64,000 nt of DNA from Verrucomicrobiia bacterium. GTDB taxonomy: Bacteria > Verrucomicrobiota > Verrucomicrobiia > Limisphaerales > Pedosphaeraceae. How positions within the stretch are numbered: the first letter of the stretch is position 1; each line of letters opens with the position of its first letter. The notes under the pieces were generated by a model, which saw only the letters and a program-made list of their open reading frames with translations, was not told the DNA's origin and made no database searches. The DNA lies in NCBI GenBank assembly GCA_036268055.1, contig DATAUW010000036.1, forward strand, positions 62,001 through 126,000. The letters run 5' to 3'. The translations under genes and the position numbers were made by a program. Below are positions 1-64,000 of this stretch, one piece after another.

Positions 1-2
1 AA

Positions 3-407
3 GGCGAAGTCGAGGCGCTCGAAGCGCTGGGCGTTGATCCGATTCATTATCTGGTGATGCCGCGCGTGATCGGCATGGCGCTCGGGGTTTTTGCGCTCTC
101 GATTTATTTCATCATGGGCGCGTTGCTAACCGGTTATCTGTGGGCGTTTTTACAAAACGTCCCGCTGCAACCGGGAGAATATTTCCGCCAGCTTAGCGCG
201 GCGCTGACGAGCCTGGATTTTGCGATTCTCGCGGTGAAGTCCTCGGCGTTTGGCGTGAGCATTGCCGTCATCACGTGTTATCACGGGCTGTCGCGGCCGC
301 TGCAACTGGAGGAAGTTTCCCGCGCGACCATCGGCGCGGTGGCGCAGTGCATCATCGCCTGCGTGGTCATTGACGTGATTTTCATTTTCGTTTACCGCAC
401 GCTCTAA
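3..407 (+). CDS. mlaE: MlaE-family ABC transporter permease (5' end outside window)
   Basis: Inner-membrane permease of an Mla/MCE-type phospholipid transport system. The reading frame is open from base 3, so the start lies before the window and only the last 134 residues are seen. The first visible residues (EVEALEALGVDPIHYLVMPR) match the family's conserved cytoplasmic 'EIDALEVMGIDP..YLVVPR' stretch. Three hydrophobic segments follow, at about residues 26-47, 72-90 and 112-130, as in the C-terminal half of MlaE. The stop overlaps the next ATG (TAATGG at 405-410), so the ATPase gene is translationally coupled. The family call is firm. Whether the substrate moves toward or away from the outer membrane cannot be read from sequence. 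Confidence 0.93.
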   Translation, partial: GEVEALEALGVDPIHYLVMPRVIGMALGVFALSIYFIMGALLTGYLWAFLQNVPLQPGEYFRQLSAALTSLDFAILAVKSSAFGVSIAVITCYHGLSRPLQLEEVSRATIGAVAQCIIACVVIDVIFIFVYRTL

Positions 408-1195
408 TGGAAAACCCACCCGCCAATTCCAGTTCGCCGGTCATCGAAATGAACGAGGTCGCGTTCGGCACGTTGCAGGACGTGGAACGCGTGGTGATGG
501 AGAATGTGAATTGGAAAGTCGCGCCGGGCGAATATTGGGTGGTCGGAGGCATGCATGGCTCGGGCAAGCGCGATTTGATTTCATTGACCGCGGGACTGAT
601 GCCGCCTTTGCGCGGGACGTATCGTTTGTTTGGTTCTGAGATGCCGCTTTACGGCGACGAACAACTTGCCCAGCGTCTGCGCCTTGGGATGGTTTTTGAT
701 AACGGCAATCTGTTGCATCAACTCAACGTGCACGAAAATCTGGCGCTGCCGTTGCGGTATCATCGCGACCTGGGCTGGCAGGAAATCGAGGAACGCGTGA
801 AGACGATGCTGGAGCTGGCGGAGTTGACGCCGTTTGAAAAAACGATGCCCGGCGCGCTGGATCATCATTGGCAGAAACGCGCCGGGCTGGCGCGAGCGCT
901 GATGCTTGAGCCGGAGGTGCTGCTCGTGGACCATGCGTTGAGCGGCTTGGATTTTCGCCAGTCGAATTGGTTCCTGAAATTTTTCGACCAGCTTTCCGCC
1001 GGGCATGAGTTTTGCCAGAAACGCCCGATGACATTGATTGCGACCGCGGAGGATTTGCGGCCGTGGCGCAACCCGCATTGTCATTTCGCGTTTGTAAAAG
1101 AGAAACAGTTATTCACCGTGGGCCATCGCCCGCAGTTGACCTGTCATCCCGAACCGCTCGTGAAGGAACTGCTCGCGGAACCTTTCACTACTTGA
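407..1195 (+). CDS. mlaF: MlaF-type ABC ATPase with degenerate catalytic motifs
   Basis: Nucleotide-binding subunit expected to pair with the MlaE permease upstream; 262 residues is normal for MlaF. The fold is recognisable but the key motifs are altered. Walker A reads GGMHGSGKRD, with Arg where Ser/Thr should bind Mg-ATP. The Q-loop position is VFDNGN, with no Gln. The LSGGQ signature is replaced by ALDHHWQKRAG. Walker B reads LLVDHALSGLD, with His in place of the catalytic Glu. The switch His is replaced (ATAED). The Walker Lys and the D-loop are kept. Seen directly: five altered motifs in an uninterrupted frame inside an intact operon. Inferred: little or no ATP hydrolysis, perhaps a structural or nucleotide-sensing subunit. 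The start overlaps the mlaE stop; the MCE gene begins 4 bases after the stop. Confidence 0.85.
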   Translation: MENPPANSSSPVIEMNEVAFGTLQDVERVVMENVNWKVAPGEYWVVGGMHGSGKRDLISLTAGLMPPLRGTYRLFGSEMPLYGDEQLAQRLRLGMVFDNGNLLHQLNVHENLALPLRYHRDLGWQEIEERVKTMLELAELTPFEKTMPGALDHHWQKRAGLARALMLEPEVLLVDHALSGLDFRQSNWFLKFFDQLSAGHEFCQKRPMTLIATAEDLRPWRNPHCHFAFVKEKQLFTVGHRPQLTCHPEPLVKELLAEPFTT

Positions 1196-1199
1196 ATTT

Positions 1200-2507
1200 A
1201 TGCCACTGCAAGACCTCACACCCCAACTTCGCACCCGCTTGAACCGCATGGAACGCGGTGTCGGCTGGTTCATTCTGATCGCGACGGTGCTGTTGATTTT
1301 TGGTTTCGGCTATTACATCTACAATGCCGCCAAGCAGCGCGGCTGGTTCAAGGCGAAGGCGCCGTTTTATACTTATGTGCAAAGTGGCGCGGGCATTGCC
1401 ATCGGTGATCCGGTGTGGCTGATGGGATTTGACGCAGGGCGGATCACGAAGATCATTCCTGAAAGTCCGAAATGGGGCGAAGTGACTTCCAACAATGTGT
1501 ATATCGAATTTGAAGTGGTCGAGCCAAACTTTGGTTATATCTGGACTGAAGGTTCGCACGTGGAATTCAATAGTTCGGGCTTCCTCGGCAAACGCGAATT
1601 GGACATCACCAAAGGTTCCAAGGGTCATGCCACTTATATTCGCCAGGCGTTGCGCGATGACTTGACCGCGACCGAGGCACAGGCGCTGCCGGATTTGAAA
1701 AATTGGAAGCTAGGTGAAGAAATCCTGGACGGGACGAATTTGGTCAGCTCGCCGTGGCAGACGCTGACGCCGGAATTGCTCACCAAGGCGGAGGCGGTGC
1801 TGGGAACCAAACATATTCATATCATTGATACGAATAGCATTTCCCGGCATATCACGGCGGTTTGGAATCCCAGCAAGCATTACTACGAACATTTTCATCA
1901 TACGAATATCTATGGCCTGGAACGCAACGAACAGATTGCGTTGAACGATCGTTTGCAGACCATGGTTGCCCAAATCCAGGCGGCGATGCCAAGCTTTTTG
2001 CAGATCACCAATCAGCTCGGCATCGTGCTTTCCAACGCGACGCGGCTCACGGCGAACCTCACCGACATTTCCGGCAATGCGCGGCCGATTGTCAGCAATC
2101 TCGCGATCATCACCGGCTCGCTCACCAATCCGGAAGGTTCGCTCGGCGAATGGTTGATCCCGACGAACATCAATCAAAAAATTGGCACGACGCTCGACAG
2201 CGCGAACACCACGATCACGAATCTCAATACCAACTTGCTCACGTTGAATATGACGCTGGACAACGTCGCGAACATCACGAGCAATTTGAATAATCAGGTG
2301 CAGGCGAACAGCAATATCGTGACGCACGTCTCGGACATCATCGTGCACAGCGATGAATTCATCCAGGGGTTGAAAAAGTTCTGGTTGTTCCGCCATTTGT
2401 TCGCGGCGCATCCGGCGAAGAAGCCGAAATATGTTTTTCCCGCTGCGCCACCGGCGAGCACGAATTGGGAGGCGTTGTCGCCGAAACTGCGGAGTGGAGC
2501 GCGTTAA
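1200..2507 (+). CDS. mlaD: MCE/MlaD-family lipid-binding protein
   Basis: Periplasmic, membrane-anchored substrate-binding component of the Mla system; 435 residues. A single transmembrane helix lies at about residues 22-42, followed by an MCE domain (about 50-130; YVQSGAGIAIGDPVWLMGFDAG is the characteristic opening). A long Asn/Thr-rich helical region follows (about 250-390) with repeated 'NTNLLTLN..LDNVANITSNLNNQ' heptad-like text, as in MCE proteins that form a tube. It is longer than E. coli MlaD (about 183 residues) and closer to the extended MCE types. It is the third gene of a tight mlaEFD-like operon, starting 4 bases after mlaF. The first acyltransferase base on the other strand is 5 bases beyond its stop. 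Confidence 0.9.
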   Translation: MPLQDLTPQLRTRLNRMERGVGWFILIATVLLIFGFGYYIYNAAKQRGWFKAKAPFYTYVQSGAGIAIGDPVWLMGFDAGRITKIIPESPKWGEVTSNNVYIEFEVVEPNFGYIWTEGSHVEFNSSGFLGKRELDITKGSKGHATYIRQALRDDLTATEAQALPDLKNWKLGEEILDGTNLVSSPWQTLTPELLTKAEAVLGTKHIHIIDTNSISRHITAVWNPSKHYYEHFHHTNIYGLERNEQIALNDRLQTMVAQIQAAMPSFLQITNQLGIVLSNATRLTANLTDISGNARPIVSNLAIITGSLTNPEGSLGEWLIPTNINQKIGTTLDSANTTITNLNTNLLTLNMTLDNVANITSNLNNQVQANSNIVTHVSDIIVHSDEFIQGLKKFWLFRHLFAAHPAKKPKYVFPAAPPASTNWEALSPKLRSGAR

Positions 2508-2512
2508 AAGCG

Positions 2513-3670
2513 CTATGCGTGGCGGTCATCCATAAAGCGGCGCTTTAATTTCAAAATGGGTTTCTCCAAAAAATAATAAGACGGCAGGACGGCCAGAAAA
2601 GTGAGAGGCGTGCCGATGAGAACCACGGTCCAGCCTTTGTATCCGAAGCCATGCATTCCCCAATAGATCGGCCAGTGCCAGAGATACAGTCCGTAGGAAA
2701 TAGCGCCGAGCCAAACGAGCCATTTTGCGGTGAGCAACTTTTTAAGCATGCTTCGCGGATTGATCATCACATCGAGGATCAAGGTCGCGGCCAGCAATGC
2801 GATGACGACAAACCCGAAAGTAAATAACCCGCGCCCGAGGAAGTCGCCGGTTATGGAAAAGATAATCAGGCATAGCAGCGCAGCTGGAGCCAGAAACGCA
2901 AGAATTTTCCGGGCGAGGTTTGCAGCTTTTTCCGTCATCAATCCCGAAGAGAACACAACCCCAAGAACGCAACCGACCATCAACGTCTCCGCCCGGGTGT
3001 CGAGCCCGAAACACAGGCGAATAAACGTGGCTCCCTTCGCGGTAAGAAAGATGCCGGCAGCCCACGATAGCAATCCGATCACGACGGCTCCGGCGGCGAT
3101 ATATATTCGTTTTTTTGAGGCGCGCAGGAGCGTGAGCAGGATGATGGGCCAGAGGATGTAAAATTGTTCTTCGACGGAAAGCGACCAGGTGTGGGCAAGC
3201 ATTCCCATTTGATTGCCGGCGAATACCCTTATCCAATCCGTGAGGTAGAAAAGGGCGTAGAGCGAGTCGAGGCAATTTTGGCTGGCGCGATCCTTGTCAT
3301 AAATCAATAAGCTAAAAATACAATACACGATCAGCATGGCGATGAGCGCGGGGCCGAGCCGCAACGCGCGCCGGAGGTAGAAATTCCGCAAACGGATGGA
3401 ACCGGTGCGGTCGAATTCCTGGACGAGCAAGGTGGTGATCAGAAAACCGCTGAGGACGAAAAATAAATCCACGCCGGCAAATCCGCCGGGCAACAATGAT
3501 TCGAAGGAACGGAGCGGCGCGTGGTTGCCCATGACGAGCAGGATGGCGATGCCGCGCAAGCCGTCGAGCGCGGGCACATGGCCGAGGCGTGTGCTTGGCT
3601 GAGTCGCCGGGAAATTGCCCGCAACGCCTTTCGACTCCGTGCCGGGCTCAGTTGCATTTATCTCGTGCAT
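2513..3670 (-). CDS. Acyltransferase 3 family membrane protein (OafA/YrhL type)
   Basis: Multi-pass inner-membrane O-acyltransferase, 385 residues, of the family that modifies surface polysaccharides, peptidoglycan or lipids. Visible family motifs: LDGLRGIAILLVMGNHA (about residues 34-50, with the catalytic His), VDLFFVLSGFLIT (about 66-78), RRALRLGPA (about 100-108) and SLSVEEQFYILWP (about 165-177). About ten hydrophobic segments follow. There is no C-terminal SGNH domain, so any periplasmic transfer would need the membrane domain alone. Convergent with the mla operon, 5 bases from its end. The acceptor cannot be predicted. Confidence 0.9.
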   Translation of the reverse strand: MHEINATEPGTESKGVAGNFPATQPSTRLGHVPALDGLRGIAILLVMGNHAPLRSFESLLPGGFAGVDLFFVLSGFLITTLLVQEFDRTGSIRLRNFYLRRALRLGPALIAMLIVYCIFSLLIYDKDRASQNCLDSLYALFYLTDWIRVFAGNQMGMLAHTWSLSVEEQFYILWPIILLTLLRASKKRIYIAAGAVVIGLLSWAAGIFLTAKGATFIRLCFGLDTRAETLMVGCVLGVVFSSGLMTEKAANLARKILAFLAPAALLCLIIFSITGDFLGRGLFTFGFVVIALLAATLILDVMINPRSMLKKLLTAKWLVWLGAISYGLYLWHWPIYWGMHGFGYKGWTVVLIGTPLTFLAVLPSYYFLEKPILKLKRRFMDDRHA

Positions 3671-3808
3671 GCTGGATTCAATAATCTTTCTTGATTTAGA
3701 ATTAACAATCCTCCTTATTTAAAATGACCATCCGAGCCATTAACCATGCTCGATTCTGACTTACCGCTTTGACCGCTGCCAACGTCCCTTGAACCAGTCT
3801 CGCCTATT

Positions 3809-4345
3809 TTAATGCCGCCCGCGGATCACGGCGAAGATGCCGATGAGGATGGCGAGGAGGCCGAGGACGACGAAGAGAAAACGATTTCGCGCGACGCGTT
3901 TTTCGTAACGCATCGGGCGCAGGCCCTGGATGCTCCCGGCGGCGAGGTAATTCACCAGCTTGGGGTTGGCCGTGGACGGGCCGCGAAAATGATTTTTGAT
4001 GCGGCGGAAAAATGCGGCGAGGTCGTATTTGCGGACGCCGAGGTCGTTGTAATGTTCCTTGGTGGATTCGGCGTCGAGCTTGGCTTGCAGACGGTTTTGA
4101 TCCACGTCCTCGAAGATGGGTTCGCGATGGGTGGGCGCGGGGGGTTGCGGCGGATGGGTGGCCGTGGCGGCGCCGTGCGGCAGGGCGGTGGAACGGAGGC
4201 GCGGGGCGGGTGAACTTGGGCCGGCTGACGGAGCCTCGGGTTTGCCGTCGAGTTTTTTGATCTGGGCTTCGAGGGCCGCGATCTCGGCGTTCAACGCGCG
4301 GGCGCGGTCAGTGAGGGGATCGGTTTTTTTCTTAAAAAACCCCAT
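3809..4345 (-). CDS. Tail-anchored coiled-coil protein of unknown function
   Basis: Not recognised as a named family. 178 residues: a basic N-terminus (MGFFKKKTDP), a short coiled coil (about 15-38, ARALNAEIAALEAQIKKL), a Pro/Ala-rich linker (about 40-75), then a conserved-looking charged block (about 85-145: FRRIKNHFRG and YLAAGSIQGLRPMRYEKR). One C-terminal transmembrane helix (about 152-172, RFLFVVLGLLAILIGIFAVI) ends in RGRH. Second gene of a two-gene unit, 12 bases after the preceding stop. The partner has the same plan (coiled coil, C-terminal helix, ending ARH), so the two may act together at the membrane; that is inference. Confidence 0.65.
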   Translation of the reverse strand: MGFFKKKTDPLTDRARALNAEIAALEAQIKKLDGKPEAPSAGPSSPAPRLRSTALPHGAATATHPPQPPAPTHREPIFEDVDQNRLQAKLDAESTKEHYNDLGVRKYDLAAFFRRIKNHFRGPSTANPKLVNYLAAGSIQGLRPMRYEKRVARNRFLFVVLGLLAILIGIFAVIRGRH

Positions 4346-4357
4346 ACGGCAAAGGGT

Positions 4358-5038
4358 TTAGTGTCGCGCGTAGAACACGAGCAACAGGCCAACTACGAGG
4401 GCGACGACGGCGAGCGGCCAGGTCAGCGCGAGACCCAGTTTGCAAAGTTGCCCGAGGTCTTGCGTGCCGAGGAGGGATGGGGCGGAGTTTTGCAGGCGCG
4501 TGGGCGTTGCGCTTTCTTCGCGAGCCTCGCCGGATAGCACGGGAAATTTGAGGCGGGCGGAGTTCCATTCCATGCGGGCGTTTTCGATGGCGGTCAGCGC
4601 GCGGGTGAGTTCGACGTTGAAATTGTCCCTGGTCCAGGTTTGGTCGTTGGTGGCTTCGACTTTCACGAGCGCGGCTTGAAGTTCGACGAGGGACTTGGAC
4701 ATTTGCTCGGCGTCGCGGCGGTGGGCGAATTCGGATTTGGTGAGGAGGCCGACGGCACGGGTGAGGTTCTGGATGGTTTCCTGACGGCCGGTTTGGAATT
4801 CGATCTGGCGGCGGCGGGTTTCCTCGAGGCCGGCGCGTTCGCGTTCCAACTCTTCCTGGATGCGCTTGAGTTCGGCGAGTTTTTGCTGGGTCTCGCCGAC
4901 CTTGGAATCCACTTCTTCGCGCGAGGGCGCGCGCACGGCGGGAGCGGGTGCGGGATTTACTGCGCCGGTGTAAGCGGCCTTGTGGGATGATTGAAAATCG
5001 TTGTCCACAAATTCTGTCGCATCATATTCTGCTGACAT
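4358..5038 (-). CDS. Tail-anchored coiled-coil protein of unknown function
   Basis: No family recognised. 226 residues: an acidic N-terminus, an Ala/Pro stretch (about 27-38), then a long coiled coil (about 40-165) rich in Glu, Leu, Arg and Gln (for example KLAELKRIQEELERERAGLEE). One C-terminal transmembrane helix (about 205-222) ends in FYARH. First gene of the two-gene unit with the smaller tail-anchored protein. The start at 5038 gives MSAEYDATEFVD; no in-frame upstream ATG is better supported. Possible roles include membrane-attached scaffolding, but nothing in the sequence fixes this. Confidence 0.62.
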   Translation of the reverse strand: MSAEYDATEFVDNDFQSSHKAAYTGAVNPAPAPAVRAPSREEVDSKVGETQQKLAELKRIQEELERERAGLEETRRRQIEFQTGRQETIQNLTRAVGLLTKSEFAHRRDAEQMSKSLVELQAALVKVEATNDQTWTRDNFNVELTRALTAIENARMEWNSARLKFPVLSGEAREESATPTRLQNSAPSLLGTQDLGQLCKLGLALTWPLAVVALVVGLLLVFYARH

Positions 5039-5186
5039 AAATGCACTCTAGTCCCGGTTATGGGGAGTGTAAAGAAGTCTGTTGCGAGAGATTTAAATTG
5101 AGTGAATCCAAGCGCGGCCCCCCGATTTTTCAAAGGTAAAATTTTCGAATTTCTATAAAATGTGCAGCCGGATTTTGTTAATAACC

Positions 5187-5236
5187 ACACCCTCTCCCCA
5201 GCCCTCTCCCGCACCTAACGGTGCAGGCGAGGGAGA
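5187..5236. repeat. Intergenic hairpin repeat in the 5039-5341 gap
   Basis: The 303-base gap before dprA contains a palindromic unit built from CTCTCCC, a short inner stem (GCACC/GGTGC) around TAAC, and GGCGAGGGAG. This resembles the CCCTCTCCCC-type repeats seen in many Verrucomicrobiota intergenic spaces. The rest of the gap shows no recognisable gene. A weak ribosome site (GGAG at about 5325) precedes the dprA start. Confidence 0.55.
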
Positions 5237-5341
5237 AGAAAGGCGCGGCGGCAATAAATATTGCCGAAGATTTCCGTGGGGAATGGGCGCGGCCTCCAAT
5301 CATGGCTTGCGGATGCGGGGGCGAATGGAGTATGCAACGGC

Positions 5342-5929
5342 ATGGATTCACGCGAAGCGCTGGTGGCACTAAATATGGTCGAGGGCGTGGGGCCGATTCG
5401 GGTGCGGCAGTTGCTCGAACATTTTGGCGAGGCGCCGGCGATTTTGGGGGCGTCGCGGAGCGCGTTGCGGCAGGTGCGCGGTATTGGCGAGGACACGGCG
5501 GAGGCGATCGCGAATTGGGAGAAGCAGGTGGACCTGGCGGGGGAGTTGAAGCGCATCAGCGAATTCGGCTGCCATATTCTCATCGGCTCGGACGAGGATT
5601 ATCCCGAGTTGCTCAAGCAGATTTATGATCCGCCGGTTGTGCTTTACGTCAAAGGCCGTTTGACTGAGCGCGATAAAAATGGCGTGGCGATGGTGGGCTC
5701 GCGGATGACGACGCCGTACGGCATGGAGACGGCGCGCAAGCTGGCGTATCAACTCGCGTATGTCGGCGTGACGGTGGTGAGCGGCGGCGCGCGCGGGATT
5801 GATACGGCGGCGCATCAGGGGGCGATGAGTGCGAAGGGGCGGACGGTCGCGGTGTTGGGCACGGGCATCAACCTAATGTATCCAGTCCAACGAACAACCG
5901 GCAACATCAATAATTCCCAATGGAATTAA
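5342..5929 (+). pseudogene. dprA: dprA, 5' fragment (interrupted by insertion)
   Basis: N-terminal two thirds of DprA/Smf, the protein that loads RecA on incoming single-stranded DNA during transformation. From ATG 5342 it reads MDSREALVALNMVEGVGPIR and continues with a helix-hairpin-helix/SAM-like region (HFGEAPAILGAS, QVRGIGEDTAEAI). The Rossmann fold follows, with VAMVGSRMTTPYG and VVSGGARGIDTAAHQGA. Homology ends at GTGINLMYP (to 5884); the frame then runs 14 foreign residues to a stop at 5927-5929. The missing continuation (SENRELFERIAASG) resumes at about 9770. Both parts keep open frames with no further damage, so the break is probably recent. Start chosen at 5342 because the residues before it look non-coding. 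Confidence 0.9.
5858..5884 (+). repeat. Left copy of imperfect 27-bp direct repeat bounding the insertion
   Basis: By hand count 18 of 27 bases match the segment at 9743-9769. Both copies are read in the dprA frame and give similar peptides (GTGINLMYP on the left, GKAVNIIFP on the right). This fits a site-specific insertion whose own end imitates dprA coding sequence, as attB-like and attP-like halves would. The exact crossover point cannot be fixed without an uninterrupted relative. Confidence 0.5.
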
Positions 5930-5958
5930 GGGTTTTATGAATTTAAACGCTTTTGCCC

Positions 5959-5987
5959 GTGACATGGATTCAGAACGCTGTCATAAT
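5959..5987 (+). promoter_or_regulatory. Sigma-70-type promoter, probably leaderless
   Basis: GTGACA at 5959-5964 and CATAAT at 5982-5987 are separated by 17 bases, each one base off consensus. The -10 box ends 6 bases before the ATG at 5994, so transcription should begin at or near that ATG. This decides the start of the DprA-like gene in favour of 5994 over the upstream in-frame ATG at 5937, which would lie before the promoter. Confidence 0.6.
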
Positions 5988-5993
5988 GTAAGT

Positions 5994-6689
5994 ATGAACG
6001 TGCCGGTGGAAATGACGCCGACCGAATTACTTGGCCAACTCAACGAGGTGGAACAAAAATATGCACCCCAAATGCTATTCGTCGTCGGGCGTCGAGACAT
6101 TCTCAATAATCGTCCGCGAGTTTCAATCGTAGGAAGTCGGAAGGCTTCAGCGGAAGGAATTCAACGTGCAAGGAAGCTGGCTAAGTTAGTCGTCCAACAA
6201 GGCGGACTGGTTGTGAGCGGTTTGGCTGCCGGAATTGACACCGCTGCCCATACATCTGCAATTAACTCAAACGGATTTACTGCCGCAGTAATTGGAACTC
6301 CTTTGAGTAAATCATATCCTCGTGAAAACACGGAATTGCAAGCTTTGATTCAACGGGAGCATCTGTGTGTTTCTCAATTTCCAGAAGGGTATCCTACTCA
6401 ACCGAAAAATTTTCCAATTCGCAACAGAACAATGGCGTTGATTTCAGATGCGACAGTTATCATTGAGGCGGGAGAAAAAAGCGGTGCAATTTCGCAGGGA
6501 TGGGAAGCGTTGAGATTGGGAAGGGGTTTGTTCATATCAAAAGCGGTTGTGGATAATCGTTCGTTGACATGGCCAGATGAAATGTTGGCACATGGTGCAG
6601 AAGTGCTTTCAGACAAGTCCTTGGATGCTTTCTTTTCGTCTTTACCCGTTCGGATTCTCCCTTTTGAACTGAATGGGATTTCCTTCTAA
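5994..6689 (+). CDS. Minimal DprA-like Rossmann (SLOG) protein of the insertion
   Basis: 231 residues from ATG 5994. It keeps only the nucleotide/DNA-binding Rossmann core of DprA: VSIVGSRKASAEG, VVSGLAAGIDTAAHTSA, AVIGTPLSKSYPREN, FPIRNRTMALISDATVIIEAGEKSGA. It lacks DprA's N-terminal SAM/HhH region and C-terminal winged helix. Known: DprA-type folds belong to the SLOG superfamily, several branches of which sit in nucleotide-signalling or anti-phage operons. Inferred: a sensor or nucleotide-handling protein acting with the PRTase, whose start codon lies 17 bases inside this gene. It is clearly distinct from the host DprA it interrupts, in codon use and in residues outside the motifs, so it is not a duplicate made in place. 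Confidence 0.85.
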   Translation: MNVPVEMTPTELLGQLNEVEQKYAPQMLFVVGRRDILNNRPRVSIVGSRKASAEGIQRARKLAKLVVQQGGLVVSGLAAGIDTAAHTSAINSNGFTAAVIGTPLSKSYPRENTELQALIQREHLCVSQFPEGYPTQPKNFPIRNRTMALISDATVIIEAGEKSGAISQGWEALRLGRGLFISKAVVDNRSLTWPDEMLAHGAEVLSDKSLDAFFSSLPVRILPFELNGISF

Positions 6690-7383
6690 ATTATCATACG
6701 TGGCGTTTGCAAAATATTCGCCCAAAGGAGAGACACACCTTTCACAAGTTTCAAGAGTGATTCGGAGTGCCGTTAAAAATGACACATACATTTCGTTCAC
6801 AAACGCTGGCAAAACCGAAAGCGTTAACGGAATTGAATTTTTAGCTGCAAAGATAGTTGCAGCGATTCAGCAATATCCATTTCTTAAAGATTGTTTGAAT
6901 GGAGATGTGGTATTGGTGCCAATACCTCGAAGCGCACCGTTAAAAACAAAAGACGCTTTGTGGCCGCCTTTGCGTATATGCCAAGCCCTCTTAGCCGCCG
7001 GTCTTGGTTCGGAAATATCGCCTTTATTAATTCGTTCGCACGCGGTTCAGAAATCAGCTACAGCACCAAAGGGAATGCGTGCAACTCCCGAAGACCATTA
7101 CGACAGCACGGCTATTGACAATGATGTGCCAGCTCTTATTGAAAAGCCAATAACGCTGGTTGATGATGTTGTAACGCGTGGTTCGAGTTTTGTTGGCATG
7201 TTCAGACGCTTAGCCGAAGCATTTCCGAATCGAACCATTCGTTGTTTCGCATTGATTCAAACGCTTAGCGAAGGTGAGGTTGATAAAATAATTCTACCCG
7301 TTCAGGGAACTATCACTCGTTACCCATCTGGTAGGCTATGGAGAGATACTGGCGGTGGAGCGCAGCAGTCTTGGAATTTTTGA
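6673..7383 (+). CDS. ComF-like phosphoribosyltransferase
   Basis: 236 residues. The PRPP-binding loop reads ITLVDDVVTRGSSFVGM (about 158-174), the type I PRTase signature 'VDDVxTTGxT' with a Ser/Arg variation. An upstream VVLVPIPRSAPLKTKD (about 79-94) matches the ComFC/Gnt X start of the fold. It lacks the zinc-finger N-terminus typical of ComFC. It overlaps the DprA-like gene by 17 bases, so the two are translated together. DprA and ComFC are both competence proteins, but here they are reduced forms on an insertion, which points to a conflict or defence role more than DNA uptake (inference). Expected chemistry is transfer or removal of a phosphoribosyl group; the target is unknown. The start could be slightly downstream. 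Confidence 0.82.
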   Translation: MGFPSKLSYVAFAKYSPKGETHLSQVSRVIRSAVKNDTYISFTNAGKTESVNGIEFLAAKIVAAIQQYPFLKDCLNGDVVLVPIPRSAPLKTKDALWPPLRICQALLAAGLGSEISPLLIRSHAVQKSATAPKGMRATPEDHYDSTAIDNDVPALIEKPITLVDDVVTRGSSFVGMFRRLAEAFPNRTIRCFALIQTLSEGEVDKIILPVQGTITRYPSGRLWRDTGGGAQQSWNF

Positions 7384-7431
7384 GCGCAGTAGGAATTTGA
7401 CAAATCAATCGGTTATGCGATTGGTTGCTTC

Positions 7432-7584
7432 ATGCACGCGGATTTAACTGAATCTGTGAAACTTGGCTCGTCTTTCTTGGCGTTGCTTACCTCCTTCGTT
7501 GCTTTGATTGTGGCGCTTATTACCGCCGCGCAAAATCCAGAGATTGTCGCTTGGATAAAAAAAAAGACTCTATTATTTCTTTAG
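7432..7584 (+). CDS. 50-residue single-pass membrane protein
   Basis: A short open frame from ATG 7432 to TAG 7582-7584. The protein begins MHADLTESVKLGSS, has one clear transmembrane helix (about residues 14-33, FLALLTSFVALIVALITAA), then AQNPEIVAWIKKKTLLFL. It lies 48 bases after the PRTase stop on the same strand, with no terminator between, so it is probably the third gene of that operon. A tiny membrane protein beside a nucleotide-binding pair recalls membrane-disrupting effectors of some phage-defence operons; that role is inference. No strong ribosome site precedes it, which lowers confidence. Confidence 0.5.
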   Translation: MHADLTESVKLGSSFLALLTSFVALIVALITAAQNPEIVAWIKKKTLLFL

Positions 7585-7674
7585 CTACTTCTTTGCCAGA
7601 ACTTTAACGCGTTTATTGAAAACAGTTTGGAGATTTTTTTTATTATTTAGAGGAGTGGCGCATTTTTAAAAATC

Positions 7675-7705
7675 AAACAAAAACCCTCACCGTTGCGGGT
7701 GAGGG
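7675..7705 (-). terminator. Rho-independent terminator for the minus-strand HTH-like gene
   Basis: Perfect 8-bp stem CCCTCACC (7684-7691) / GGTGAGGG (7698-7705) with a 6-base loop. On the minus strand it is followed by a T-rich run (complement of 7675-7683). It sits just after the stop of the gene ending at 7727. It could also stop + strand readthrough, but the T tract is only on the minus side. Confidence 0.75.
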
Positions 7706-7726
7706 GTGACAGTTCGGAAGGCTGGA

Positions 7727-8080
7727 TTACGCTTTAAGACTGTATTGCCACGACAGACCTTCTTTTTTCTTGGCGAACACCTTTTTGAATTCGGTCGTTC
7801 CCAAGACTTCGGAAATCTTCGACCCGTTGCATCCGTGACGTTCGGCCAACAACTTCTGGTTGGCCTTTCCTTGGAATTCATTGATAATCGCGGCCACACT
7901 TTCAACCGTAATGGGGATTGCCGGACGGCGTGATGATTTCGCCTTTCCCTTCAAATCATCTTCCGTAAACCCGACAGACATCAATTCGGCCTTGAGGGAT
8001 TCGACTTCGCCGAGTTTGGTTTGGAATTCTTTAAGGAGGTTGGTTTTCGCTGTTTGGAATGCTGTCAATGTTTCGCTCAT
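7727..8080 (-). CDS. Small HTH-like protein next to the recombinase stub
   Basis: 117 residues from ATG 8080 (MSETLTAFQTAK), preceded by GAAAGG at suitable spacing; longer in-frame starts run through the recombinase stub and are not favoured. An N-terminal helical/coiled region (about 1-48) and a basic linker (KGKAKSSRRP) precede a C-terminal domain. That domain looks helix-turn-helix-like (about 60-105, NQKLLAERHGCNGSKISEVLG). No named family was recognised. Its ribosome site lies in the last codons of the truncated recombinase, so it was probably the gene after the recombinase and may serve it (directionality or repression). It ends at a clear terminator. Confidence 0.6.
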   Translation of the reverse strand: MSETLTAFQTAKTNLLKEFQTKLGEVESLKAELMSVGFTEDDLKGKAKSSRRPAIPITVESVAAIINEFQGKANQKLLAERHGCNGSKISEVLGTTEFKKVFAKKKEGLSWQYSLKA

Positions 8081-8087
8081 ACTGATT

Positions 8088-8342
8088 TTACCTTTCGCTG
8101 TTTCGTAATGACGTATTCGCCCCTTTGAAAGCGGACACCCCTTTATCGTGTAGGGTGATGGATTTATCCAAGGCGTATCCATTCTCCTTGCAGAATTGTT
8201 CTGCTGCTTCAACTTGACGGCGCGTCGAATCACCAAGACTCTGTTGAGGGGTTGAGAACCGAACGTATGAGTATGCGGTTTTCACGTTTTCGTCCGTGGA
8301 AAATTTCACGGACCCGGTTGTGTGGGAAACTGGCAATTTCAT
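8088..8342 (-). pseudogene. Truncated serine recombinase (N-terminal part only)
   Basis: 84 codons. From about residue 20 it reads KTAYSYVRFSTPQQSLGDS, then RRQVEAAEQFCKENGYALD and HDKGVSAFKG. This is the start of a large serine recombinase/resolvase, with the catalytic Ser in RFS. It then ends (NTSLRNSER, stop) where the rest of the catalytic core and the DNA-binding domains should follow. The native start may be GTG 8285, before KTAYSY. The break directly abuts the ribosome site of the next gene, which suggests an internal deletion of most of the recombinase. Without its core it cannot recombine DNA. Confidence 0.85.
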
Positions 8343-8424
8343 GGAAATAATGTTGGCAAACTAACAATTTATGTAGCTGGCAACTCAATATGTGGTGTGT
8401 ATCAATCGGGCAGACAACTGGCAA
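8331..8424. repeat. Cluster of CTGGCAA-type repeats in the divergent promoter region
   Basis: TGGCAA occurs at 8331, 8354, 8378 and 8419, mostly inside AACTGGCAA or GCTGGCAA. The same element appears at the right border (9742-9747) and, as CCGGCAA, at the left border (5898-5904), all in the same direction. The region lies just upstream of the recombinase stub and of the gene at 8500. It could be recombinase-binding sites or operators. TTGACA at 8439-8444 may be a -35 box for the gene at 8500, but no good -10 was found. Confidence 0.4.
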
Positions 8425-8499
8425 CGGCGAAGAAATAGTTGACATTTCGACTCATTTGCGGCTTTTAGTGCCACGACACGCCCCAAGTAGGCCAATTAT

Positions 8500-9543
8500 A
8501 TGGAAAATATACTTTTTGATGAATTAGCCGCCTGTCTTTCCCAATGTCCCGTAATCTCCGACACAGCAGCATACTGGTTCTTTCGCACGGAGGGAGGCTA
8601 TTTATACGAATCGTTCATAAGCCAAAATTGCATAGCCATCGGCCATCCGTCTGTCACGCTGGATACGATTAAAGGGCTTACCTTGGATGATGGAGACCGA
8701 AAGAAGTTATCGCGACAAATTCGAGCGAATGAGCCCACAAATAGCACTCCGGGGCTATCCGCGTCGCAATTGCTCAGATTTGTCCACGAAATGAAATCGG
8801 GCGATTATGTAATCATTCCATCGCATGGTTCGCGTCAATTAACCATTGGCGTTCTGACAAACAAACAGCCTTTTGAGGGACCAGTTCAGGTTGGTGGAAA
8901 ACCGAATCCCAACTTCAACAAGCGGCGTGGTGTTAGGTGGTTAAAACGTGTTCCGCGGAGCACAGTAAACCCCAATCTCTACAAGATTCTTTTTTCGCAT
9001 CAGACTATAACTAATATTACTGAGTGCTCGCAATGGATAGATACGCTCTTGTATGACTTTTTCAGAAAGGGAGCCAAATATCATTTTGTTTTGGATGTCG
9101 CTCGTTCCGGCAATATCAATGCACGGGATTTGTTTTCAACGGGTTCTGGGCTGCTTGAACTTGGAGATGAATTTGCGGCCGAACTTGGCATCAAGGAAGA
9201 CTCGGGAGATATTGATACAAGAATCAATCTTAATTCTCCGGGAGAGATTGAACTCATAACGACCGCCGCTCAGTATATTTTTGTTACGGGCCTTATTGTG
9301 GTAGGTTTGACTGGCGGGACATTCAAAGGGGATGAGAAAAAAATTGGTATGAATATTAACATTCACACTGATGGCCTAATCACTGCGCTCACCAAGTTTT
9401 TGAATGCCAGAAAGAAACGTCAACTGCTCGACACGATAAATGAGAAAGTTAAGGCTTTAAAAATCAAGAATCCCGACGATATTACTAAGGTGTTAGACCA
9501 TATCAACAAAGATGTCAAAGACAGTAAGGACGGTCATTCGTGA
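8500..9543 (+). CDS. Putative defence protein with EVE/Mrr-N-like domain
   Basis: 347 residues. The N-terminal part (about 22-160) has the layout of the EVE/PUA-like domain at the front of Mrr-type and related proteins: AYWFFRTEGGYLYESFISQNCIAIG split across it, a helical insert, then LRFVHEMKSGDYVIIPS, TIGVLT and RRGVRWLKRVPR. The C-terminal half is unassigned. It includes SPGEIEL and a hydrophobic stretch (about 249-272, ITTAAQYIFVTGLIVVGLTGG), then a charged helical tail. No PD-(D/E)XK nuclease motif was found, so it is not a plain Mrr restriction enzyme. Its GTGA overlap with the small membrane protein gene downstream indicates a two-gene unit. The role is inferred from domain style and from being cargo of the insertion. 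Confidence 0.6.
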   Translation: MENILFDELAACLSQCPVISDTAAYWFFRTEGGYLYESFISQNCIAIGHPSVTLDTIKGLTLDDGDRKKLSRQIRANEPTNSTPGLSASQLLRFVHEMKSGDYVIIPSHGSRQLTIGVLTNKQPFEGPVQVGGKPNPNFNKRRGVRWLKRVPRSTVNPNLYKILFSHQTITNITECSQWIDTLLYDFFRKGAKYHFVLDVARSGNINARDLFSTGSGLLELGDEFAAELGIKEDSGDIDTRINLNSPGEIELITTAAQYIFVTGLIVVGLTGGTFKGDEKKIGMNINIHTDGLITALTKFLNARKKRQLLDTINEKVKALKIKNPDDITKVLDHINKDVKDSKDGHS

Positions 9544-9728
9544 AACGCGTGATTCGCAAAATAGCGGTCTTGATGGTCATGTTTTCAGGTGTTTTTTTGT
9601 TTCTGAATCTTGTTATCACTGAATTGCTTCGCATTTCAAACACGTCGCTCACTTATGCGATTTCGCAAATAACGGCGATGGTGATGCTTGTGGTTCTCTT
9701 GTTAAAAAAGAAAATCGAAGTATATTAG
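9540..9728 (+). CDS. 62-residue two-helix membrane protein
   Basis: Starts with GTG at 9540, overlapping the stop of the EVE-like gene (GTGA), so it is translationally coupled. After a basic start (MKRVIRKIA) two transmembrane helices follow (about residues 8-29 and 37-55), ending KKKIEVY. No family was recognised. A two-helix peptide joined to a sensor-like protein is a familiar layout for effectors that act on the membrane, but nothing here proves that. The last gene of the insertion, it ends 14 bases before the right-hand repeat. Confidence 0.55.
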   Translation: MKRVIRKIAVLMVMFSGVFLFLNLVITELLRISNTSLTYAISQITAMVMLVVLLLKKKIEVY

Positions 9729-9742
9729 ATGTTCGGGTAACT

Positions 9743-10330
9743 GGCAAGGCCGTCAATATTATTTTTCCTTCGGAGAATCGCGAATTGTTCGAGCGCATCG
9801 CGGCGAGCGGGGCGGTCATCACGCAATTTCCGTTTAATCGCAAGGCGGACAAGCAATCGTTTCCGATTCGCAATCGCATTGTCGCGGGGATGACGCTGGG
9901 GACGGTGGTGGTGGAGGCGAATTTGACGAGCGGGGCGTTGATCACGGCGAACATGGCGGTGGAACAGGGGCGGCAGGTGTTCGCGGTTCCCGGGCGGATT
10001 GATTCGCCGCGCAGCCGCGGTTGCCATGAGTTGATCAAGAAGGGCGCGAAGCTTTGCGAAGGGGCGGAGGATATTTTGAGCGAGTTCGAATATTTATTTC
10101 CCGCGAGCAATCGTCCGCCCGGCGCGAGTGAAACGGGAAATTTGCCGGCGTTGACGTTGTCCGAGAACGAACAAAAAGTTTATGACGCGGTGGTGGAGGA
10201 ATCGAATACGGACGAGGTGATTCGGCGGAGTGGGTTGCCGAGTTCGGCTGTGTCGGTGGCGTTATTGGGGTTGGAGATGAAGCGGTTGATCAAGCAGTTG
10301 CCGGGGAAGATTTTTGTGAGGAATAATTGA
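9743..10330 (+). pseudogene. dprA: dprA, 3' fragment
   Basis: Resumes host DprA. The opening GKAVNIIFP is the right copy of the imperfect repeat, followed by SENRELFERIAASGAVITQF, then FPIRNRIVAGMTLGTVVVEA, a Ser/Gly loop, VFAVPGRIDSPRSRG and LIKKGAKL. The C-terminal winged helix is present (LTLSENEQKVYDAVVEES to the end). It fits directly onto the 5' fragment ending at 5884. On its own it could start at ATG 9785, but it would lack the first half of the Rossmann fold. The host is therefore probably DprA-deficient unless the insertion excises or the halves complement each other. Confidence 0.88.
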
Positions 10331-10356
10331 GCGGGTTTGTGGCCCTAATTGAAGAA

Positions 10357-10501
10357 GGGGTTAATGAGAAGCGTTGGGCGAGCGGGTGAGGTTTGGTTCC
10401 AAGAGGAAAATTCTTTTGTCCCTGCGGGACTTGGTTTGGAACGGATGCAAACCCAGCAATAAATTGCTGGGCTAATATCTGTCGTCCCTGCGGGACTTCG
10501 G
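10357..10501. repeat. Dispersed repeat family A, copy 1
   Basis: About 145 bases beginning GGGGTTAATGAGAAGCG, with a CCCAGCAATAAATTGCTGGG hairpin (10451-10470) and two CGTCCCTGCGGGACTT-type hairpins around it. A near-identical copy lies at 10716-10860. The 10331-10973 space has no supported gene; between the copies is filler that includes CTCGCCTCGCTGCGCTCG, a phrase found again near 37130. Confidence 0.75.
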
Positions 10502-10715
10502 GCGGCGGAGCGGTGGCGCAGTCCTGCCGTGTCCTAGATTATCGGTTGTTGCTGCGGGATTTGGTTCAAAAGAAATCCAATCGGGCAAATTGCTGGAGAA
10601 ACTTTTGACGCGGGTGAATTCGGGCGGATGATGGGAGGATGCTCGCCTGGGCTCGCCTCGCTGCGCTCGATATAGAAGTGAGTGGTTTCGATGAGGAGTC
10701 CCCCAACTGAAGTTG

Positions 10716-10860
10716 GGGGTTAATGAGAAGCGTTGGGCGAGTGGGTGAGGGTTGGTTCCAAGAGGAAATTCTTTCGTCCCTGCGGGACTTGGTTTTGGTG
10801 TGGAGGCCAACCCAGCAATAAATTGCTGGGCTAATATCTGTCGTCCCTGCGGGACTTCGG
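10716..10860. repeat. Dispersed repeat family A, copy 2
   Basis: Direct copy of 10357-10501 with a few substitutions. It is preceded by its own hairpin, CCCCCAACTGAAGTTGGGGG (10700-10719), of which copy 1 has only a remnant. Such stem-loop units behave like REP or small non-autonomous mobile elements; no coding capacity is evident. Confidence 0.75.
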
Positions 10861-10973
10861 ACAGCTGCGCGGCAGCGCAGCCCTGCATACGGATGGTTGG
10901 CGCATGCGCGATTAAGGGAATGCGTTTTGAATGCCCCTTGTCGGCAGGGGTTTTTTTGTTAGGGTAAAAGTGT

Positions 10974-12029
10974 ATGCAAAGATTAATTGTGGGGCTGGTT
11001 GCGTTGCTGTTGGCCGCGCCGTTGTGGGCGGCGGAGCAGTCTTTTAATTTCAGTGACATGCCCACGAATCTGCCGCCGACGAATTGCACGAGTATCGTCG
11101 GCGGGGAGGGCAAGCCGGGGAATTGGAAGGTGGTGCTGGATGAGGTGCCGCTGCCGATTGCGCCGATCAATCCGGGTGCGCCTAAAACGGGGTCGCAGGC
11201 GGTCGTCGGGCAGTTCGCGTGGGAGGCCACGGATGAACATTTCCCGATGCTGGTGCTGGGGAAGGATACTTACGCGAATTTTACTTTTACCACGCGGTTC
11301 AAGATCGTGGACGGCTTGACGGAGCAGATGGCGGGGGTGGCGTTTCGGTTGCAGGATGAGCGCAATTATTATTATGTCCGCGCGAGCGCGCTAGGGAATA
11401 CGTTTTATTTTTACACGGTCACGAAGGGCGTGCGGTCGAATCCCATCGGCAACCAAATGACGATTGAAAAAGGTGTGTGGCATACGTTATCCATCCAATG
11501 CGAGGGGGCGAAGATTCGCATTTTGCTGGATGGCAAGGAGGCGTTGCCGGAGTTGACGGACCCAACGTATTCGTCGGGCAAGATCGCGTTGTGGACGAAG
11601 TCTGATTCGATCAGTTATTTCACGGATATGCGGGTGAATTACACGCCGCGCGAGCCGTTCGCGCAATCCATGGTGCGCGATGCGATGAAGGAATTTTCCA
11701 CGAAGCTGCTTGGCCTGCAAATCGTGGCGGTGCCGCCGGATGCGAAGGACGCGCGAATGATCGCGAGCACGGATGAAAAGGAGATCGGCAAGCCGGGCGA
11801 GGCCACCGATCTGGATGTCATCAATAAGAATGTGAATTATTATCTGCGGGACAAGGGCGCGGTATACGTCACGATGCCGTTGCGCGATCGCAATGGGGAC
11901 ACGGTGGCGGCCGTGCGTTTTGCAATGAAAACTTTTCCCGGCCAGACGGAGGACAATGCCTTGGAGCGCGCCACGCCGATTCTCAAGGCTTTGCAACTGC
12001 GGGCGTCGTCGGTGGATAAGCTTTATTGA
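10974..12029 (+). CDS. Secreted protein with LamG/DUF1080-like domain
   Basis: 351 residues with a signal peptide (MQRLIVGLVALLLAAPLWAAE, cleavage near residue 20). Residues about 30-225 look like a concanavalin-type jelly roll, as in DUF1080/LamG proteins: FTFTTRFKIVDGL, AGVAFRLQDERNYYYVRAS, VWHTLSIQCEGAKIRILLDG, GKIALWTKSDSISYFTDMRV. The rest (about 235-351) is a separate small domain with DVINKNVNYYLRDKGAVYVTMPLRDRNG, resembling a PAS/cache-like ligand domain; this is tentative. Probably binds carbohydrate or a small ligand outside the cytoplasm. It stands alone between repeat-filled spaces. Confidence 0.65.
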   Translation: MQRLIVGLVALLLAAPLWAAEQSFNFSDMPTNLPPTNCTSIVGGEGKPGNWKVVLDEVPLPIAPINPGAPKTGSQAVVGQFAWEATDEHFPMLVLGKDTYANFTFTTRFKIVDGLTEQMAGVAFRLQDERNYYYVRASALGNTFYFYTVTKGVRSNPIGNQMTIEKGVWHTLSIQCEGAKIRILLDGKEALPELTDPTYSSGKIALWTKSDSISYFTDMRVNYTPREPFAQSMVRDAMKEFSTKLLGLQIVAVPPDAKDARMIASTDEKEIGKPGEATDLDVINKNVNYYLRDKGAVYVTMPLRDRNGDTVAAVRFAMKTFPGQTEDNALERATPILKALQLRASSVDKLY

Positions 12030-12046
12030 AGGCGCCCATGTTCTCG

Positions 12047-12153
12047 ACGCATATTATATTTGGAAGGTGAGGTTAACCGCGGAGGCGCGGAGGCGCGGAG
12101 GGTCCTGCGGAGGACACTGGGAGAAGCAACTTTTAGTCACGGATGGGACGCGG
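12047..12153. repeat. Dispersed repeat family B, copy 1
   Basis: Begins CGCATATTATATTTGG, continues GGTTAACCGCGGAGGCGCGG and ends in a variant of GCCACGGATGGAACACGG. The same text recurs at 13065, 13212, 29193, 36970, 52214 and 63108. The remaining space to 12515 contains no gene I can support; short open frames there lack ribosome sites and family features. Confidence 0.7.
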
Positions 12154-12515
12154 GAAAATCATGATTTTGACGGATTAGGGTTTTACGCGCATGTTAGATG
12201 TAGGGGTTGGGCTTCGCCGTTCCTGCCGGGGCGGATTATTTTGTTTTGAGGTATTCCGGGGAGGTTATCCTGGCTAAGATTCCTCAACTCTCCAAGTTGT
12301 CGGGGTGCTCCAAGATCTTTTGTGCTTCCGGGCAAAACGCGAGTGCCTCGCAACGAGACAAGGGGCGTGATTATTTTTGGCCGCGCTGGTCAAAGGTTTG
12401 CGGGGGCTTCTCTCAAATTTGCGACAGGGAAGCGTAAAATTATTGGGTTTTTCGCGTGGGGTGAGAATTTTTTGGGGTCGCCAAAATCAGGCGAGCTTTA
12501 TGCTGTCTCGGAATT

Positions 12516-13055
12516 ATGAAGATCGCGATTTTCTTCGAACGAGATGGCATTCTGAATTTGCCCAAGGTTGAACGCCAATATCAGGTGCCGCCGTTGACGC
12601 TGGCCGACTTTCACGTGAATGAGGCCGCCTTGCCGGCGTGCGAAGCGCTAAAGGCCGCGGGCTTCACGCTCATCGCCACGAGCAATCAGCCGGGGCTTTC
12701 GCAAGGCACGGTTTCACGCCGCGAGTTGGATCGGATGAATATGCTGCTGCGCCAGACTTTCCCTTTGGATGATATTTTGGTCTGCCCACACGACCCGGCG
12801 GATAATTGTTCCTGCCGCAAGCCGTTGCCGGGGTTATTCATGGAGGCGGCGTTCAAACATCACCTGGATTTGGAACGCTCTTTCGTGATCAGCGACAAAT
12901 GGCCGGATGCCCGCGCGGCTCGTTCCGTCGGCGCGACGTCCATGTTGTTGCAATCACCCTGGGTGGGATCAGGCCATCACGATTTTGTGCTGTCGAGCAT
13001 CTCGGCGATTGCGGGGAAGATTTTGCAACTGCAGACGCGGCATTTGGCGGCTTAA
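12516..13055 (+). CDS. HAD-IIIA phosphatase (GmhB/HisB-N type) with altered nucleophile
   Basis: 179 residues, the size of D-glycero-D-manno-heptose-1,7-bisphosphate 7-phosphatase. Motif I reads IFFERDGILN where the family has FLDRDGVIN: the nucleophilic Asp (residue 8) is Glu, encoded GAA. The general acid Asp10 is kept. Motif II is TSNQPG, the zinc-binding loop CPHDPADNCSCRKP is complete, and motif IV is ISDKWPDARAA. Known: in HAD enzymes the first Asp forms the phospho-aspartate, and Glu rarely substitutes. Inferred: inactive, slowed or altered chemistry. It is monocistronic, between repeat-rich spaces, with no neighbouring heptose genes. Confidence 0.78.
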   Translation: MKIAIFFERDGILNLPKVERQYQVPPLTLADFHVNEAALPACEALKAAGFTLIATSNQPGLSQGTVSRRELDRMNMLLRQTFPLDDILVCPHDPADNCSCRKPLPGLFMEAAFKHHLDLERSFVISDKWPDARAARSVGATSMLLQSPWVGSGHHDFVLSSISAIAGKILQLQTRHLAA

Positions 13056-13064
13056 GAGGCTAAA

Positions 13065-13150
13065 GTTAACCGCGGAGGCGCGGAGACGCGGAGGGTCACT
13101 GAGAGAAGGATTTTTTTAGCCACGGATGGAACACGGGTTGATCACGGATG
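13065..13150. repeat. Dispersed repeat family B, copy 2
   Basis: GTTAACCGCGGAGGCGCGGAG, then TCACTGAGAGAAGGATTTTTT and GCCACGGATGGAACACGGG with TTGATCACGGA. Near-identical to the copy at 13212. Confidence 0.72.
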
Positions 13151-13211
13151 TGGGAGGGAAAAACGCGTTGGAACTGCGGGGAAATCATGTCCTCAGCCAT
13201 TTAATGTTTCC

Positions 13212-13330
13212 ACACGCATATTATATTTGGGGTTGAGGTTAACCGCGGAGGCGCGGAGGCGCGGAGAGTCACTGAGAGAAGGATTTTTCTTGGCCACGGA
13301 TGGAACACGGATTGATCACGGAAGGGGCGA
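13212..13330. repeat. Dispersed repeat family B, copy 3
   Basis: Carries the full unit, including the CACGCATATTATATTTGG lead seen at 12047. Together with the copy at 13065 it makes a direct pair about 150 bases apart. Confidence 0.72.
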
Positions 13331-13460
13331 CTTCTTTGAGGCTGGGCGCATCCGCGCACTGCCCCCAAATGGCAGGATGGCGCGCCGTCCGAAGTCTCGC
13401 AGGGACGAAAGAAATATTTCTCAAATCATCCAGCCTACGCCGCGTCCATTCATCAAATTC

Positions 13461-13549
13461 TTTCGTCCCTGGCGGGACTTCAATTAGAAGCGAACTAAAA
13501 CCCAGCCATAAATGGCTGGGCTAAGATCTTTCGTCCCTGCGGGACTTCG
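13461..13549. repeat. Dispersed repeat family A, copy 3 (shortened)
   Basis: TTTCGTCCCTGGCGGGACTT, a CCCAGCCATAAATGGCTGGG hairpin (13501-13520), then TTTCGTCCCTGCGGGACTTC. The loop bases differ from copies 1 and 2 but the stem is kept by paired changes. A further small unit, CTGCGGGTCATAGACCCGCGG, lies at 13712-13732 and recurs near 47940. The rest of 13550-13789 holds nothing recognisable. Confidence 0.7.
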
Positions 13550-13789
13550 ACCGCGCTGGCAGGGTTTTATCCCGGGGCAGTGTCAAGATGCGCCCTTTGA
13601 GGCTTCGACTTTAATTCTGGTTTGAACTGTTTCGGTTTTTTGCTGCTGCTGGTTTGTTGCAAACTTAGGAGTTGTGGAATAAGCGGGGGCGGCAATCTTG
13701 TTTGTGAATTGCTGCGGGTCATAGACCCGCGGTCCGTGGGGGGGGTGCGTATCGGCGGCGGTTGAAAATTTTCTGCTAAAATTTCTTCG

Positions 13790-14839
13790 CTAGAATTTTA
13801 CGCCGACGGAGGTTCGGAGTTGGAGGTCGTTGTCCGGGACGCCGGCGGTGGGGCGGGTGTCGTAGAGGTCAATGACGGAGAGGTTCAGCGAAACATTGAG
13901 GAGCAACGCGTAGCTGAGGGTGCTTTCAAATTGCGCGCGGTATTGCGTGGCGTAGTCGGCCTGCTGGAAATATTCCGCCTTCTCGGTCAGGTTCATTTGT
14001 TTGTTGATCTTCCACGTCAAGTCCTGGCCGACGCGGGTATAAAAATTTTCGGTGCGCGTGCCGTCGGCGCGGTCTTCCACCTGGTAGTTGGCACCCAATT
14101 CGAGATTGACGACGAAGTTTGAACCGGTGAACCAATGGTAGCCGATACCGGGCCCATCTTCATAATGGCGGTTAATCAAGCGGACGTGGTCGTAAAAAGC
14201 GGCGCCGAGATTGTAAATATACCATTTTCGTGAGAGGTCGAAATCGGTCTTGGAACTGCCGCCCATGCGGTTATCCGAAACGACGGAGGGCGAATTGGTG
14301 GTTCCGGGCGGCGGGCCGGTTTTTCCATAGGCGGTGTCGTAGGTCAGAATGTTGCGAAAAAATTCCTTGGGGTCGCTCTTGTAGGGTTGGGCGTAAGTGA
14401 GCGTGGCCTTGGCGTAAAAAAGTTCGCTGTCGGCGGCACCGCGCTCGAGGTTGGCGCCGACGGAGGCCTCGCCTTTCCAGCGACGCCACCACGAATTGGT
14501 GTCCACGAGGACGACCGCTTTTTTTTGCACGCCGAAAAGTTCCTGGCCGCTCACGACTTTAATGGGGAGGTTGGTGGCGGAATTGGCAACGGCATTGGTG
14601 GCGGGCGGAACGATTTCGCGGCCGGTGATTTGCGCGACGGGGATGGTGACGTCGTCCGTCCACGCGGTGGAAAGGTGGATGGTGCTGGTGTTTTCCGAGA
14701 GGACGGTGCCGGCGATGCGGTCGCCGTTGCGCAGGTGCAGGATTATACTTTGCGCGGAGGCGGACCAGCCGAGCAGAAACATGAACGCCGCGAGAGCGAG
14801 AGCGCGCGGGTCAACGAGGTACGGGCAACGGAATGTCAT
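13790..14839 (-). CDS. DUF481 outer-membrane beta-barrel protein
   Basis: 349 residues from ATG 14839, with a signal peptide (about residues 1-29, ALALAAFMFLLGWSASAQ). After it comes a short domain with HLRNGDRIAGTVLSENTSTI (about 35-55), typical of the N-terminal part found with these proteins. Then comes a C-terminal barrel (about 115-349) in which aromatic alternating strands end KF, as in the salt-induced outer-membrane DUF481/YdiY family. The start overlaps the end of the upstream gene by 29 bases, so the two are one unit. A longer frame to 14989 exists but would run inside the neighbour. Confidence 0.8.
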   Translation of the reverse strand: MTFRCPYLVDPRALALAAFMFLLGWSASAQSIILHLRNGDRIAGTVLSENTSTIHLSTAWTDDVTIPVAQITGREIVPPATNAVANSATNLPIKVVSGQELFGVQKKAVVLVDTNSWWRRWKGEASVGANLERGAADSELFYAKATLTYAQPYKSDPKEFFRNILTYDTAYGKTGPPPGTTNSPSVVSDNRMGGSSKTDFDLSRKWYIYNLGAAFYDHVRLINRHYEDGPGIGYHWFTGSNFVVNLELGANYQVEDRADGTRTENFYTRVGQDLTWKINKQMNLTEKAEYFQQADYATQYRAQFESTLSYALLLNVSLNLSVIDLYDTRPTAGVPDNDLQLRTSVGVKF

Positions 14840-15683
14840 TGGTGGGAACGATGTATTTTGGTGGTGAGGGCAGATCATTTTCCGCGATGTGACGCTCCCC
14901 GCCGACGATGAAAATATTTCCAGTGTCATCCACGCGCAAATGCGGGGCGGAACTGGTGTAGTAATAAGTCTGGCGTTTGGTGATCTCACCGGAGGGGCTA
15001 ATCACGCTGTAATCATAAACGTGCGCGGCCTGCTGGTAAAGCAGATGGAGGTTGCTGGCCGGGTCGAGGCGCATCTGCGGCGCGCTGAAGGAGATGGTGG
15101 GCCCGATGGTGAGGAGGCGAAGCGTGTGCGTGCCGCCATCGGTGAGGCGGAGGAAAAGTTCCGAGTGCCGGGAAAAGGTGGCTTGTTGCAAAATATATTT
15201 GCGGATCTCGGGTTCGCTGTGATCGCCGGGGGATTGCGGCACGCCGAAGGATTGTTCCCATATACTCACGCCGCGCACGACGTCGAAATGTTTGGGCGTG
15301 CTGCTGACCTGCATCTGCCAATCTTTGATGCGCACGGTGGCGGTCACCGAATAACCGCCGGGTTTGGAGATATCGAAGTAGGGGGAAAGATCGGCGCGCG
15401 CGGTGGCTACCTCGGAAGATTTGACATCGAAATCGTGGGCGATGGGGGCGTTGCCATTTTTGATGACGACGAAACCGTCGGTCGCCTCGATGGAATAGGA
15501 AAGCCAATCGTCCTTGCCGAAGTGGAGCGTCTGGCCGGAATTATTGACGATGCGCACCTTGGCATTCATGGTTTCGTTCGGTAAAAATTGATTACGCTCC
15601 AACAACACTTCCACGGTTACCTGGGCACTCGCGGCGCGAGCGAGAGCCAGCAATAACGTGAGCCATAAAGCTGTGTTCTTCAT
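14811..15683 (-). CDS. Secreted protein of unknown function
   Basis: 290 residues with a signal peptide (MKNTALWLTLLLALARAASAQ). The next 110 residues resemble an Ig-like/BsuPI-type beta sandwich (VEVLLERNQFLPNETMNAKV, GGYSVTATVRI). The C-terminal part has DGGTHTLRLLTIGP and PHLRVDDTGNIFIVGG, reminiscent of a propeller-like repeat. No named family was recognised. First gene of a two-gene unit with the DUF481 protein, so it may sit in the same envelope layer. Confidence 0.6.
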   Translation of the reverse strand: MKNTALWLTLLLALARAASAQVTVEVLLERNQFLPNETMNAKVRIVNNSGQTLHFGKDDWLSYSIEATDGFVVIKNGNAPIAHDFDVKSSEVATARADLSPYFDISKPGGYSVTATVRIKDWQMQVSSTPKHFDVVRGVSIWEQSFGVPQSPGDHSEPEIRKYILQQATFSRHSELFLRLTDGGTHTLRLLTIGPTISFSAPQMRLDPASNLHLLYQQAAHVYDYSVISPSGEITKRQTYYYTSSAPHLRVDDTGNIFIVGGERHIAENDLPSPPKYIVPTNDIPLPVPR

Positions 15684-16003
15684 GCTGCCACTTTAAAGGG
15701 CCGGGGCCATCAGGCAAGCAACAAAACGGGGGCGACGCGGCGCAACGGGACGCAAACCCAAACGTGGCGGGGCCGTGCTGCCGGGCGGCCCAATTTGCTT
15801 TGGCCGGACACGCGAATGACGCAGCGGCGGGGCGGCGACACTCGACTTTAAATGAATTGGCAACCACTCTGGAATGGACGCACGGGGGCATGGTTTATTC
15901 AGCGATTCGATAATTGCAGTTCTCTCCATTTATAGACCGCGCGAGGCCGAAGTGGTCACAGGTTATTTTCCGCGCGAATTTTTTTCTGTGCTAAGGTGCT
16001 GCG
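15684..16003. other. Intergenic space, no feature identified
   Basis: 320 bases between a divergent pair of genes. Open frames here are short and lack family features. No convincing promoter, repeat or RNA was recognised. Confidence 0.5.
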
Positions 16004-16777
16004 ATGAAGCAATGGGTTTTGATCACGGGAGCGTCGCAGGGCATCGGCCACGAGCTGGCGAAGGTTTTTGCGGCGAATGGGTGGCAATTAATTTTGGTTG
16101 CGCGCGATTGGGTGCGATTGGGCGCGATCGCGGCGGAACTTTCCGCGCGTCATGGGGTCAGCGTGAAAATTTTGACGAAAGATTTGGCGCGCATCTCCTC
16201 GGCGCAGGAAATTTTTGAGGAACTGAAAAGTGAAGGCATCGAGATTTCTGCGCTCGTCAACAACGCGGGATTTGGCGTGCAGGGAATTTTTGCGGAGACG
16301 GAGTTGCAAAAATATTTGGACATGGCGCAGGTGAATATCACGACGCTCGTGCAGCTCACGCATTTATTTTTGCCGGGGATGCTGGCGCGGCGCAGCGGAA
16401 AAATTTTGAATGTGGCTTCGACGGCGGCGTTCCTGCCGGGGCCGTTCATGGCGATGTATTATGCGAGCAAGGCGTTCGTGATTTCATTTTCGCGCGCGTT
16501 GTCGGTGGAGACGGGCGGCAGCGGCGTGACGGTGACGGCGCTTTGCCCGGGCGTGACGGAATCGGAGTTTCATTCGCGCGCGGGACTGAAACGGAATATG
16601 AAATTCATCATCATGAGCGCGGAGGCAGTGGCGCATATTGGTTATCGAGCCATGATGGCGGGCAAACCGGTCGTGGTGGCGGGCTGGATAAATTGGATTT
16701 CGGTGGTGATGATGAAGTTGATTCCGGCGCGGTGGTTGAGCCGGATCGCAGCGAAGGTGAATGGGCCGGCGCGATAA
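16004..16777 (+). CDS. Short-chain dehydrogenase/reductase
   Basis: 257 residues of the classical SDR family (DltE/YqjQ-like subgroup): NAD(P) motif ITGASQGIG (residues 7-15), NNAG (about 86-89), catalytic Ser in NVASTAAF and YYASK (about 150-154, Tyr and Lys present). The C-terminal 60 residues are hydrophobic and basic, with a possible membrane-associated helix (about 225-245), as in SDR enzymes working on lipids. Substrate unknown. It stands alone. Confidence 0.88.
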   Translation: MKQWVLITGASQGIGHELAKVFAANGWQLILVARDWVRLGAIAAELSARHGVSVKILTKDLARISSAQEIFEELKSEGIEISALVNNAGFGVQGIFAETELQKYLDMAQVNITTLVQLTHLFLPGMLARRSGKILNVASTAAFLPGPFMAMYYASKAFVISFSRALSVETGGSGVTVTALCPGVTESEFHSRAGLKRNMKFIIMSAEAVAHIGYRAMMAGKPVVVAGWINWISVVMMKLIPARWLSRIAAKVNGPAR

Positions 16778-16926
16778 AAAAGGCTGAACCAGTTCGGTTT
16801 CATTCTTTCAAAATTTCTGGCAACTTTCCTGCTCATCGTGGATCGGTGGGCGCCACCTTATCCCTTATAAACGCAGGATCGAGGCGCCCGCATGGTTGCA
16901 AGCCGAGCATCAAACCGTAGATTGCG

Positions 16927-18951
16927 ATGAGTAATGACTTGAGTCATTTGGACGCAAATCGCGGCCTGGCTAATGAAATTGCCCAGGTCATCGGACAATC
17001 GTCGCCACCTGCGGCCATCGAAGGCCGTCTGCTGGCGGCGTCTATGGATGCGCTCGGCGCGGGCGTGTTGCTTTGTGAAGCAAAATCGCCAGACTGTCCA
17101 ATTATATACGTTTCCAAGGGTTTTTCTGTCATCAGCCGATACACGACCGAGGATGCTCTCGGGCAGAAACTTGCTTTCATCATCAGCGCGGAAACAGATC
17201 CCGAAGCCCGCGCCCGGATCGAAGCAGCGCTCGCCGGACGCGCAGCCTCCCAGGAGGAATTTCGTTGCCGCCGCCATCAGGCCGAACCCATCTGGTGCGA
17301 ATTAAATTTGACGCCGGTCTTCGCGGGAGGAGAAACGCCGACGCATTTCATCGCCTTGATCACGGACATTTCCGACCACAAGGAACGCGAAGAGATTTTG
17401 CGCGATGCCCAGTCGCGTTACGGCGGCATTTTTGAAAACGCCGTCGAAGGCATTTATCAAAGCACGCCGGATGGGCGTTATCTTGCCGTCAATCCCGCGC
17501 TGGCGCGGATGTACGGTTATGACAACACCGATGAATTGCTGCATCGCGTTTGTGACATCAGCCAGCAGATTTACGTGGACCCGGTTTTTCGCGAGCGGTT
17601 CCAGCGCGAAGTCGAGCAGAACGGCCAGATTCGCGGCTTTGAATACCAGGTGCGCCGCCGCGATGGCAGCATCATCTGGATTTCCGAAAGCGCCCGCGCC
17701 GTCCGCGACGCCGATGGCCGCACCCGTTACTACGAAGGTTTCATCGAGGATATTTCGCAACGCAAGGAAGCGGAGGTCGCCCGCGCGCGGCTCGAAAAGC
17801 AAATGATCCAGGCGCAAAAAATGGAAGCCATCGGGACGCTCGCCGGGGGCATCGCGCATGATTTCAACAACATCCTGTGCGCCATGCTGGGCCTCACGGA
17901 GCTTGCCTTGACCAGCACAGAAGTGACGGGGGTGACGCGGAAAAATCTCGAAGCCGTCCTGCGTTCCGCCGGCCGCGCGAAAGATTTGATCCGGCAGATT
18001 CTTACCTTCAGCCGCCGCGGTGAAAATGAATCGTCACCGATCCGCCTGGGCCTGCTGCTCAAGGAATGCGTGAAGCTGCTCAACGCCTCGCTGCCGTCCT
18101 CCATCAAAATTGTTTTGAACATCGAAACGGATGACGACACCGTCATCGCCGATGCCACGGAGATGCACCAGGTCATCATGAACCTCGGAACCAACGCCGC
18201 GCATGCGATGAAACGCACCGGCGGGCAGTTGGAATATACGTTGCGCTCACTGGATTTGAACGGGGCGCAAGCGGCCCGGCTCTCGCCTTTGCGCGCGGGA
18301 AAATATCTTTGCCTCACCGCCCGCGACTCCGGCCACGGCATGACTCGCGAGACGATGGATAATATTTTCGATCCGTTTTTCACGACCAAGCCGGCGGGTG
18401 AAGGCACGGGATTGGGGCTCACGCTGGTGCAGCGGATCGTCGCGCGGTGCGGCGGGCATCTTGAAGTGGAAAGCGAACTGGGCACGGGCACGACGTTTCA
18501 AATTTATTTGCCGCGCGCGCCACAGAACGCGGTGGTGGCGGCGCCCAGGAAAGAATTTCTCCTGCCCGGACGCCGGGAACGCATCCTGGTCGTGGACGAT
18601 GAAATTCCCATTCTCGACATGTTGCAACAACGCCTGCGCAAGGTGGGTTACCGCGTAACGACTCGCGCCGACAGCACGACTGCGCTGGAAACCTTCCAGG
18701 CTGAACCGGAAAAGTTCGACCTCGTCATTACGGATCACACGATGCCCTGCATGCAAGGGGCTGAACTTGCCGAACGCCTCGGCCAGATCCGCGCCGATGT
18801 GCCGGTGATTCTGATGACCGGCCTGAACCAGCCGCCGAGTTTTGCCGGTTCGCACTTCGCCGCGCGCCGCGCCGTGCTGCGCAAGCCGCTGGACTTTGTG
18901 GATCTTTCCCAGCGCATGCGCGAAATGCTCGAATCGGCGGGAAAAGCTTGA
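16927..18951 (+). CDS. Hybrid sensor histidine kinase (PAS-PAS-HK-receiver)
   Basis: 674 residues without transmembrane segments, so cytoplasmic. Two PAS domains (about 35-152 and 160-280; WCELNLTPVF and GRYLAVNPALARMYGY) precede HisKA with GGIAHDFNNIL (His311). HATPase_c (about 410-530) has GMTRETMDNIFDPFFTTK and GEGTGLGL. A C-terminal receiver (about 555-672) has LVVDDE, phospho-acceptor Asp603 in VITDHTMP, and the conserved Lys in LRKPLD. Known: such kinases pass phosphate His to Asp and then to a partner. No output regulator is adjacent. It converges on a similar hybrid kinase across a MITE-like element. Confidence 0.93.
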   Translation: MSNDLSHLDANRGLANEIAQVIGQSSPPAAIEGRLLAASMDALGAGVLLCEAKSPDCPIIYVSKGFSVISRYTTEDALGQKLAFIISAETDPEARARIEAALAGRAASQEEFRCRRHQAEPIWCELNLTPVFAGGETPTHFIALITDISDHKEREEILRDAQSRYGGIFENAVEGIYQSTPDGRYLAVNPALARMYGYDNTDELLHRVCDISQQIYVDPVFRERFQREVEQNGQIRGFEYQVRRRDGSIIWISESARAVRDADGRTRYYEGFIEDISQRKEAEVARARLEKQMIQAQKMEAIGTLAGGIAHDFNNILCAMLGLTELALTSTEVTGVTRKNLEAVLRSAGRAKDLIRQILTFSRRGENESSPIRLGLLLKECVKLLNASLPSSIKIVLNIETDDDTVIADATEMHQVIMNLGTNAAHAMKRTGGQLEYTLRSLDLNGAQAARLSPLRAGKYLCLTARDSGHGMTRETMDNIFDPFFTTKPAGEGTGLGLTLVQRIVARCGGHLEVESELGTGTTFQIYLPRAPQNAVVAAPRKEFLLPGRRERILVVDDEIPILDMLQQRLRKVGYRVTTRADSTTALETFQAEPEKFDLVITDHTMPCMQGAELAERLGQIRADVPVILMTGLNQPPSFAGSHFAARRAVLRKPLDFVDLSQRMREMLESAGKA

Positions 18952-18968
18952 AGGAGGTCAGGCGAATC

Positions 18969-19066
18969 AGTTGGAAAGTTCGCCCTGTGGCGGCACTCTA
19001 TGAGCGCCGTTCTGTGACGGATCCAGCCAGGGACCGCCGCTACAGTGAGACTGATACTTTCCAACT
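18969..19066. repeat. MITE-like element with 11-bp terminal inverted repeats
   Basis: AGTTGGAAAGT at 18969-18979 and ACTTTCCAACT at 19056-19066 are perfect inverted copies bounding 98 bases. Inside are GGCGGCACTCTATGAGCGCCG and GACCGCCGCTACAG. The inner text recurs in rearranged form at about 57132-57159 (GGCGCTCATAGACCGCCGC). It lies between two convergent kinase genes and may serve as a bidirectional stop. Confidence 0.6.
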
Positions 19067-19073
19067 AAAATCC

Positions 19074-21395
19074 CTACGCGAAAACCTGGTGGACGGCGGA
19101 GAGCAATTTTTCGGCGGAACAGGGCTTGGGCAAAATCTCGACCACGCCGAGCGATTTCAATTCCTCGTTGCGCGCGGTGTGGTCGGTCATGCCGGTCATG
19201 CCACTGGAGGCGAGAATTTTCACGTTGGGATCCAATTTTTTCAACGCGCGCACCGTCGCCACGCCTTCCATGCGCGGCATCATGATGTCGGTGATGATCA
19301 AGTCTATCTTGCCGGATTGCTGGGCGAACACAGCCAGGCCTTCCACGCCATCCACAGCGGTGACGACGTTGTAACCGTGGCGCACGAGGATGCGGCGCGT
19401 GACATCGCGGATGGCGCTTTCGTCGTCCACCAGCAGGATCAACTGACCGCGACCGCGCGGCACGCCCAGTTGCTGTTTCGGCGCGAGGGTGGCGATGGCA
19501 TCGGCCGTGGCAGGCAAATAAATTTTGAATGTCGCGCCTTTGCCGGGCTCGCTATAGACAATCACCGAACCGCCGTGTGATTTCACAATTCCCAGCACGG
19601 TCGAAAGCCCGAGACCGGTTCCCTTGCCGAGTTCCTTGGTCGTGAAAAACGGCTCGAAGATTTTTTCCATGATGTCGGCGGGAATGCCGACGCCGGTGTC
19701 CTTGACCTGGATCAAAGCGTACGGCCCGGCCTTCGCGCCGGGCAGCAACATGCGTGTGTCCTCGATCAGCGCATTTTCCGCCGTGCAAGAAATCTGGCCG
19801 CCGGACGGCATGGCGTCGCGCGCGTTCACGAAAAGATTCAGCAAGACCTGGTGCAGTTGCGTGGCGTCCGCAATGACGGGCCACAAATCCTCAGCCACCG
19901 AATACGTGATGGAAACATTTTTGGGGAAAGTGTCCTGCGCCATGTTGATGATCTCTTTAATCAAATGGCGCGGTTGCAGCAGGGCGCGTTCGCCTTCGAT
20001 GCCGCGCGCGAAAGTAAGCACTTGCCGCACGACCCCTGCTCCGCGGTGCGCGCTGGCCTCGATGCGATCTACCAGTTCCTGGGCCTCCTTGTCGAGCGGC
20101 TTCATGCGGAGGATTTGCGAAGCGATGGAAATGGGCGCGAGGATATTATTCAGGTCATGCGCGATGCCGCTGGCCAGCGTGCCGATGCTTTCCATGCGTT
20201 GCGCGCGAAGAAATTGCATCTCCAGATTTTTCTTTTCCGTGATGTCGGTGTTGATGATGAGCACGGACTTGGGCAGACCGTTGGTATCGCGCATCAGAGT
20301 AACGCGGCTGCTCACCACGAGCAGCTTGCCTTCCCGGGTCAACTGGCGCAGTTCGCCACTCCAATCACCGTCGGCCAGCAGTTCTTCCCTGGTCCACTCG
20401 AACCCGGCGTGCGCCGGATAAAGCTCCGTGATGCGCCGGCCGATGACTTCCTGCGCCGTCCAGCCGTAGAGCCGTTCCGCGCCGTGGTTCCAGGTGATAA
20501 CGCGGGATTCGGCGTCCTGCACGATGATCGCATCGGCGGCCATGTCGAGCAAGGTGGCCTGGTCGCGCATGCGTTCCTCGGCCTGTTTGCGCTCGGACAA
20601 ATCCTCGACGAGCGTGACGAAATATTGGAACTGATTATGGTTGTCGCGAATTGCCGAGGTGGTGATTTGCGCCCAGATAACGGAGTCGTCCTTGCGGTAA
20701 AAGCGTTTTTCCAATCGCACGCGCGACACCCGCCCGACCATCAGGGAGACGAATTCCTCCGCGCCCACGATTTGGTCTTCTTCATGGGTGATTTGCTTGA
20801 AGGACATGCCGAGCAATTCCGCCTCGGTGTAGCCGAGCATGAAACGCAGCGTGCGGTTGGTGCTGAGAAAAGTCCCGCCGGCATCGGCATTGATCACGCC
20901 GATGGGCGCGTTCTCGAATACCATGCGAAAGCGTTCCTCGCTCGCGCGCAATTCCTGTTCGGCGATGCGGCGGCGCGAACGGTCCCGCGACTCGCGCAGG
21001 GCGCGCCGCACGGCGGGAATCAACCGTTCCAGGTGGTCCTTGATGACGTAATCCGTGGCGCCGGATTTGAGGCTTTCCACCGCGCGCTCTTCGCCGATCG
21101 TGCCGGAGACAAATAAAAACGGCACTTCCGGGCGCAGCCGCCGCGCGGCGGTCAACGCGAGGTTGCCGCCGTAGGCAGGCAGCGCGAAATCCGAGAGGAT
21201 GAGGTCCAGCGGTTCACCGGTGAGCGTGCCTTCAAATTCATCCCGCGTCCGCGCGTGGAAAAAATTGCAATCAATCCCGCCCGCGCGCAATTTCGCCTCG
21301 ACCAATTCGCGGTCACTAAGATTGTCCTCGAGGTAAAGGACGTTGAGCGGTTGCGCCGGGTGCGCGGGGAACGGTGGGTTGGTGTCGGAGATCAT
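19074..21395 (-). CDS. Hybrid kinase (receiver-PAS-PAS-HK-receiver)
   Basis: 773 residues, soluble. An N-terminal receiver (about 16-135) has LYLEDNLSD, Asp69 in LILSDFALP, then SGTIGEE and the common ATDYVIKDHLERL ending. PAS domains lie at about 152-270 and 278-388. HisKA has ASGIAHDLNNIL (His413), HATPase_c has IFEPFFTTKELGKGTGLGL, and the C-terminal receiver has LLVDDESAI and Asp703 in IITDIMMP. With receivers at both ends it can accept phosphate from another kinase and pass its own on, so it may link neighbouring pathways (inference). It ends 8 bases from the MITE-like element. Confidence 0.93.
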   Translation of the reverse strand: MISDTNPPFPAHPAQPLNVLYLEDNLSDRELVEAKLRAGGIDCNFFHARTRDEFEGTLTGEPLDLILSDFALPAYGGNLALTAARRLRPEVPFLFVSGTIGEERAVESLKSGATDYVIKDHLERLIPAVRRALRESRDRSRRRIAEQELRASEERFRMVFENAPIGVINADAGGTFLSTNRTLRFMLGYTEAELLGMSFKQITHEEDQIVGAEEFVSLMVGRVSRVRLEKRFYRKDDSVIWAQITTSAIRDNHNQFQYFVTLVEDLSERKQAEERMRDQATLLDMAADAIIVQDAESRVITWNHGAERLYGWTAQEVIGRRITELYPAHAGFEWTREELLADGDWSGELRQLTREGKLLVVSSRVTLMRDTNGLPKSVLIINTDITEKKNLEMQFLRAQRMESIGTLASGIAHDLNNILAPISIASQILRMKPLDKEAQELVDRIEASAHRGAGVVRQVLTFARGIEGERALLQPRHLIKEIINMAQDTFPKNVSITYSVAEDLWPVIADATQLHQVLLNLFVNARDAMPSGGQISCTAENALIEDTRMLLPGAKAGPYALIQVKDTGVGIPADIMEKIFEPFFTTKELGKGTGLGLSTVLGIVKSHGGSVIVYSEPGKGATFKIYLPATADAIATLAPKQQLGVPRGRGQLILLVDDESAIRDVTRRILVRHGYNVVTAVDGVEGLAVFAQQSGKIDLIITDIMMPRMEGVATVRALKKLDPNVKILASSGMTGMTDHTARNEELKSLGVVEILPKPCSAEKLLSAVHQVFA

Positions 21396-21510
21396 GAATG
21401 GCTCCTTTCACGATGGAACGGGGTTTTGGTCTCGCTTCCATGCGCGTGGTGTGGGTTTCCCCGGCCAGCTTCGCCGTACGCGGCATAATGAATGGCTGCC
21501 CGATTCCGGT

Positions 21511-23058
21511 TCATTTTTTTCCTCCCGGCGTGAGGGTGAAATAGAAAGTCGCGCCCTGCTGTTCTTTGGCCTGGGCCCAGATGCGCCCGCCGTGGCGGTT
21601 GACGATGCGCTGGGCAATGGCCAGGCCGACGCCCGTGCCTTCAAATTCGTCCTGATGATGCAGGCGCTGGAAGACGCCAAAAAGTTTGCCGGCATATTCC
21701 ATGTTGAAGCCCGCGCCGTTGTCGCGGACGAAATAAACCCGTTCGCCCGCTTCCACGGAACTGCCGATCTCGATGTTCGCGGGCTTGCGATGGCGCGAAT
21801 ATTTAAGGGCGTTGGAAAGCAGGTTCATCCAGACTTGTTTCAGGAGCGCGTAATCGCCTTCGCATGCGGGCAATTCGCCGACCCGGATCTCCAGTTCGCG
21901 GCCGTTCTTTTCGGCGGACAGTTCACCCAGCGTTTGACGGACGAGTTGATCAGTGTCCACCGGTTGCGGCTTGAGTGGCTCGCGGCTCAGTCGCGAAAAA
22001 GCCAGCAGGTCATCAATCAAAGTCCCCATGCGCAAGCCGTCCTGGTGGATGATATTTAAATAGCGCCGGCCTTTTTCGGGAAGCAGCGGGCCGAAATCTT
22101 CGAGCGCCATCGCGGAAAACCCGTTGATGGCGCGAAGCGGCGCGCGCAGATCGTGGGAGACGGAATAACTGAAAGCTTCGAGTTCCTTGATCGCCGATTG
22201 CAACTCGGCGGTGCGCAGCGAAACGCGCTGTTCGAGTTCGGCGTTTAGCTCGCGCACCTTTTCCTCCGCGGCCTTGCGCGCGGTGATGTCGAGCATCACG
22301 CCCTGGCTGCCGATGATTTTTCCGTCGGACCGGAACACGGGCGCCTTGACGACGTGAAAGTATTGTTTGCGTCCGCCAGTAAATAGACGCTCCTCCTCAA
22401 GCTCGATGGATTCGCCCGTAGCCAGAATGGACGAGTGATGTTGATCAGCGGCATCGGCCAGTTCGCGGATTTTCTTTTCGCTTAAAGCGGTGTCGCCGGC
22501 GCGGATGTCGGCCAGGGCGCATTCCCGCGGCGTTTTCCCCAGAAAATGGGCGGGCTTGCGGCCAAAGAAATCACAAAAGCTGGAATTGACGAAGACGTAG
22601 CGGCCTTCGGTGTCCTTGCGAAAAACCCCGGCGGGAATCTGCTCGACGAGCGAATGGTAGAGCGCCTGGGTGTTGCGCAGGGCGAAGTCGGCGCGGTGCT
22701 GCTCGGTGACGTTCGCGTTGTAAATACGGATATGCTGATTCTCCAGGAGCGTGATGGTTTGCAGGAAAACAAATTTGCCGACAGCGATTTCGCGGCGCGT
22801 GACTTTCAAGCCTTTTTCGATCATCGGTTTCAACGCCTCGGACAACCCAATGAGCGAGGGATGCTGGAGCTTGAGCGCGGGCAGATCTGAAAAAGCCTCG
22901 ACGGCGGCGGGGTTGAGGTAATGGATCTCGCCGGTGGACAAATCCAGTTCGATGATCGGATTGGGGTTTTGTTCGGGGAAGGAAGCCAGCCAGCGCATCC
23001 GGTCATCGGCGGGATTATCCGTCCGCGGCCGTTTTTGCGCTGGGTCAAGCTCGCTCAT
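21511..23058 (-). CDS. PAS-domain sensor histidine kinase
   Basis: 515 residues, soluble. Two PAS-like regions (about 28-120 and 132-262; the second has KDTEGRYVFVNSSFCDFFG), then a coiled linker (RELNAELEQRVSLRTAELQ). HisKA reads FSYSVSHDLRAPLRAINGF (His302), the type found in phytochrome-like kinases. HATPase_c has LLSNALKYS, FVRDNGAGFNMEY and GTGVGLAI. No receiver is attached. A likely partner is the Rcp1-like receiver in the HTH-receiver protein upstream on the same strand, since this kinase type commonly pairs with small Rcp1-like regulators; that link is inference. Confidence 0.92.
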   Translation of the reverse strand: MSELDPAQKRPRTDNPADDRMRWLASFPEQNPNPIIELDLSTGEIHYLNPAAVEAFSDLPALKLQHPSLIGLSEALKPMIEKGLKVTRREIAVGKFVFLQTITLLENQHIRIYNANVTEQHRADFALRNTQALYHSLVEQIPAGVFRKDTEGRYVFVNSSFCDFFGRKPAHFLGKTPRECALADIRAGDTALSEKKIRELADAADQHHSSILATGESIELEEERLFTGGRKQYFHVVKAPVFRSDGKIIGSQGVMLDITARKAAEEKVRELNAELEQRVSLRTAELQSAIKELEAFSYSVSHDLRAPLRAINGFSAMALEDFGPLLPEKGRRYLNIIHQDGLRMGTLIDDLLAFSRLSREPLKPQPVDTDQLVRQTLGELSAEKNGRELEIRVGELPACEGDYALLKQVWMNLLSNALKYSRHRKPANIEIGSSVEAGERVYFVRDNGAGFNMEYAGKLFGVFQRLHHQDEFEGTGVGLAIAQRIVNRHGGRIWAQAKEQQGATFYFTLTPGGKK

Positions 23059-23392
23059 GCGTGGCCTTCCGTGGTTACGCCTCGCGCAGAACCTGGAAAA
23101 AATTCACCGCAAAAACCGTCGAGCGTGTCTCCCGGACCACGACCAGCTTCCTTAAAATTTTTATCCACGACCACCATTTCATTTCCTCTCGCGGAGAGGG
23201 CGTGCACCAATAAGTAGTGGAGATTTTCGAAAAATAAAATAGTCCTCCACAGTTTGTTTGTCAAAAAATGAAACCGGAAAACCGGATTCCGGCTTAAAGT
23301 GACATCGGTTTTTTCATTCCGAAGGCGAGGCGAACCAACTGGAAAAACCCGGCGTGAAACTGCCGCAGTCACATTCCAGTTAGACGCAATAT
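23059..23392. other. Intergenic space, no feature identified
   Basis: 334 bases between the PAS kinase and the HTH-receiver gene. AT-rich patches such as 23225-23275 could hold the kinase promoter, but no clear -35/-10 pair, repeat or gene was recognised. Confidence 0.45.
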
Positions 23393-24100
23393 TCATGCAG
23401 GCTTGGGAGAAGTGGAATCCAGCAAGGCCCATTGATAACTTAGTTTGGGTGCGATCTTGCTGAGGTTTTGGAAATCCACGGGTTTGACGATGTAGGCAGC
23501 GGCACCCAATTCCAAGGCGCGCTGGATGTGTTCATCCTTGCGAGAAATCGTGAGGACGACGACTTGAATGTGCCGCGTGCGGGCATCTTCCTTGATCTGG
23601 CGAAGCACCTCGAGGCCGTGAACTTTTGGAAGATTTAAATCCAGCAAAAGCACTTGCGGACTTTGCTCAATACGACGGGTAGCGTACTGGCGGCGGCAGA
23701 ATACAAAATCCAGCGCAGCGGCGCCATCGCGCACGACGAGAACGCGGTTGCTCAAGCCATCGCGCCGGAGCCCTTCGAGCGTGAGTTCGGCATCAGTGGG
23801 GTTGTCCTCGACGAGCAGGACATCCACAAGCTGGCCGGGGAGCGTGACGTATTGCTCAACCTGGCGGCGGACTTCCGCGCGGGCAAAAAGCGCCTCGATC
23901 GAAATGCCCAACGCTGTCGAGAGCTTGTAAATCGTTTCCAGCGAAAGATTGCGCGCGCCACGCTCGATGTCGGTAATATAAGTACGATGCAAACTGGCGC
24001 GCTCGGCGAGGATTTCTTGGGACAAACCTTGCCGGGTGCGCTCAAACCGCACCGCTGCACCGAATTTTTTTTTGGTTTCCAGGATGTGCATCGTAGGCAA
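23393..24100 (-). CDS. HTH-XRE/receiver fusion response regulator
   Basis: 235 residues. An N-terminal Cro/CI-type helix-turn-helix (about 12-70: FGAAVRFERTRQGLSQEILA, then LHRTYITDIERGARNLSLET) is followed by an Rcp1-type receiver (about 92-222). The receiver has VLLVEDNPTDAEL, Asp154 in LLLDLNLPKVHG, an LTISRKDE switch region and IVKPVDF. Domain order is unusual: most DNA-binding response regulators put the receiver first and use OmpR, NarL or NtrC output domains. Inferred role: phosphorylation-controlled repressor, possibly served by the PAS kinase encoded next on the strand. The start could also be ATG 24091. Confidence 0.88.
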   Translation of the reverse strand: MPTMHILETKKKFGAAVRFERTRQGLSQEILAERASLHRTYITDIERGARNLSLETIYKLSTALGISIEALFARAEVRRQVEQYVTLPGQLVDVLLVEDNPTDAELTLEGLRRDGLSNRVLVVRDGAAALDFVFCRRQYATRRIEQSPQVLLLDLNLPKVHGLEVLRQIKEDARTRHIQVVVLTISRKDEHIQRALELGAAAYIVKPVDFQNLSKIAPKLSYQWALLDSTSPKPA

Positions 24101-24670
24101 TTATCGCTGAGCCATGAGTTTAGGGAGTTGTACGAGGCGCATCTACAGACTATAAGTGACGAAATTGAATTTTAGGTGATCGCATGATATTCGCGATTTA
24201 ACGGACCGGTTAAGCGCACGAAATTGGAAATGCTTCCCACCCTGGATCTCCGCTCATTCCAATAACTCTTAAACGCACTACTAATAAAACACGTTTTTCC
24301 AAGGCGTTGTTACGCCTGAAGTGAGTCCGGCTCAAGAAATAATTTTAACGACACGCCGAAAGCTGGATATTTAATGGTTTGGAAATCCAGGGATCAACCT
24401 GGCTAACCGAGGCTAAAGAGCAGTTATTAGAAGACGGCTTGCTTTATAGAAATCATTTTGCGGAGGAGAAAAAAATGTGTTTGGCGGGACGCCGAACATT
24501 GCACGCGGGACGCGGGCGCTACCTCAAACCTACTTCGATTTCATTCACGAAAATAATAGAGTTGGTTTTTTACTCTATAATCATAGTTAATGCTATTTTA
24601 ATAATCTTTTTACGCTTCCAGCCGGGATTTTAACTACCGAAGACCCTCCAACCGCGCTTACGTTGCGGCC
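24101..24670. other. Long leader region upstream of kdpA
   Basis: 570 AT-rich bases between the divergent HTH-receiver gene and kdpA. It probably holds both promoters and a long kdp leader. CTGGAT/ATCCAG (about 24362-24393) and GGCTAACCGAGGCT (about 24402-24415) could form local stems. A frame at 24379-24633 ends in one hydrophobic helix but shows no ribosome site or KdpF resemblance; I do not call it a gene. Confidence 0.4.
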
Positions 24671-26449
24671 ATGAAAGTAAATGAAATCATTCAGATCGTG
24701 CTCTTCTTCGGAATCGGGATCGCGCTGACGCCCTTGCTCGGCCGCTTCATGGCGCGGGTGTTCAAAGGGGAGCGGACGATTCTCCATCCCCTGCTCGCGC
24801 CGGTGGAAAATTTCATTTACCGGCTGAGCGGGGTGGACCCCGCCGAGGAGATGCATTGGCTCAATTATTTTTGGGCCGTGCTGGTTTTCACGCTCGTGGG
24901 GTTCGCGTCGCTGATGGTTTTGTTGATGACGCAACAATGGCTGCCGCTCAACCCGCAAAAAATCCCGAACTGCACCTGGCACCTCGCCTTCAACACGGCG
25001 TGGAGTTTCGCCTGCAATGCTGATTGGCAATCCTACAGCGGCGAATCCACGATGAGTTATTTTTCCCAGACCATCGGGCTTTCCGTGCATCAATTCCTCA
25101 GCGGCGCGGGCGGTCTGGCGGTGCTGGTCGCGGTCGGGCGCGCGCTCAAACGCGCCAGCGCAAAAACCATCGGCAACTTCTGGGTGGACCTCACCCGCGC
25201 GCTGCTTTACATCGTGATCCCATTCTCGATCCTGTGGGCGATTCCGCTGGCGTGGCAAGGCGTTCCGCAAACCTGGAAGCCTTATACCGACGCGCAACTC
25301 GTCGAGCCTTACACGACGCAAGTCGCGAAGCTCGATGACAAGGGTCAGCCCGTCTTGACCAATGGCGTCGCCGTCATGGTGGACCAGCGCGTGACGACGC
25401 AAAGCATTCCCGCGGGCCCGGTCGCCTCATTTGAATCGTGCAAGCAGCTTTTCACCAATGGCGGCGGTTATTACGGCGTCAACAGCGCGCACCCGCTTGA
25501 AAATCCCACGCCGCTTTCGAATTTTCTCGAGCTGCTGGCGATCATCGTTTTCCCGATGGCGCAGGTTTACATGTTTGGTTTGCTCATCGGCAATGTGCGC
25601 CATGCGTGGTGCCTGTATGCGGTCATGCTCACATTTTTCGTGGCGTCGTTTGCCATCGGCTGGTACGCGGAGACGCGGCCCAATCCGATCGTCCAAAATC
25701 TTTCGCCGCCGATGGAGGGCAAGGAGCAGCGCTTCGGCGTGATGAACAGTGTGTTGTGGGGCGTGGCCTGCACGGCGATTGACAACGGCTCCGTGAATTC
25801 CATGCATGATAGTTGGATGCCGCTGGCGGGCATGATGCCCATGTGGAACATCCTCGTCGGCGAAATCATTTTCGGCGGCATCGGTTGTGGAATGTATTGC
25901 CTGCTGTTCCACATTCTGATCGCGGTGTTCATCGCCGGGTTGATGATCGGCCGGACGCCGGAATATCTCGGCAAAAAACTGGGCGCCTGGGAGGCAAGCT
26001 GGGCGGTGGTCGGGGTGCTTCTGCCGAGCGTCGCGTGCCTTATCCCGGCGGCCATATCGTGCATGATTCCCGCCGGGCTTTCGAGCATGAACAACGGCGG
26101 GCCGCACGGCTTGAGCGAAGTTCTGTACGCGTTCGGCGAGGCCGCGAACAATAACGGCAGCGCGTTCGCCGGACTTAACGCGAACACGCCCTGGTACAAC
26201 GTCGCCCTCGGCATCGCGATTGTAATCGGACGTTTCGCGCCGATCGTTGCGGCCCTGGCCATCGTTGGGCGGCTGGCTTCGCGCAAAACGGTTGAAGCCT
26301 CGGCGGGCACGCTGCCGACGCACGGCTGGACGTTCGGCCTCACGCTCGCGGGCGTGATCGTCATCGTGGCCGCGCTCACGTTCTTCCCGGTGTTGTGCCT
26401 GGGACCGATCGTCGAGCACGGGTTGATGCTGGCGGGGCGGACATTTTAA
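24671..26449 (+). CDS. kdpA: K+-transporting ATPase subunit A
   Basis: Potassium-binding and channel-like subunit of the high-affinity KdpFABC pump; 592 residues, about ten transmembrane helices. Family signatures are clear: [19 protein letters not shown] (selectivity region), the [20 protein letters not shown] stretch and [15 protein letters not shown]. First gene of kdpABC; kdpB follows after 26 bases. No kdpF-like ORF is convincing upstream, and no kdpD/kdpE lies in the window, so regulation is likely by another route. Confidence 0.97.
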
Positions 26450-26475
26450 TCACCAAATTTTCACGGAGAATTTTT

Positions 26476-28560
26476 ATGAGCGCCAAAACCGACTTCAAAT
26501 ATTCCGAACTCATCACCAGTGCGCTGGTGGCGTCGTTCAAGAAACTGCATCCGCGCGATGAGCTAAAAAATCTCGTCATGTTCGTGGTGTATCTCGGCTC
26601 GATCATCACGACGGTGTTTTTGTTCCTGCCGCACCAGTTCAACCTGTTCAACGGGCAGATTTGTTTCTGGCTTTGGTTCACCTGCCTGTTCGCAAATTTC
26701 GCGGAGGCCATGGCCGAGGGGCGCGGCAAGGCGCATGCGGATGCCTTGCGCAAGATGCGCACGAAAACGATGGCGCGCAAACTCGTCAACGGAAAGGAAG
26801 TTTCCGCGCCCGGGCATGAATTGAAAATTGGCGAACTGTTCGTCTGCGAAACGGGAGACACCATCGCGGCGGACGGCGAAATCGTCGAGGGCATTGCCAC
26901 GGTGGACGAATCGGCCATCACGGGCGAGTCCGCGCCGGTCGTGCGCGAAAGCGGCGGCGACCGCAGCGCCGTGACCGGGGGCACGCGCGTGATCAGCGAC
27001 CGCATCGTCGTGCGTGTGACCGCGGAACAAGGCAATTCGTTTCTCGACCGCATGATCCAAATGATCGAGGGCGCGCGCCGCCAAAAGACGCCGAATGAAA
27101 TCGCCTTGAACGTCGTGCTGGTGAGCTTGACGGCGCTGTTCATCGTCGTGGTGGCGGTGTTGCCGCCGTTCGCGCGCTACAACGAACGCGCCGCCGGACA
27201 GCACGACGTGGTGCTCACGAGCATTCCCGTTCTCCTCGCGCTGATCGTGTGCCTGATTCCCACGACCATCGGCGGTTTGTTGAGCGCCATCGGCATCGCG
27301 GGCATTGACCGGTTGATGCGGCGCAATGTGCTGGCGACGAGCGGCCGCGCCGTTGAAGCGGCGGGCGACGTAGATGTGTTGCTGCTCGACAAGACCGGCA
27401 CGATCACCCTGGGCAATCGTATGGCGACGGAATTTGTGCCCGCGCCGGGCGTGACGGTGGAAGAATTGGCGGACGCGGCGCAACTGGCGTCGCTCGCCGA
27501 TGAAACGCCGGAAGGCCGGTCCATTGTCGTGCTGGCGAAGGAGAAATATAATTTGCGCGGGCGCGACGTGGCGGAAGCGAACACGGTGTTTGTGCCCTTC
27601 ACGGCGCAGACGCGCATGAGCGGCCTGGATTTTGGCGATGGTAAAGGCGCGGTGAAACGGCGCATTCGCAAAGGTGCGGCCGACGCCGTGAAACAATTCG
27701 CCGCGGATTACGGCGGCAAGGCGGACAAGTCCGTTTCCGATCAGGCGGACGCCATCGCGCGGCAAGGTGCGACGCCCTTGCTCGTCGCCGACGGGCCGCG
27801 TGTGCTGGGCGTGATCTGCCTCAAGGACGTGGTGAAAGGCGGCATCAAGGAACGCTTTGGCCAACTGCGCCGAATGGGCGTGAAGACGATCATGATCACC
27901 GGCGACAATCAGTTGACGGCGACGGCCATCGCGGCAGAGGCGGGCGTGGACGATTTCATCGCGCAAGCCAAGCCCGAGGACAAGCTCGCGCGCATCCGCC
28001 AGGAACAGGCGGGCGGGAAATTGATCGCGATGATCGGCGACGGCACCAACGACGCGCCCGCGCTGGCGCAGGCCGACGTGGGCGTGGCGATGAACACCGG
28101 CACCCAAGCCGCGCGCGAGGCCGGCAACATGGTGGACCTCGACAGCAATCCGACGAAGCTCATCGAAGTCGTGGAGATCGGCAAACAACTGCTGATGACC
28201 CGCGGGGCGCTGACGACCTTCAGCATCGCTAATGATGTTTCAAAATATTTCGCGATTCTGCCGGCGATGTTCGGCGTGCTTTACGCGACCCAGATCGGCG
28301 GGCGCGGGCCGCTGGATAAATTGAACATCATGTATCTGCATTCGCCGGAGAGCGCGATTTTGAGCGCGGTGATTTTCAACGCGCTGATCATCGTGGCGCT
28401 GATTCCGCTGGCGTTGCGCGGCGTGAAATATCGCGCGCTCGGCGCGGCGGTCATCCTGCGCAATCACATGCTGATTTACGGATTGGGCGGCGTCATCGTG
28501 CCCTTCGTAGCGATCAAGTTGATTGATATGGCGCTGGTGGCAATTCATCTGGCCCCGTGA
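26476..28560 (+). CDS. kdpB: K+-transporting P-type ATPase subunit B
   Basis: Catalytic P-type ATPase of the Kdp pump; 694 residues from ATG 26476, chosen for the GGAG site at 26465-26468 and the normal family start. Phosphorylation motif [14 protein letters not shown] with Asp305; actuator motif TGES; hinge/nucleotide motifs [10 protein letters not shown] and [18 protein letters not shown]. The Ser in TGESAP, the site of inhibitory phosphorylation in E. coli KdpB, is present. kdpC follows after 27 bases. Confidence 0.97.
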
Positions 28561-28587
28561 TTTTTAAAACAAAGCGAAAGGAAATTT

Positions 28588-29157
28588 ATGTTGAAACTTA
28601 TTTTGCAATCCATCCGCCAGATTGTGGTCTGGACAGTCGCCGTCGGCGTGGTGTATCCGCTGTTCGTCACCGTCGTCGCGCAGTTGGCGTTTAAAGATCA
28701 GGCGGAAGGCAGTCTTGTCACTCGCGATGGAAAAGTGATGGGCTCGGCATTGCTCGCGCAACAATTCCAGGGGACGAATTATTTTTGGCCGCGTCCCAGC
28801 GCGGGCTCGTATGGTACGGTGCCATCGGGCGCGAGCAATCTCGGGCCGACCAGCGGGCAACTGCGCACGAACGTAATGAATAATATTGCGGCGATGCAGA
28901 CGGCCCACAACTTGCCGACGAACGCGCCGGTGCCGGCGGATTTGGTGTTCACGTCCGCGAGTGGATTGGACCCGCACATCAGCCCGGAAGCGGCGCGGTT
29001 TCAGATCGCACGCGTCGCGGCGGCGCGCGGGATGAAGGAGGAAGACGTGAAAACCTTGGTCGAGAAATTTGTCGAGCCGCCGCAATGGGGTTTCCTCGGC
29101 GAGGCGCGGGTGAATGTTCTGATGCTCAACCTCGCGCTGGATCAGATGAAGAAATGA
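28588..29157 (+). CDS. kdpC: K+-transporting ATPase subunit C
   Basis: 189 residues: one N-terminal transmembrane helix (about 8-30, IVVWTVAVGVVYPLFVTVVAQ) and a periplasm-side domain with the family's FQGTNYFWPRPSAG, SGLDPHISPEAARFQIARVA and NVLMLNLALD. It stabilises the KdpA-KdpB complex. It has a good ribosome site (GAAAGGAAA). No terminator was recognised after it; the dispersed repeat B at 29193 follows. Confidence 0.96.
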   Translation: MLKLILQSIRQIVVWTVAVGVVYPLFVTVVAQLAFKDQAEGSLVTRDGKVMGSALLAQQFQGTNYFWPRPSAGSYGTVPSGASNLGPTSGQLRTNVMNNIAAMQTAHNLPTNAPVPADLVFTSASGLDPHISPEAARFQIARVAAARGMKEEDVKTLVEKFVEPPQWGFLGEARVNVLMLNLALDQMKK

Positions 29158-29192
29158 TCGTGCCGCGGATGTTGTGAACGTCTGGGGTTTAT

Positions 29193-29272
29193 TCTTTTTT
29201 GATGCAGAGGCGCAAAGGCGCAGAGACGCAGAGAAAAACAAGACAGGAGCCACGGATGGAACATTGATTTTT
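29193..29272. repeat. Dispersed repeat family B, copy after kdpC
   Basis: GATGCAGAGGCGCAAAGGCGCAGAGACGCAGAG followed by GAGCCACGGATGGAACA, in split form. It is more diverged than the 12-13 kb copies. Confidence 0.6.
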
Positions 29273-29330
29273 GAAGTTGTCCTTTTCGACGTTCAATGCG
29301 TGTTTCACCTGTGCGAAATCTTTTCCTAGC

Positions 29331-29359
29331 TTGTTGTATGACCGGGAATGAAGTAAACT
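29331..29359 (+). promoter_or_regulatory. Promoter of the DUF433 gene, probably leaderless
   Basis: TTGTTG at 29331-29336, a 17-base spacer and TAAACT at 29354-29359. The -10 box ends 6 bases before the ATG at 29366, leaving no room for a ribosome-binding leader. Confidence 0.45.
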
Positions 29360-29365
29360 GGAACC

Positions 29366-29590
29366 ATGAAATTATTGGAGCGGATTACAGTGGAACCCGG
29401 CAAGTGCGGCGGCCAGCCCTGCATCCGCGGCAAGAGGATGCGCGTCACCGACATTCTTGACCTGTTAAGCCACGGCGCAAGTCACCAGGAAGTCCTGGAG
29501 GATTATTCCTTTCTCGAACCGGAAGACATTTTAGCCGCCATCGCTTACGCCTCTCGCTTGACGGACCATGTCGTGCTTACGAGCGCGTGA
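29366..29590 (+). CDS. DUF433 antitoxin
   Basis: 74 residues of the DUF433 family, the antitoxin of DUF433/DUF5615 pairs: ITVEPGKCGGQPCIRGKRMR, then VTDILDLLSHGASHQEVLEDY and EPEDILAAIAYASR. It probably binds DNA and the PIN-like toxin. Its stop overlaps the GTG of the downstream toxin frame (GTGA at 29587-29590). Since that toxin is broken by a nonsense codon, this antitoxin may be an orphan. Confidence 0.85.
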   Translation: MKLLERITVEPGKCGGQPCIRGKRMRVTDILDLLSHGASHQEVLEDYSFLEPEDILAAIAYASRLTDHVVLTSA

Positions 29591-29916
29591 ATTTCCTGGT
29601 GGACAATCAGCTTCCGGAAGCTCTTTGCCGTTTCTTTGTCGCGCACGGCCATCAATCCAGCCATGTGTTAAGCCTTCACCTAGACTAAGCGTCCGATCTC
29701 GAAATTTGGAGCTACGCCATTGCTGGCAACTGGATCGTCGTCACCAAGGACGAGGATTTTCTCCATCTTGCCAACCGGCAGGGCGAAACGGGAAAATTGC
29801 TTTGGGTGCGAATTGGCAACTGCCGGAAACAAACCCTGTTGCAAGCTTTGGAAAAGGAGTTGCCGGCAATAGTCAGAGCCTTTGATGAGGCCTTTCGGGT
29901 CGTGGAAATTCGCTAA
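29587..29916 (+). pseudogene. DUF5615 PIN-like toxin with one premature stop
   Basis: From GTG 29587 it reads NFLVDNQLPEALCRFFVAHG, then SSHVLSLHLD followed by TAA at 29686-29688 (codon 34). The same frame continues ASDLEIWSYAIAGNWIVVTK, DEDFLHLANRQGE and on to a natural stop at 29914-29916. This gives 110 codons, the same as the intact homologue at 44785. The family normally has D(E/T)ASD at that place, so one base change (for example GAA or GAG to TAA or TAG) would explain it. Active-site Asp residues lie on both sides of the break, so the short peptide cannot be active. No frameshift was seen. Confidence 0.85.
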
Positions 29917-30024
29917 GAATTCAAGACACGGTTACTTCACCAAACGCTTTCCAACCGGCCTTCAATTCTTTCCCTCGCTGCTCCGCGTTAAATGGAAATG
30001 GTCGAAATCCATTGCCCACTAAAA

Positions 30025-31476
30025 CTACTTCACCTTCTCGCCGGGTTTGAGTTCGATTTCCCAGCCGCCGCCGAGAGATTTGTACAGAGCGACGAGGGCG
30101 GTGGCGGTGCGGGTGTTGCTTTGCGCAAGTTGGTCCTGCGCCTGGAAAAGCACACGCTCGGCGTCGAGGACGGTGAGGAAATCCGTCGCGCCGTTTTCAT
30201 AACGCTGGCGCGCGAGTGACGCAGCGCTGCGGCTGGCGGCTTCCGATTCGCGGAGAAAATCGCGGCGGGCTTGTTCGCGCGAATAATTGACAAGGGCATT
30301 TTCCGTTTCTTCAAGCGTCGTCAATACGGTGCGTTGATACATGGCAAGCGCGGCGTCGGCGCGGGCATCGGCGGCGAGCATGCGGGCGCGGACGTGGCCG
30401 TAATCCAAGGCTGACCACGTGATGCTCGGGCCGAACGACCAGGTGTCCGCCCCGCCTTTAACGAGACCACTGAGCTTGGTGGCTTCAAGCGACCAGTTGC
30501 CGTTGAAAGTCACGCGCGGAAAAAGATCGGCGGTGGCGACCCCGATGCGGGCGGTGGCGGCGGCGAGCGAGCGTTCCGCAGAGCGCACGTCGGCGCGGCG
30601 GCGCAGGAGAGTTTCGGGGTTGCTGATGGCGATGAGCGACGGCATTTCCATGAAAGGCCGCGGGTCTTTGAGTTCAGCCGTGAGCGCGGTTGGCGGTTGC
30701 CCAGTGAGAACACTGAGGCGGTGCGTGGCACGCGCAACTTCGGCCTGCAACGGCGGAATGTCGGCGAGGGTGTTGTTCAACTGGGCGCGGGCGCGGTCCA
30801 CGTCGAGTTGCGTGCCGCGGCCGCCGTCGCGCGTGTCCTCGGTGATCTTCAAAGTCTGCCGCTGGTTGTCGGCATTTTGTTCGGCGGTGATGAGTTCGCC
30901 TTGCGCGCCGAGCAACTCGAAATAATTTCGCGCGACTTCGGAGATGACCGAGACCAAAATATCGCGGCGATTGGCCACGGCGGCTTGCACTTCATCGCTG
31001 CTGGCCTCGACCGAGCGGCGGACGCGGCCAAAGATGTCGAGTTCCCAGGTGGCATCGAAACCCGCGTCGTAAAGTTCAAGATGGCGGGACGTGCTCGTGC
31101 CGCCGGTCGGCACGAAAGCGCGGCTGTATTGGGTGTCGGTATAACTGGCATTACCGTTGGCGACCGGCAGCAAATCAAACACGGCGCTGTTCCGCAACGC
31201 GCGGGCTTCGCGAAGATTCGCGGTGGCGATGCGCAGGTCGTGGTTGCCGGCGCGGGCCATTTCCACAAGTTTCGTGAGTTCGGGATCGTTGAAGCCCTGC
31301 CACCAGGCGATGGCAGTTTCGTTGGTGGAAAGATTGGTTTGCGCGCCGTTCTCGAATGCGGAATCCACCTTGATTTTCGGCGGATGATAATTCGGCCCGA
31401 CGGCGCAACCCGCGAGCAAAACAATCAACAAAATAATTCCACTGAGTTGAAAACTTTTCCGGAGCGAATCGTGCAA
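30025..31476 (-). CDS. RND efflux outer-membrane lipoprotein (NodT/OprM family)
   Basis: Outer-membrane channel of the tripartite pump; about 483 residues from TTG 31476. The lipoprotein signal is IILLIVLLAGCAVGPNYHPP (lipobox LAGC). The rest shows the two OEP repeats: WWQGFNDPELTKLVEMARAG, ANLREARALRNSAVFDLLPV and, in the second half, RADVRSAERSLAAATARIGV. The frame stays open to 31794 but the extra part is the translation of an inverted repeat (31489-31640), so the native start is uncertain. Last gene of the efflux operon, 330 bases after the pump gene. Confidence 0.9.
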   Translation of the reverse strand: MHDSLRKSFQLSGIILLIVLLAGCAVGPNYHPPKIKVDSAFENGAQTNLSTNETAIAWWQGFNDPELTKLVEMARAGNHDLRIATANLREARALRNSAVFDLLPVANGNASYTDTQYSRAFVPTGGTSTSRHLELYDAGFDATWELDIFGRVRRSVEASSDEVQAAVANRRDILVSVISEVARNYFELLGAQGELITAEQNADNQRQTLKITEDTRDGGRGTQLDVDRARAQLNNTLADIPPLQAEVARATHRLSVLTGQPPTALTAELKDPRPFMEMPSLIAISNPETLLRRRADVRSAERSLAAATARIGVATADLFPRVTFNGNWSLEATKLSGLVKGGADTWSFGPSITWSALDYGHVRARMLAADARADAALAMYQRTVLTTLEETENALVNYSREQARRDFLRESEAASRSAASLARQRYENGATDFLTVLDAERVLFQAQDQLAQSNTRTATALVALYKSLGGGWEIELKPGEKVK

Positions 31477-31488
31477 CCAAGATTGTTT

Positions 31489-31640
31489 GGGGGAGCGCAC
31501 GCGCCCTCGCGTGCAGTGGTCGGCGCCCTCGCCGGACACATCCTGGGGAAAGGCGGATACGTCCTTAAATAGAATAGGCCTTTCGGACTGACTGGCGAGG
31601 GCGCCAGTCAGAGCACGCGAGGGCGCGTGCGCTCCCCGGG
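31489..31640. repeat. Long inverted repeat inside the efflux operon
   Basis: Left arm from about 31491 (GGAGCGCACGCGCCCTCGCG, continuing to about 31534) is nearly the reverse complement of the right arm at about 31590-31634 (ending CGCGAGGGCGCGTGCGCTCC). The arms are about 44 bases with a few mismatches. Spacer about 55 bases. The unit lies directly upstream of the OMF lipoprotein gene and may form a strong stem in the operon mRNA. The rest of the 31477-31805 gap has no gene. Confidence 0.75.
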
Positions 31641-31805
31641 AATGGCGGAAACCGCTTGCTTTGGACGTCACCAACGATTTTGCCGCTTTCCTTAAACGCG
31701 ATCCAAAAAAGGTAAAGCTATGCTTACTTCTCCGGGACAAATTAGGTTCAGACTCCGGGCAGATTTTATTTTTCACGATGGAATGGAAGTTCATAGGCGT
31801 GCCGG

Positions 31806-34800
31806 TTACGAGTGGGTGGGCGCAGCGCCGGGATTGGCGGCGACGGCGGGAGCGGCGGATTTTCTCCGGTCGGTGAACCAGCGGATGACATAATAAAATA
31901 CCGGCGTGAGGAAGATGCCGAAGAACGTCACGCCCAACATGCCGCTGAACACGGCGGTGCCGAGTGCCTGGCGCATTTCCGAACCGGCGCCTTTCGCGAG
32001 CACGAGCGGCACGACGCCGAAGATGAACGCGAACGACGTCATCAAGATCGGACGCAAACGCAGACGGCTGGCGTCAATCGCGGCATCGCGTCGCGACAGT
32101 CCGTGGTCTTGCCGCTGCTTGGCGAATTCGACGATGAGAATCGCGTTTTTGCACGCGAGGCCGACCAGCACGACGAACCCGACCTGGGTGAAAATATTAT
32201 TATCCATGCCGCGGAAGAAAACGCCAGTGAGCGCGCACAACAAACACATCGGCACGATCAAGATGATGGCGAGCGGCAGCGACCAGCTTTCATAAAGCGC
32301 CGCGAGCGTGAGGAACACGAACAACACGCACAGCGGAAAGACGAACACGGCGGTGTTGCCCGCGAGAATTTCCTGGAGCGTCAGTTCGGTCCACTCGATG
32401 GCCATGCCCGGCGGCAGGTTGTCGCGCGCGATGCGTTCCATCGCGGTCACAGCTTCGCCGGAACTCACGCCCGGCGCAGCGCTGCCGTTCATCTCGGCGG
32501 AGGGATACATATTATAACGGACAATTTTGTCGGGGCCGGTGATTGGCTTGACCGTGACCAAGGAGCCGAGCGGAACCATCTGGCCATCGGCGGTGCGGGT
32601 CTTGAGATTGAGAATGTCATTGGGTTCGCGGCGGAATTGCGAATCGGCCTGCGCGGTGACCTGATAGGTGCGGCCGAACAAATTGAAATCGTTCACGTAA
32701 AGCGAGCCGAGATAAACCTGCAACGTATCGAAAACATCGCTGAGCGGGACGCCCATCGTCTTGGCTTTGGAACGATTGATGTCCACGTAAAGTTGCGGCA
32801 CGCTGGCGCGGAAGGTGGTGTAAGTTCCAGCAAGCGATTTGTCGTTATTCGCCGCGCCCATGAGTTGATAAGAAGCGGCTTGCAGCGCGTTCAGGTCCGC
32901 GCCGGAGCGGTCTTCGACCTGCAATTTAAATCCACCGACGACGCCGAGGCCATTGACGGCTGGCGGCGGGAACACGAGCACGACGCCTTCCTGAATTCCC
33001 GCGAAGCGCTTGCGCAATTCATTGACGATGTTATCGCTCGACAAACCTTTGCCGAGACGTTCGTCGGGCGGATCGAGGATGAGGAAGATCGTGCCAGCGT
33101 TGGGGCTGGCGGTGAGGCTGCTCGCGGAAAGTCCGGCGAGATCAATCGTGGCCAGCACACCGGGAACTTTGCGGGCAATCGCGCTGAGGCGATCCACGAC
33201 GGCTTCCGTGCGTTCAAGCGAGGCGGCATCGGGCAACTGCGTGACGATGACGACGTAGCCCTTGTCCTGCGGCGGAATGAAACCGGTCGGGACGGTCTTA
33301 AAACCAAAATAAGTGAGACACAGCAAACCGAGATAAACCACAAACGCGACGGCGCTCAAGCGGATGAGTCCGCCGACGATGCGGCCATAACCATTCGTGG
33401 TGCTCGTGAACACGCGGTTGAAGCCGCGGAAGAACCAGCCGAAAGTTGTGTTGAGGAATTTTGAGAACCAATCAGGTTTGGCATCGTGCGGCTTGAGCAG
33501 GATGGCGCACAGTGCGGGACTGAGCGTGAGGGAATTGAAAGTTGAGATGAGCGTCGAGACGGCAATCGTCAGCGCGAACTGGCGATAGAATTGGCCGGTG
33601 ATGCCGCTGATGAACGCCGTGGGAATGAACACCGCGCAAAGCACGAGGCCGACTGCGACCACCGCGCCGCTGACTTCGTCCATCGCGCGCCGCGTGGCTT
33701 CGTGCGGTTCGTAGCCAAGCGCAATATTACGCTCGACGTTTTCGACGACGACGATGGCGTCATCCACGACGATGCCGATGGCGAGCACGAGGCCGAAGAG
33801 CGAAAGATTGTTGAGCGAGAAACCCATCGCCGCCATCGCGGCGAAAGTTCCGATCAACGAAACCGGAACGGCGAGCAAGGGAATGATCGAGGCGCGCCAG
33901 CTTTGCAGGAAGATGACGACCACGAGCACGACGAGAATCATCGCCTCCATGAACGTGTGAAACACGGCGCGGATGGAATCGCGGGTGAAGCCGGTGGTAT
34001 CGAACACGATTTTATAATCAAGGCCGGGTGGGAAATTTTGCTTCAACTTTTCCATCAGCGCGTGGACGGCGTCGGAAGTTTCGAGCGAATTGGAACCGGG
34101 CAACTGGAAGATGCCGATGGTGGACGTGGGCTGGCCGTTGAGCTTGCTGTCCATGCTGTAATCGCGCGCGGCGAGTTCCACGCGGGCGACGTCACGGATG
34201 CGCGTGATCTCGCCATTTGCGCCGCTCTTGATGACGATGTCGCCAAATTGTTCCTCATTGGCAAGGCGGCCTTGCGCGCTCACGGCGAGTTGAAATGCGA
34301 CGCCTTTGCCCATGGGTTGCTGGCCGATGGTGCCAGCGGCGACCTGGACATTTTGTTCACGAATGGCGTTGATGACGTCGTCAGCGGTGAGGTTGCGCGA
34401 GGCGATTTTTTCGGGATCGAGCCACACGCGCATCGCATAATCGCGCGCACCGAAAACCGTGACGAGACCCACGCCGGGCAAACGCGCGATGGCGTCCTTC
34501 ACTTGAAGGTACGCATAATTATCAATGTAGAGTTTGTCGAAGCGGCCATCGGGCGACGTGAGATTGACCACGAGCGTGATGTCGGGCGAACGCTTTTCCG
34601 TGGTCACACCGACGCGGCGGACTTCCTCGGGCAAACGCGGTTCGGCGACGGCGACGCGGTTTTGGACGAGCACCTGCGCCTTGTCAATGTCCGTGCCGAG
34701 CTTGAAGGTGACGGTGAGTTGCATGCTGCCGTCCGCGGCGCATTGGGCGGACATGTAGAGCATGTTTTCGACGCCGTTGACTTCCTGTTCGATGGGCGCG

Positions 34801-34991
34801 GCGACGGTCTCGGCGACGACCTGCGGGTTCGCGCCGGGATAGGTCGTGCTGACGACCACGGTGGGCGGCACGATGTCGGGGAATTGCGCGATGGGCAGCT
34901 TGAAAATGGCCAGCGCGCCGACGATCACGATCGCGATGGAGAGCACCGACGCGAAGATCGGGCGGTTGATGAAGAAGTGGGAGAATTTCAT
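31806..34991 (-). CDS. RND multidrug efflux pump (AcrB/MexB, HAE1 type)
   Basis: Proton-driven inner-membrane transporter; 1061 residues, full length. Family text is clear: the N-terminal helix FFINRPIFASVLSIAIVIVG, FPDIVPPTVVVSTTYPGANP, and TM4 LFGLVLAIGIVVDDAIVVVENVER with the Asp-Asp proton relay. The C-terminal half has VGFVVLVGLACKNAILIVEFA with the relay Lys. Twelve transmembrane helices and two large periplasmic loops are expected. The start is 11 bases after the adaptor stop, so both are one mRNA. HAE1-type pumps export drugs, bile-like compounds and dyes; the actual substrate is not readable. Confidence 0.96.
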   Translation of the reverse strand: MKFSHFFINRPIFASVLSIAIVIVGALAIFKLPIAQFPDIVPPTVVVSTTYPGANPQVVAETVAAPIEQEVNGVENMLYMSAQCAADGSMQLTVTFKLGTDIDKAQVLVQNRVAVAEPRLPEEVRRVGVTTEKRSPDITLVVNLTSPDGRFDKLYIDNYAYLQVKDAIARLPGVGLVTVFGARDYAMRVWLDPEKIASRNLTADDVINAIREQNVQVAAGTIGQQPMGKGVAFQLAVSAQGRLANEEQFGDIVIKSGANGEITRIRDVARVELAARDYSMDSKLNGQPTSTIGIFQLPGSNSLETSDAVHALMEKLKQNFPPGLDYKIVFDTTGFTRDSIRAVFHTFMEAMILVVLVVVIFLQSWRASIIPLLAVPVSLIGTFAAMAAMGFSLNNLSLFGLVLAIGIVVDDAIVVVENVERNIALGYEPHEATRRAMDEVSGAVVAVGLVLCAVFIPTAFISGITGQFYRQFALTIAVSTLISTFNSLTLSPALCAILLKPHDAKPDWFSKFLNTTFGWFFRGFNRVFTSTTNGYGRIVGGLIRLSAVAFVVYLGLLCLTYFGFKTVPTGFIPPQDKGYVVIVTQLPDAASLERTEAVVDRLSAIARKVPGVLATIDLAGLSASSLTASPNAGTIFLILDPPDERLGKGLSSDNIVNELRKRFAGIQEGVVLVFPPPAVNGLGVVGGFKLQVEDRSGADLNALQAASYQLMGAANNDKSLAGTYTTFRASVPQLYVDINRSKAKTMGVPLSDVFDTLQVYLGSLYVNDFNLFGRTYQVTAQADSQFRREPNDILNLKTRTADGQMVPLGSLVTVKPITGPDKIVRYNMYPSAEMNGSAAPGVSSGEAVTAMERIARDNLPPGMAIEWTELTLQEILAGNTAVFVFPLCVLFVFLTLAALYESWSLPLAIILIVPMCLLCALTGVFFRGMDNNIFTQVGFVVLVGLACKNAILIVEFAKQRQDHGLSRRDAAIDASRLRLRPILMTSFAFIFGVVPLVLAKGAGSEMRQALGTAVFSGMLGVTFFGIFLTPVFYYVIRWFTDRRKSAAPAVAANPGAAPTHS

Positions 34992-35002
34992 GATGCCTCG
35001 AA

Positions 35003-36175
35003 TTATTGGGCGGCAACGGGCGTGGCCGTGGCACCGGGGGTAGCGCGAGTGGCCGTGACTTTCACGCCGGGACGCACGGACATGAGGCCGTTCACGATGA
35101 CCCAGTCGTTGGATGCGAGACCGTCACGCACGAGGCGCAGGCCATCAATGATGGGGCCAAGCGTGATTTTTTTGTATTCGACGGTGTTCGTCTCGCTGAC
35201 GGTATAGACAAATTTTTGGCCTTGGTCGGTGCCGACGGCTTCGTCGGGAATCAACAGGCCGGAATGTTTCGCGCTGCCGGGAATGCGCACGCGGGCGAAA
35301 TAGCCGGGCTGCAAAATATGTTCGGGGCCGGGATTGGTGAACGTGCCGCGGATGCGCAACGTGCCGGTGGTGGGGTCAACCATGTTGTCCACGAAATCAA
35401 TGATGCCTTTGTGCGGATAATTGGTTTCATTCTGGAGTTCGAGTTCGCAGGCGACTTTGCCGCCGTTGAAATTTTCATTACCGTCTTGCGCGAGTTGGCG
35501 ATATTTGAGGACCGCGCCTTCGTCGGCATCAATGTAACAATAGATGGGGTCGAGCGAGACGATGGTGGTGAGCAAGGTGGATTGGCCCTGGTTGCCATTG
35601 ACGAGATTGCCCTCGGTGATGAGCTTGCGGCCGATGCGGCCATCAATCGGCGAGGTGATGTGGGTGTATTCGAGATTGAGCTTGGCGGTCTCGTTCATGG
35701 CGCGCGAGGATTGCAGGCTGGCGTCCATTTGCTGGACCATTTTGCTGCGCGAATCGGCTTCCTCTTCGGAAATGGCTTTGGCTTTCAACAGGCGGTCGGC
35801 GCGGGCGAGGTCGTTGGAGGCGAGTTCGAGTTTGCTTTCCATTTGCGCGATGTCGGAAGCGGTGCGGTCCACTTCGGCCTGGTATTGGCGCGGATCAATG
35901 ACGAAGAGCAGGTCGCCTTTTTTGACTTCGGCGCCGTCCTTGAAATGCACGGACTCGAGGTAGCCGCTCACGCGGGCGCGCACCTCGACCATGTCCACGG
36001 CTTCGAGGCGGCCGGGAAATTCATCCCACTCCACAACTTCGCGCTGGATGGGTTGATTGGCGGTGACGGCGGCGGGCGGGCGTTCGGCAGCGGGTGGCGG
36101 CTTGGAGCAACCGGCGGCGAGGAGCGCGATGGTGGCCAAAGTAGCCAAAATGGCAAAGAGGAGTCGTTGTTTCAT
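35003..36175 (-). CDS. RND periplasmic adaptor lipoprotein (AcrA/MexA family)
   Basis: 390 residues from ATG 36175 (MKQRLLFAILATLATIALLAAGC, lipobox LAAGC). Membrane-fusion domains in order: barrel-sandwich half (VEVRARVSGYLESVHFKDGA), helical hairpin (about 110-170, SDIAQMESKLELASNDLARA), second sandwich half (YTHITSPIDGRIGRKLITEG), beta barrel and membrane-proximal domain. It links the pump to the outer-membrane channel. A longer frame begins at 36295 but overlaps the TetR gene and lacks a signal peptide at its front. Confidence 0.95.
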   Translation of the reverse strand: MKQRLLFAILATLATIALLAAGCSKPPPAAERPPAAVTANQPIQREVVEWDEFPGRLEAVDMVEVRARVSGYLESVHFKDGAEVKKGDLLFVIDPRQYQAEVDRTASDIAQMESKLELASNDLARADRLLKAKAISEEEADSRSKMVQQMDASLQSSRAMNETAKLNLEYTHITSPIDGRIGRKLITEGNLVNGNQGQSTLLTTIVSLDPIYCYIDADEGAVLKYRQLAQDGNENFNGGKVACELELQNETNYPHKGIIDFVDNMVDPTTGTLRIRGTFTNPGPEHILQPGYFARVRIPGSAKHSGLLIPDEAVGTDQGQKFVYTVSETNTVEYKKITLGPIIDGLRLVRDGLASNDWVIVNGLMSVRPGVKVTATRATPGATATPVAAQ

Positions 36176-36215
36176 AGTAAATGGTGAATGGTCACTCACT
36201 GGTGTCATAAATAAA

Positions 36216-36893
36216 TCAGGCTTCGCTGAAGGACAGCGCGAGCGCGTTGGGGTTGTAATAGGTGGCGATGGCTTTATCGGTGAGGCCCATGCCACGCAAG
36301 GCGAACCAGACGACTTGGTTCAAAAGTTCTTCGGGCGAGGCTTTGTAATCGGTGGCCGGTTTGGCGGGCAAATTCACGAGCGCGAGCCATGCGCCAACGT
36401 GATAGGCGAAGAGCGCGCTGTTGCTTTTGCTGACGGGGCTCGGGACGGCATCGCCCGCGCGGACGGCGGCGGTGAGGCAGGCTTCCATCTGCGAGAAGAA
36501 ACAGCCGAATCGATTTTTGTAAGCGAGCCGCGCGAAAGTGCCGTCTTCAAGAAAGCTTTTAAGCATGAGCCGATGGCGCGTGTCCCATTCGATCTTGCCC
36601 GCGGGCCGGCCGAGCACGAGGGCGCGCATGAGAAAATAAACGAGATGCACGAGCGTGGAAGCAGAGGGCTTGAGGTCGGCGAGACGTTGCGAAATGGCGT
36701 CGGTGGCCTGGCAACTGTAATTCTGGATCTCGGTGTAGAGCGCTTCCTTGCCGGGAAAATGTTTGTAGAGCAGCGGCTCGGAGACACCGGCGGCGCGGGC
36801 GAGTTCCTTGGTGGTGGTCTCGGCGAAGCCCTGGCGCGCAAAAAGCGGGAGCGCGGCCTTCACGATGGCCACCTTCCGATCTTTTGCTGTCAT
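36216..36893 (-). CDS. TetR-family repressor of the efflux operon
   Basis: 225 residues from ATG 36893 (TTG 36911 would add six). The N-terminal helix-turn-helix is VKAALPLFARQGFAETTTKE and LARAAGVSEPLLYKHFPGKE. The C-terminal ligand domain is all-helical (about 60-215). It is transcribed first, 40 bases ahead of the adaptor gene, and an operator-like inverted repeat overlaps its own promoter. It therefore likely represses itself and the pump, released by a pump substrate, as AcrR-type regulators do (inference from arrangement). Confidence 0.9.
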   Translation of the reverse strand: MTAKDRKVAIVKAALPLFARQGFAETTTKELARAAGVSEPLLYKHFPGKEALYTEIQNYSCQATDAISQRLADLKPSASTLVHLVYFLMRALVLGRPAGKIEWDTRHRLMLKSFLEDGTFARLAYKNRFGCFFSQMEACLTAAVRAGDAVPSPVSKSNSALFAYHVGAWLALVNLPAKPATDYKASPEELLNQVVWFALRGMGLTDKAIATYYNPNALALSFSEA

Positions 36894-36920
36894 GCGCCGT
36901 TTATTTTTCAAGCGGCGCGT

Positions 36921-36949
36921 AAGTTAGTGCGTGCTAACTTGGGTGTCAA
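36921..36949 (-). promoter_or_regulatory. Efflux operon promoter with TetR-type operator
   Basis: On the minus strand TTGACA (36949-36944), 17 bases, then TAACTT (36926-36921). The perfect inverted repeat AAGTTAG-N6-CTAACTT (36921-36927 and 36934-36940) covers the -10 box and spacer, a classic place for a TetR dimer to block polymerase. Confidence 0.65.
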
Positions 36950-36969
36950 AGATTTTTTTTTGGCGGTTT

Positions 36970-37215
36970 TTTTAGCCACGGATGGAACACGGGAGAAACA
37001 CGGATGGGATTTTTTACCGCGGAGACGCGGAGGCGCGGAGAGAAGGGGAATTAAAAATGGGGGCGGAGTTTTCAATGGGAGGCGGTGGTGGATGCGGTTG
37101 GGAATATTTGTTCCCTTGATTGGGGGATGGGCTTGCCTCGCTGCGCTCGGGATAGTTTTTTAGAAGGAATTGTGGATCCTCCCGGCTTAGGCCGGGGGGT
37201 TAATGAGAAGGGGTA
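36970..37215. repeat. Mixed dispersed repeats in the 36950-37288 gap
   Basis: Holds family B text (TTTAGCCACGGATGGAACACG, then ACCGCGGAGACGCGGAGGCG), CTTGCCTCGCTGCGCTCGGG at about 37131-37150, and a hairpin CCCGGCTTAGGCCGGGGGG leading into GTTAATGAGAAGG at about 37181-37211. The last two also accompany family A at 10.3-10.7 kb, so these pieces travel together. No gene seen. Confidence 0.6.
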
Positions 37216-37288
37216 GGTTTAGGGATGCGTGAATTAGTCAGCAGGTAAAGTCATCGTTGAAAGGACATTTGCAGCGCGGCCTCGGGTC

Positions 37289-37876
37289 CTAAAAATTTTG
37301 TTTTGGCGAAACGTGGGCCTTGATTTGATTTTTGAAATCTGCGGCGGCGGCGGGTGATGGGAAGCAACGCCGAGGAATGTAATGAACGATATTTCCACCG
37401 ACGTATAAAAATATGAATCCTCCTGCGTCGCGCATTTTATGAAAACCTTTCCACAGATGAATGGATTCGCTGGTTTCCGATCGGGCGACCAAGGCATCCT
37501 CACGAATTATAATTTCTTGTTTGCCCAGGACTCCCAAGGATTGGCTGGAAAAGAGCAAGGCGATCTGAACAACAATTTGCAACGCTATCATAAAACCCAG
37601 TATTCCGCAGAATGCGATTATAAAGAAAAATGTTTCGAACAAAATTGGGTTGGGTGACTTCCCTGGTCCGGGTGGATTGATGGCCGGTAGCGCTATGCTA
37701 AAAAATAAAATCATGCCGACGAGGAAGCGGTTCTGGGTAATGCCCCACAGACGGCATTGCAAAAGATCCCAGCGATTTAAATTGAAAGTGATTGAAACAG
37801 GCGCCGGAGCAGTCGAAGGCGTGGGTGGTGGATTCATAGCGGCGTTCACGAAAGCAGTGGGGAACGAGGTGGTCAA
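37289..37876 (-). CDS. YcxB-like membrane protein
   Basis: 195 residues: a Pro-rich N-terminus, two transmembrane helices (about 55-73 and 85-112), and a C-terminal domain of YcxB style. That domain has IIIREDALVARSETSESIHL and FIFLYVGGNIVHYIPRRCF, the 'WS.I..i.....yifly......iiPkr.F' pattern. Function of the family is unknown. The first 13 residues may be spurious, with ATG at 37837 also possible. Stands alone. Confidence 0.65.
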   Translation of the reverse strand: MTTSFPTAFVNAAMNPPPTPSTAPAPVSITFNLNRWDLLQCRLWGITQNRFLVGMILFFSIALPAINPPGPGKSPNPILFETFFFIIAFCGILGFMIALQIVVQIALLFSSQSLGVLGKQEIIIREDALVARSETSESIHLWKGFHKMRDAGGFIFLYVGGNIVHYIPRRCFPSPAAAADFKNQIKAHVSPKQNF

Positions 37877-40362
<2,486 letters not shown>

Positions 40363-40397
40363 TTAAACCCAAGCAGCACAACATATGAACTGATAAT

Positions 40398-41078
40398 ATG
40401 CCCGAAAGACAAGTCCCCCGAATTTCCATCAACAAGCTAGGTGAGTACTTGGTTGCGACTCCCAGCCGTCGCCGGGCTATTATAAAGGAACAAAAATATC
40501 CGGCCGCTTATCGCGTATCTTGGTATTCTCAAGCTGACCACGCCATTTCAGATTGGTTTTTAAGTCCAACACACGACAAAGCAATTCTTACAAACCATAT
40601 TAACCAAATCGGCCAATTAGTAGCTTTAAAGGAACAAGAACGACAAAGAAATCAAAATTGCGTCGAAGCGATTATCGCCTTTGGAAAAATCGCTGACGGT
40701 TTGGATTTGGCCGATGTTGAGGTTATTGAATGTCGGCACGGAGCTTCAAAACTATTAATAGCGGGAGTGGAAATCAGTGTCAGGCCAGAATTTATTCTAA
40801 GACGTTCGAAGGATGGCCAATCTGAAATTGGAATAGAGAAAATTTATTTTTCTAAGAATAATCGGCTAACTGAAGATTCGGGTGCATATGTGGCCGCGCT
40901 GGTTCGGCGTTATGCTGAAGAATATTTGATGTCCCAAGGCCAGGTAAATTATCGAAATTGCAGCGTGTTAGACGTATTTGGAGAAAGGATTTTTTGCTCT
41001 CCTCGCTTAATGTCCAGGAAATTGCAAGATGTTGAATCGGCTTGCCAAGAAATTGCTGCGCGATGGGATACTATCTGA
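40398..41078 (+). CDS. Accessory protein, possible PD-(D/E)XK-like fold
   Basis: 226 residues, AT-rich codons unlike dnaK and groEL beside it. The N-terminus reads ISINKLGEYLVATPSRRRAI then IKEQKYP. The second half has LLIAGVEISVRPEFILRRSK, GIEKIYFSKNNRLTEDSGAY and a conserved-looking tail QDVESACQEIAARW. I recall similar unnamed proteins in many bacteria. The V(R)PE...IGIEKIYFSK spacing is compatible with a PD-(D/E)XK core, but this is weak without structure prediction. It starts 35 bases after dnaK and is followed after 13 bases by another accessory gene. Confidence 0.5.
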   Translation: MPERQVPRISINKLGEYLVATPSRRRAIIKEQKYPAAYRVSWYSQADHAISDWFLSPTHDKAILTNHINQIGQLVALKEQERQRNQNCVEAIIAFGKIADGLDLADVEVIECRHGASKLLIAGVEISVRPEFILRRSKDGQSEIGIEKIYFSKNNRLTEDSGAYVAALVRRYAEEYLMSQGQVNYRNCSVLDVFGERIFCSPRLMSRKLQDVESACQEIAARWDTI

Positions 41079-41091
41079 GAAGTGATCTCTA

Positions 41092-41760
41092 ATGACAAAC
41101 ATAATTCCAGAGATTACAAATGCGATCACCCCTATCAATGGGTTGGATGTGGTCAAACAGGTAAACGATTTTTACTCGACATCCTTTACCCAATTATTGG
41201 TTTTCTTTTCAATAGTTAGCACGATTGGATGTGTTGTTATTCCAATACTCGCCCAGTGGTATCAAAAAAATCAATTAAAGATTCGCGAAAAAGAGTTAGC
41301 GCTTGAGCTTAAACGGCTTGTAGAAGAAAAGACAAAAAAATTTGTGGCCGAAATGGACAAAAAATTTGAGGAAGAAAAAAAAACTATAGCATCGTCATTG
41401 GCGGAAAATGTCACTTTGATCGAAAAGCGTGCGACTAAAGCAGAAGGATACGTTTTTCAACTTCAGGGCAACGGCAACATTGAGCGTGGTGATTATGTTC
41501 AATCTTGTATTGATTACTTGGCCGCCGCTAGGTCTTATTGCAAGTGTAATAATGGTAGCAATTTACCCACGATTCTCAATATTTTATCTGATAAAATATT
41601 ACCCAAGCTGAATATGGAACAGCTAAAGGAAGATGGACTAAGTGAGAGTATTGCATATCAACTTGAGGAAGTTTCAAAAACAAATCATAACGGCTTTTTA
41701 GATGTACTTTTGATTAAAACAAATGAGGCTTTCCGAAAAGCAAAAGAAAGACGTGGCTAG
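41092..41760 (+). CDS. Membrane-anchored coiled-coil protein of unknown function
   Basis: 222 residues. One transmembrane helix (about 33-56, QLLVFFSIVSTIGCVVIPIL), then a long charged coiled coil (about 60-112, KIREKELALELKRLVEEKTK onward). A helical region follows (GNGNIERGDYVQSCIDYLAA) that resembles a TPR-like repeat unit. No family named. It is probably co-transcribed with the gene before it (13-base gap) and shares its low G+C. A perfect 16-bp palindrome TAGCCAGATCTGGCTA covers its stop codon (41758-41773), possibly part of a terminator. Confidence 0.55.
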   Translation: MTNIIPEITNAITPINGLDVVKQVNDFYSTSFTQLLVFFSIVSTIGCVVIPILAQWYQKNQLKIREKELALELKRLVEEKTKKFVAEMDKKFEEEKKTIASSLAENVTLIEKRATKAEGYVFQLQGNGNIERGDYVQSCIDYLAAARSYCKCNNGSNLPTILNILSDKILPKLNMEQLKEDGLSESIAYQLEEVSKTNHNGFLDVLLIKTNEAFRKAKERRG

Positions 41761-41854
41761 CCAGATCTGGCTAAAGATTTTCAAATTTTCCCGACCGCGA
41801 GTGTGGCGGGACTTGATTCAAACAAATCAACAAACCAAAAAACATAACTGAAAT

Positions 41855-43830
<1,976 letters not shown>

Positions 43831-43920
43831 GCAAGCCTCCGCTGGTAGAGCGGAACTGAACATTGGCGGGCGTGGAGAAATCTGCGCCCGCTTTTTTATT
43901 TTGGCGGCGAGAAATCATTC

Positions 43921-43957
43921 TTGACATTTCGGCAGGGTTAGTATCATAATGATACTA
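43921..43957 (+). promoter_or_regulatory. hicAB promoter with palindromic operator
   Basis: TTGACA (43921-43926), 18 bases, CATAAT (43945-43950). The -10 box lies inside a perfect 19-base palindrome, TAGTATCAT-A-ATGATACTA (43939-43957), which ends one base before the hicA ATG at 43959. HicB antitoxins autoregulate by binding such operators. The -10 to ATG distance of 8 bases means the transcript is leaderless or nearly so. Confidence 0.75.
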
Positions 43958-43958
43958 G

Positions 43959-44153
43959 ATGCCGCGAAAAGTTCGCCAACTAATAGCTGAGCTTGAAAAG
44001 GCGAGTTTCGTGAATCGCGGCGGCAAGGGCAGTCATCGAAATTTTAAACATCCGAAAGGTCCCTATTGTACCATCTCGGGAAATCCCGGAGACGGCGCCA
44101 AACATTATCAGGAGCGACAAGTTCGCAGGAAGATTGAGGAGAGCCAAAAATGA
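43959..44153 (+). CDS. hicA: HicA mRNA interferase toxin
   Basis: 64 residues, the dsRBD-like HicA fold: VRQLIAELEKASFVNRGGKG, catalytic His in SHRNFKHP, and ISGNPGDGAKHYQERQVRRK. It cleaves mRNA when free. Its stop overlaps the hicB start by 4 bases (ATGA), in toxin-first order as usual for hicAB. Confidence 0.93.
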   Translation: MPRKVRQLIAELEKASFVNRGGKGSHRNFKHPKGPYCTISGNPGDGAKHYQERQVRRKIEESQK

Positions 44154-44485
44154 AAGACAACCGCTCAACGCCATTTTTTTTGAAGATCATCGAGTGGAGC
44201 GACGCGGACAAATGTTATGTGGGAAGCGCGCCACCGCTCATCGGCCCATGCTGTCACGGAAAAAACGAGGCCAAGGTTTTCAAGGAGTTGACGGAAATCG
44301 TGGACGAATGGATCGCGATTTTCAAAAAGGACGGAACGCCTTTCCCGGAAATGGAGAAGAAAAAGTTCACGGGAAAGTTCATTGTCCGAATTGAACCTGA
44401 AGCGCACCGGCGATTGGCAGCGAAAGCCAAAGTGGAGGGCGAAAGTCTCAATCAATATGTCGCGCGACAGCTTGCGAAAGCTTAA
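44150..44485 (+). CDS. hicB: HicB antitoxin
   Basis: 111 residues. The N-terminal part is a degraded RNase H-like fold (FFLKIIEWSDADKCYVGSAP, GPCCHGKNEAKVFKELTEIV). The C-terminal part is a ribbon-helix-helix domain (RIEPEAHRRLAAKAKVEGES, LNQYVARQLAKA) for DNA binding. Neutralises HicA and very likely represses the promoter through the palindrome at 43939-43957. Confidence 0.92.
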   Translation: MKDNRSTPFFLKIIEWSDADKCYVGSAPPLIGPCCHGKNEAKVFKELTEIVDEWIAIFKKDGTPFPEMEKKKFTGKFIVRIEPEAHRRLAAKAKVEGESLNQYVARQLAKA

Positions 44486-44537
44486 GGCTTATTTTGGGCG
44501 CGCGCACCGAACTTGGAATCTTTTCCCGATTGTGAAG

Positions 44538-44566
44538 TTGTTATTTCTTCAAATATGGGTTAACTA
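44538..44566 (+). promoter_or_regulatory. Possible leaderless promoter of the second DUF433 gene
   Basis: TTGTTA (44538-44543), 17 bases, TAACTA (44561-44566), ending 5 bases before the GTG start at 44572. The -10 match is only moderate, but the arrangement matches the other DUF433 gene at 29366. Confidence 0.4.
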
Positions 44567-44571
44567 GAGTC

Positions 44572-44784
44572 GTGAAATCGAACTCAGTCGTTCAGATTGA
44601 CCCGGAAATTATGGGAGGCACTCCGTGTTTTTCCGGTACGCGTGTTCCGGTTCGCACATTGATTGATTATCTCGAAGGCGGCGATTCACTGGACGATTTT
44701 TTGGATGATTTTCCTACCGTGAGCCGGGAACAGGCAGTGGCTTTATTAGAAGAAGCGAGTGCATTATTGCTTCGCCCTGCCTAA
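44572..44784 (+). CDS. DUF433 antitoxin
   Basis: 70 residues from GTG 44572: VVQIDPEIMGGTPCFSGTRV, PVRTLIDYLEGGDSLDDFLD, then DFPTVSREQAVALLEEAS, the DUF433 winged-helix pattern. The toxin ATG follows its stop with no gap. Related to but clearly diverged from the DUF433 protein at 29366, so the two loci are not a recent duplication. Confidence 0.9.
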   Translation: MKSNSVVQIDPEIMGGTPCFSGTRVPVRTLIDYLEGGDSLDDFLDDFPTVSREQAVALLEEASALLLRPA

Positions 44785-45117
44785 ATGCGAATCCTGATAG
44801 ACGAATGTCTGCCGAAAAAGTTGACGCAGGATTTTCCTGGCCATGAGGTCCAGACAGTGCCTCGCGCAGGATGGGGTGGAATCAGTAATGGCAAGCTGCT
44901 CAAATTGATTTCTCAATCCAAAGCGTTTGATGTTTTTGTCACGATGGATAAAAACATGGAATATCAGCAAAGGGTCAAAGATTTACCATTTGCGGTGGTG
45001 GTATTGCGCGCAAAGTCCAACACACTGGAGGATACTCACCCTATTATGCCTGACGTTTTACGCGCGCTTACCAGCTTTCAGCCCGGCCATGTTTACTATT
45101 TCTCCAAGGCCGATTAG
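44785..45117 (+). CDS. DUF5615 PIN-like toxin
   Basis: 110 residues: MRILIDECLPKKLTQDFPGH, then SKAFDVFVTMDKNMEYQQ. Acidic residues in LIDE and TMDKN match the PIN-type metal site, so a ribonuclease activity is expected. Intact counterpart of the broken toxin at 29587. Adjacent in tandem to its antitoxin gene. Confidence 0.9.
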   Translation: MRILIDECLPKKLTQDFPGHEVQTVPRAGWGGISNGKLLKLISQSKAFDVFVTMDKNMEYQQRVKDLPFAVVVLRAKSNTLEDTHPIMPDVLRALTSFQPGHVYYFSKAD

Positions 45118-45120
45118 ATT

Positions 45121-46098
45121 TTACCTATCCGTCACTTCTGTCCAGCTTGAATCGGGATCGTAAGTCGTCATCGCTTTGGCGCAGGCGGAAGATTTTTTGC
45201 CGAGGTTTTTTTGGTAGATTTTTCCCTGCTGATTCACGATGAAGGTCATGATACCGGTGTTGCCCCATTCCGCCGGCCACGCGACGAGCGCGAAGCCGCC
45301 GATCATGTGCCCATTCACGATGTAACAATATTTCCCCGCCGGCGCGTGTTTGCCTTCCTTCGTTAAAACCTTGAAATAATAACCGTGATACGGCGTCTGC
45401 TGATGGAAGGCATCGTCCTTTTCCGCGAGCAAACCGCTGCGATGATGATAGCCCTCGTCCCGCGCTTGCGCGACGAGCAGGCCCAGCGGACTTAACTCAT
45501 CGTTCTCGCCGGGCGCGGGCCAATACAATCCATCGTGCGTGCCCGGTGTGCTGAAAAGATGCTGGGCATATTCGAGCACCTGATCGCCGTTGCGGTCTTG
45601 GGAGGCGTATTCGCGCTGGGCATCAACGTAGGCGCGGCAAACGTCCATTGCGCCCAACTCATTCCCGCCGATGCGGCGATTTAAAATTTCCTCGCGCCCG
45701 GCCGCCACGTCGAAAAACCATTTGCCATTGGCCTTCACCAGCGGAATCGGAAACGGCCACGCGTCGTTGCCGATTTCCAAATCGGCCTTGGTATCGGACT
45801 CATTGACCCAGGTCGTTTTTTCATTCAACCGGTCAACGAATTTATTAAAACCTTCGGTCGCCTGCACGATGTCGGGCGACATCAACTCGGCGCCTTCGGG
45901 CCCAAAAATGGCGTGAACCGCATTGGTGTCGCGCGCTTTTGCGGCATCGGTTAAAGCTTTAACGGCTTCATCGGGTGAATCGAATTGTTGTTCGCCGGCG
46001 GCGCACGCGATGTCGGGCGCGGCCAAAAACATACCGGCGACGGCCAGCCCGCAAGCCCAATTCGCACTTCGGCGCAAAGCTGAAAAATTTAATTTCAT
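45121..46098 (-). CDS. DUF2950 family secreted protein
   Basis: 325 residues with a signal peptide (about 1-33, ending IACAAG). Family text: FDSPDEAVKALTDAAKARDT, FGPEGAELMSPDIV, GKWFFDVAAGREEILNRRIG, AYVDAQREYASQDRNGD, YHGYYFKVLTKEGKHAPAG, NGHMIGGFALVAWPAEWGNT. Function of DUF2950 is unknown. It often sits next to DUF3300 genes, as here, where the DUF3300 gene is 39 bases upstream on the same strand, so the two are likely one operon. Confidence 0.9.
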   Translation of the reverse strand: MKLNFSALRRSANWACGLAVAGMFLAAPDIACAAGEQQFDSPDEAVKALTDAAKARDTNAVHAIFGPEGAELMSPDIVQATEGFNKFVDRLNEKTTWVNESDTKADLEIGNDAWPFPIPLVKANGKWFFDVAAGREEILNRRIGGNELGAMDVCRAYVDAQREYASQDRNGDQVLEYAQHLFSTPGTHDGLYWPAPGENDELSPLGLLVAQARDEGYHHRSGLLAEKDDAFHQQTPYHGYYFKVLTKEGKHAPAGKYCYIVNGHMIGGFALVAWPAEWGNTGIMTFIVNQQGKIYQKNLGKKSSACAKAMTTYDPDSSWTEVTDR

Positions 46099-46137
46099 TG
46101 GCTGATAAAGTTTCGTGAAAATTCGCTCAACGACTGT

Positions 46138-47274
46138 TTACCGTTTGCCAGGCGACCGGCCACCGCCACCGCCAGCGGGTCCACGGCTGACTGCGCCCCG
46201 GCTGCTAGCCGCGCGGATTTGCGCGCTCGAACCGCCACCAAATGCACTTGGCCGCGAAGGAGCCACCGGCGCTGAATGAATGACCACCGGCGCACGCGGC
46301 GGTTCAACCACGCGAGGCGGAGCTTGCACCACCGGCCGGGCTGGCTCGGGACGTGGCGCAACTGGACGCGCGGGTTCAGGGCGGACAGGTTCCGAACGAA
46401 CAGGCTCAGGACGCTGGGACGCGCCGGGCCGCACTCCGCGAGGCGGTTCGGCCGGACGCGCCGGTTCCGGACGCGGCGCGAATCCACGATCACCGCGAGC
46501 CACATAGCCGGGACGACCCGGCCCACGCGCACCGCCGTGCCATACCGTGTTATGCGCGATATCCTCATGACGCCGCGCCGCAGGTTCGCGCCACCAATTT
46601 GCCGGACGCGGATGATCGTGACCCCACACCACCACATGATGATCGTGCCAATCAAAGTCGTGGTTCAGCCACGCGCCGATGTGAAAACCAATTCCCCACC
46701 TAAAAAAGCTGCGCCCATAACCGCGCTGATAAAAAATAATTCCCGGATCATATTCCGGCACGTAAAGCAAATCCGGATCGGTCGGCACAATTTCAATATC
46801 TCCATCATCTGTCACGACCGTTTCCTGCGGACCCGACGCGAGGTTGCCGAGGCCTTGCGCCTGCGCGCGCAAACTTTGGATCGCGTTCATCACGTCGGTT
46901 GGCTGATTCAAAAATGCCTGACCCAGTTCCGATGTCCACGCGAGATCGTCCGACATCATTTTCAAAACGTCGGGATAACGCGCAATGGCTTTCACGCTGC
47001 CGTCCCACGGTTGCGAATCAATTCCGTTGGGGTCTCCGTTTTGTGAAACGTAATTTTCCGCAAGGGCAATCTGCGAAGGTTGCGTGGCAGCCGGTAAAAT
47101 TTCCGCGATAAGCGGGTCGGGATAAAGCGCGATGGGGCCGAGAAGCTGATTAAGCTGGTCGCCGTCGAGTATCTGCCCATTGGGCGCGGGCGGCGGGGTG
47201 GCGTATTGCGCGCGAGCCAGGCCGGCGCTGCTGACCACAGCCATCAGCAAGGCAGTGACAAGAGCTTTCTTCAT
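46138..47274 (-). CDS. DUF3300 family secreted protein
   Basis: 378 residues from ATG 47274 (MKKALVTALLMAVVSSAGLA, a signal peptide; ATG 47286 also possible). The DUF3300 core (about 40-190) has LNQLLGPIALYPDPLIAEIL, ARYPDVLKMMSDDLAWTSEL and VPTDPDLLYVPEYDPGIIFY. The C-terminal 150 residues are low-complexity, rich in Pro, Arg and Ala (repeats of PxPARP type), ending GGGGRSPGKR. Forms a unit with the DUF2950 gene. Envelope location is inferred from the signal peptide; role unknown. Confidence 0.88.
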   Translation of the reverse strand: MKKALVTALLMAVVSSAGLARAQYATPPPAPNGQILDGDQLNQLLGPIALYPDPLIAEILPAATQPSQIALAENYVSQNGDPNGIDSQPWDGSVKAIARYPDVLKMMSDDLAWTSELGQAFLNQPTDVMNAIQSLRAQAQGLGNLASGPQETVVTDDGDIEIVPTDPDLLYVPEYDPGIIFYQRGYGRSFFRWGIGFHIGAWLNHDFDWHDHHVVVWGHDHPRPANWWREPAARRHEDIAHNTVWHGGARGPGRPGYVARGDRGFAPRPEPARPAEPPRGVRPGASQRPEPVRSEPVRPEPARPVAPRPEPARPVVQAPPRVVEPPRAPVVIHSAPVAPSRPSAFGGGSSAQIRAASSRGAVSRGPAGGGGGRSPGKR

Positions 47275-47392
47275 TAGCGTCACCATGACGCGACTTTGTC
47301 CCGCGGTCAATAGCGGCGAAGCAGATAAAGACAAAGCTCCTCCGTTAATCACCTGTCATCCCCACACCCACCTCCAAGGCCGAATAAAAAAA

Positions 47393-47767
47393 CTACTTTT
47401 GCTTTTGCCGCAGAACCTTGCGCAATTCGTCCAGGTCCTGCGATGACAACCGCTGCTTCTCCACGAAATGCAACAGCAACGGCTTTACTGCGCCGCCAAA
47501 CACGCGCTCCAAAAAAGATTCGCTCTCCGTCTTCACACAATCCGCTTCCGAAACCAGCGGGCGATATAAATAAAGATTCTTATGCTTCTCGACTCCCAGC
47601 GCTTTCTTCTTGTGCAAACGGCTCAGCAGCGTCTTCACCGTGTTCGGATGCCAGTCTTCCGTGCCCGACAGCGCCTCGATGATCTCCATCGCGGGCAGGG
47701 GTGAACGGGCCCAGAGGACCTTCATCACCTTCCATTCCGATTCGGATATTACCGGGACTCGCGCCAT
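47393..47767 (-). CDS. BlaI/MecI-family transcriptional repressor
   Basis: 124 residues. The N-terminal winged helix is ISESEWKVMKVLWARSPLPA, MEIIEALSGTEDWHPNTVKT and LLSRLHKKKALG. A C-terminal dimerisation helix pair follows. BlaI normally pairs with a BlaR1/M56 sensor protease just downstream; here the next gene on the strand is the DUF3300 gene, and no M56 gene is in the window. An ACTACT-N9-AGTAGT dyad upstream suggests autoregulation. Confidence 0.9.
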   Translation of the reverse strand: MARVPVISESEWKVMKVLWARSPLPAMEIIEALSGTEDWHPNTVKTLLSRLHKKKALGVEKHKNLYLYRPLVSEADCVKTESESFLERVFGGAVKPLLLHFVEKQRLSSQDLDELRKVLRQKQK

Positions 47768-47795
47768 GTCAATTTCAGTAAATTAAAAACAACAC

Positions 47796-47816
47796 ACTAC
47801 TACCTACAACAGTAGT
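47796..47816 (-). promoter_or_regulatory. Candidate BlaI-type operator
   Basis: ACTACT (47796-47801), 9 bases, AGTAGT (47811-47816), centred about 40 bases upstream of the BlaI-type start. The 21-bp span and position suit a dimeric winged-helix repressor. Confidence 0.5.
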
Positions 47817-47854
47817 CAATTAATGCAAGCTTAAAAATAAAAACATTCTTAACG

Positions 47855-47967
47855 GACCGCGGGTCTGCGACCCGCAGCAAGGTCCATCCAGTCAAGCCGC
47901 TCCCGGCTTAGCCTTGCGCGGCAATCTTCTTTGCGTATTGCTGCGGGTCATAGACCCGCGGTCCGAC
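47855..47967. repeat. Facing pair of CCCGCGGTCC repeat units
   Basis: GGACCGCGGGTCTGCGACCC at about 47856-47875 and its near reverse complement GGGTCATAGACCCGCGGTCC at about 47945-47964 flank GCAGCAA/TTGCTGC text. The right unit matches 13712-13742, so this is a genome-wide repeat. The gap to the next gene holds nothing else. Confidence 0.65.
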
Positions 47968-47994
47968 GGGAATAATAATGCCGCCAATCACTTT

Positions 47995-48906
47995 TCACCT
48001 CGGCTCCGGCTCGATGTTTAACTGCCCCGCTTCATCCAGCCGCTGGATTTCCGCCGTGTAACCTTTGCGAAAGTTCGGATATTTAAACTGGTAGCCGAGT
48101 TCCATCTTCAACTTGCGATTCTGCACTTTTTTATGCGTCAGCCCGCGCTTGCGCCCGGCGGTTTCCTCCTCGGTGGCGAACGGCGGCATCCATTTGCCCA
48201 GTGTTTCCGAAAGCCAGCGGAAAAAATGCACCTGCGCGATCGGCTCGTCGTCCACCGCATTATAAATCTCGCCCGCGCGCCCATTCTTTAATGCCGCGAT
48301 GATCACTCCCACCAAATCGTCGCGATGAATCATATTGATCAATCGCTCACCCTGGCCGGAAATCTTCGCTTCATTTTTCAGATATTGCAAAAACAGATGC
48401 CCCCGCTCCGGCCCATAAATTCCCGCCACGCGCAAAACCACTGCGGGAAATTTTTTCTCCTGCGCCGCCGCCAGCAAAACTTTTTCCGTCTCGACCAAAA
48501 TCTGGCTCGTCTCATTGGCCGGTTCGGCCGGACTTGTCTCCTTGACCTGCGAACCATCTGTCTGCCCATAGACACTCGTGCTGCTCGTATAGACGAATTT
48601 CTTCGGCGGCGCTGCCGCAAGCCATTCAACGAGATTTTTTGCGCCCTGCAAGTACACCGCGCGATATTCCTCCGCCCCGCCGCGCGTCGAAGACACACAA
48701 TTCACTACCCAATCATAAGGTCCGGGCAATGCCGCGAGGTCTGAAGTTTTCGCCACATCTGCGACGACCAATTTGATTCCCGCCGCTTTCAATTCCGCCT
48801 CGCCCTCCGCCGAGCGGCGCATACCGTGGACTTCATGCCCCAGCCGCACCAACTCCGCACCCAGCGGCACTCCGACATATCCACAACCGACGATCAATAT
48901 GCGCAT
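47995..48906 (-). CDS. NAD-dependent epimerase/dehydratase-like (atypical SDR)
   Basis: 303 residues. The glycine motif ILIVGCGYVGVPLGAEL matches the YeeZ-like atypical SDR subgroup, which uses GCGxxG. Later motifs are FVYTSSTSVYGQTDG, VVLRVAGIYGPERG and INMIHRDDLVGVI. The Tyr is present in SVYG, but the usual Lys four residues later is not (Y-G-Q-T-D), as in many atypical members. Probable nucleotide-sugar or related substrate; unknown. Confidence 0.87.
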   Translation of the reverse strand: MRILIVGCGYVGVPLGAELVRLGHEVHGMRRSAEGEAELKAAGIKLVVADVAKTSDLAALPGPYDWVVNCVSSTRGGAEEYRAVYLQGAKNLVEWLAAAPPKKFVYTSSTSVYGQTDGSQVKETSPAEPANETSQILVETEKVLLAAAQEKKFPAVVLRVAGIYGPERGHLFLQYLKNEAKISGQGERLINMIHRDDLVGVIIAALKNGRAGEIYNAVDDEPIAQVHFFRWLSETLGKWMPPFATEEETAGRKRGLTHKKVQNRKLKMELGYQFKYPNFRKGYTAEIQRLDEAGQLNIEPEPR

Positions 48907-48979
48907 CCGGGCATCTTAACCGGGCAAACCACTCCACGCCATCTTCAAAGTCGTATTTATCCCACGCAGGCGGTCTGCC

Positions 48980-49966
48980 TTAATGCCCGAAGATAGGCCC
49001 GACAAAGTTGATGATGTAATTGTTACCCAGCGAATCGTTATAAGCCATGCTGACGCCAGAAACATCCGACCACGTTACCGAAGAAGTCACTGCACTGTTC
49101 GTTGTGCCGGGTGGCAGATTATCTGAATCAAAAAGTTCATTGGCCGAACTGTTGCCATGGACTTGAAGCTGGATGCTGGTCATGAAGACGGGCGGCCCGG
49201 CGAGCGTCGCGCCGGTGGTCGCATCGCGATAAACCCAGCTCACACTTTGCAACATTCCACTCGATACGGTGGCGGTCGGAAAAGGAATCACCAGATGACT
49301 GGCGGCCTGCGGATCGGGCACGCTGAACATCACATTGCTTCCTTTATAATTGACCGTCCAAGTGCCGCCCGGCGCAATCGCGGGACTGGAGATGATCGCA
49401 GATTGATAATTGCCCCCGTTTCCGTGATCGCTATTGGTACTTGAGTTGGCGGGGTCGGCCGGCGAATTGGCGAGACCCGAACCCGCGGGGCCGGTGAAAA
49501 AGACATTCGGGGCCGCAGGCAAATTGGTGTCACCCTTCACCCCAAAATTTGCGGAGTAATTGTCCAGCGCCACTGGAAAAGTCACGCTCGGCGTGAAGTT
49601 GCCCCCAAAACCACCCGCGTCGGCAAATTCAAGAAAATTGAAATCGAACGAAGCCGTGCTGCCGAGGAAAATGCGATAAAATTGCCGATTCATACCCGCC
49701 ATCCCGCGATTGTCAATCAGGGTGATCAAATTATTTGTGGCCTTCATGGAACCCACCGAAGTCCAGCCGGTGGCAAGATTCGTGGAGGTCTGGATGGTAA
49801 AAGTGGTGTTTGAACTGATCAATATCTGCACCTGAAAAAATCCACCCACGATCGCGGCATTGGTGAAGATCGGCGCCTGGCCAAAAACTGCGGTGGTGGA
49901 AAACCAAAGAATGCCAGTGAGAAATCCCCAACGCAATTTGCGTGATAAAAACAGGAGTGAGTTCAT
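48980..49966 (-). CDS. Secreted protein with Verrucomicrobiota-type surface module
   Basis: 328 residues from ATG 49966 with a signal peptide (MNSLLFLSRKLRWGFLTGIL then WFSTTAVFGQA). The first domain carries FTIQTSTNLATGWTSVGSM and ends NRQFYRIFLG, a short beta module very common in secreted proteins of this phylum. The rest (about 110-328) is an unassigned Gly/Ser/Asn-rich beta region. Probably cell-surface; role unknown. Stands alone. Confidence 0.65.
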   Translation of the reverse strand: MNSLLFLSRKLRWGFLTGILWFSTTAVFGQAPIFTNAAIVGGFFQVQILISSNTTFTIQTSTNLATGWTSVGSMKATNNLITLIDNRGMAGMNRQFYRIFLGSTASFDFNFLEFADAGGFGGNFTPSVTFPVALDNYSANFGVKGDTNLPAAPNVFFTGPAGSGLANSPADPANSSTNSDHGNGGNYQSAIISSPAIAPGGTWTVNYKGSNVMFSVPDPQAASHLVIPFPTATVSSGMLQSVSWVYRDATTGATLAGPPVFMTSIQLQVHGNSSANELFDSDNLPPGTTNSAVTSSVTWSDVSGVSMAYNDSLGNNYIINFVGPIFGH

Positions 49967-50240
49967 GGGTTTGAATTCGAATTGAAACGACATTCACCAT
50001 CGAAAAACCTTGCCTTAGCGCCCCGTGCGCTGCTTCCAGTGACTCTCTTCCTCCCCCATAACTTTGCAAGTCTTTTTGCGGTGTTTTTCCACCTTTTGCA
50101 TCGGTCTTTCTCCGCTGCCACGGACCATCTTGAGCGATCAATCCTCGAATGACACGAGATAATCCGAGGAATTCTAATCTATGTTCCATCCCAAGGTTGC
50201 ATCCCGCAGCCGAGTTACTTAGACTGCCCCGGTTATTTAA

Positions 50241-51041
50241 ATGATTCACATGAGCAACGTATCTTCCGTGGCCGCCGCGCCGATTAAAACTTTTCAAGTG
50301 GACGCCCTGCCCATCCGGGTTTATGCCAGCCAGGCAGATTTGTCCGAGGACGCCGCGCGGCTTGTCCACGCATATTTGCTCGAAGTGCTCGCGAAGCAAG
50401 GCTCTGCCGCCGCCATCCTGGCCACGGGAAATTCGCAGATCAAATTTCTCGAGGCTCTGATTCGCCTGGGTCAAGTGGATTGGTCGAAGATCACGCTCTT
50501 TCACATGGACGAATATCTCGGCATCAACGGCGACCACAAGGCGAGCTTCCGCCGTTACATGCGCGAACGCGTCGCCAGCCTCGTGAAGCCGCGTGCGTTT
50601 CATTATCTCGAAGGCGATGCCTTGCTGCCGATGGACGAATGCGATCGCTACACGAAATTGCTGCGCGCGCAGCCGATTGATTTATGCTGCATGGGCGTTG
50701 GCGAAAATGGTCACCTGGCTTTCAACGATCCGCCGATCGCAAATTTTGAAGATGCGCGTACCGTCACCATCGCGAAACTGGATCACGCCTGCCGCCAGCA
50801 GCAAGTCGGCGAAGGCCATTTCCCCGGACTCGATGCCGTCCCGCAATACGCCTTGACGCTTACCATTCCTACGCTGTGCTCTGCGAAAAAAGTGATTTGT
50901 ATCTCTCCCGAGAAACGCAAAGCCCACGCCATCAAAGCCGCGTTGCACGGCCCCATCAGCACGGCGTGTCCGGCGTCCGTCCTGCGACGGTACCCGCACG
51001 CGACGCTCCTGGTGGATACCGATTCGACCAGCCTGCTCTGA
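50241..51041 (+). CDS. nagB: Glucosamine-6-phosphate deaminase/isomerase
   Basis: 266 residues (ATG 50250 is an alternative). Converts glucosamine-6-phosphate to fructose-6-phosphate and ammonia. Motifs: ILATGNSQIKFLEAL (phosphate loop), ITLFHMDEYLGINGDHKAS (catalytic Asp) and MGVGENGHLAFNDPP (His general base region). Family NagB has GxGEDGHxAFNEP, so two conservative changes are visible. No other amino-sugar genes are nearby. Its stop TGA (51039-51041) abuts the stop of the convergent gene, forming TGATCA. Confidence 0.92.
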   Translation: MIHMSNVSSVAAAPIKTFQVDALPIRVYASQADLSEDAARLVHAYLLEVLAKQGSAAAILATGNSQIKFLEALIRLGQVDWSKITLFHMDEYLGINGDHKASFRRYMRERVASLVKPRAFHYLEGDALLPMDECDRYTKLLRAQPIDLCCMGVGENGHLAFNDPPIANFEDARTVTIAKLDHACRQQQVGEGHFPGLDAVPQYALTLTIPTLCSAKKVICISPEKRKAHAIKAALHGPISTACPASVLRRYPHATLLVDTDSTSLL

Positions 51042-51452
51042 TCAGGCCTTCACGGTCACGGTCTTGACCAGCAGCGGAATGCTCGCTTCCTGCCGCCCAT
51101 CCACCGCCACATCAATCGAGTAGTGGCCCGCCTTGTCGAAGCGCAACTGCTGGATGCTGACGATAAAATTCGTCGTCATGAACAGCGTGTCATCCGTCAC
51201 GCGCACTTGAAACGGCAGGTCGGGCAGATGCGTCCCCTGCATGATGGATTTGCCGTCCTCATCCACGAAATTCAAACGCAACTTGTGTTCGCCTTCCTCG
51301 ACCTTGCTGAACGTCATCCGCAACACGATCGAGCAATGCGGATGCACCACCGGCAACTGCGCCGCGTGGATGGTATCGAAAGCGCCGAGCAGATTCAGCC
51401 GTCCGTTGCTGTCCGTGGCGGCGTCGCACACCACCGCGATTTGTATATCCAT
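51042..51452 (-). CDS. Conserved protein of unknown function (DUF6941-like)
   Basis: 136 residues, beta-rich, no signal peptide: MDIQIAVVCDAATDSNGRLN, LLGAFDTIHAAQLPVVHP, then FSKVEEGEHKLRLNFVDEDG and GHYSIDVAVDGRQEASIPLL. It resembles the small proteins grouped as DUF6941; the name is from memory and tentative. Convergent with nagB with no bases between the stop codons. Confidence 0.7.
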   Translation of the reverse strand: MDIQIAVVCDAATDSNGRLNLLGAFDTIHAAQLPVVHPHCSIVLRMTFSKVEEGEHKLRLNFVDEDGKSIMQGTHLPDLPFQVRVTDDTLFMTTNFIVSIQQLRFDKAGHYSIDVAVDGRQEASIPLLVKTVTVKA

Positions 51453-51581
51453 GTCGGAAGTTTAATATGGCTTCGCGCCGAAAGCGAGCTTTAGCGAACG
51501 CCTGCGGTCAATGGGAAGACGAGCGTTTCGCGAGCCTACTTTTTCAAAATCCGAGTTCGATCCGTACCCAAAAAATTTGCC

Positions 51582-52190
51582 TCACTGCACCGCTTTGATT
51601 TGCGAATAATCCACGTCCATGATCGGGTACTCACGCCAGTTGTTCAGGTCGAAATGCCACCATTCCGTTGGCAGTCCCGTGAAACCGTGCTTCGTCATCA
51701 CGCGTTGCAGCAACTCCCGATTTTGAATCGCCTCCGTCGGTAGATGCATGTAACCGCGATGCGCCCGCTCCGTGAAGTCGTCGAACGGCGTGGGCGTCGG
51801 CACATCCGAGCCATCAAGTCTGATCAAAGTTAAATCCACCGCCGCGCCGCGATTATGCCGCGAGCCCTTCGCCGGGTCGGCCACGAACCCGGGGTGCGGA
51901 TAAATCGCCCACATCCTTTTCTGCACCGACAACGGCCGATACCCGTCAAATATTTTCAGCTTATAACCGAGCGGTTGCAATTCCGTCTCCACTTCGCGCA
52001 ATCGTTCCGCCGCCTCGCGTCGCAGACAGCAGCGCGCCACGGGATAAAGTTGTTGCCCGGTGAAATTATTCGTCGTGGCGTAACGAATATCCAGCACCAC
52101 ACCGGGAACGTAGGCTTTTACATCCACGAGGTCCGCCGCATTTTTGTGAGCCGTTGCGCAACCGGTGAGCAGCAATAAAAATCCCGCCAT
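51582..52190 (-). CDS. VanX-type D-alanyl-D-alanine dipeptidase, lipoprotein
   Basis: About 202 residues from ATG 52190; the start is uncertain. Lipobox LLTGC lies only 12 residues in, and the in-frame text before it (KNLRREFLVMAGF) looks like the missing basic part of a signal peptide. No ATG precedes it, because a dispersed repeat (52214-52250) begins there; GTG or TTG just upstream are possible. Catalytic text matches VanX/DdpX: DIRYATTNNFTGQQLYP, YKLKIFDGYRPLSVQKRMW, SRHNRGAAVDLTLI (zinc His and Asp) and GLPTEWWHFDLNNW (catalytic Glu, zinc His). Likely recycles peptidoglycan dipeptides; no vanHA genes nearby. Confidence 0.85.
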   Translation of the reverse strand: MAGFLLLLTGCATAHKNAADLVDVKAYVPGVVLDIRYATTNNFTGQQLYPVARCCLRREAAERLREVETELQPLGYKLKIFDGYRPLSVQKRMWAIYPHPGFVADPAKGSRHNRGAAVDLTLIRLDGSDVPTPTPFDDFTERAHRGYMHLPTEAIQNRELLQRVMTKHGFTGLPTEWWHFDLNNWREYPIMDVDYSQIKAVQ

Positions 52191-52213
52191 CACCAAAAAT
52201 TCGCGGCGCAGAT

Positions 52214-52250
52214 TTTTCAGCCACGGATGGAACACGGACGAAACACGGAG
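52214..52250. repeat. Dispersed repeat family B fragment at a gene start
   Basis: TTTTCAGCCACGGATGGAACACGGACGAAACACGG text. Further upstream (about 52341-52375) are tandem TCCGCATTCCGCA-type units. Both lie in the 5' region of the VanX-like gene and provide a long spurious in-frame extension. Confidence 0.6.
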
Positions 52251-52372
52251 TTTGAAAAGAGGGCTCGCGTGAACGATCGTCCTGCCAATGGGGCGCGGCG
52301 TTATAGCCGGTGACAACGCAAGAGCATCACGCCGCGTCTTTATTCCGCACTCCGCATTCCGCATTCCGCACT

Positions 52373-53998
52373 TCATTGCTTCTCCCCCGTCACCGAGCGC
52401 GCTTCCAGAAATGTCTTCAACTCCGCTGCCGCTTTGCCGCCAAAGCCCGGCACTTCCGAGATTTGTTCCACGGTGGCCAGTCGAAGCCGCTGAACTGAAC
52501 CAAACTTTTTCAACAAGGCCGCCTTGCGCCGTTCGCCAATGCTTGGAAATTCATCCAGGATGCTCTCCGAAATTTTCCGCAGCCGCAATGCCGCGTTGTA
52601 GGTATTCGCGAACCGATGCGATTCATCGCGGACGCGTTGCAACAATTTCAGCGCGCCCGTGTCGTGCGAAAGCCGCAACGGCTCGCTCTTTCCCGGTTGA
52701 TAAATCTCCTCAAATTCCTTCGCCAGCCCGACGATAGGAATCGCGTTCAAGCCGAGTTTCGCCAACTCCTCACACGCCGCGTTCAACTGTCCTTTGCCGC
52801 CATCAATCAAGATCAAGTCCGGCATGTTTCGCGGCACGGGATTGAGTTGCGCCGGTAATTTTTCTTTTCCTTTTTTTGTTTCTTCGATGACGGGAAGCAA
52901 TTCTCCGGTGGCGCCTGGAGAAGTTGTTTGCGTTTCAGAAATTTTCGGCGGCGCGCCTTCTTTCAACAGACGTGAGTACCGGCGTCGCACCGTTTCCGCC
53001 ATGCACGCAAAATCGTTTTGCCCGACCACAGTCTTCATCTTGAACTTGCGATAGTTCGAGCGGTCGGGCCGCCCATTTTTGAAACTCACCATGGACGCCA
53101 CGGCGAATGTCCCGCTGATATTTGAAATGTCGAAACCCTCAATGCGCATCGGCGGTCCGGGCAGATTCAACACTTGCCCCAACTCGGCGAGATCGCGTTG
53201 GGGTTCAATCGCCACCGGCAGCGTGTAAGGCAGCCGCTCAAATTTATTGGTGCGGCTCGTCGTCTGTTTCAAATCCGCGATGGCGTCCCGATACATCGCG
53301 GCCTTCTCATAATCCTGCGCCGCCGCCGCCTTGCGCATTTCGTCGGTGAGTTGCTCCTGCATCTCCTCGCATTGGCCGGAGAGAAAATCGCACGCGGCCT
53401 TCACTTGCTCGAGATATTGCTCGCGCGTGACGTTGTTGATGCATGGGGCGGTGCAAAATTTCAAATTGCCGTAGAGGCAATGTTTGTAATCGCGTTCGGT
53501 CGGCGTGAGCGGACGGCAGCCGCGCAAATGAAATTGCCGGCGCACCATGTTCAGCGTATTGCGCAAGGCCGACGCATGCACGAACGGCCCGAAATAGCGC
53601 GCGCCATCCTCCTGCTTGAAACGCGTCAGGACGAAACGCGGGATGGGATCATTCAGGTTCAACTTGAGCATGAGAAAGCGTTTGTCATCGCGGAAGCTGA
53701 TGTTGTAACGCGGATGAAATTCCTTGATGAGTTTGCTTTCGAGCAGCAGCGCCTCGGGTTCGCTACGCACGATGTGGACATCCAGATCGTGGATCGCTTC
53801 CACGAGCGCCTTGAATTTCAAGTCCCAGCCGAACCGCCGCGACGGTTGGAAATACGAACTGACGCGCTTGCGCAAATCCCGCGCCTTGCCCACGTAAATC
53901 ACCGTGCCGAACCGGTCCTTCATCAGGTAAATCCCCGGCTTATGCGGTAACTCCTGCAATTTTTTTCGCAACGATTCTGGCGTGGACATATTCTTCAA
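52373..53998 (-). CDS. uvrC: Excinuclease ABC subunit C
   Basis: 541 residues. It makes the two incisions in nucleotide excision repair with UvrB. The GIY-YIG nuclease (about 17-95) has KPGIYLMKDRFGTVIYVGKA. A UVR motif at about 205-240 (EQLTDEMRKAAAAQDYEKAA) binds UvrB. The RNase H-like nuclease has EGFDISNISGTFAVASMVSF, LILIDGGKGQL and the catalytic His in DESHRFAN. Helix-hairpin-helix motifs end the protein (ERRKAALLKKFG, VPGFGGKAAAELK). It is shorter than E. coli UvrC (610), with reduced spacers but all catalytic parts. Confidence 0.96.
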   Translation of the reverse strand: MKNMSTPESLRKKLQELPHKPGIYLMKDRFGTVIYVGKARDLRKRVSSYFQPSRRFGWDLKFKALVEAIHDLDVHIVRSEPEALLLESKLIKEFHPRYNISFRDDKRFLMLKLNLNDPIPRFVLTRFKQEDGARYFGPFVHASALRNTLNMVRRQFHLRGCRPLTPTERDYKHCLYGNLKFCTAPCINNVTREQYLEQVKAACDFLSGQCEEMQEQLTDEMRKAAAAQDYEKAAMYRDAIADLKQTTSRTNKFERLPYTLPVAIEPQRDLAELGQVLNLPGPPMRIEGFDISNISGTFAVASMVSFKNGRPDRSNYRKFKMKTVVGQNDFACMAETVRRRYSRLLKEGAPPKISETQTTSPGATGELLPVIEETKKGKEKLPAQLNPVPRNMPDLILIDGGKGQLNAACEELAKLGLNAIPIVGLAKEFEEIYQPGKSEPLRLSHDTGALKLLQRVRDESHRFANTYNAALRLRKISESILDEFPSIGERRKAALLKKFGSVQRLRLATVEQISEVPGFGGKAAAELKTFLEARSVTGEKQ

Positions 53999-54151
53999 AC
54001 GGACGAATCCATATATGTAACCCGCTTTTAAAGTAATACAATCCTCGCCAATGGGAAGGCTTGGGGCGAGCCCGACAAATTTATCGGATTAAACGCCCGC
54101 CCGCAAAAAAATTTGTTACCTTTAAGCCACCGCGTAAATATATGGAGTGAA

Positions 54152-55921
54152 ATGTCGAATGACGATCTAACCTTGCTGCGCGATTATTCCCGGGACCGTT
54201 CCGAGGATGCCTTCGCCGCGCTCGTCACACGCTATGTGAATCTTGTTTATTCAGTGGCGCTGCGGCAAACAGGCGATCCGCATCTCGCCGAGGAAATCAC
54301 CCAAGCGGTTTTCATCCTGCTCGCGCGCAAGGCCGATTCACTGGGATCGAAAGTCATTTTACCGGGCTGGCTTTGCCGCACCGCGCGAAATGTCGCGGCC
54401 AATGCGCTCACTCTTCAACGGCGGCGGCAACATCGCGAACAGAAGGCATATATGGAATCTCGGTTGAACGAACCCGGGCCGGAACACGATGCCTGGCAGC
54501 AAATCGCCCCGCTGCTCGATGCCGCGATGGACCAGCTCGGCCAGCAACATCACGACGCCGTCGTGCTGCGTTTTTTCGAGAACCGCAATTTCAAGGACGT
54601 CGGCGTCGCGCTGGGCGTAAGCGAAGACGCAGCCAAGATGCGGGTGAGTCGCGCGCTGGAAAAGTTGAGAAAGTTTTTCACGAAGCGCGGCGTGGTTTCG
54701 AGCGCGGCCAGCATCGCCGGAGCCATTTCCACTAACTCCATCCAGGCCGCGCCCGCCGCGCTTGCGGGCACGATTTCTGCCGCCGCATTTTCTGAAGCTG
54801 CCACGTCCATTTTCACCGCGACCAAAGTCATTGCCATGACCACTCTGCAAAAAGCCATCATCACCGCGGCCGTCGTCTCCATCGTCGGCGCGGGAATTTT
54901 CGCCGTGCGGCTGAACTCGCGGTTGCGCGAACAAAATGAAGCGTTCCAACAACAACAGGCATTGCTCGCCAGTCAACTCGAGCAATTACAACACAACCGC
55001 GCCGACGCCTCCAACCGGATCGCATCGTTGACGGGTGAGCTGGCGAAGAACCGGCGCAACGATGCGGAGTTGCTCAAGCTTCGCGGCGAGGTGACGCAAT
55101 TAACAGGGGCATCAAGTGAGCCAAGTGCGGCTGCGGAAAAAATTTGGCTCAACAAAATCGTGAAGCTCAAAAAGATTCTCCAGGAGAGGCCCGACAAGCG
55201 GGTTCCCGAGATGCAATTTTTGACCGAGAAGGATTGGGGCGACGCCTCGTGGGACGCGGATTTCGATACCGAGGACGGAATCCGCGTGGCCTTGAGCAAC
55301 CTGCGCGGCATGGCCGAGAACACGTTCCTGAATGAGATGATGAAGGCGGCGATGAAAAAATATCTCGCGGCCAACAATGACATTTTGCCCGCGAGCCTGC
55401 TTCAGCTTGAGCCATTCTTCGATGTGCCGGTCACGGACGATATGTTGCAGCGCTATAAGCTGGTTCAAACTGGCAAGGTGGATAATGCGGCCGCCCTCGT
55501 GGAACTCACCGGCGAAACGGATCCCGACTACGATTCAAACCACGGCATGTCCATCAACGGCGCATGGGGCGGCGGATTCAACCGGGTTCAGCAAGCCATT
55601 CAAACCGCCGCGACTGCGTATGCTGGCGATAACAATGGCCAACTGCCTACTGACCCTTCACAAATAACTTCTTATCTTTCCCGGACGGTGGACGCGGCGA
55701 CCGTGCAAAAATATTTGAACCAAATGGCCGCCGATCGTCCGCCATCGGATGTGATTATATTAGGCTCCGCGCTAAAAGCCTACGCTGATCAAAACAACGG
55801 AAAAGAACCGGAAGACCCGGCTGGCTTGATGCCTTATATCACCACTCCCGAACAAAAAGCGGCGCTTCAGCGAATCATCGCCCAATACCCCTCAAAGTCC
55901 GCCGCCCAAACCGGTAAATAA
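54152..55921 (+). CDS. Membrane-tethered ECF sigma factor with outer domain
   Basis: 589 residues from ATG 54152 (GGAG at about 54144-54147). Sigma region 2 (about 6-75: DAFAALVTRYVNLVYSVALR and EITQAVFILLARKA) and region 4 (about 118-178: HHDAVVLRFFENRNFKDVGV and SEDAAKMRVSRALEKLRKF) form a full ECF sigma factor. An Ala-rich hydrophobic link (about 181-225) follows, then a transmembrane helix (about 234-254, KAIITAAVVSIVGAGIFAV) and a coiled coil (about 255-315). A large C-terminal domain follows, with repeats like AYAGDNNGQLPTDPSQITSY and AYADQNNGKEPEDPAGLMPY. Known: such fused sigma factors occur in Verrucomicrobiota. Inferred: the outer part senses envelope state and may replace a separate anti-sigma factor. 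Confidence 0.9.
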   Translation: MSNDDLTLLRDYSRDRSEDAFAALVTRYVNLVYSVALRQTGDPHLAEEITQAVFILLARKADSLGSKVILPGWLCRTARNVAANALTLQRRRQHREQKAYMESRLNEPGPEHDAWQQIAPLLDAAMDQLGQQHHDAVVLRFFENRNFKDVGVALGVSEDAAKMRVSRALEKLRKFFTKRGVVSSAASIAGAISTNSIQAAPAALAGTISAAAFSEAATSIFTATKVIAMTTLQKAIITAAVVSIVGAGIFAVRLNSRLREQNEAFQQQQALLASQLEQLQHNRADASNRIASLTGELAKNRRNDAELLKLRGEVTQLTGASSEPSAAAEKIWLNKIVKLKKILQERPDKRVPEMQFLTEKDWGDASWDADFDTEDGIRVALSNLRGMAENTFLNEMMKAAMKKYLAANNDILPASLLQLEPFFDVPVTDDMLQRYKLVQTGKVDNAAALVELTGETDPDYDSNHGMSINGAWGGGFNRVQQAIQTAATAYAGDNNGQLPTDPSQITSYLSRTVDAATVQKYLNQMAADRPPSDVIILGSALKAYADQNNGKEPEDPAGLMPYITTPEQKAALQRIIAQYPSKSAAQTGK

Positions 55922-56039
55922 TTTCGCACTCAAATTAATCTTTCAGGCACATCTGGCGTATCCCTGCCCCTTGGTTTTTATCAATCCGGTTGACAAAATT
56001 TGCGCCACTGCCCATACACGACTCGTGTCCGCGCAACCG

Positions 56040-56510
56040 ATGATTGAACGTCTGCGCACGCCGGAGGAAGCGCAGGCGTGCGCCACGCTCATGGCGGAAT
56101 CCGAACCGTGGCTTACGCTTCGATTCAATCACGCCGCCGTGGTGGCCGTGCTCAATGGGCCAACGACGGAAGTGTATCTTGCGCGCCTCAACGGCGAATT
56201 CACCGGGCACATTCAGATCAACATGAGTGGCGCGTTCGCGGGTTACATCCAGACCATCGCCGTCGCGCCCGCGTGGAGGAACCAGGGCATCGGCGAGGCG
56301 CTCATTCATTTTGCCGAGCAACGGATTTTTCGCGACAGCCCAAATGTGTTCCTGTGCGTGTCCGATTTCAATTTGCGCGCGCAAAAATTGTATGCCCGGC
56401 TCGGCTACGAACGCGTCGGCGAACTCAAGGACTACGTCATCGCGGGCGCTTCCGAATTTCTCCTGCGCAAAACAATTTCGCCGAAACGCGATTTCAAGCG
56501 CACCTCGTGA
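56040..56510 (+). CDS. GNAT-family N-acetyltransferase
   Basis: 156 residues from ATG 56040 (GTG 56025 and ATG 55971 are in frame). The acetyl-CoA motif A reads IQTIAVAPAWRNQGIGEALI; motif B is VSDFNLRAQKLYARLGYERV. The acceptor could be an amino acid, peptide or small molecule; nothing narrows it. Convergent with the Gam-type gene 3 bases away. Confidence 0.9.
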   Translation: MIERLRTPEEAQACATLMAESEPWLTLRFNHAAVVAVLNGPTTEVYLARLNGEFTGHIQINMSGAFAGYIQTIAVAPAWRNQGIGEALIHFAEQRIFRDSPNVFLCVSDFNLRAQKLYARLGYERVGELKDYVIAGASEFLLRKTISPKRDFKRTS

Positions 56511-56513
56511 CAT

Positions 56514-57053
56514 TCACGCGACTTCGCGCGCATCCACGCGCGTCAACTTCGGTTCCACGAAAAACGACTCCTCCTGAACCACTTGCGCGCCGGCCTTCCG
56601 CAAATCAGCCTCGTTCAAAATCTGCGCGGCGACGTCAGCCAAAATCTGCTCCTTATTGATTTCCTCTTTCACGCGGATGTAGGCGTGGCCCCACGCCAAA
56701 TCACGGAGCGTTTGCAACACGCTATCCCACTTGCATTTGGAAACCGTTTTCAACTTCGGCGTGCCCGTGCGAAAGCCCGCGATGCCGTGCGTGAACTCGA
56801 TGGATTTTCGCTGGCCGAACTCCGCCGGGTTCGCCTCGGCCCATTCGCGCGCAGTCGCGGTTTTTTCTTCCAACACTTGCGCGAGCGAAGCGAGGCGTCC
56901 CTCATAACTGTCGCGTACACCCTGTAATTCGGCATCCATATTCGCGGCGAGCAAGGTTTCATTGAGTTTCAGACCGGCGATTTCGCGCATGAGCAATTCC
57001 ATTTCGGCGCGGGTTTTGAGGACGGGCGTTTTCAGTTTGATGCGGTTGTTCAT
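56514..57053 (-). CDS. Mu Gam-type host-nuclease inhibitor/DNA end-binding protein
   Basis: 179 residues from ATG 57053. Family text: EMELLMREIAGLKLNETLLA, a long helical pair (about 15-75), EWAEANPAEFGQRKSIEFTH, GIAGFRTGTPKLKT and the tail VVQEESFFVEPKLTRVD. Known: Mu Gam is a Ku-like protein that shields DNA ends from exonucleases. Here it is on a host-like chromosome without other phage structural genes. It follows an HTH-type gene on the same strand, which is divergent from a self-cleaving repressor, so expression may be SOS-linked (inference). Confidence 0.88.
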   Translation of the reverse strand: MNNRIKLKTPVLKTRAEMELLMREIAGLKLNETLLAANMDAELQGVRDSYEGRLASLAQVLEEKTATAREWAEANPAEFGQRKSIEFTHGIAGFRTGTPKLKTVSKCKWDSVLQTLRDLAWGHAYIRVKEEINKEQILADVAAQILNEADLRKAGAQVVQEESFFVEPKLTRVDAREVA

Positions 57054-57127
57054 GGAGCCTTTCGTGCTGGCCACACATAAGTGCGGCGGGTTGGTTTTTG
57101 TTTGAAAAATTCTTCCTTGCGTTGACC

Positions 57128-57160
57128 CGGATTCGGCGCTCATAGACCGCCGCTACCAGG
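57128..57160. repeat. Fragment related to the MITE-like element
   Basis: GGCGCTCATAGACCGCCGC repeats text inside the 18969-19066 element in rearranged order. It sits between two minus-strand genes. Confidence 0.4.
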
Positions 57161-57163
57161 AGA

Positions 57164-57838
57164 TTATGCCATTCTTCGTTGCTTTAAAAATTCCACGACA
57201 CTCGCGCGCGTGATCAATGGCGATGCCTTCGGACCACGCCGCAGACTAACTGCCGCGAACGCCCCGGCCTTCAGCAAATTAACGACATGCTGGCTCAGGC
57301 ACGAAAAACATTGGGCAATCTCCGTGCCGCGCAAAATCGGCTCGTGCGGAAAAAGTGTCTGGCGAAAAGTCGCCGCTGAAAGCCGCATCTTGATTTGAAA
57401 CTGACGCGCTGCCTGGCTGCGCGCGCGAAAATCTTTTCCGGGCGCGACGTTGGGTTTCACCACCATGCCCGCCGGCAAAATCCTTTCGATGATCTCAGCG
57501 AATTCCGCCGCTTCATCACGCCGCGGTTTTTGCGGCGGAGCCCAAAGACCCGTGTACTCAAATAAGCTTTGGCGTAGCACCCGCACCTCACGCCGCTCGG
57601 CGTCCGGGCGGCGAATATCAAACGCCCAGCGCAAATGTCCATCTTCGATCAAGGCCAGCACCTCGCGCGGTTTTTTGTTCAGGAACATGCAAACGGCGGG
57701 CATTGGAACCAGCGGACGCCTCGCCGTGAAACCAAAATCGAACGGACGTGGAATCGGCGCGACGACCGGGCGCGGCGGGCGTCCCCGGCGGCGGGCGGTT
57801 TGGCATTGGCCAAGTGGAATGGTGCGATGTCGCTTCAT
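57164..57838 (-). CDS. Putative DNA-binding protein with excisionase-like domains
   Basis: 224 residues from ATG 57838. A basic, Pro-rich N-terminus (KRHRTIPLGQ, RRRGRPPRP) precedes one helix-turn-helix-like segment (about 48-90, CMFLNKKPREVLALIEDGHL). A second lies at the C-terminus (about 165-222, EIAQCFSCLSQHVVNLLKAG then VVEFLKQRRMA). Each resembles the 'helix-turn-helix plus wing' of excisionase/MerR-like domains. Not a family I can name. It is divergent from the LexA/CI-type repressor gene with an 86-base shared control region, and lies 110 bases ahead of the Gam-type gene. Confidence 0.6.
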   Translation of the reverse strand: MKRHRTIPLGQCQTARRRGRPPRPVVAPIPRPFDFGFTARRPLVPMPAVCMFLNKKPREVLALIEDGHLRWAFDIRRPDAERREVRVLRQSLFEYTGLWAPPQKPRRDEAAEFAEIIERILPAGMVVKPNVAPGKDFRARSQAARQFQIKMRLSAATFRQTLFPHEPILRGTEIAQCFSCLSQHVVNLLKAGAFAAVSLRRGPKASPLITRASVVEFLKQRRMA

Positions 57839-57924
57839 GGCAGCTTGTAAAGACAGCATTGCTGGGAATATCTCCTTGCGTTTGGCACCAAAACCTCCAT
57901 ACTGAAGCTATCTTTAGGGAATTA
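57839..57924. promoter_or_regulatory. Shared control region of the divergent repressor/Gam module
   Basis: 86 bases between two divergent starts. It contains the palindrome CAGCA-T-TGCTG (57854-57864) and AT-rich boxes such as AATATCTCC and TATCTTTAGGGA that may be half-sites. It is the natural place for the repressor to bind and control both directions. The exact operator cannot be assigned by eye. Confidence 0.45.
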
Positions 57925-58584
57925 ATGCCTATGCGTCAACCAAAAAAAGCATCTTTAGAGCAAATATTATCAGAACGGCTGAGAATTTGCCGCCTGCGCT
58001 TGGGCCTGACTCAGCAGGGACTCGCTAAATTGACCGGTTTTTCGCTGAGCGCCATTGGGAATTGGGAGAGCCGCCAGAATTCACCGACGCCTACGAAACT
58101 GGCGGTGCTGGCCAAAAAACTTGGCGTGACGATTGATTACCTGCTTGGCAATGACAACACCGCGCCCCCGGCCAACGCTTCTTCGCGCGCGGAAATTCGC
58201 GAGGTTCCCATCGTGGCGTGGGCGCACGCCGGCGAACTGGTGGCTTACACCGACCTTGACGCCTCGTGGCACGAATACACCGCCACCACTTGCCGCGACG
58301 AAAATTGTTTCGCCGTGATCATCGAGGGCGATTCGATGGAGCCCAAATATGGCGCGGGCGACATCGCAATCCTGATGCCGAACGTCGAGCCGCGCAACGG
58401 TTGTCTGGTCGTTTGCAAATTGAAAAACGAAGGCGTGTTCTTCAAGTTGTTCCACCAGTCCAACGACGGCAAAATCTTCCGGCTTTCGAGTTACAATCCG
58501 GTTTATCCCGTCATGGAATGCAAGAAGGACGATTTCATTTGGATTTACCCAGTGGCGCAGGTGACAAAAAATGTGTGGCGATAA
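57925..58584 (+). CDS. LexA/CI-type self-cleaving repressor (HTH-XRE plus S24)
   Basis: 219 residues from ATG 57925. The XRE helix-turn-helix (about 17-72: LRICRLRLGLTQQGLAKLTG, SLSAIGNWESR) is followed by a peptidase S24 domain (about 93-210). The cleavage site is Ala102-Gly103 (VAWAHAGELV). Catalytic Ser137 lies in IIEGDSMEPKYGAGD and Lys174 in VFFKLF. The Ser-Lys spacing (37) and site-Ser spacing (35) equal those of E. coli LexA (S119/K156, A84), so RecA-stimulated autocleavage is likely. Divergent from the HTH and Gam-type genes, as a phage immunity repressor would be. Longer in-frame starts exist but lack a ribosome site. Confidence 0.9.
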   Translation: MPMRQPKKASLEQILSERLRICRLRLGLTQQGLAKLTGFSLSAIGNWESRQNSPTPTKLAVLAKKLGVTIDYLLGNDNTAPPANASSRAEIREVPIVAWAHAGELVAYTDLDASWHEYTATTCRDENCFAVIIEGDSMEPKYGAGDIAILMPNVEPRNGCLVVCKLKNEGVFFKLFHQSNDGKIFRLSSYNPVYPVMECKKDDFIWIYPVAQVTKNVWR

Positions 58585-58595
58585 AAACACACGCT

Positions 58596-58700
58596 GTATG
58601 GCAATCCCGCAGGGACGAAAGAAATCGCAGCACTCCACCAGCGATGCCACCCTCCCGGCGCCCTCAATCAAGGGAGGGCGAGCGTACTCGCGAGCCGTGA
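58596..58700. repeat. Inverted copies of dispersed repeats
   Basis: AATCCCGCAGGGACGAAAGA (58602-58621) is the reverse complement of the family A hairpin text. 58660-58700 is the inverted copy of the unit at 37907-37947 (GGCTCGCxAGTACGCTCGCC). Confidence 0.65.
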
Positions 58701-58774
58701 CTAATCAATAATCCCCGCCCCCGCAAGCCGCATAACAAAACCAAATGCATTCATCTCCCACCCTCGCGGCGCAA

Positions 58775-59367
58775 CCGCGCCGCCCACCCCTTCCCACTAC
58801 CCGCTTGCGCTCTGTCTTAACCACGTCCGCAGGACTATAACGGCTGGCAGCATGTTTATTAAGATTTGTGACGGCGTAGGTTTTAATCAATTGTGCGTAG
58901 TCCACTTCGGCACCGAACGCTTGGTCAATCGCTTCTGGATACGCCGCCATTGCGTCGGACGTGATTTGCGGCTTATTTGGTGATGCGGCTCGCCAAATCA
59001 CTCATAAACGTCTTGGCGTGGTAGGAATCGCGCTTGCCGACAACGAACGAGGGAATGAGCTTGGAAGGGACATCCATCGCAATGAACGTCCAGACATCGC
59101 CCATACTGTCAATGGCTTCGAGTGCGCTGGCATTTTTTTCTTTTTGCCGATAAATCCCCAAATTTCATCCACTTCGATTTGCGGGCAGGTCAAGCCGCGC
59201 ATCTTTTCATCTTGAATCTTGGCGCACGCTTCGCCGACGCGAACACCCAAACGCATCACCGTATCGCGGTGAATTCCCGTCATGCGCTCAATGCTGCGAA
59301 TGCTGTTGCCTTCTGCCAGCATGGATACCGCCATTACTTTCTTTCCGGTTTCAAGGTTGTTTGCCAT
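58775..59367 (-). pseudogene. IS1-type transposase, frameshifted and truncated
   Basis: Starts MANNLETGKKVMAVSMLAEG, then SIRSIERMTGIHRDTVMRLG and IEVDEIWGFIGKKKK (first catalytic Asp). The frame shifts at an A-rich run near 59140 and continues DVWTFIAMDVPSKLIPSFVV and TFMSDLASRITK. It shifts again near 58985 and continues ITSDAMAAYPEAIDQAFGAE then YAQLIKTYAV. Homology fades after RYSPADVVKTERKRVV, so the C-terminal end with the last catalytic residue is lost. Two shifts plus truncation mark it as dead. No matching IS end was found on the left. Confidence 0.85.
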
Positions 59368-59386
59368 AAAATTTATTCTGGACTTG

Positions 59387-59431
59387 TTGTGCCACAGAAA
59401 GTATATTTGTCAAATACTATTTGTGGCACAA
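59387..59431. promoter_or_regulatory. 10-bp inverted repeat between divergent genes
   Basis: TTGTGCCACA (59387-59396) and TGTGGCACAA (59422-59431) are perfect inverted copies 25 bases apart, between the transposase start (59367) and the ribbon-helix-helix gene (59447). It may be an operator for the latter or an IS end; one copy alone cannot decide. Confidence 0.5.
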
Positions 59432-59446
59432 AAACAAAATAAAAAA

Positions 59447-59611
59447 ATGGGCAGGCCGAAGCTCCCCAAAGGGGAAGCCAAAAGTGAGCTGATTCGCGCT
59501 CGCGTCACTCCGTCTGAATACAAATCCTTTGAAAATGCCGCTAAATCAGCGGGTAAGGATATTTCAGAATGGGCAAGAAAGACTCTTATTGATGCGGCGA
59601 TTTCGCATTAA
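59447..59611 (+). CDS. Ribbon-helix-helix small protein
   Basis: 54 residues from ATG 59447: MGRPKLPKGEAKSELIRARV, then TPSEYKSFENAAKSAGKDIS and EWARKTLIDAAI. This is the beta-strand plus two-helix pattern of DNA-binding antitoxins/CopG-like proteins. A longer frame reads back through the transposase region and is not favoured. Its stop overlaps the end of the convergent DUF262 gene. It may be an orphan antitoxin or an autorepressor acting on the inverted repeat upstream. Confidence 0.7.
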   Translation: MGRPKLPKGEAKSELIRARVTPSEYKSFENAAKSAGKDISEWARKTLIDAAISH

Positions 59612-60801
59612 ATCGTACTTACGATTTCCTTAAACAATTTTACTCTATCCTGCCTTTTTGCGGCGTCTGTCGTTTGCTTTTCCGAAAGGTCAATATAGCT
59701 CTTAATCTTTTTTGCTATTGTGGGGGTGATGCCGTAAGGACTATTTCCTGTAATAGCAGCATCAAATTTAATCAAATTATCAACGCGCGCAGGGGGAAAT
59801 GCCGTCACATAATTTATAGGCAAAACATGTCGAATCTCCTCAATTAATGCGGTGACCAAAATATAGAAATGCGTTTGATCTGTAGCCCATCTGGTTTTGC
59901 CAAGATTAGAACTTTTGTAAGCGCGTTCCAAAAATGAAAAAACGCGGCTGATTTGATCAACCTGGAGTGATGTCAATTTGGGGGTTTTGGGGCGGCTTTG
60001 TTTGCGGCTTATCAAATCTTTAAGAATTTGGCTCGGTTTGCGATGTTGCGAAGTGGCGGCAAACAAAGCGAATTCACATAGTCTTTCCCACATAACATCT
60101 ACGCGGTTCTGCGCATCATCAACCCGATTGACTATGTCTAAATGCTTCATCACCCTCGAAAACGAAGACGATTTTATTTTTATGTTTGTGTCCCTACCTC
60201 GCTTTTCTTGAATGGCAATCAAATGGAAAAGCTGCTTGAAAAAAGCGTCTTTCAGATAAAGTGCTTTTACGATGTCAAAGCGAGTTACTTTGATTCCAGA
60301 CTGATTGATGTCCACGAAAAGCTGTATGATTTCTTCGAGAGTTACCTCGTCATCAAAATCAATTTCAATAATTGATAATGGATAATCTCTAAACTTTATC
60401 ACTTCGCTATTGGAAAGCTCTTTTAAGCTTTTTTGGCTCCCCGCGACCGTCGTTTTAAAACCCACCTGCTTTCTGTCCTTTCGACTGTGGATATAGGACG
60501 TCCATTTAGGAATTCTCAAATCGTCTCGGTCGTGTCCAATAAAAAGCAATATGCTTTCAAGCCTTTGCTTTCCGTCAAGAATAACGAAATTGTTTTTTGA
60601 GCCAACGGGCGTTTTGTATAAAAAAACGGCAGGAACAGGCTTTCCCTCAATTATGTTTTTCAACAAACCTTGGCGCAGTTTTGAAGGCCAAACTCGCCCC
60701 CTCTGGAAAGGCGGCGTTAAATCAATAACCTCGTCGTTAAACGATCCAACAAGTTGTTCGATTTTCCATTGGCTTAGGGAGAATTTCACGCGGCGAATCA
60801 T
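59608..60801 (-). CDS. DUF262 (GmrSD-N/ParB-like) protein
   Basis: 397 residues, AT-rich. The N-terminal DUF262 domain (about 8-120) has IDLTPPFQRGRVWPSKLRQG, LLKNIIEGKPVPAVFLYK and NFVILDGKQRLESILLFI. The DGKQRL motif is the ParB/Srx-type active site, tied to NTP-dependent nuclease action in GmrS-type enzymes. The remaining 270 residues are helical, without the HNH-type GmrD/DUF1524 domain, so it is not a complete GmrSD enzyme. Likely defence-related cargo next to a dead transposase (inference). Confidence 0.82.
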   Translation of the reverse strand: MIRRVKFSLSQWKIEQLVGSFNDEVIDLTPPFQRGRVWPSKLRQGLLKNIIEGKPVPAVFLYKTPVGSKNNFVILDGKQRLESILLFIGHDRDDLRIPKWTSYIHSRKDRKQVGFKTTVAGSQKSLKELSNSEVIKFRDYPLSIIEIDFDDEVTLEEIIQLFVDINQSGIKVTRFDIVKALYLKDAFFKQLFHLIAIQEKRGRDTNIKIKSSSFSRVMKHLDIVNRVDDAQNRVDVMWERLCEFALFAATSQHRKPSQILKDLISRKQSRPKTPKLTSLQVDQISRVFSFLERAYKSSNLGKTRWATDQTHFYILVTALIEEIRHVLPINYVTAFPPARVDNLIKFDAAITGNSPYGITPTIAKKIKSYIDLSEKQTTDAAKRQDRVKLFKEIVSTI

Positions 60802-60998
60802 GCATCACCACCTTTCCCTGCGTCAAACGCATTCGCTAGGCAGAAATTGCCGTTTTTCCAAATTAGGACACTACCGTTTTTTCTCGCCAATGGCGGCAAA
60901 TATGTTTAGCTGGACGAGTCGCTAAATCACGGTTGGCAAGCCGGGGCCATGACGCGGCGGCGCGAAGTTTTTGTCGTAACACCGGCGGTCAATAGATC

Positions 60999-62840
60999 AT
61001 GAAGTGTCGTATCTGGTTAATTGTTTTGGGGGTATTGTGCTGGCTCACAGCGCCGAATTCCACCTTCGCCCAGGGAACCGCGTTCACGTATCAGGGGAAC
61101 CTGAATTTGAACGGCGCCACCACCAGCGGCGTGTATGATTTTCAATTCAAGCTCCATCCGGCGCTGGGACTGACAAATCAGGTTGCCAATACGATCACGA
61201 ATACTGCCGTCGCCGTGACCAATGGCTTGTTCACCACCGTTGTGGATTTCAGTTATACTTTTCCGATAAGCCCGCTTTATCTGGAAATCGGCGTGCGGCC
61301 AAACGGCAGCACCGGCGCGTTCACCGCGCTCGCCCCTTATCAACTCATCACTTCCGCGCCTTACGCGGTGCAGGCGCTCACCGCGGCGAATTTCAACGGC
61401 ACAATTTCCGATGCGCAACTTTCGAGCAACATCGTCACCCTCACGAATACAGTGACGTTCACGAACCAGGTCGTTTTTTCCCAGGCCATCGGCGGATTCA
61501 ATGGGATGTTCAACGGCGTTACGGCCGGCACGAATACCGGAACCTTCATCGGCAACGGCGGATTGATCACGAACTTGAATATCACGAATCTCGTTGGCGT
61601 GGTGCAGAGCAATCCGAATTTCCAACTCGTGCAAGCGGGGACGCAACAGGCGGTCGTCGCCAATAATTATCTCACGACGAACAGCGCCAGCGTCACGCTG
61701 CTCCTGCCCGCCACGGGCGTAACGGCCGGGAGTACCTTGCGCTTTTCCGGCTCGGGGGCGAATGGCTGGACGATTGGCCAGACGGCAGGTCAATCCATCA
61801 TCGTCAGTCCGCTGGGCTTGCCCGCGGGACAAAACTGGTCGTCGAATAGCATGGCGTCGCAAGAGTGGCAGACCCTGGCTTCGTCGAGCGATGGGCTGCG
61901 CCTGATCGCGGGTTACGGCGGGCTGGGTTTCATTTATTATTCGGCGGATGGCGGGGTCACGTGGACAAAGAGCGATGCGCCTGGCTTAAATTGGAAGGGC
62001 CTCGCGAGTTCGGTGGATGGTTTGCACATGCTGGCGGCTCCGAGTGGCGGCGCGGTGGGCGGATACGTTTTCACCTCCACGAACGGTGGCGTGCATTGGG
62101 TCGGCCAGATCAACGGATTGCTGAACACATCGTATAGCTGCGCGGCTTCATCGGCGGACGGGATCAATTTGGCCGTCGCGGTCGGCAGCGGGAGTGGCGC
62201 GATTTATACTTCTAACAACGGTGGCACAAATTGGATTTCGCGCACGAACGGACAGAACTGGACGGGCATCGCGTCATCAGCCAGCGGAACAACGCTGGCC
62301 GCATGCGCGAGCGGCTTTGCGCCGCTTTACATTTCCAAAAATTCGGGCGTGACGTGGGCGACGAACGGCCCATTCGGTTCCTATAGCGCCATCGCCTGCT
62401 CGGCGGACGGCAACAAAATAGTCGCCACGATAAACGGCGGCGCAATCTACACTTCCGGCGACGCCGGCACGACGTGGACCGCGCGCACGACGAATAACGC
62501 GTGGACGTGCGTCACGTCTTCCGCAAGCGGCGTGAACCTCGCGGCGGCCTCCAGCCTCGGATATCTTTATACTTCGAGCGACAGCGGGCAGACCTGGATA
62601 ATCCGCACTAACAGTTTTGGTTCGTTGACGAAAGCGTGGGATGCAGTCACCTCATCCGGCGATGGCTCGCGGCTCGTCGCTGCGGTCAACAACGGCACTC
62701 TCTACACGTCCATTGCCGCGACTACTGTCGGAACCAACGGTGTGTTGATGGGCAAACAATATTCGAGCGTCGAATTGCAATACATCGGCAATGGCCAATG
62801 GATGCCGCTGGCATTCTCCGGCGTGTTTACGGTGTTTTGA
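60999..62840 (+). CDS. Large secreted protein with BNR/YCF48-like propeller
   Basis: 613 residues with a signal peptide (MKCRIWLIVLGVLCWLTAPN, cleavage after FAQ). N-terminal part (about 25-130): FTYQGNLNLNGATTSGVYDF and PLYLEIGVRPNGSTGAFTAL, the module that opens many cell-surface proteins of this phylum. About residues 285-590 form six or seven repeats of the type 'WTxxASSxDGxxLxAxxxxGxIYTSxNGGxxW'. Asp-box-like turns (YYSADGGVTW, YTSNNGGTNW, YTSGDAGTTW, YTSSDSGQTW) are present. A beta propeller at the surface is expected; ligand unknown. Confidence 0.8.
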   Translation: MKCRIWLIVLGVLCWLTAPNSTFAQGTAFTYQGNLNLNGATTSGVYDFQFKLHPALGLTNQVANTITNTAVAVTNGLFTTVVDFSYTFPISPLYLEIGVRPNGSTGAFTALAPYQLITSAPYAVQALTAANFNGTISDAQLSSNIVTLTNTVTFTNQVVFSQAIGGFNGMFNGVTAGTNTGTFIGNGGLITNLNITNLVGVVQSNPNFQLVQAGTQQAVVANNYLTTNSASVTLLLPATGVTAGSTLRFSGSGANGWTIGQTAGQSIIVSPLGLPAGQNWSSNSMASQEWQTLASSSDGLRLIAGYGGLGFIYYSADGGVTWTKSDAPGLNWKGLASSVDGLHMLAAPSGGAVGGYVFTSTNGGVHWVGQINGLLNTSYSCAASSADGINLAVAVGSGSGAIYTSNNGGTNWISRTNGQNWTGIASSASGTTLAACASGFAPLYISKNSGVTWATNGPFGSYSAIACSADGNKIVATINGGAIYTSGDAGTTWTARTTNNAWTCVTSSASGVNLAAASSLGYLYTSSDSGQTWIIRTNSFGSLTKAWDAVTSSGDGSRLVAAVNNGTLYTSIAATTVGTNGVLMGKQYSSVELQYIGNGQWMPLAFSGVFTVF

Positions 62841-62928
62841 AGTTCTCCGTTCTCCCGACGACTTATTCACTGGGACATGCTTTGTCCCACGCCTGGTTGG
62901 AAACTCCGCCTGAACAAAGGAGTTATCC

Positions 62929-63093
62929 ATGTCCAAAAAAGATCAATTTCTGCGCGCCGTGCAACGAGTGGACCCGCGCTCTCCACACGACCTGCCACTC
63001 ACCTTCCGCTGGGCGCTGAACCTGCGCGAGCGAGCCATTCCGCGCGATGTGGAATCTGCCGCAAAAAAATTTATCACGCTCGTCTCCCGGTAA
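62929..63093 (+). CDS. 54-residue basic protein
   Basis: ATG 62929 to TAA 63091-63093, with a strong ribosome site (AAAGGAG, 62916-62922, six bases before ATG). Sequence opens MSKKDQFLRAVQRVDPRSPH, continues DLPLTFRWALNLRERAIP and ends RDVESAAKKFITLVSR. Soluble, helical, basic. No family known to me. The ribosome site and a hairpin upstream (TGGGACA/TGTCCCA, 62871-62889) that may end the previous transcript argue that it is real. Confidence 0.6.
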   Translation: MSKKDQFLRAVQRVDPRSPHDLPLTFRWALNLRERAIPRDVESAAKKFITLVSR

Positions 63094-63107
63094 GGCGCTA
63101 AATCAAA

Positions 63108-63265
63108 TTGAACCGCGGAGACGCAGAGGCGCGGAGGTCCTTACGGAGGGCGAATGAGAGAAAAGCCACGGATGGAACACGGAACAAAATTTCCTTAACC
63201 GTGTTTTATTCGTGTTCCATCCGTGGCTAAAATTTTTGTTTTCTCCGCGCGTCCGCGCCGCGGTT
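63108..63265. repeat. Two facing copies of dispersed repeat family B
   Basis: AGCCACGGATGGAACACGG (63164-63182) and TCGTGTTCCATCCGTGGCT (63210-63228) are inverted, each flanked outward by GCGGAGACGCAG/CCGCGCGTCCGCG text. The whole could fold into a long stem between convergent genes and act as a bidirectional terminator. Confidence 0.7.
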
Positions 63266-63275
63266 AAAATGTTTT

Positions 63276-64000
63276 TTAAATTGGAAGTTCTTCCATGGAC
63301 GGATAGCCGTGTTGTTCGCGGCCGACGTCGGCGTCGTATTTCTTCGTGGACTTGTAAAGTTCGAGATGGCCGTCGGCGGCGAGCGGCGCGCAACGCTCAC
63401 GAAGCGCCTGCATTTCTTCGGCGCTCATCGGTTTGAAGCCGCGCGCGATAGCCAGATTTTGATGCAATACATTTATCGAATCCATGCCACTGATCGTCGT
63501 TGAAACCGGCAGACTCATTGCGTATCGCAAAGCCTCTTGCGCCGTCACTGCCCCATGCAGAATCGGCTGGGCATCGCCGCCCAGACTTTTCATTCCCAGC
63601 GCGCCCATGCCCCGGCGCAGAGCTTCCGGCAGGACTTGTTGCTCGAAACTTTTATACGTTGCGTCGAAACAATTCAGCGGCATCTGCACCGTGTCGAACG
63701 CATAATTATACGAAAGCATCTTAAGATGGATGGACGGATTTTTGTGGCCGGTGAATCCCACGAACCGCACTTTGCCCTGGCGTTTTGCTTCGTCGAGCGC
63801 CTCGATGACGCCGCCTGCCGCGAAGTGCCGCTCGGGGTCATTATAATAAACACACTCATGCACCTGCCAGAGATCGAGATGGTCAGTTTTGAGGCGGCTG
63901 AGCGATTGTTCAAGCTGATGCATCGCAACTTTTTTATCGCGGCCATGCGTGCAGACTTTGGTCATGAGAAAAACTTTGTCGCGGTATCCGCGCAAAGCTT
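63276..64000 (-). CDS. Aldo/keto reductase (5' end outside window)
   Basis: About 240 C-terminal residues; the frame is open to the window edge, so the N-terminus is missing. Visible: FLMTKVCTHGRDKKVAMHQL (catalytic Lys), LDLWQVHECVYYNDPERH (catalytic His), VRFVGFTGHKNPSIHLKML and an NADP-end region with TTISGMDSINVLHQNLAIA. The C-terminus is shorter than in classic AKRs and lacks the Cys-rich ferredoxin tail seen in a related subgroup. NADPH-dependent carbonyl reduction is expected; substrate unknown. Confidence 0.88.
   Translation of the reverse strand, partial: ALRGYRDKVFLMTKVCTHGRDKKVAMHQLEQSLSRLKTDHLDLWQVHECVYYNDPERHFAAGGVIEALDEAKRQGKVRFVGFTGHKNPSIHLKMLSYNYAFDTVQMPLNCFDATYKSFEQQVLPEALRRGMGALGMKSLGGDAQPILHGAVTAQEALRYAMSLPVSTTISGMDSINVLHQNLAIARGFKPMSAEEMQALRERCAPLAADGHLELYKSTKKYDADVGREQHGYPSMEELPI

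Follow-up and report, generated by a model that had tools for sequence, protein, structure and literature searches.

A divergent repressor, winged-helix and Mu-type Gam cassette of probable prophage descent, possibly kept by its host, in a Verrucomicrobiia bacterium

Phages use Gam to shield the ends of DNA, and Gam genes in bacterial chromosomes have been ascribed to prophages. The accessible portions of PMC1378119 and PMC8987985 treat chromosomal Gam orthologues as phage-derived (d'Adda di Fagagna 2003, cited therein) and describe the known genes as prophage-derived or as lying in defective prophages. A stretch of 64,000 nucleotides from a Verrucomicrobiia bacterium, here called the window, carries such a gene within a small control cassette, and the question that it raises is whether the cassette is the debris of a lost phage or a unit that the host has kept. 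Its features are the following.

56514-57143, minus strand: Mu-type Gam, 209 aa (PF07352, PHROG 491 and PDB 2p2u by profile)
57164-57859, minus strand: tandem winged-HTH protein, 231 aa (structure model; no named family)
57860-57930, no strand: divergent control region, 71 bp, holding a weak candidate operator
57931-58584, plus strand: XRE + S24-peptidase repressor, 217 aa (HTH_3 and Peptidase_S24; self-cleavage predicted)

The first-pass annotation had described a divergent three-gene module at this place, and identification of Gam, the HTH protein and the S24 repressor by profile or model bears it out, with 71 bp between the assumed starts. All three genes are intact, their reading frames open and complete, in contrast to the truncated portal gene of the same genome. 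The HTH gene lies 20 bp upstream of the Gam gene on the same strand, and the Gam stop codon is 3 bp from that of a convergent GNAT gene. An IS1-like remnant lies near the repressor gene. As the same annotation had stated, profile searches detected no capsid, transposase A/B or integrase gene near the cassette within the window. MuA of the related phage clade was also absent assembly-wide, with 0 matches to a 13-row profile that found G006 in the same search and that a divergent MuA may escape; PF09299 matched nothing anywhere, controls included, and hence has no bearing on MuA. No portal or terminase was called in the window, where the late proteins of a relative (G002) also found no match. 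With no MuA and no head, tail or packaging gene detected at it, the locus does not appear to be a Mu-like prophage.

By profile, the window Gam belongs to the Mu Gam family over the whole domain and is predicted to bind and protect DNA ends. It matches PF07352 at E=4e-31 (domain positions 2-149 of 149; 108.4 bits, where the cut-off is 28.3) and PHROG 491, 'Mu Gam-like end protection', at E=1e-30, and a profile built from its relatives finds PDB 2p2u, a host-nuclease inhibitor Gam, at E=8e-20. Among 50,697 phage records it had 14 matches, each below 60% identity. Like the chromosomal orthologues described in the portions of the literature cited above, it is a phage-derived Gam resident in a bacterial chromosome; unlike them, as far as those portions go, it is paired with a regulator and an HTH partner in a compact cassette that occurs in several lineages.

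The HTH protein, which could instead start at the later ATG at 57838, had no Pfam, PHROG or NCBIfam match and none in the 50,697 phage records, and HTH_17 scored below its cut-off in three of its relatives. Its model (pLDDT 80.7) contains two strand-helix-helix-strand-strand-helix units, at 50-103 and 175-227, with Xis (Z 4.9, rmsd 1.9 over 55) and BldC (Z 4.4, rmsd 1.9 over 51) as the best structural neighbours; Foldseek returned nothing for it at E<=0.001. Each half thus appears to share its order of secondary structure with Xis/BldC/MerR-type winged helix proteins, whereas the window protein has two units per chain joined by a helical linker, and the scores are weak (Z<5). We take it to represent a tandem wHTH family and not the known Ner. 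Members were found in 45 of the 320 genomes of the order (E<=1e-3).

The repressor combines an HTH_3 domain (E=7e-13) with a Peptidase_S24 domain (E=2e-16). The LexA-like spacing noted at first pass holds: Ala100-Gly101, Ser135 and Lys172 lie 35 and 37 residues apart, their LexA counterparts being 84/85, 119 and 156. In three related repressors (those of G002, G052 and the G006 phage) the second distance is 38 residues and not 37, so the exact 35/37 spacing is no constant of the repressor family. Judged by its DNA-binding domain and its S24 domain with Ala-Gly, Ser and Lys, the protein is a LexA-like repressor whose cleavage is predicted to be stimulated by RecA. Its PDB relatives are P22 c2 and the lambda repressor, and no relatives were found in the viral scan. 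It resembles lambda CI, P22 c2 and LexA in domain make-up and in the 35/37 spacing of these residues, but precedes a Gam operon and not phage lytic genes. A longer repressor with a GTG start at 57748 would overlap the HTH gene and is unlikely; the start at 57931 is preferred. Within the 71-bp region, the dyad CTGAAGCTATCTTTAG at 57902-57917 is a weak candidate operator. The neutral pattern AAGN4CTT, with 13 copies in the window where 12.3 are expected, is not enriched, and a further score with a pattern made from the dyad itself is circular. Alone, the dyad is not significant, which we count against the view that the host keeps the cassette.

Where the cassette came from is suggested by its gene order. 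Phage Mu has c divergent from ner-A-B-...-gam. The window locus shares with it a divergent repressor and early operon and the same Gam family, but lacks MuA, MuB and a late operon, and its repressor is of the S24 type, which that of Mu is not known to be. Related phages in these hosts place MuA and MuB between HTH and Gam: a repressor divergent from HTH-muA-muB-gam is found in G006:C670, G259:C272 and viral contig L128, and the same order with no repressor called in G018:C28, G295:C25, G243:C225, G238:C33 and L147. MuB lies upstream of Gam within 2.3 kb at 16 of the 31 Gam loci of the order; it was not called upstream of Gam in G003, G001:C89 or G210. The G003 locus belongs to a prophage in which a transposase gene separates repressor and Gam. 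Late-gene relics lie outside the window on the same contig, both on the minus strand: a truncated Mu portal 15 kb to the right of the repressor, which shares 73-74% identity with the G003 portal over 93-109 aa, and at 24 kb an intact terminase frame of 507 aa, whose identity to viral contig L320 is 56% over 400 aa. The genes lgt and miaA lie in between. Portal_Mu gave nothing over threshold in this genome (G000), and the fragment was found by neighbourhood and BLAST. Because the gene order is that of related phages minus MuA and MuB, and because late-gene relics lie nearby, the evidence supports descent of the cassette from the early control region of a Mu-like prophage such as these hosts carry.

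The relics also suit a plainer account, in which a Mu-like prophage broke recently and its control region, the cassette, survives whole by chance and serves no function. Deletions, together with an inversion that had one of its breaks between repressor and late genes, would leave Gam-HTH divergent from the repressor, then host genes, then portal and terminase reversed. The portal fragment and complete terminase, their strand and the intervening lgt and miaA are as this predicts; early genes and late operon diverge in phages with related terminases (HTH minus and terminase plus at 11 of 42 terminase loci, some of them near-copies), which fits one inversion, and the IS1-like remnant near the repressor points the same way. 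Against it, the three genes are unbroken and the catalytic residues in place while the portal is truncated, and HTH-Gam without MuA/MuB recurs in other lineages, in one of them under strong purifying selection. We consider this account possible but rather unlikely.

The recurrence was assessed across the order, in which Gam was located at 38 places, 33 of them taken with wide flanks and 31 of these with a Gam call by profile. Seven of the 31 loci have HTH within 0.9 kb of Gam (G000, G002, G005, G018:C27, G088, G228 and G238:C73), and at these no MuA or MuB was called over 10 kb, or as far as the available sequence reached. Left out of this stand-alone set were G131, with HTH and Gam 0.9 kb apart but a two-piece terminase 5.6 kb away, G004, with a partial, weak HTH match, and G006:C320, with Gam at a contig end and host-type genes after it. 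At 80 viral Gam loci, HTH was never within 1.5 kb of Gam and was present in only four. Weak partial HTH matches do occur 1 kb after Gam at viral terminase locus L359 (E=8e-3, ~60 residues) and beside Gam in the G004 prophage, so that an HTH-Gam neighbourhood inside phages may exist. On the Gam tree, from which 5 duplicate rows and 19 rows of Bacteroidota type were removed and in which G006:C320 and G131 were not labelled stand-alone, the stand-alone label needs four changes, two of them forced; with duplicate loci restored and those two loci labelled it needs seven, and the tree has unsettled bootstrap, long branches that meet and G018/G088 rows of unlike make-up. The HTH tree, with three identical pairs kept and long branches, needs five changes, four forced, one change being owed to a duplicate row. 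Stand-alone cassettes would thus have arisen in about four lineages (Gam tree; two forced). They found no mention in titles and abstract openings in a literature search of limited collection and wording.

The first-pass annotation had also raised the prospect of a full prophage just outside conserved borders in relatives. None was seen for the cassettes of G002, G018, G088 and G238, whose scanned flank proteins are host-like; G002 nonetheless carries a complete-looking late operon on another contig. The homologous block of G018 and G088 comprises the three genes and almost nothing more (1,527 columns, 80% identity) between different immediate flanks. A conserved gene pair lies about 16 and 22 kb left of the two cassettes in the same orientation, with no matches between, and the region may be loosely shared. 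A mini-Mu or satellite with its own ends was considered and rejected: the G018/G088 homology ends no more than about 25 bases from the outer stop codons, and no paired terminal repeat was seen framing the window's cassette. The comparison made for a conserved chromosomal site of the window's copy was uninformative, as none of the genomes compared is of the window's genus. The GNAT neighbour is found in four of the eight family genomes, the window's own included; in the remaining three it has no cassette gene next to it, and further window or contig genes have only weak matches (22-48%).

Evidence of retention comes from G238 and G228, in which the cassette and its flanks are collinear at one chromosomal site. 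Their dN/dS is 0.17 for HTH, 0.07 for Gam and 0.09 for XRE (Fisher p 3e-11, 9e-19 and 4e-6), which shows strong purifying selection at a shared site. This type of cassette occurs in only 2 of the 49 genomes of their genus, and its Gam homologue scores 22.6 bits in Pfam (cut-off 28.3), with a profile-profile probability of 96.8 (E=2e-10) and no Foldseek match at E<=0.001. Between G002 and G005, pS exceeds pN in each of the three genes (p from 2e-23 to 6e-9), and their cassettes have no flank gene in common on the stretches compared; with flanks differing here and in G018/G088, a single pair shows retention at a fixed site. The window's Gam compared with that of G006:C320 gives pS 0.79 and pN 0.30, an interval that may include phage life. 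Since the comparison set includes no congener of the window's organism, selection on this copy is presumed from its relatives rather than measured at one site.

What is selected need not be Gam. The repressor, with the HTH protein, could have been kept for blocking superinfection by related Mu-like phages, with Gam as a passenger. G052 has a repressor divergent from HTH and no Gam match, which also counts against host retention of the whole cassette, and the same HTH family occurs in Mu-like phages of the order and in viral contigs. Gam, however, has the lowest dN/dS of the three genes in the sole pair with collinear flanks, and the regulator type varies between lineages. We hold this explanation to be quite improbable.

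A further alternative is a Mu-derived gene transfer agent under remote control, with cassette and late operon at separate loci, no transposase, and particle genes decayed in the window's genome. In G002 the cassette is on C53, while C90 carries a late operon of about 19 kb that encodes terminase, portal, protease, scaffold and major head protein besides other genes without a name; the 60 kb examined there yielded no call of an early gene. G005 shares the terminase, the portal and their neighbours, with pS above pN at p<0.01 in 6 of 10 matched frames (portal p=1e-62), the other four overlapping others in other frames, and neither genome has a match to MuA of this phage clade. However, the window's genome has a truncated portal and no other G002 head gene in the window plus 20.8 kb searched; complete particle genes are absent there and partly present in G002 only. 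Because the contig with the late genes of G005 is 5.5 kb long, no site shared with G002 is established; viral contigs also contain related late genes, a prophage split in two would account equally for these observations, and the MuA profile misses divergent MuA. For the window this alternative appears exceedingly improbable. In a broader version a Mu-like phage was dismantled and taken over: transposase-less cassettes of repressor divergent from HTH-Gam would serve as a host damage switch, the cassette and separate, intact, transposase-less late operon of the G002/G005 genus would be a Mu-derived gene transfer agent, and the window would hold the same cassette with particle genes decayed, kept for Gam. 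To this we give very little credence.

Our best explanation, on which we are evenly divided, is that the host keeps the cassette, most likely as something useful, after the loss of MuA, MuB and nearly all late genes. About four lineages have HTH paired with Gam in the absence of MuA/MuB, and purifying selection acts on one pair of cassettes; the arrangement is not simply the result of random decay. Of the two origins offered at first pass, each is partly right: the control region left from a lost Mu-like prophage is supported as descent; the domesticated SOS-induced module gains indirect backing from the same recurrence and from the selected pair at a shared site, but not in its SOS part as a general rule. 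The cassettes of G018, G088, G238 and G228 (four of seven, all outside the window's family) have short regulators in which no S24 domain was detected, and SOS control is thus no general feature. In the window, the S24 repressor would keep the HTH-Gam operon off until DNA damage led to RecA filaments and repressor self-cleavage; the tandem-wHTH protein and Gam would then be made, and Gam dimers could cap double-strand ends and hold exonucleases back long enough for the ends to be joined or repaired. RecA-dependent cleavage, control of the operon, end binding and benefit to the host are what this scheme would predict.

Gam has been regarded as Ku-like and as an aid to end joining (accessible portions of PMC1378119 and PMC8987985). 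The cassette differs from bacterial Ku-based end joining in being unlinked to Ku, and the window's genome encodes a separate Ku, which we count against host retention. No Ku match was found in G002, G005 or G018; the first two, both with the cassette, are the only genomes without one among the eight of the family. No claim is made for Gam as a Ku substitute, Ku being present in the window's genome and the Ku-less cassette genomes too few.

If the proposed retention is true, a host-kept, separately regulated Gam operon with about four origins, two of them forced, would be a test case for the recruitment of phage end-binding proteins into repair. In G002 and G005 the substitution of Gam for Ku becomes testable, while the window's genome has both. 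An inducible host-encoded Gam could also matter for immunity, given that Gam is reported to license Gabija defence (accessible part of PMC12407980, a preprint). That a similar cassette is kept by selection in a pair of relatives hints that hosts put such phage leftovers to use.

The first-pass annotation had described a three-gene module of repressor, HTH protein and Mu Gam homologue, and this module is real: Gam and the repressor are matched to their families, all three genes are intact, and they are arranged divergently in the window, which itself covers positions 62001-126000 of contig C36 in a host assembly of 5.1 Mb.

56514-57143, minus strand: Gam (PF07352, E=4e-31; PHROG 491)
57164-57859, minus strand: HTH protein, without a match to any curated family
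57931-58584, plus strand: repressor with XRE and S24 peptidase domains

The spacing of 35 and 37 residues claimed for the repressor was also correct, with Ala100-Gly101 followed by Ser135 and Lys172. The corresponding distances are 35 and 38 in the repressors of G052 and of a phage in G006, and the repressor of G002 has 38 for Lys, its Ala-Gly being aligned at the same place. A structure model of the HTH protein, built on a 27-sequence alignment (pLDDT 80.7), predicts two strand-helix-helix-strand-strand-helix units (50-103 and 175-227). Its top structural neighbour was mycobacteriophage Xis (Z 4.9, rmsd 1.9, 55 aligned), followed by BldC (Z 4.4, rmsd 1.9, 51 aligned), both weak scores over a short domain. 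The HTH family is present in 45 of 320 genomes of the order (E<=1e-3). In a sample of 384 genomes from the class, 10 have it (E<=1e-6), of which 8 belong to the order, and among 50,697 phage records it has zero matches. Clustered copies were also seen, three in G227:C71 and two in G114:C935 (fetched stretches L255 9229-13036; L258 667-1724).

Mu-like phages of these hosts that bear the HTH gene have a repressor beside the order HTH-MuA-MuB-...-Gam (G006:C670, G259:C272 and viral contig L128), and the same order without a repressor call was found in G018:C28, G295:C25, G243:C225, G238:C33 and viral contig L147. Among 80 viral Gam loci, MuB lies within 4 kb upstream of Gam in 61, the HTH gene is present in just 4, and none has HTH within 1.5 kb of Gam. 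Given this gene order and this survey, the window cassette is best interpreted as the control region of a phage, minus MuA, MuB and their neighbours. The control region of a lost Mu-like prophage had been proposed as one possible origin, and the descent is clear. MuA of this phage clade was absent from the whole assembly in a profile search, which may miss a divergent MuA; a PF09299 search gave no match anywhere, controls included. A second viral set was retrieved with a terminase akin to that of the window genome. Of its 42 loci, 11 (some of them near-copies) have HTH on the minus and terminase on the plus strand, with early genes directed away from the late operon, and Gam was called in 3. 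Weak partial HTH matches lie 1 kb from Gam in one of the 42 (L359, E=8e-3) and adjoining Gam in the prophage of G004. In the prophage of G003 (L025 8404-11326), a DDE transposase gene stands between repressor and Gam, at the usual place of HTH, MuA and MuB.

Two late-gene relics lie on contig C36 beyond the window (L021 being the fetched stretch).

C36:135615-136598 (L021 9615-10598), minus strand: Mu portal, truncated behind its N-terminal portion and sharing 73-74% identity with the portal of G003 over 93-109 aa
C36:144788-146311 (L021 18788-20000), minus strand: intact terminase of 507 aa; a comparison with 403 of these gave 56% identity to viral contig L320 over 400 aa

lgt and miaA, which are host genes, lie in between; of the two relics the portal is nearer the repressor, followed by the terminase. 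A single inversion that broke between repressor and late operon would give this order and orientation, which could also be due to chance. Because the portal is broken, no particle is expected in the window's genome. A 1912-aa gene with subtilase and Ig-like domains separates the two relics.

In G002, the cassette is on C53 and a complete-looking late operon of about 19 kb is on C90 (L314 14294 to L315 13178), comprising terminase, portal, head protease, scaffold, major head protein and further unnamed genes, with no early genes called in the 60 kb around it. Its neighbours are host-like, one being 75-83% identical to window gene 52373-53998, which we take to be uvrC, and terminase, portal and neighbours are common to G005. 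In the G002/G005 late genes, pS exceeds pN at p<0.01 in six of ten matched frames, the other four overlapping these in other frames; viral contigs also hold related late genes. G002 could hold either a prophage that a rearrangement has split or a gene transfer agent. The presumed uvrC lies 2.5 kb from Gam, and in G002 the distance between its homologue and the Mu late operon is about 6 kb, which may reflect a common integration region, or chance.

Other observations concern the surroundings within the window. An IS1-like transposase remnant lies by the repressor (59002-59367, matching NF033558 at 40.6 bits against a cut-off of 100), and 58705-59001 probably continues it in a different frame. 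A 397-aa GmrSD_N-only protein is encoded in an AT-rich stretch (59608-60801), adjoined by a small NikA-like ribbon-helix-helix gene (about 59450-59611), and 54113-55921 encodes a Sigma-70-type factor whose C-terminus extends far beyond the sigma regions.

Gam was found at 38 places in 29 of the 320 order genomes; wide flanks were taken for 33 places, 31 of which gave a Gam call with the profile. MuB lies within 2.3 kb upstream in 16 of these 31 loci, and in seven HTH is no more than 0.9 kb away while MuA and MuB were not called over 10 kb or as far as the stretch reaches: the window, G002, G005 (on a 5.9-kb contig), G018:C27, G088, G228 and G238:C73. Left out of this stand-alone set were G131, with a two-piece terminase near, and G004, with its weak HTH match; the other six (G006:C320, G005:C456, G003, G001:C89, G210 and G233) are contig-end or unclear. 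Ten flank proteins of the G002, G018, G088 and G238 cassettes, scanned against Pfam and PHROG, include a transglutaminase, KDO transferase, histidyl-tRNA synthetase, pilin-like protein, histidine kinase and accA; four have a DUF only or no Pfam match, none matches the PHROG head, tail, integration or replication categories, and the histidine kinase and pilin-like protein have other PHROG matches. The stand-alone label takes four changes on a Gam tree of 63 rows, two of them forced by well-supported branches, with bootstrap not fully settled. An HTH tree of 43 rows, which include three identical pairs, requires five, four forced and one owed to a G228 duplicate. The G238/G228 Gam scores 22.6 bits against Pfam, under the cut-off of 28.3, and a profile comparison (96.8%) supports its identity, while a fold search with Foldseek returned nothing at E<=0.001. 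This Gam falls among Gams of phages from the same genus and its HTH among those of other phages, and the source phages were therefore probably mosaic.

In G238 and G228 the cassette occupies a single site, and the flanks are collinear, with protein identities of 67-96% except for one 51-residue piece at 49%. Between them, dN/dS is 0.17 for HTH, 0.07 for Gam and 0.09 for XRE (two genes in the flanks have 0.20 and 0.27), synonymous change exceeding non-synonymous at p=3e-11, 9e-19 and 4e-6, respectively. The cassette genes have therefore been maintained at this site as functional genes, although just 2 of the 49 genomes of that genus have this cassette. Constraint was also seen in the G002/G005 and G018/G088 cassettes, where it may come partly from phage life, since flanks are little or not in common: G002 and G005 have no common flank gene on the stretches compared, and G018 and G088 only a single gene pair, at distances of about 16 and 22 kb, their homologous block being the three cassette genes and little beyond. 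Window Gam and G006:C320 Gam differ at pS 0.79 and pN 0.30, over an interval that may include phage life.

The regulators are of two types. Complete S24 repressors are found in the window and G002, and that of G005, cut by the contig end, retains the beginning of this domain together with the Ser. No S24 domain was found in the short XRE proteins of G018 and G238, of which the G088 and G228 regulators are close homologues. With such short regulators in the other cassettes, predicted SOS control of a Gam cassette is found in the window's family alone. G052, of another family, has an isolated pair of S24 repressor and HTH without Gam (L257 3910-5181).

In published work, chromosomal Gam orthologues are described as deriving from prophages, Mu Gam as protecting ends and able to aid joining (PMC1378119, PMC8987985), and Gam as able to license Gabija (PMC12407980); no account of such HTH-Gam cassettes appeared in the literature listings searched. 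SOS induction and the role of Gam are predicted from what is established for these families. Most likely, the cassette is kept for use, working as a repressor-controlled Gam switch.
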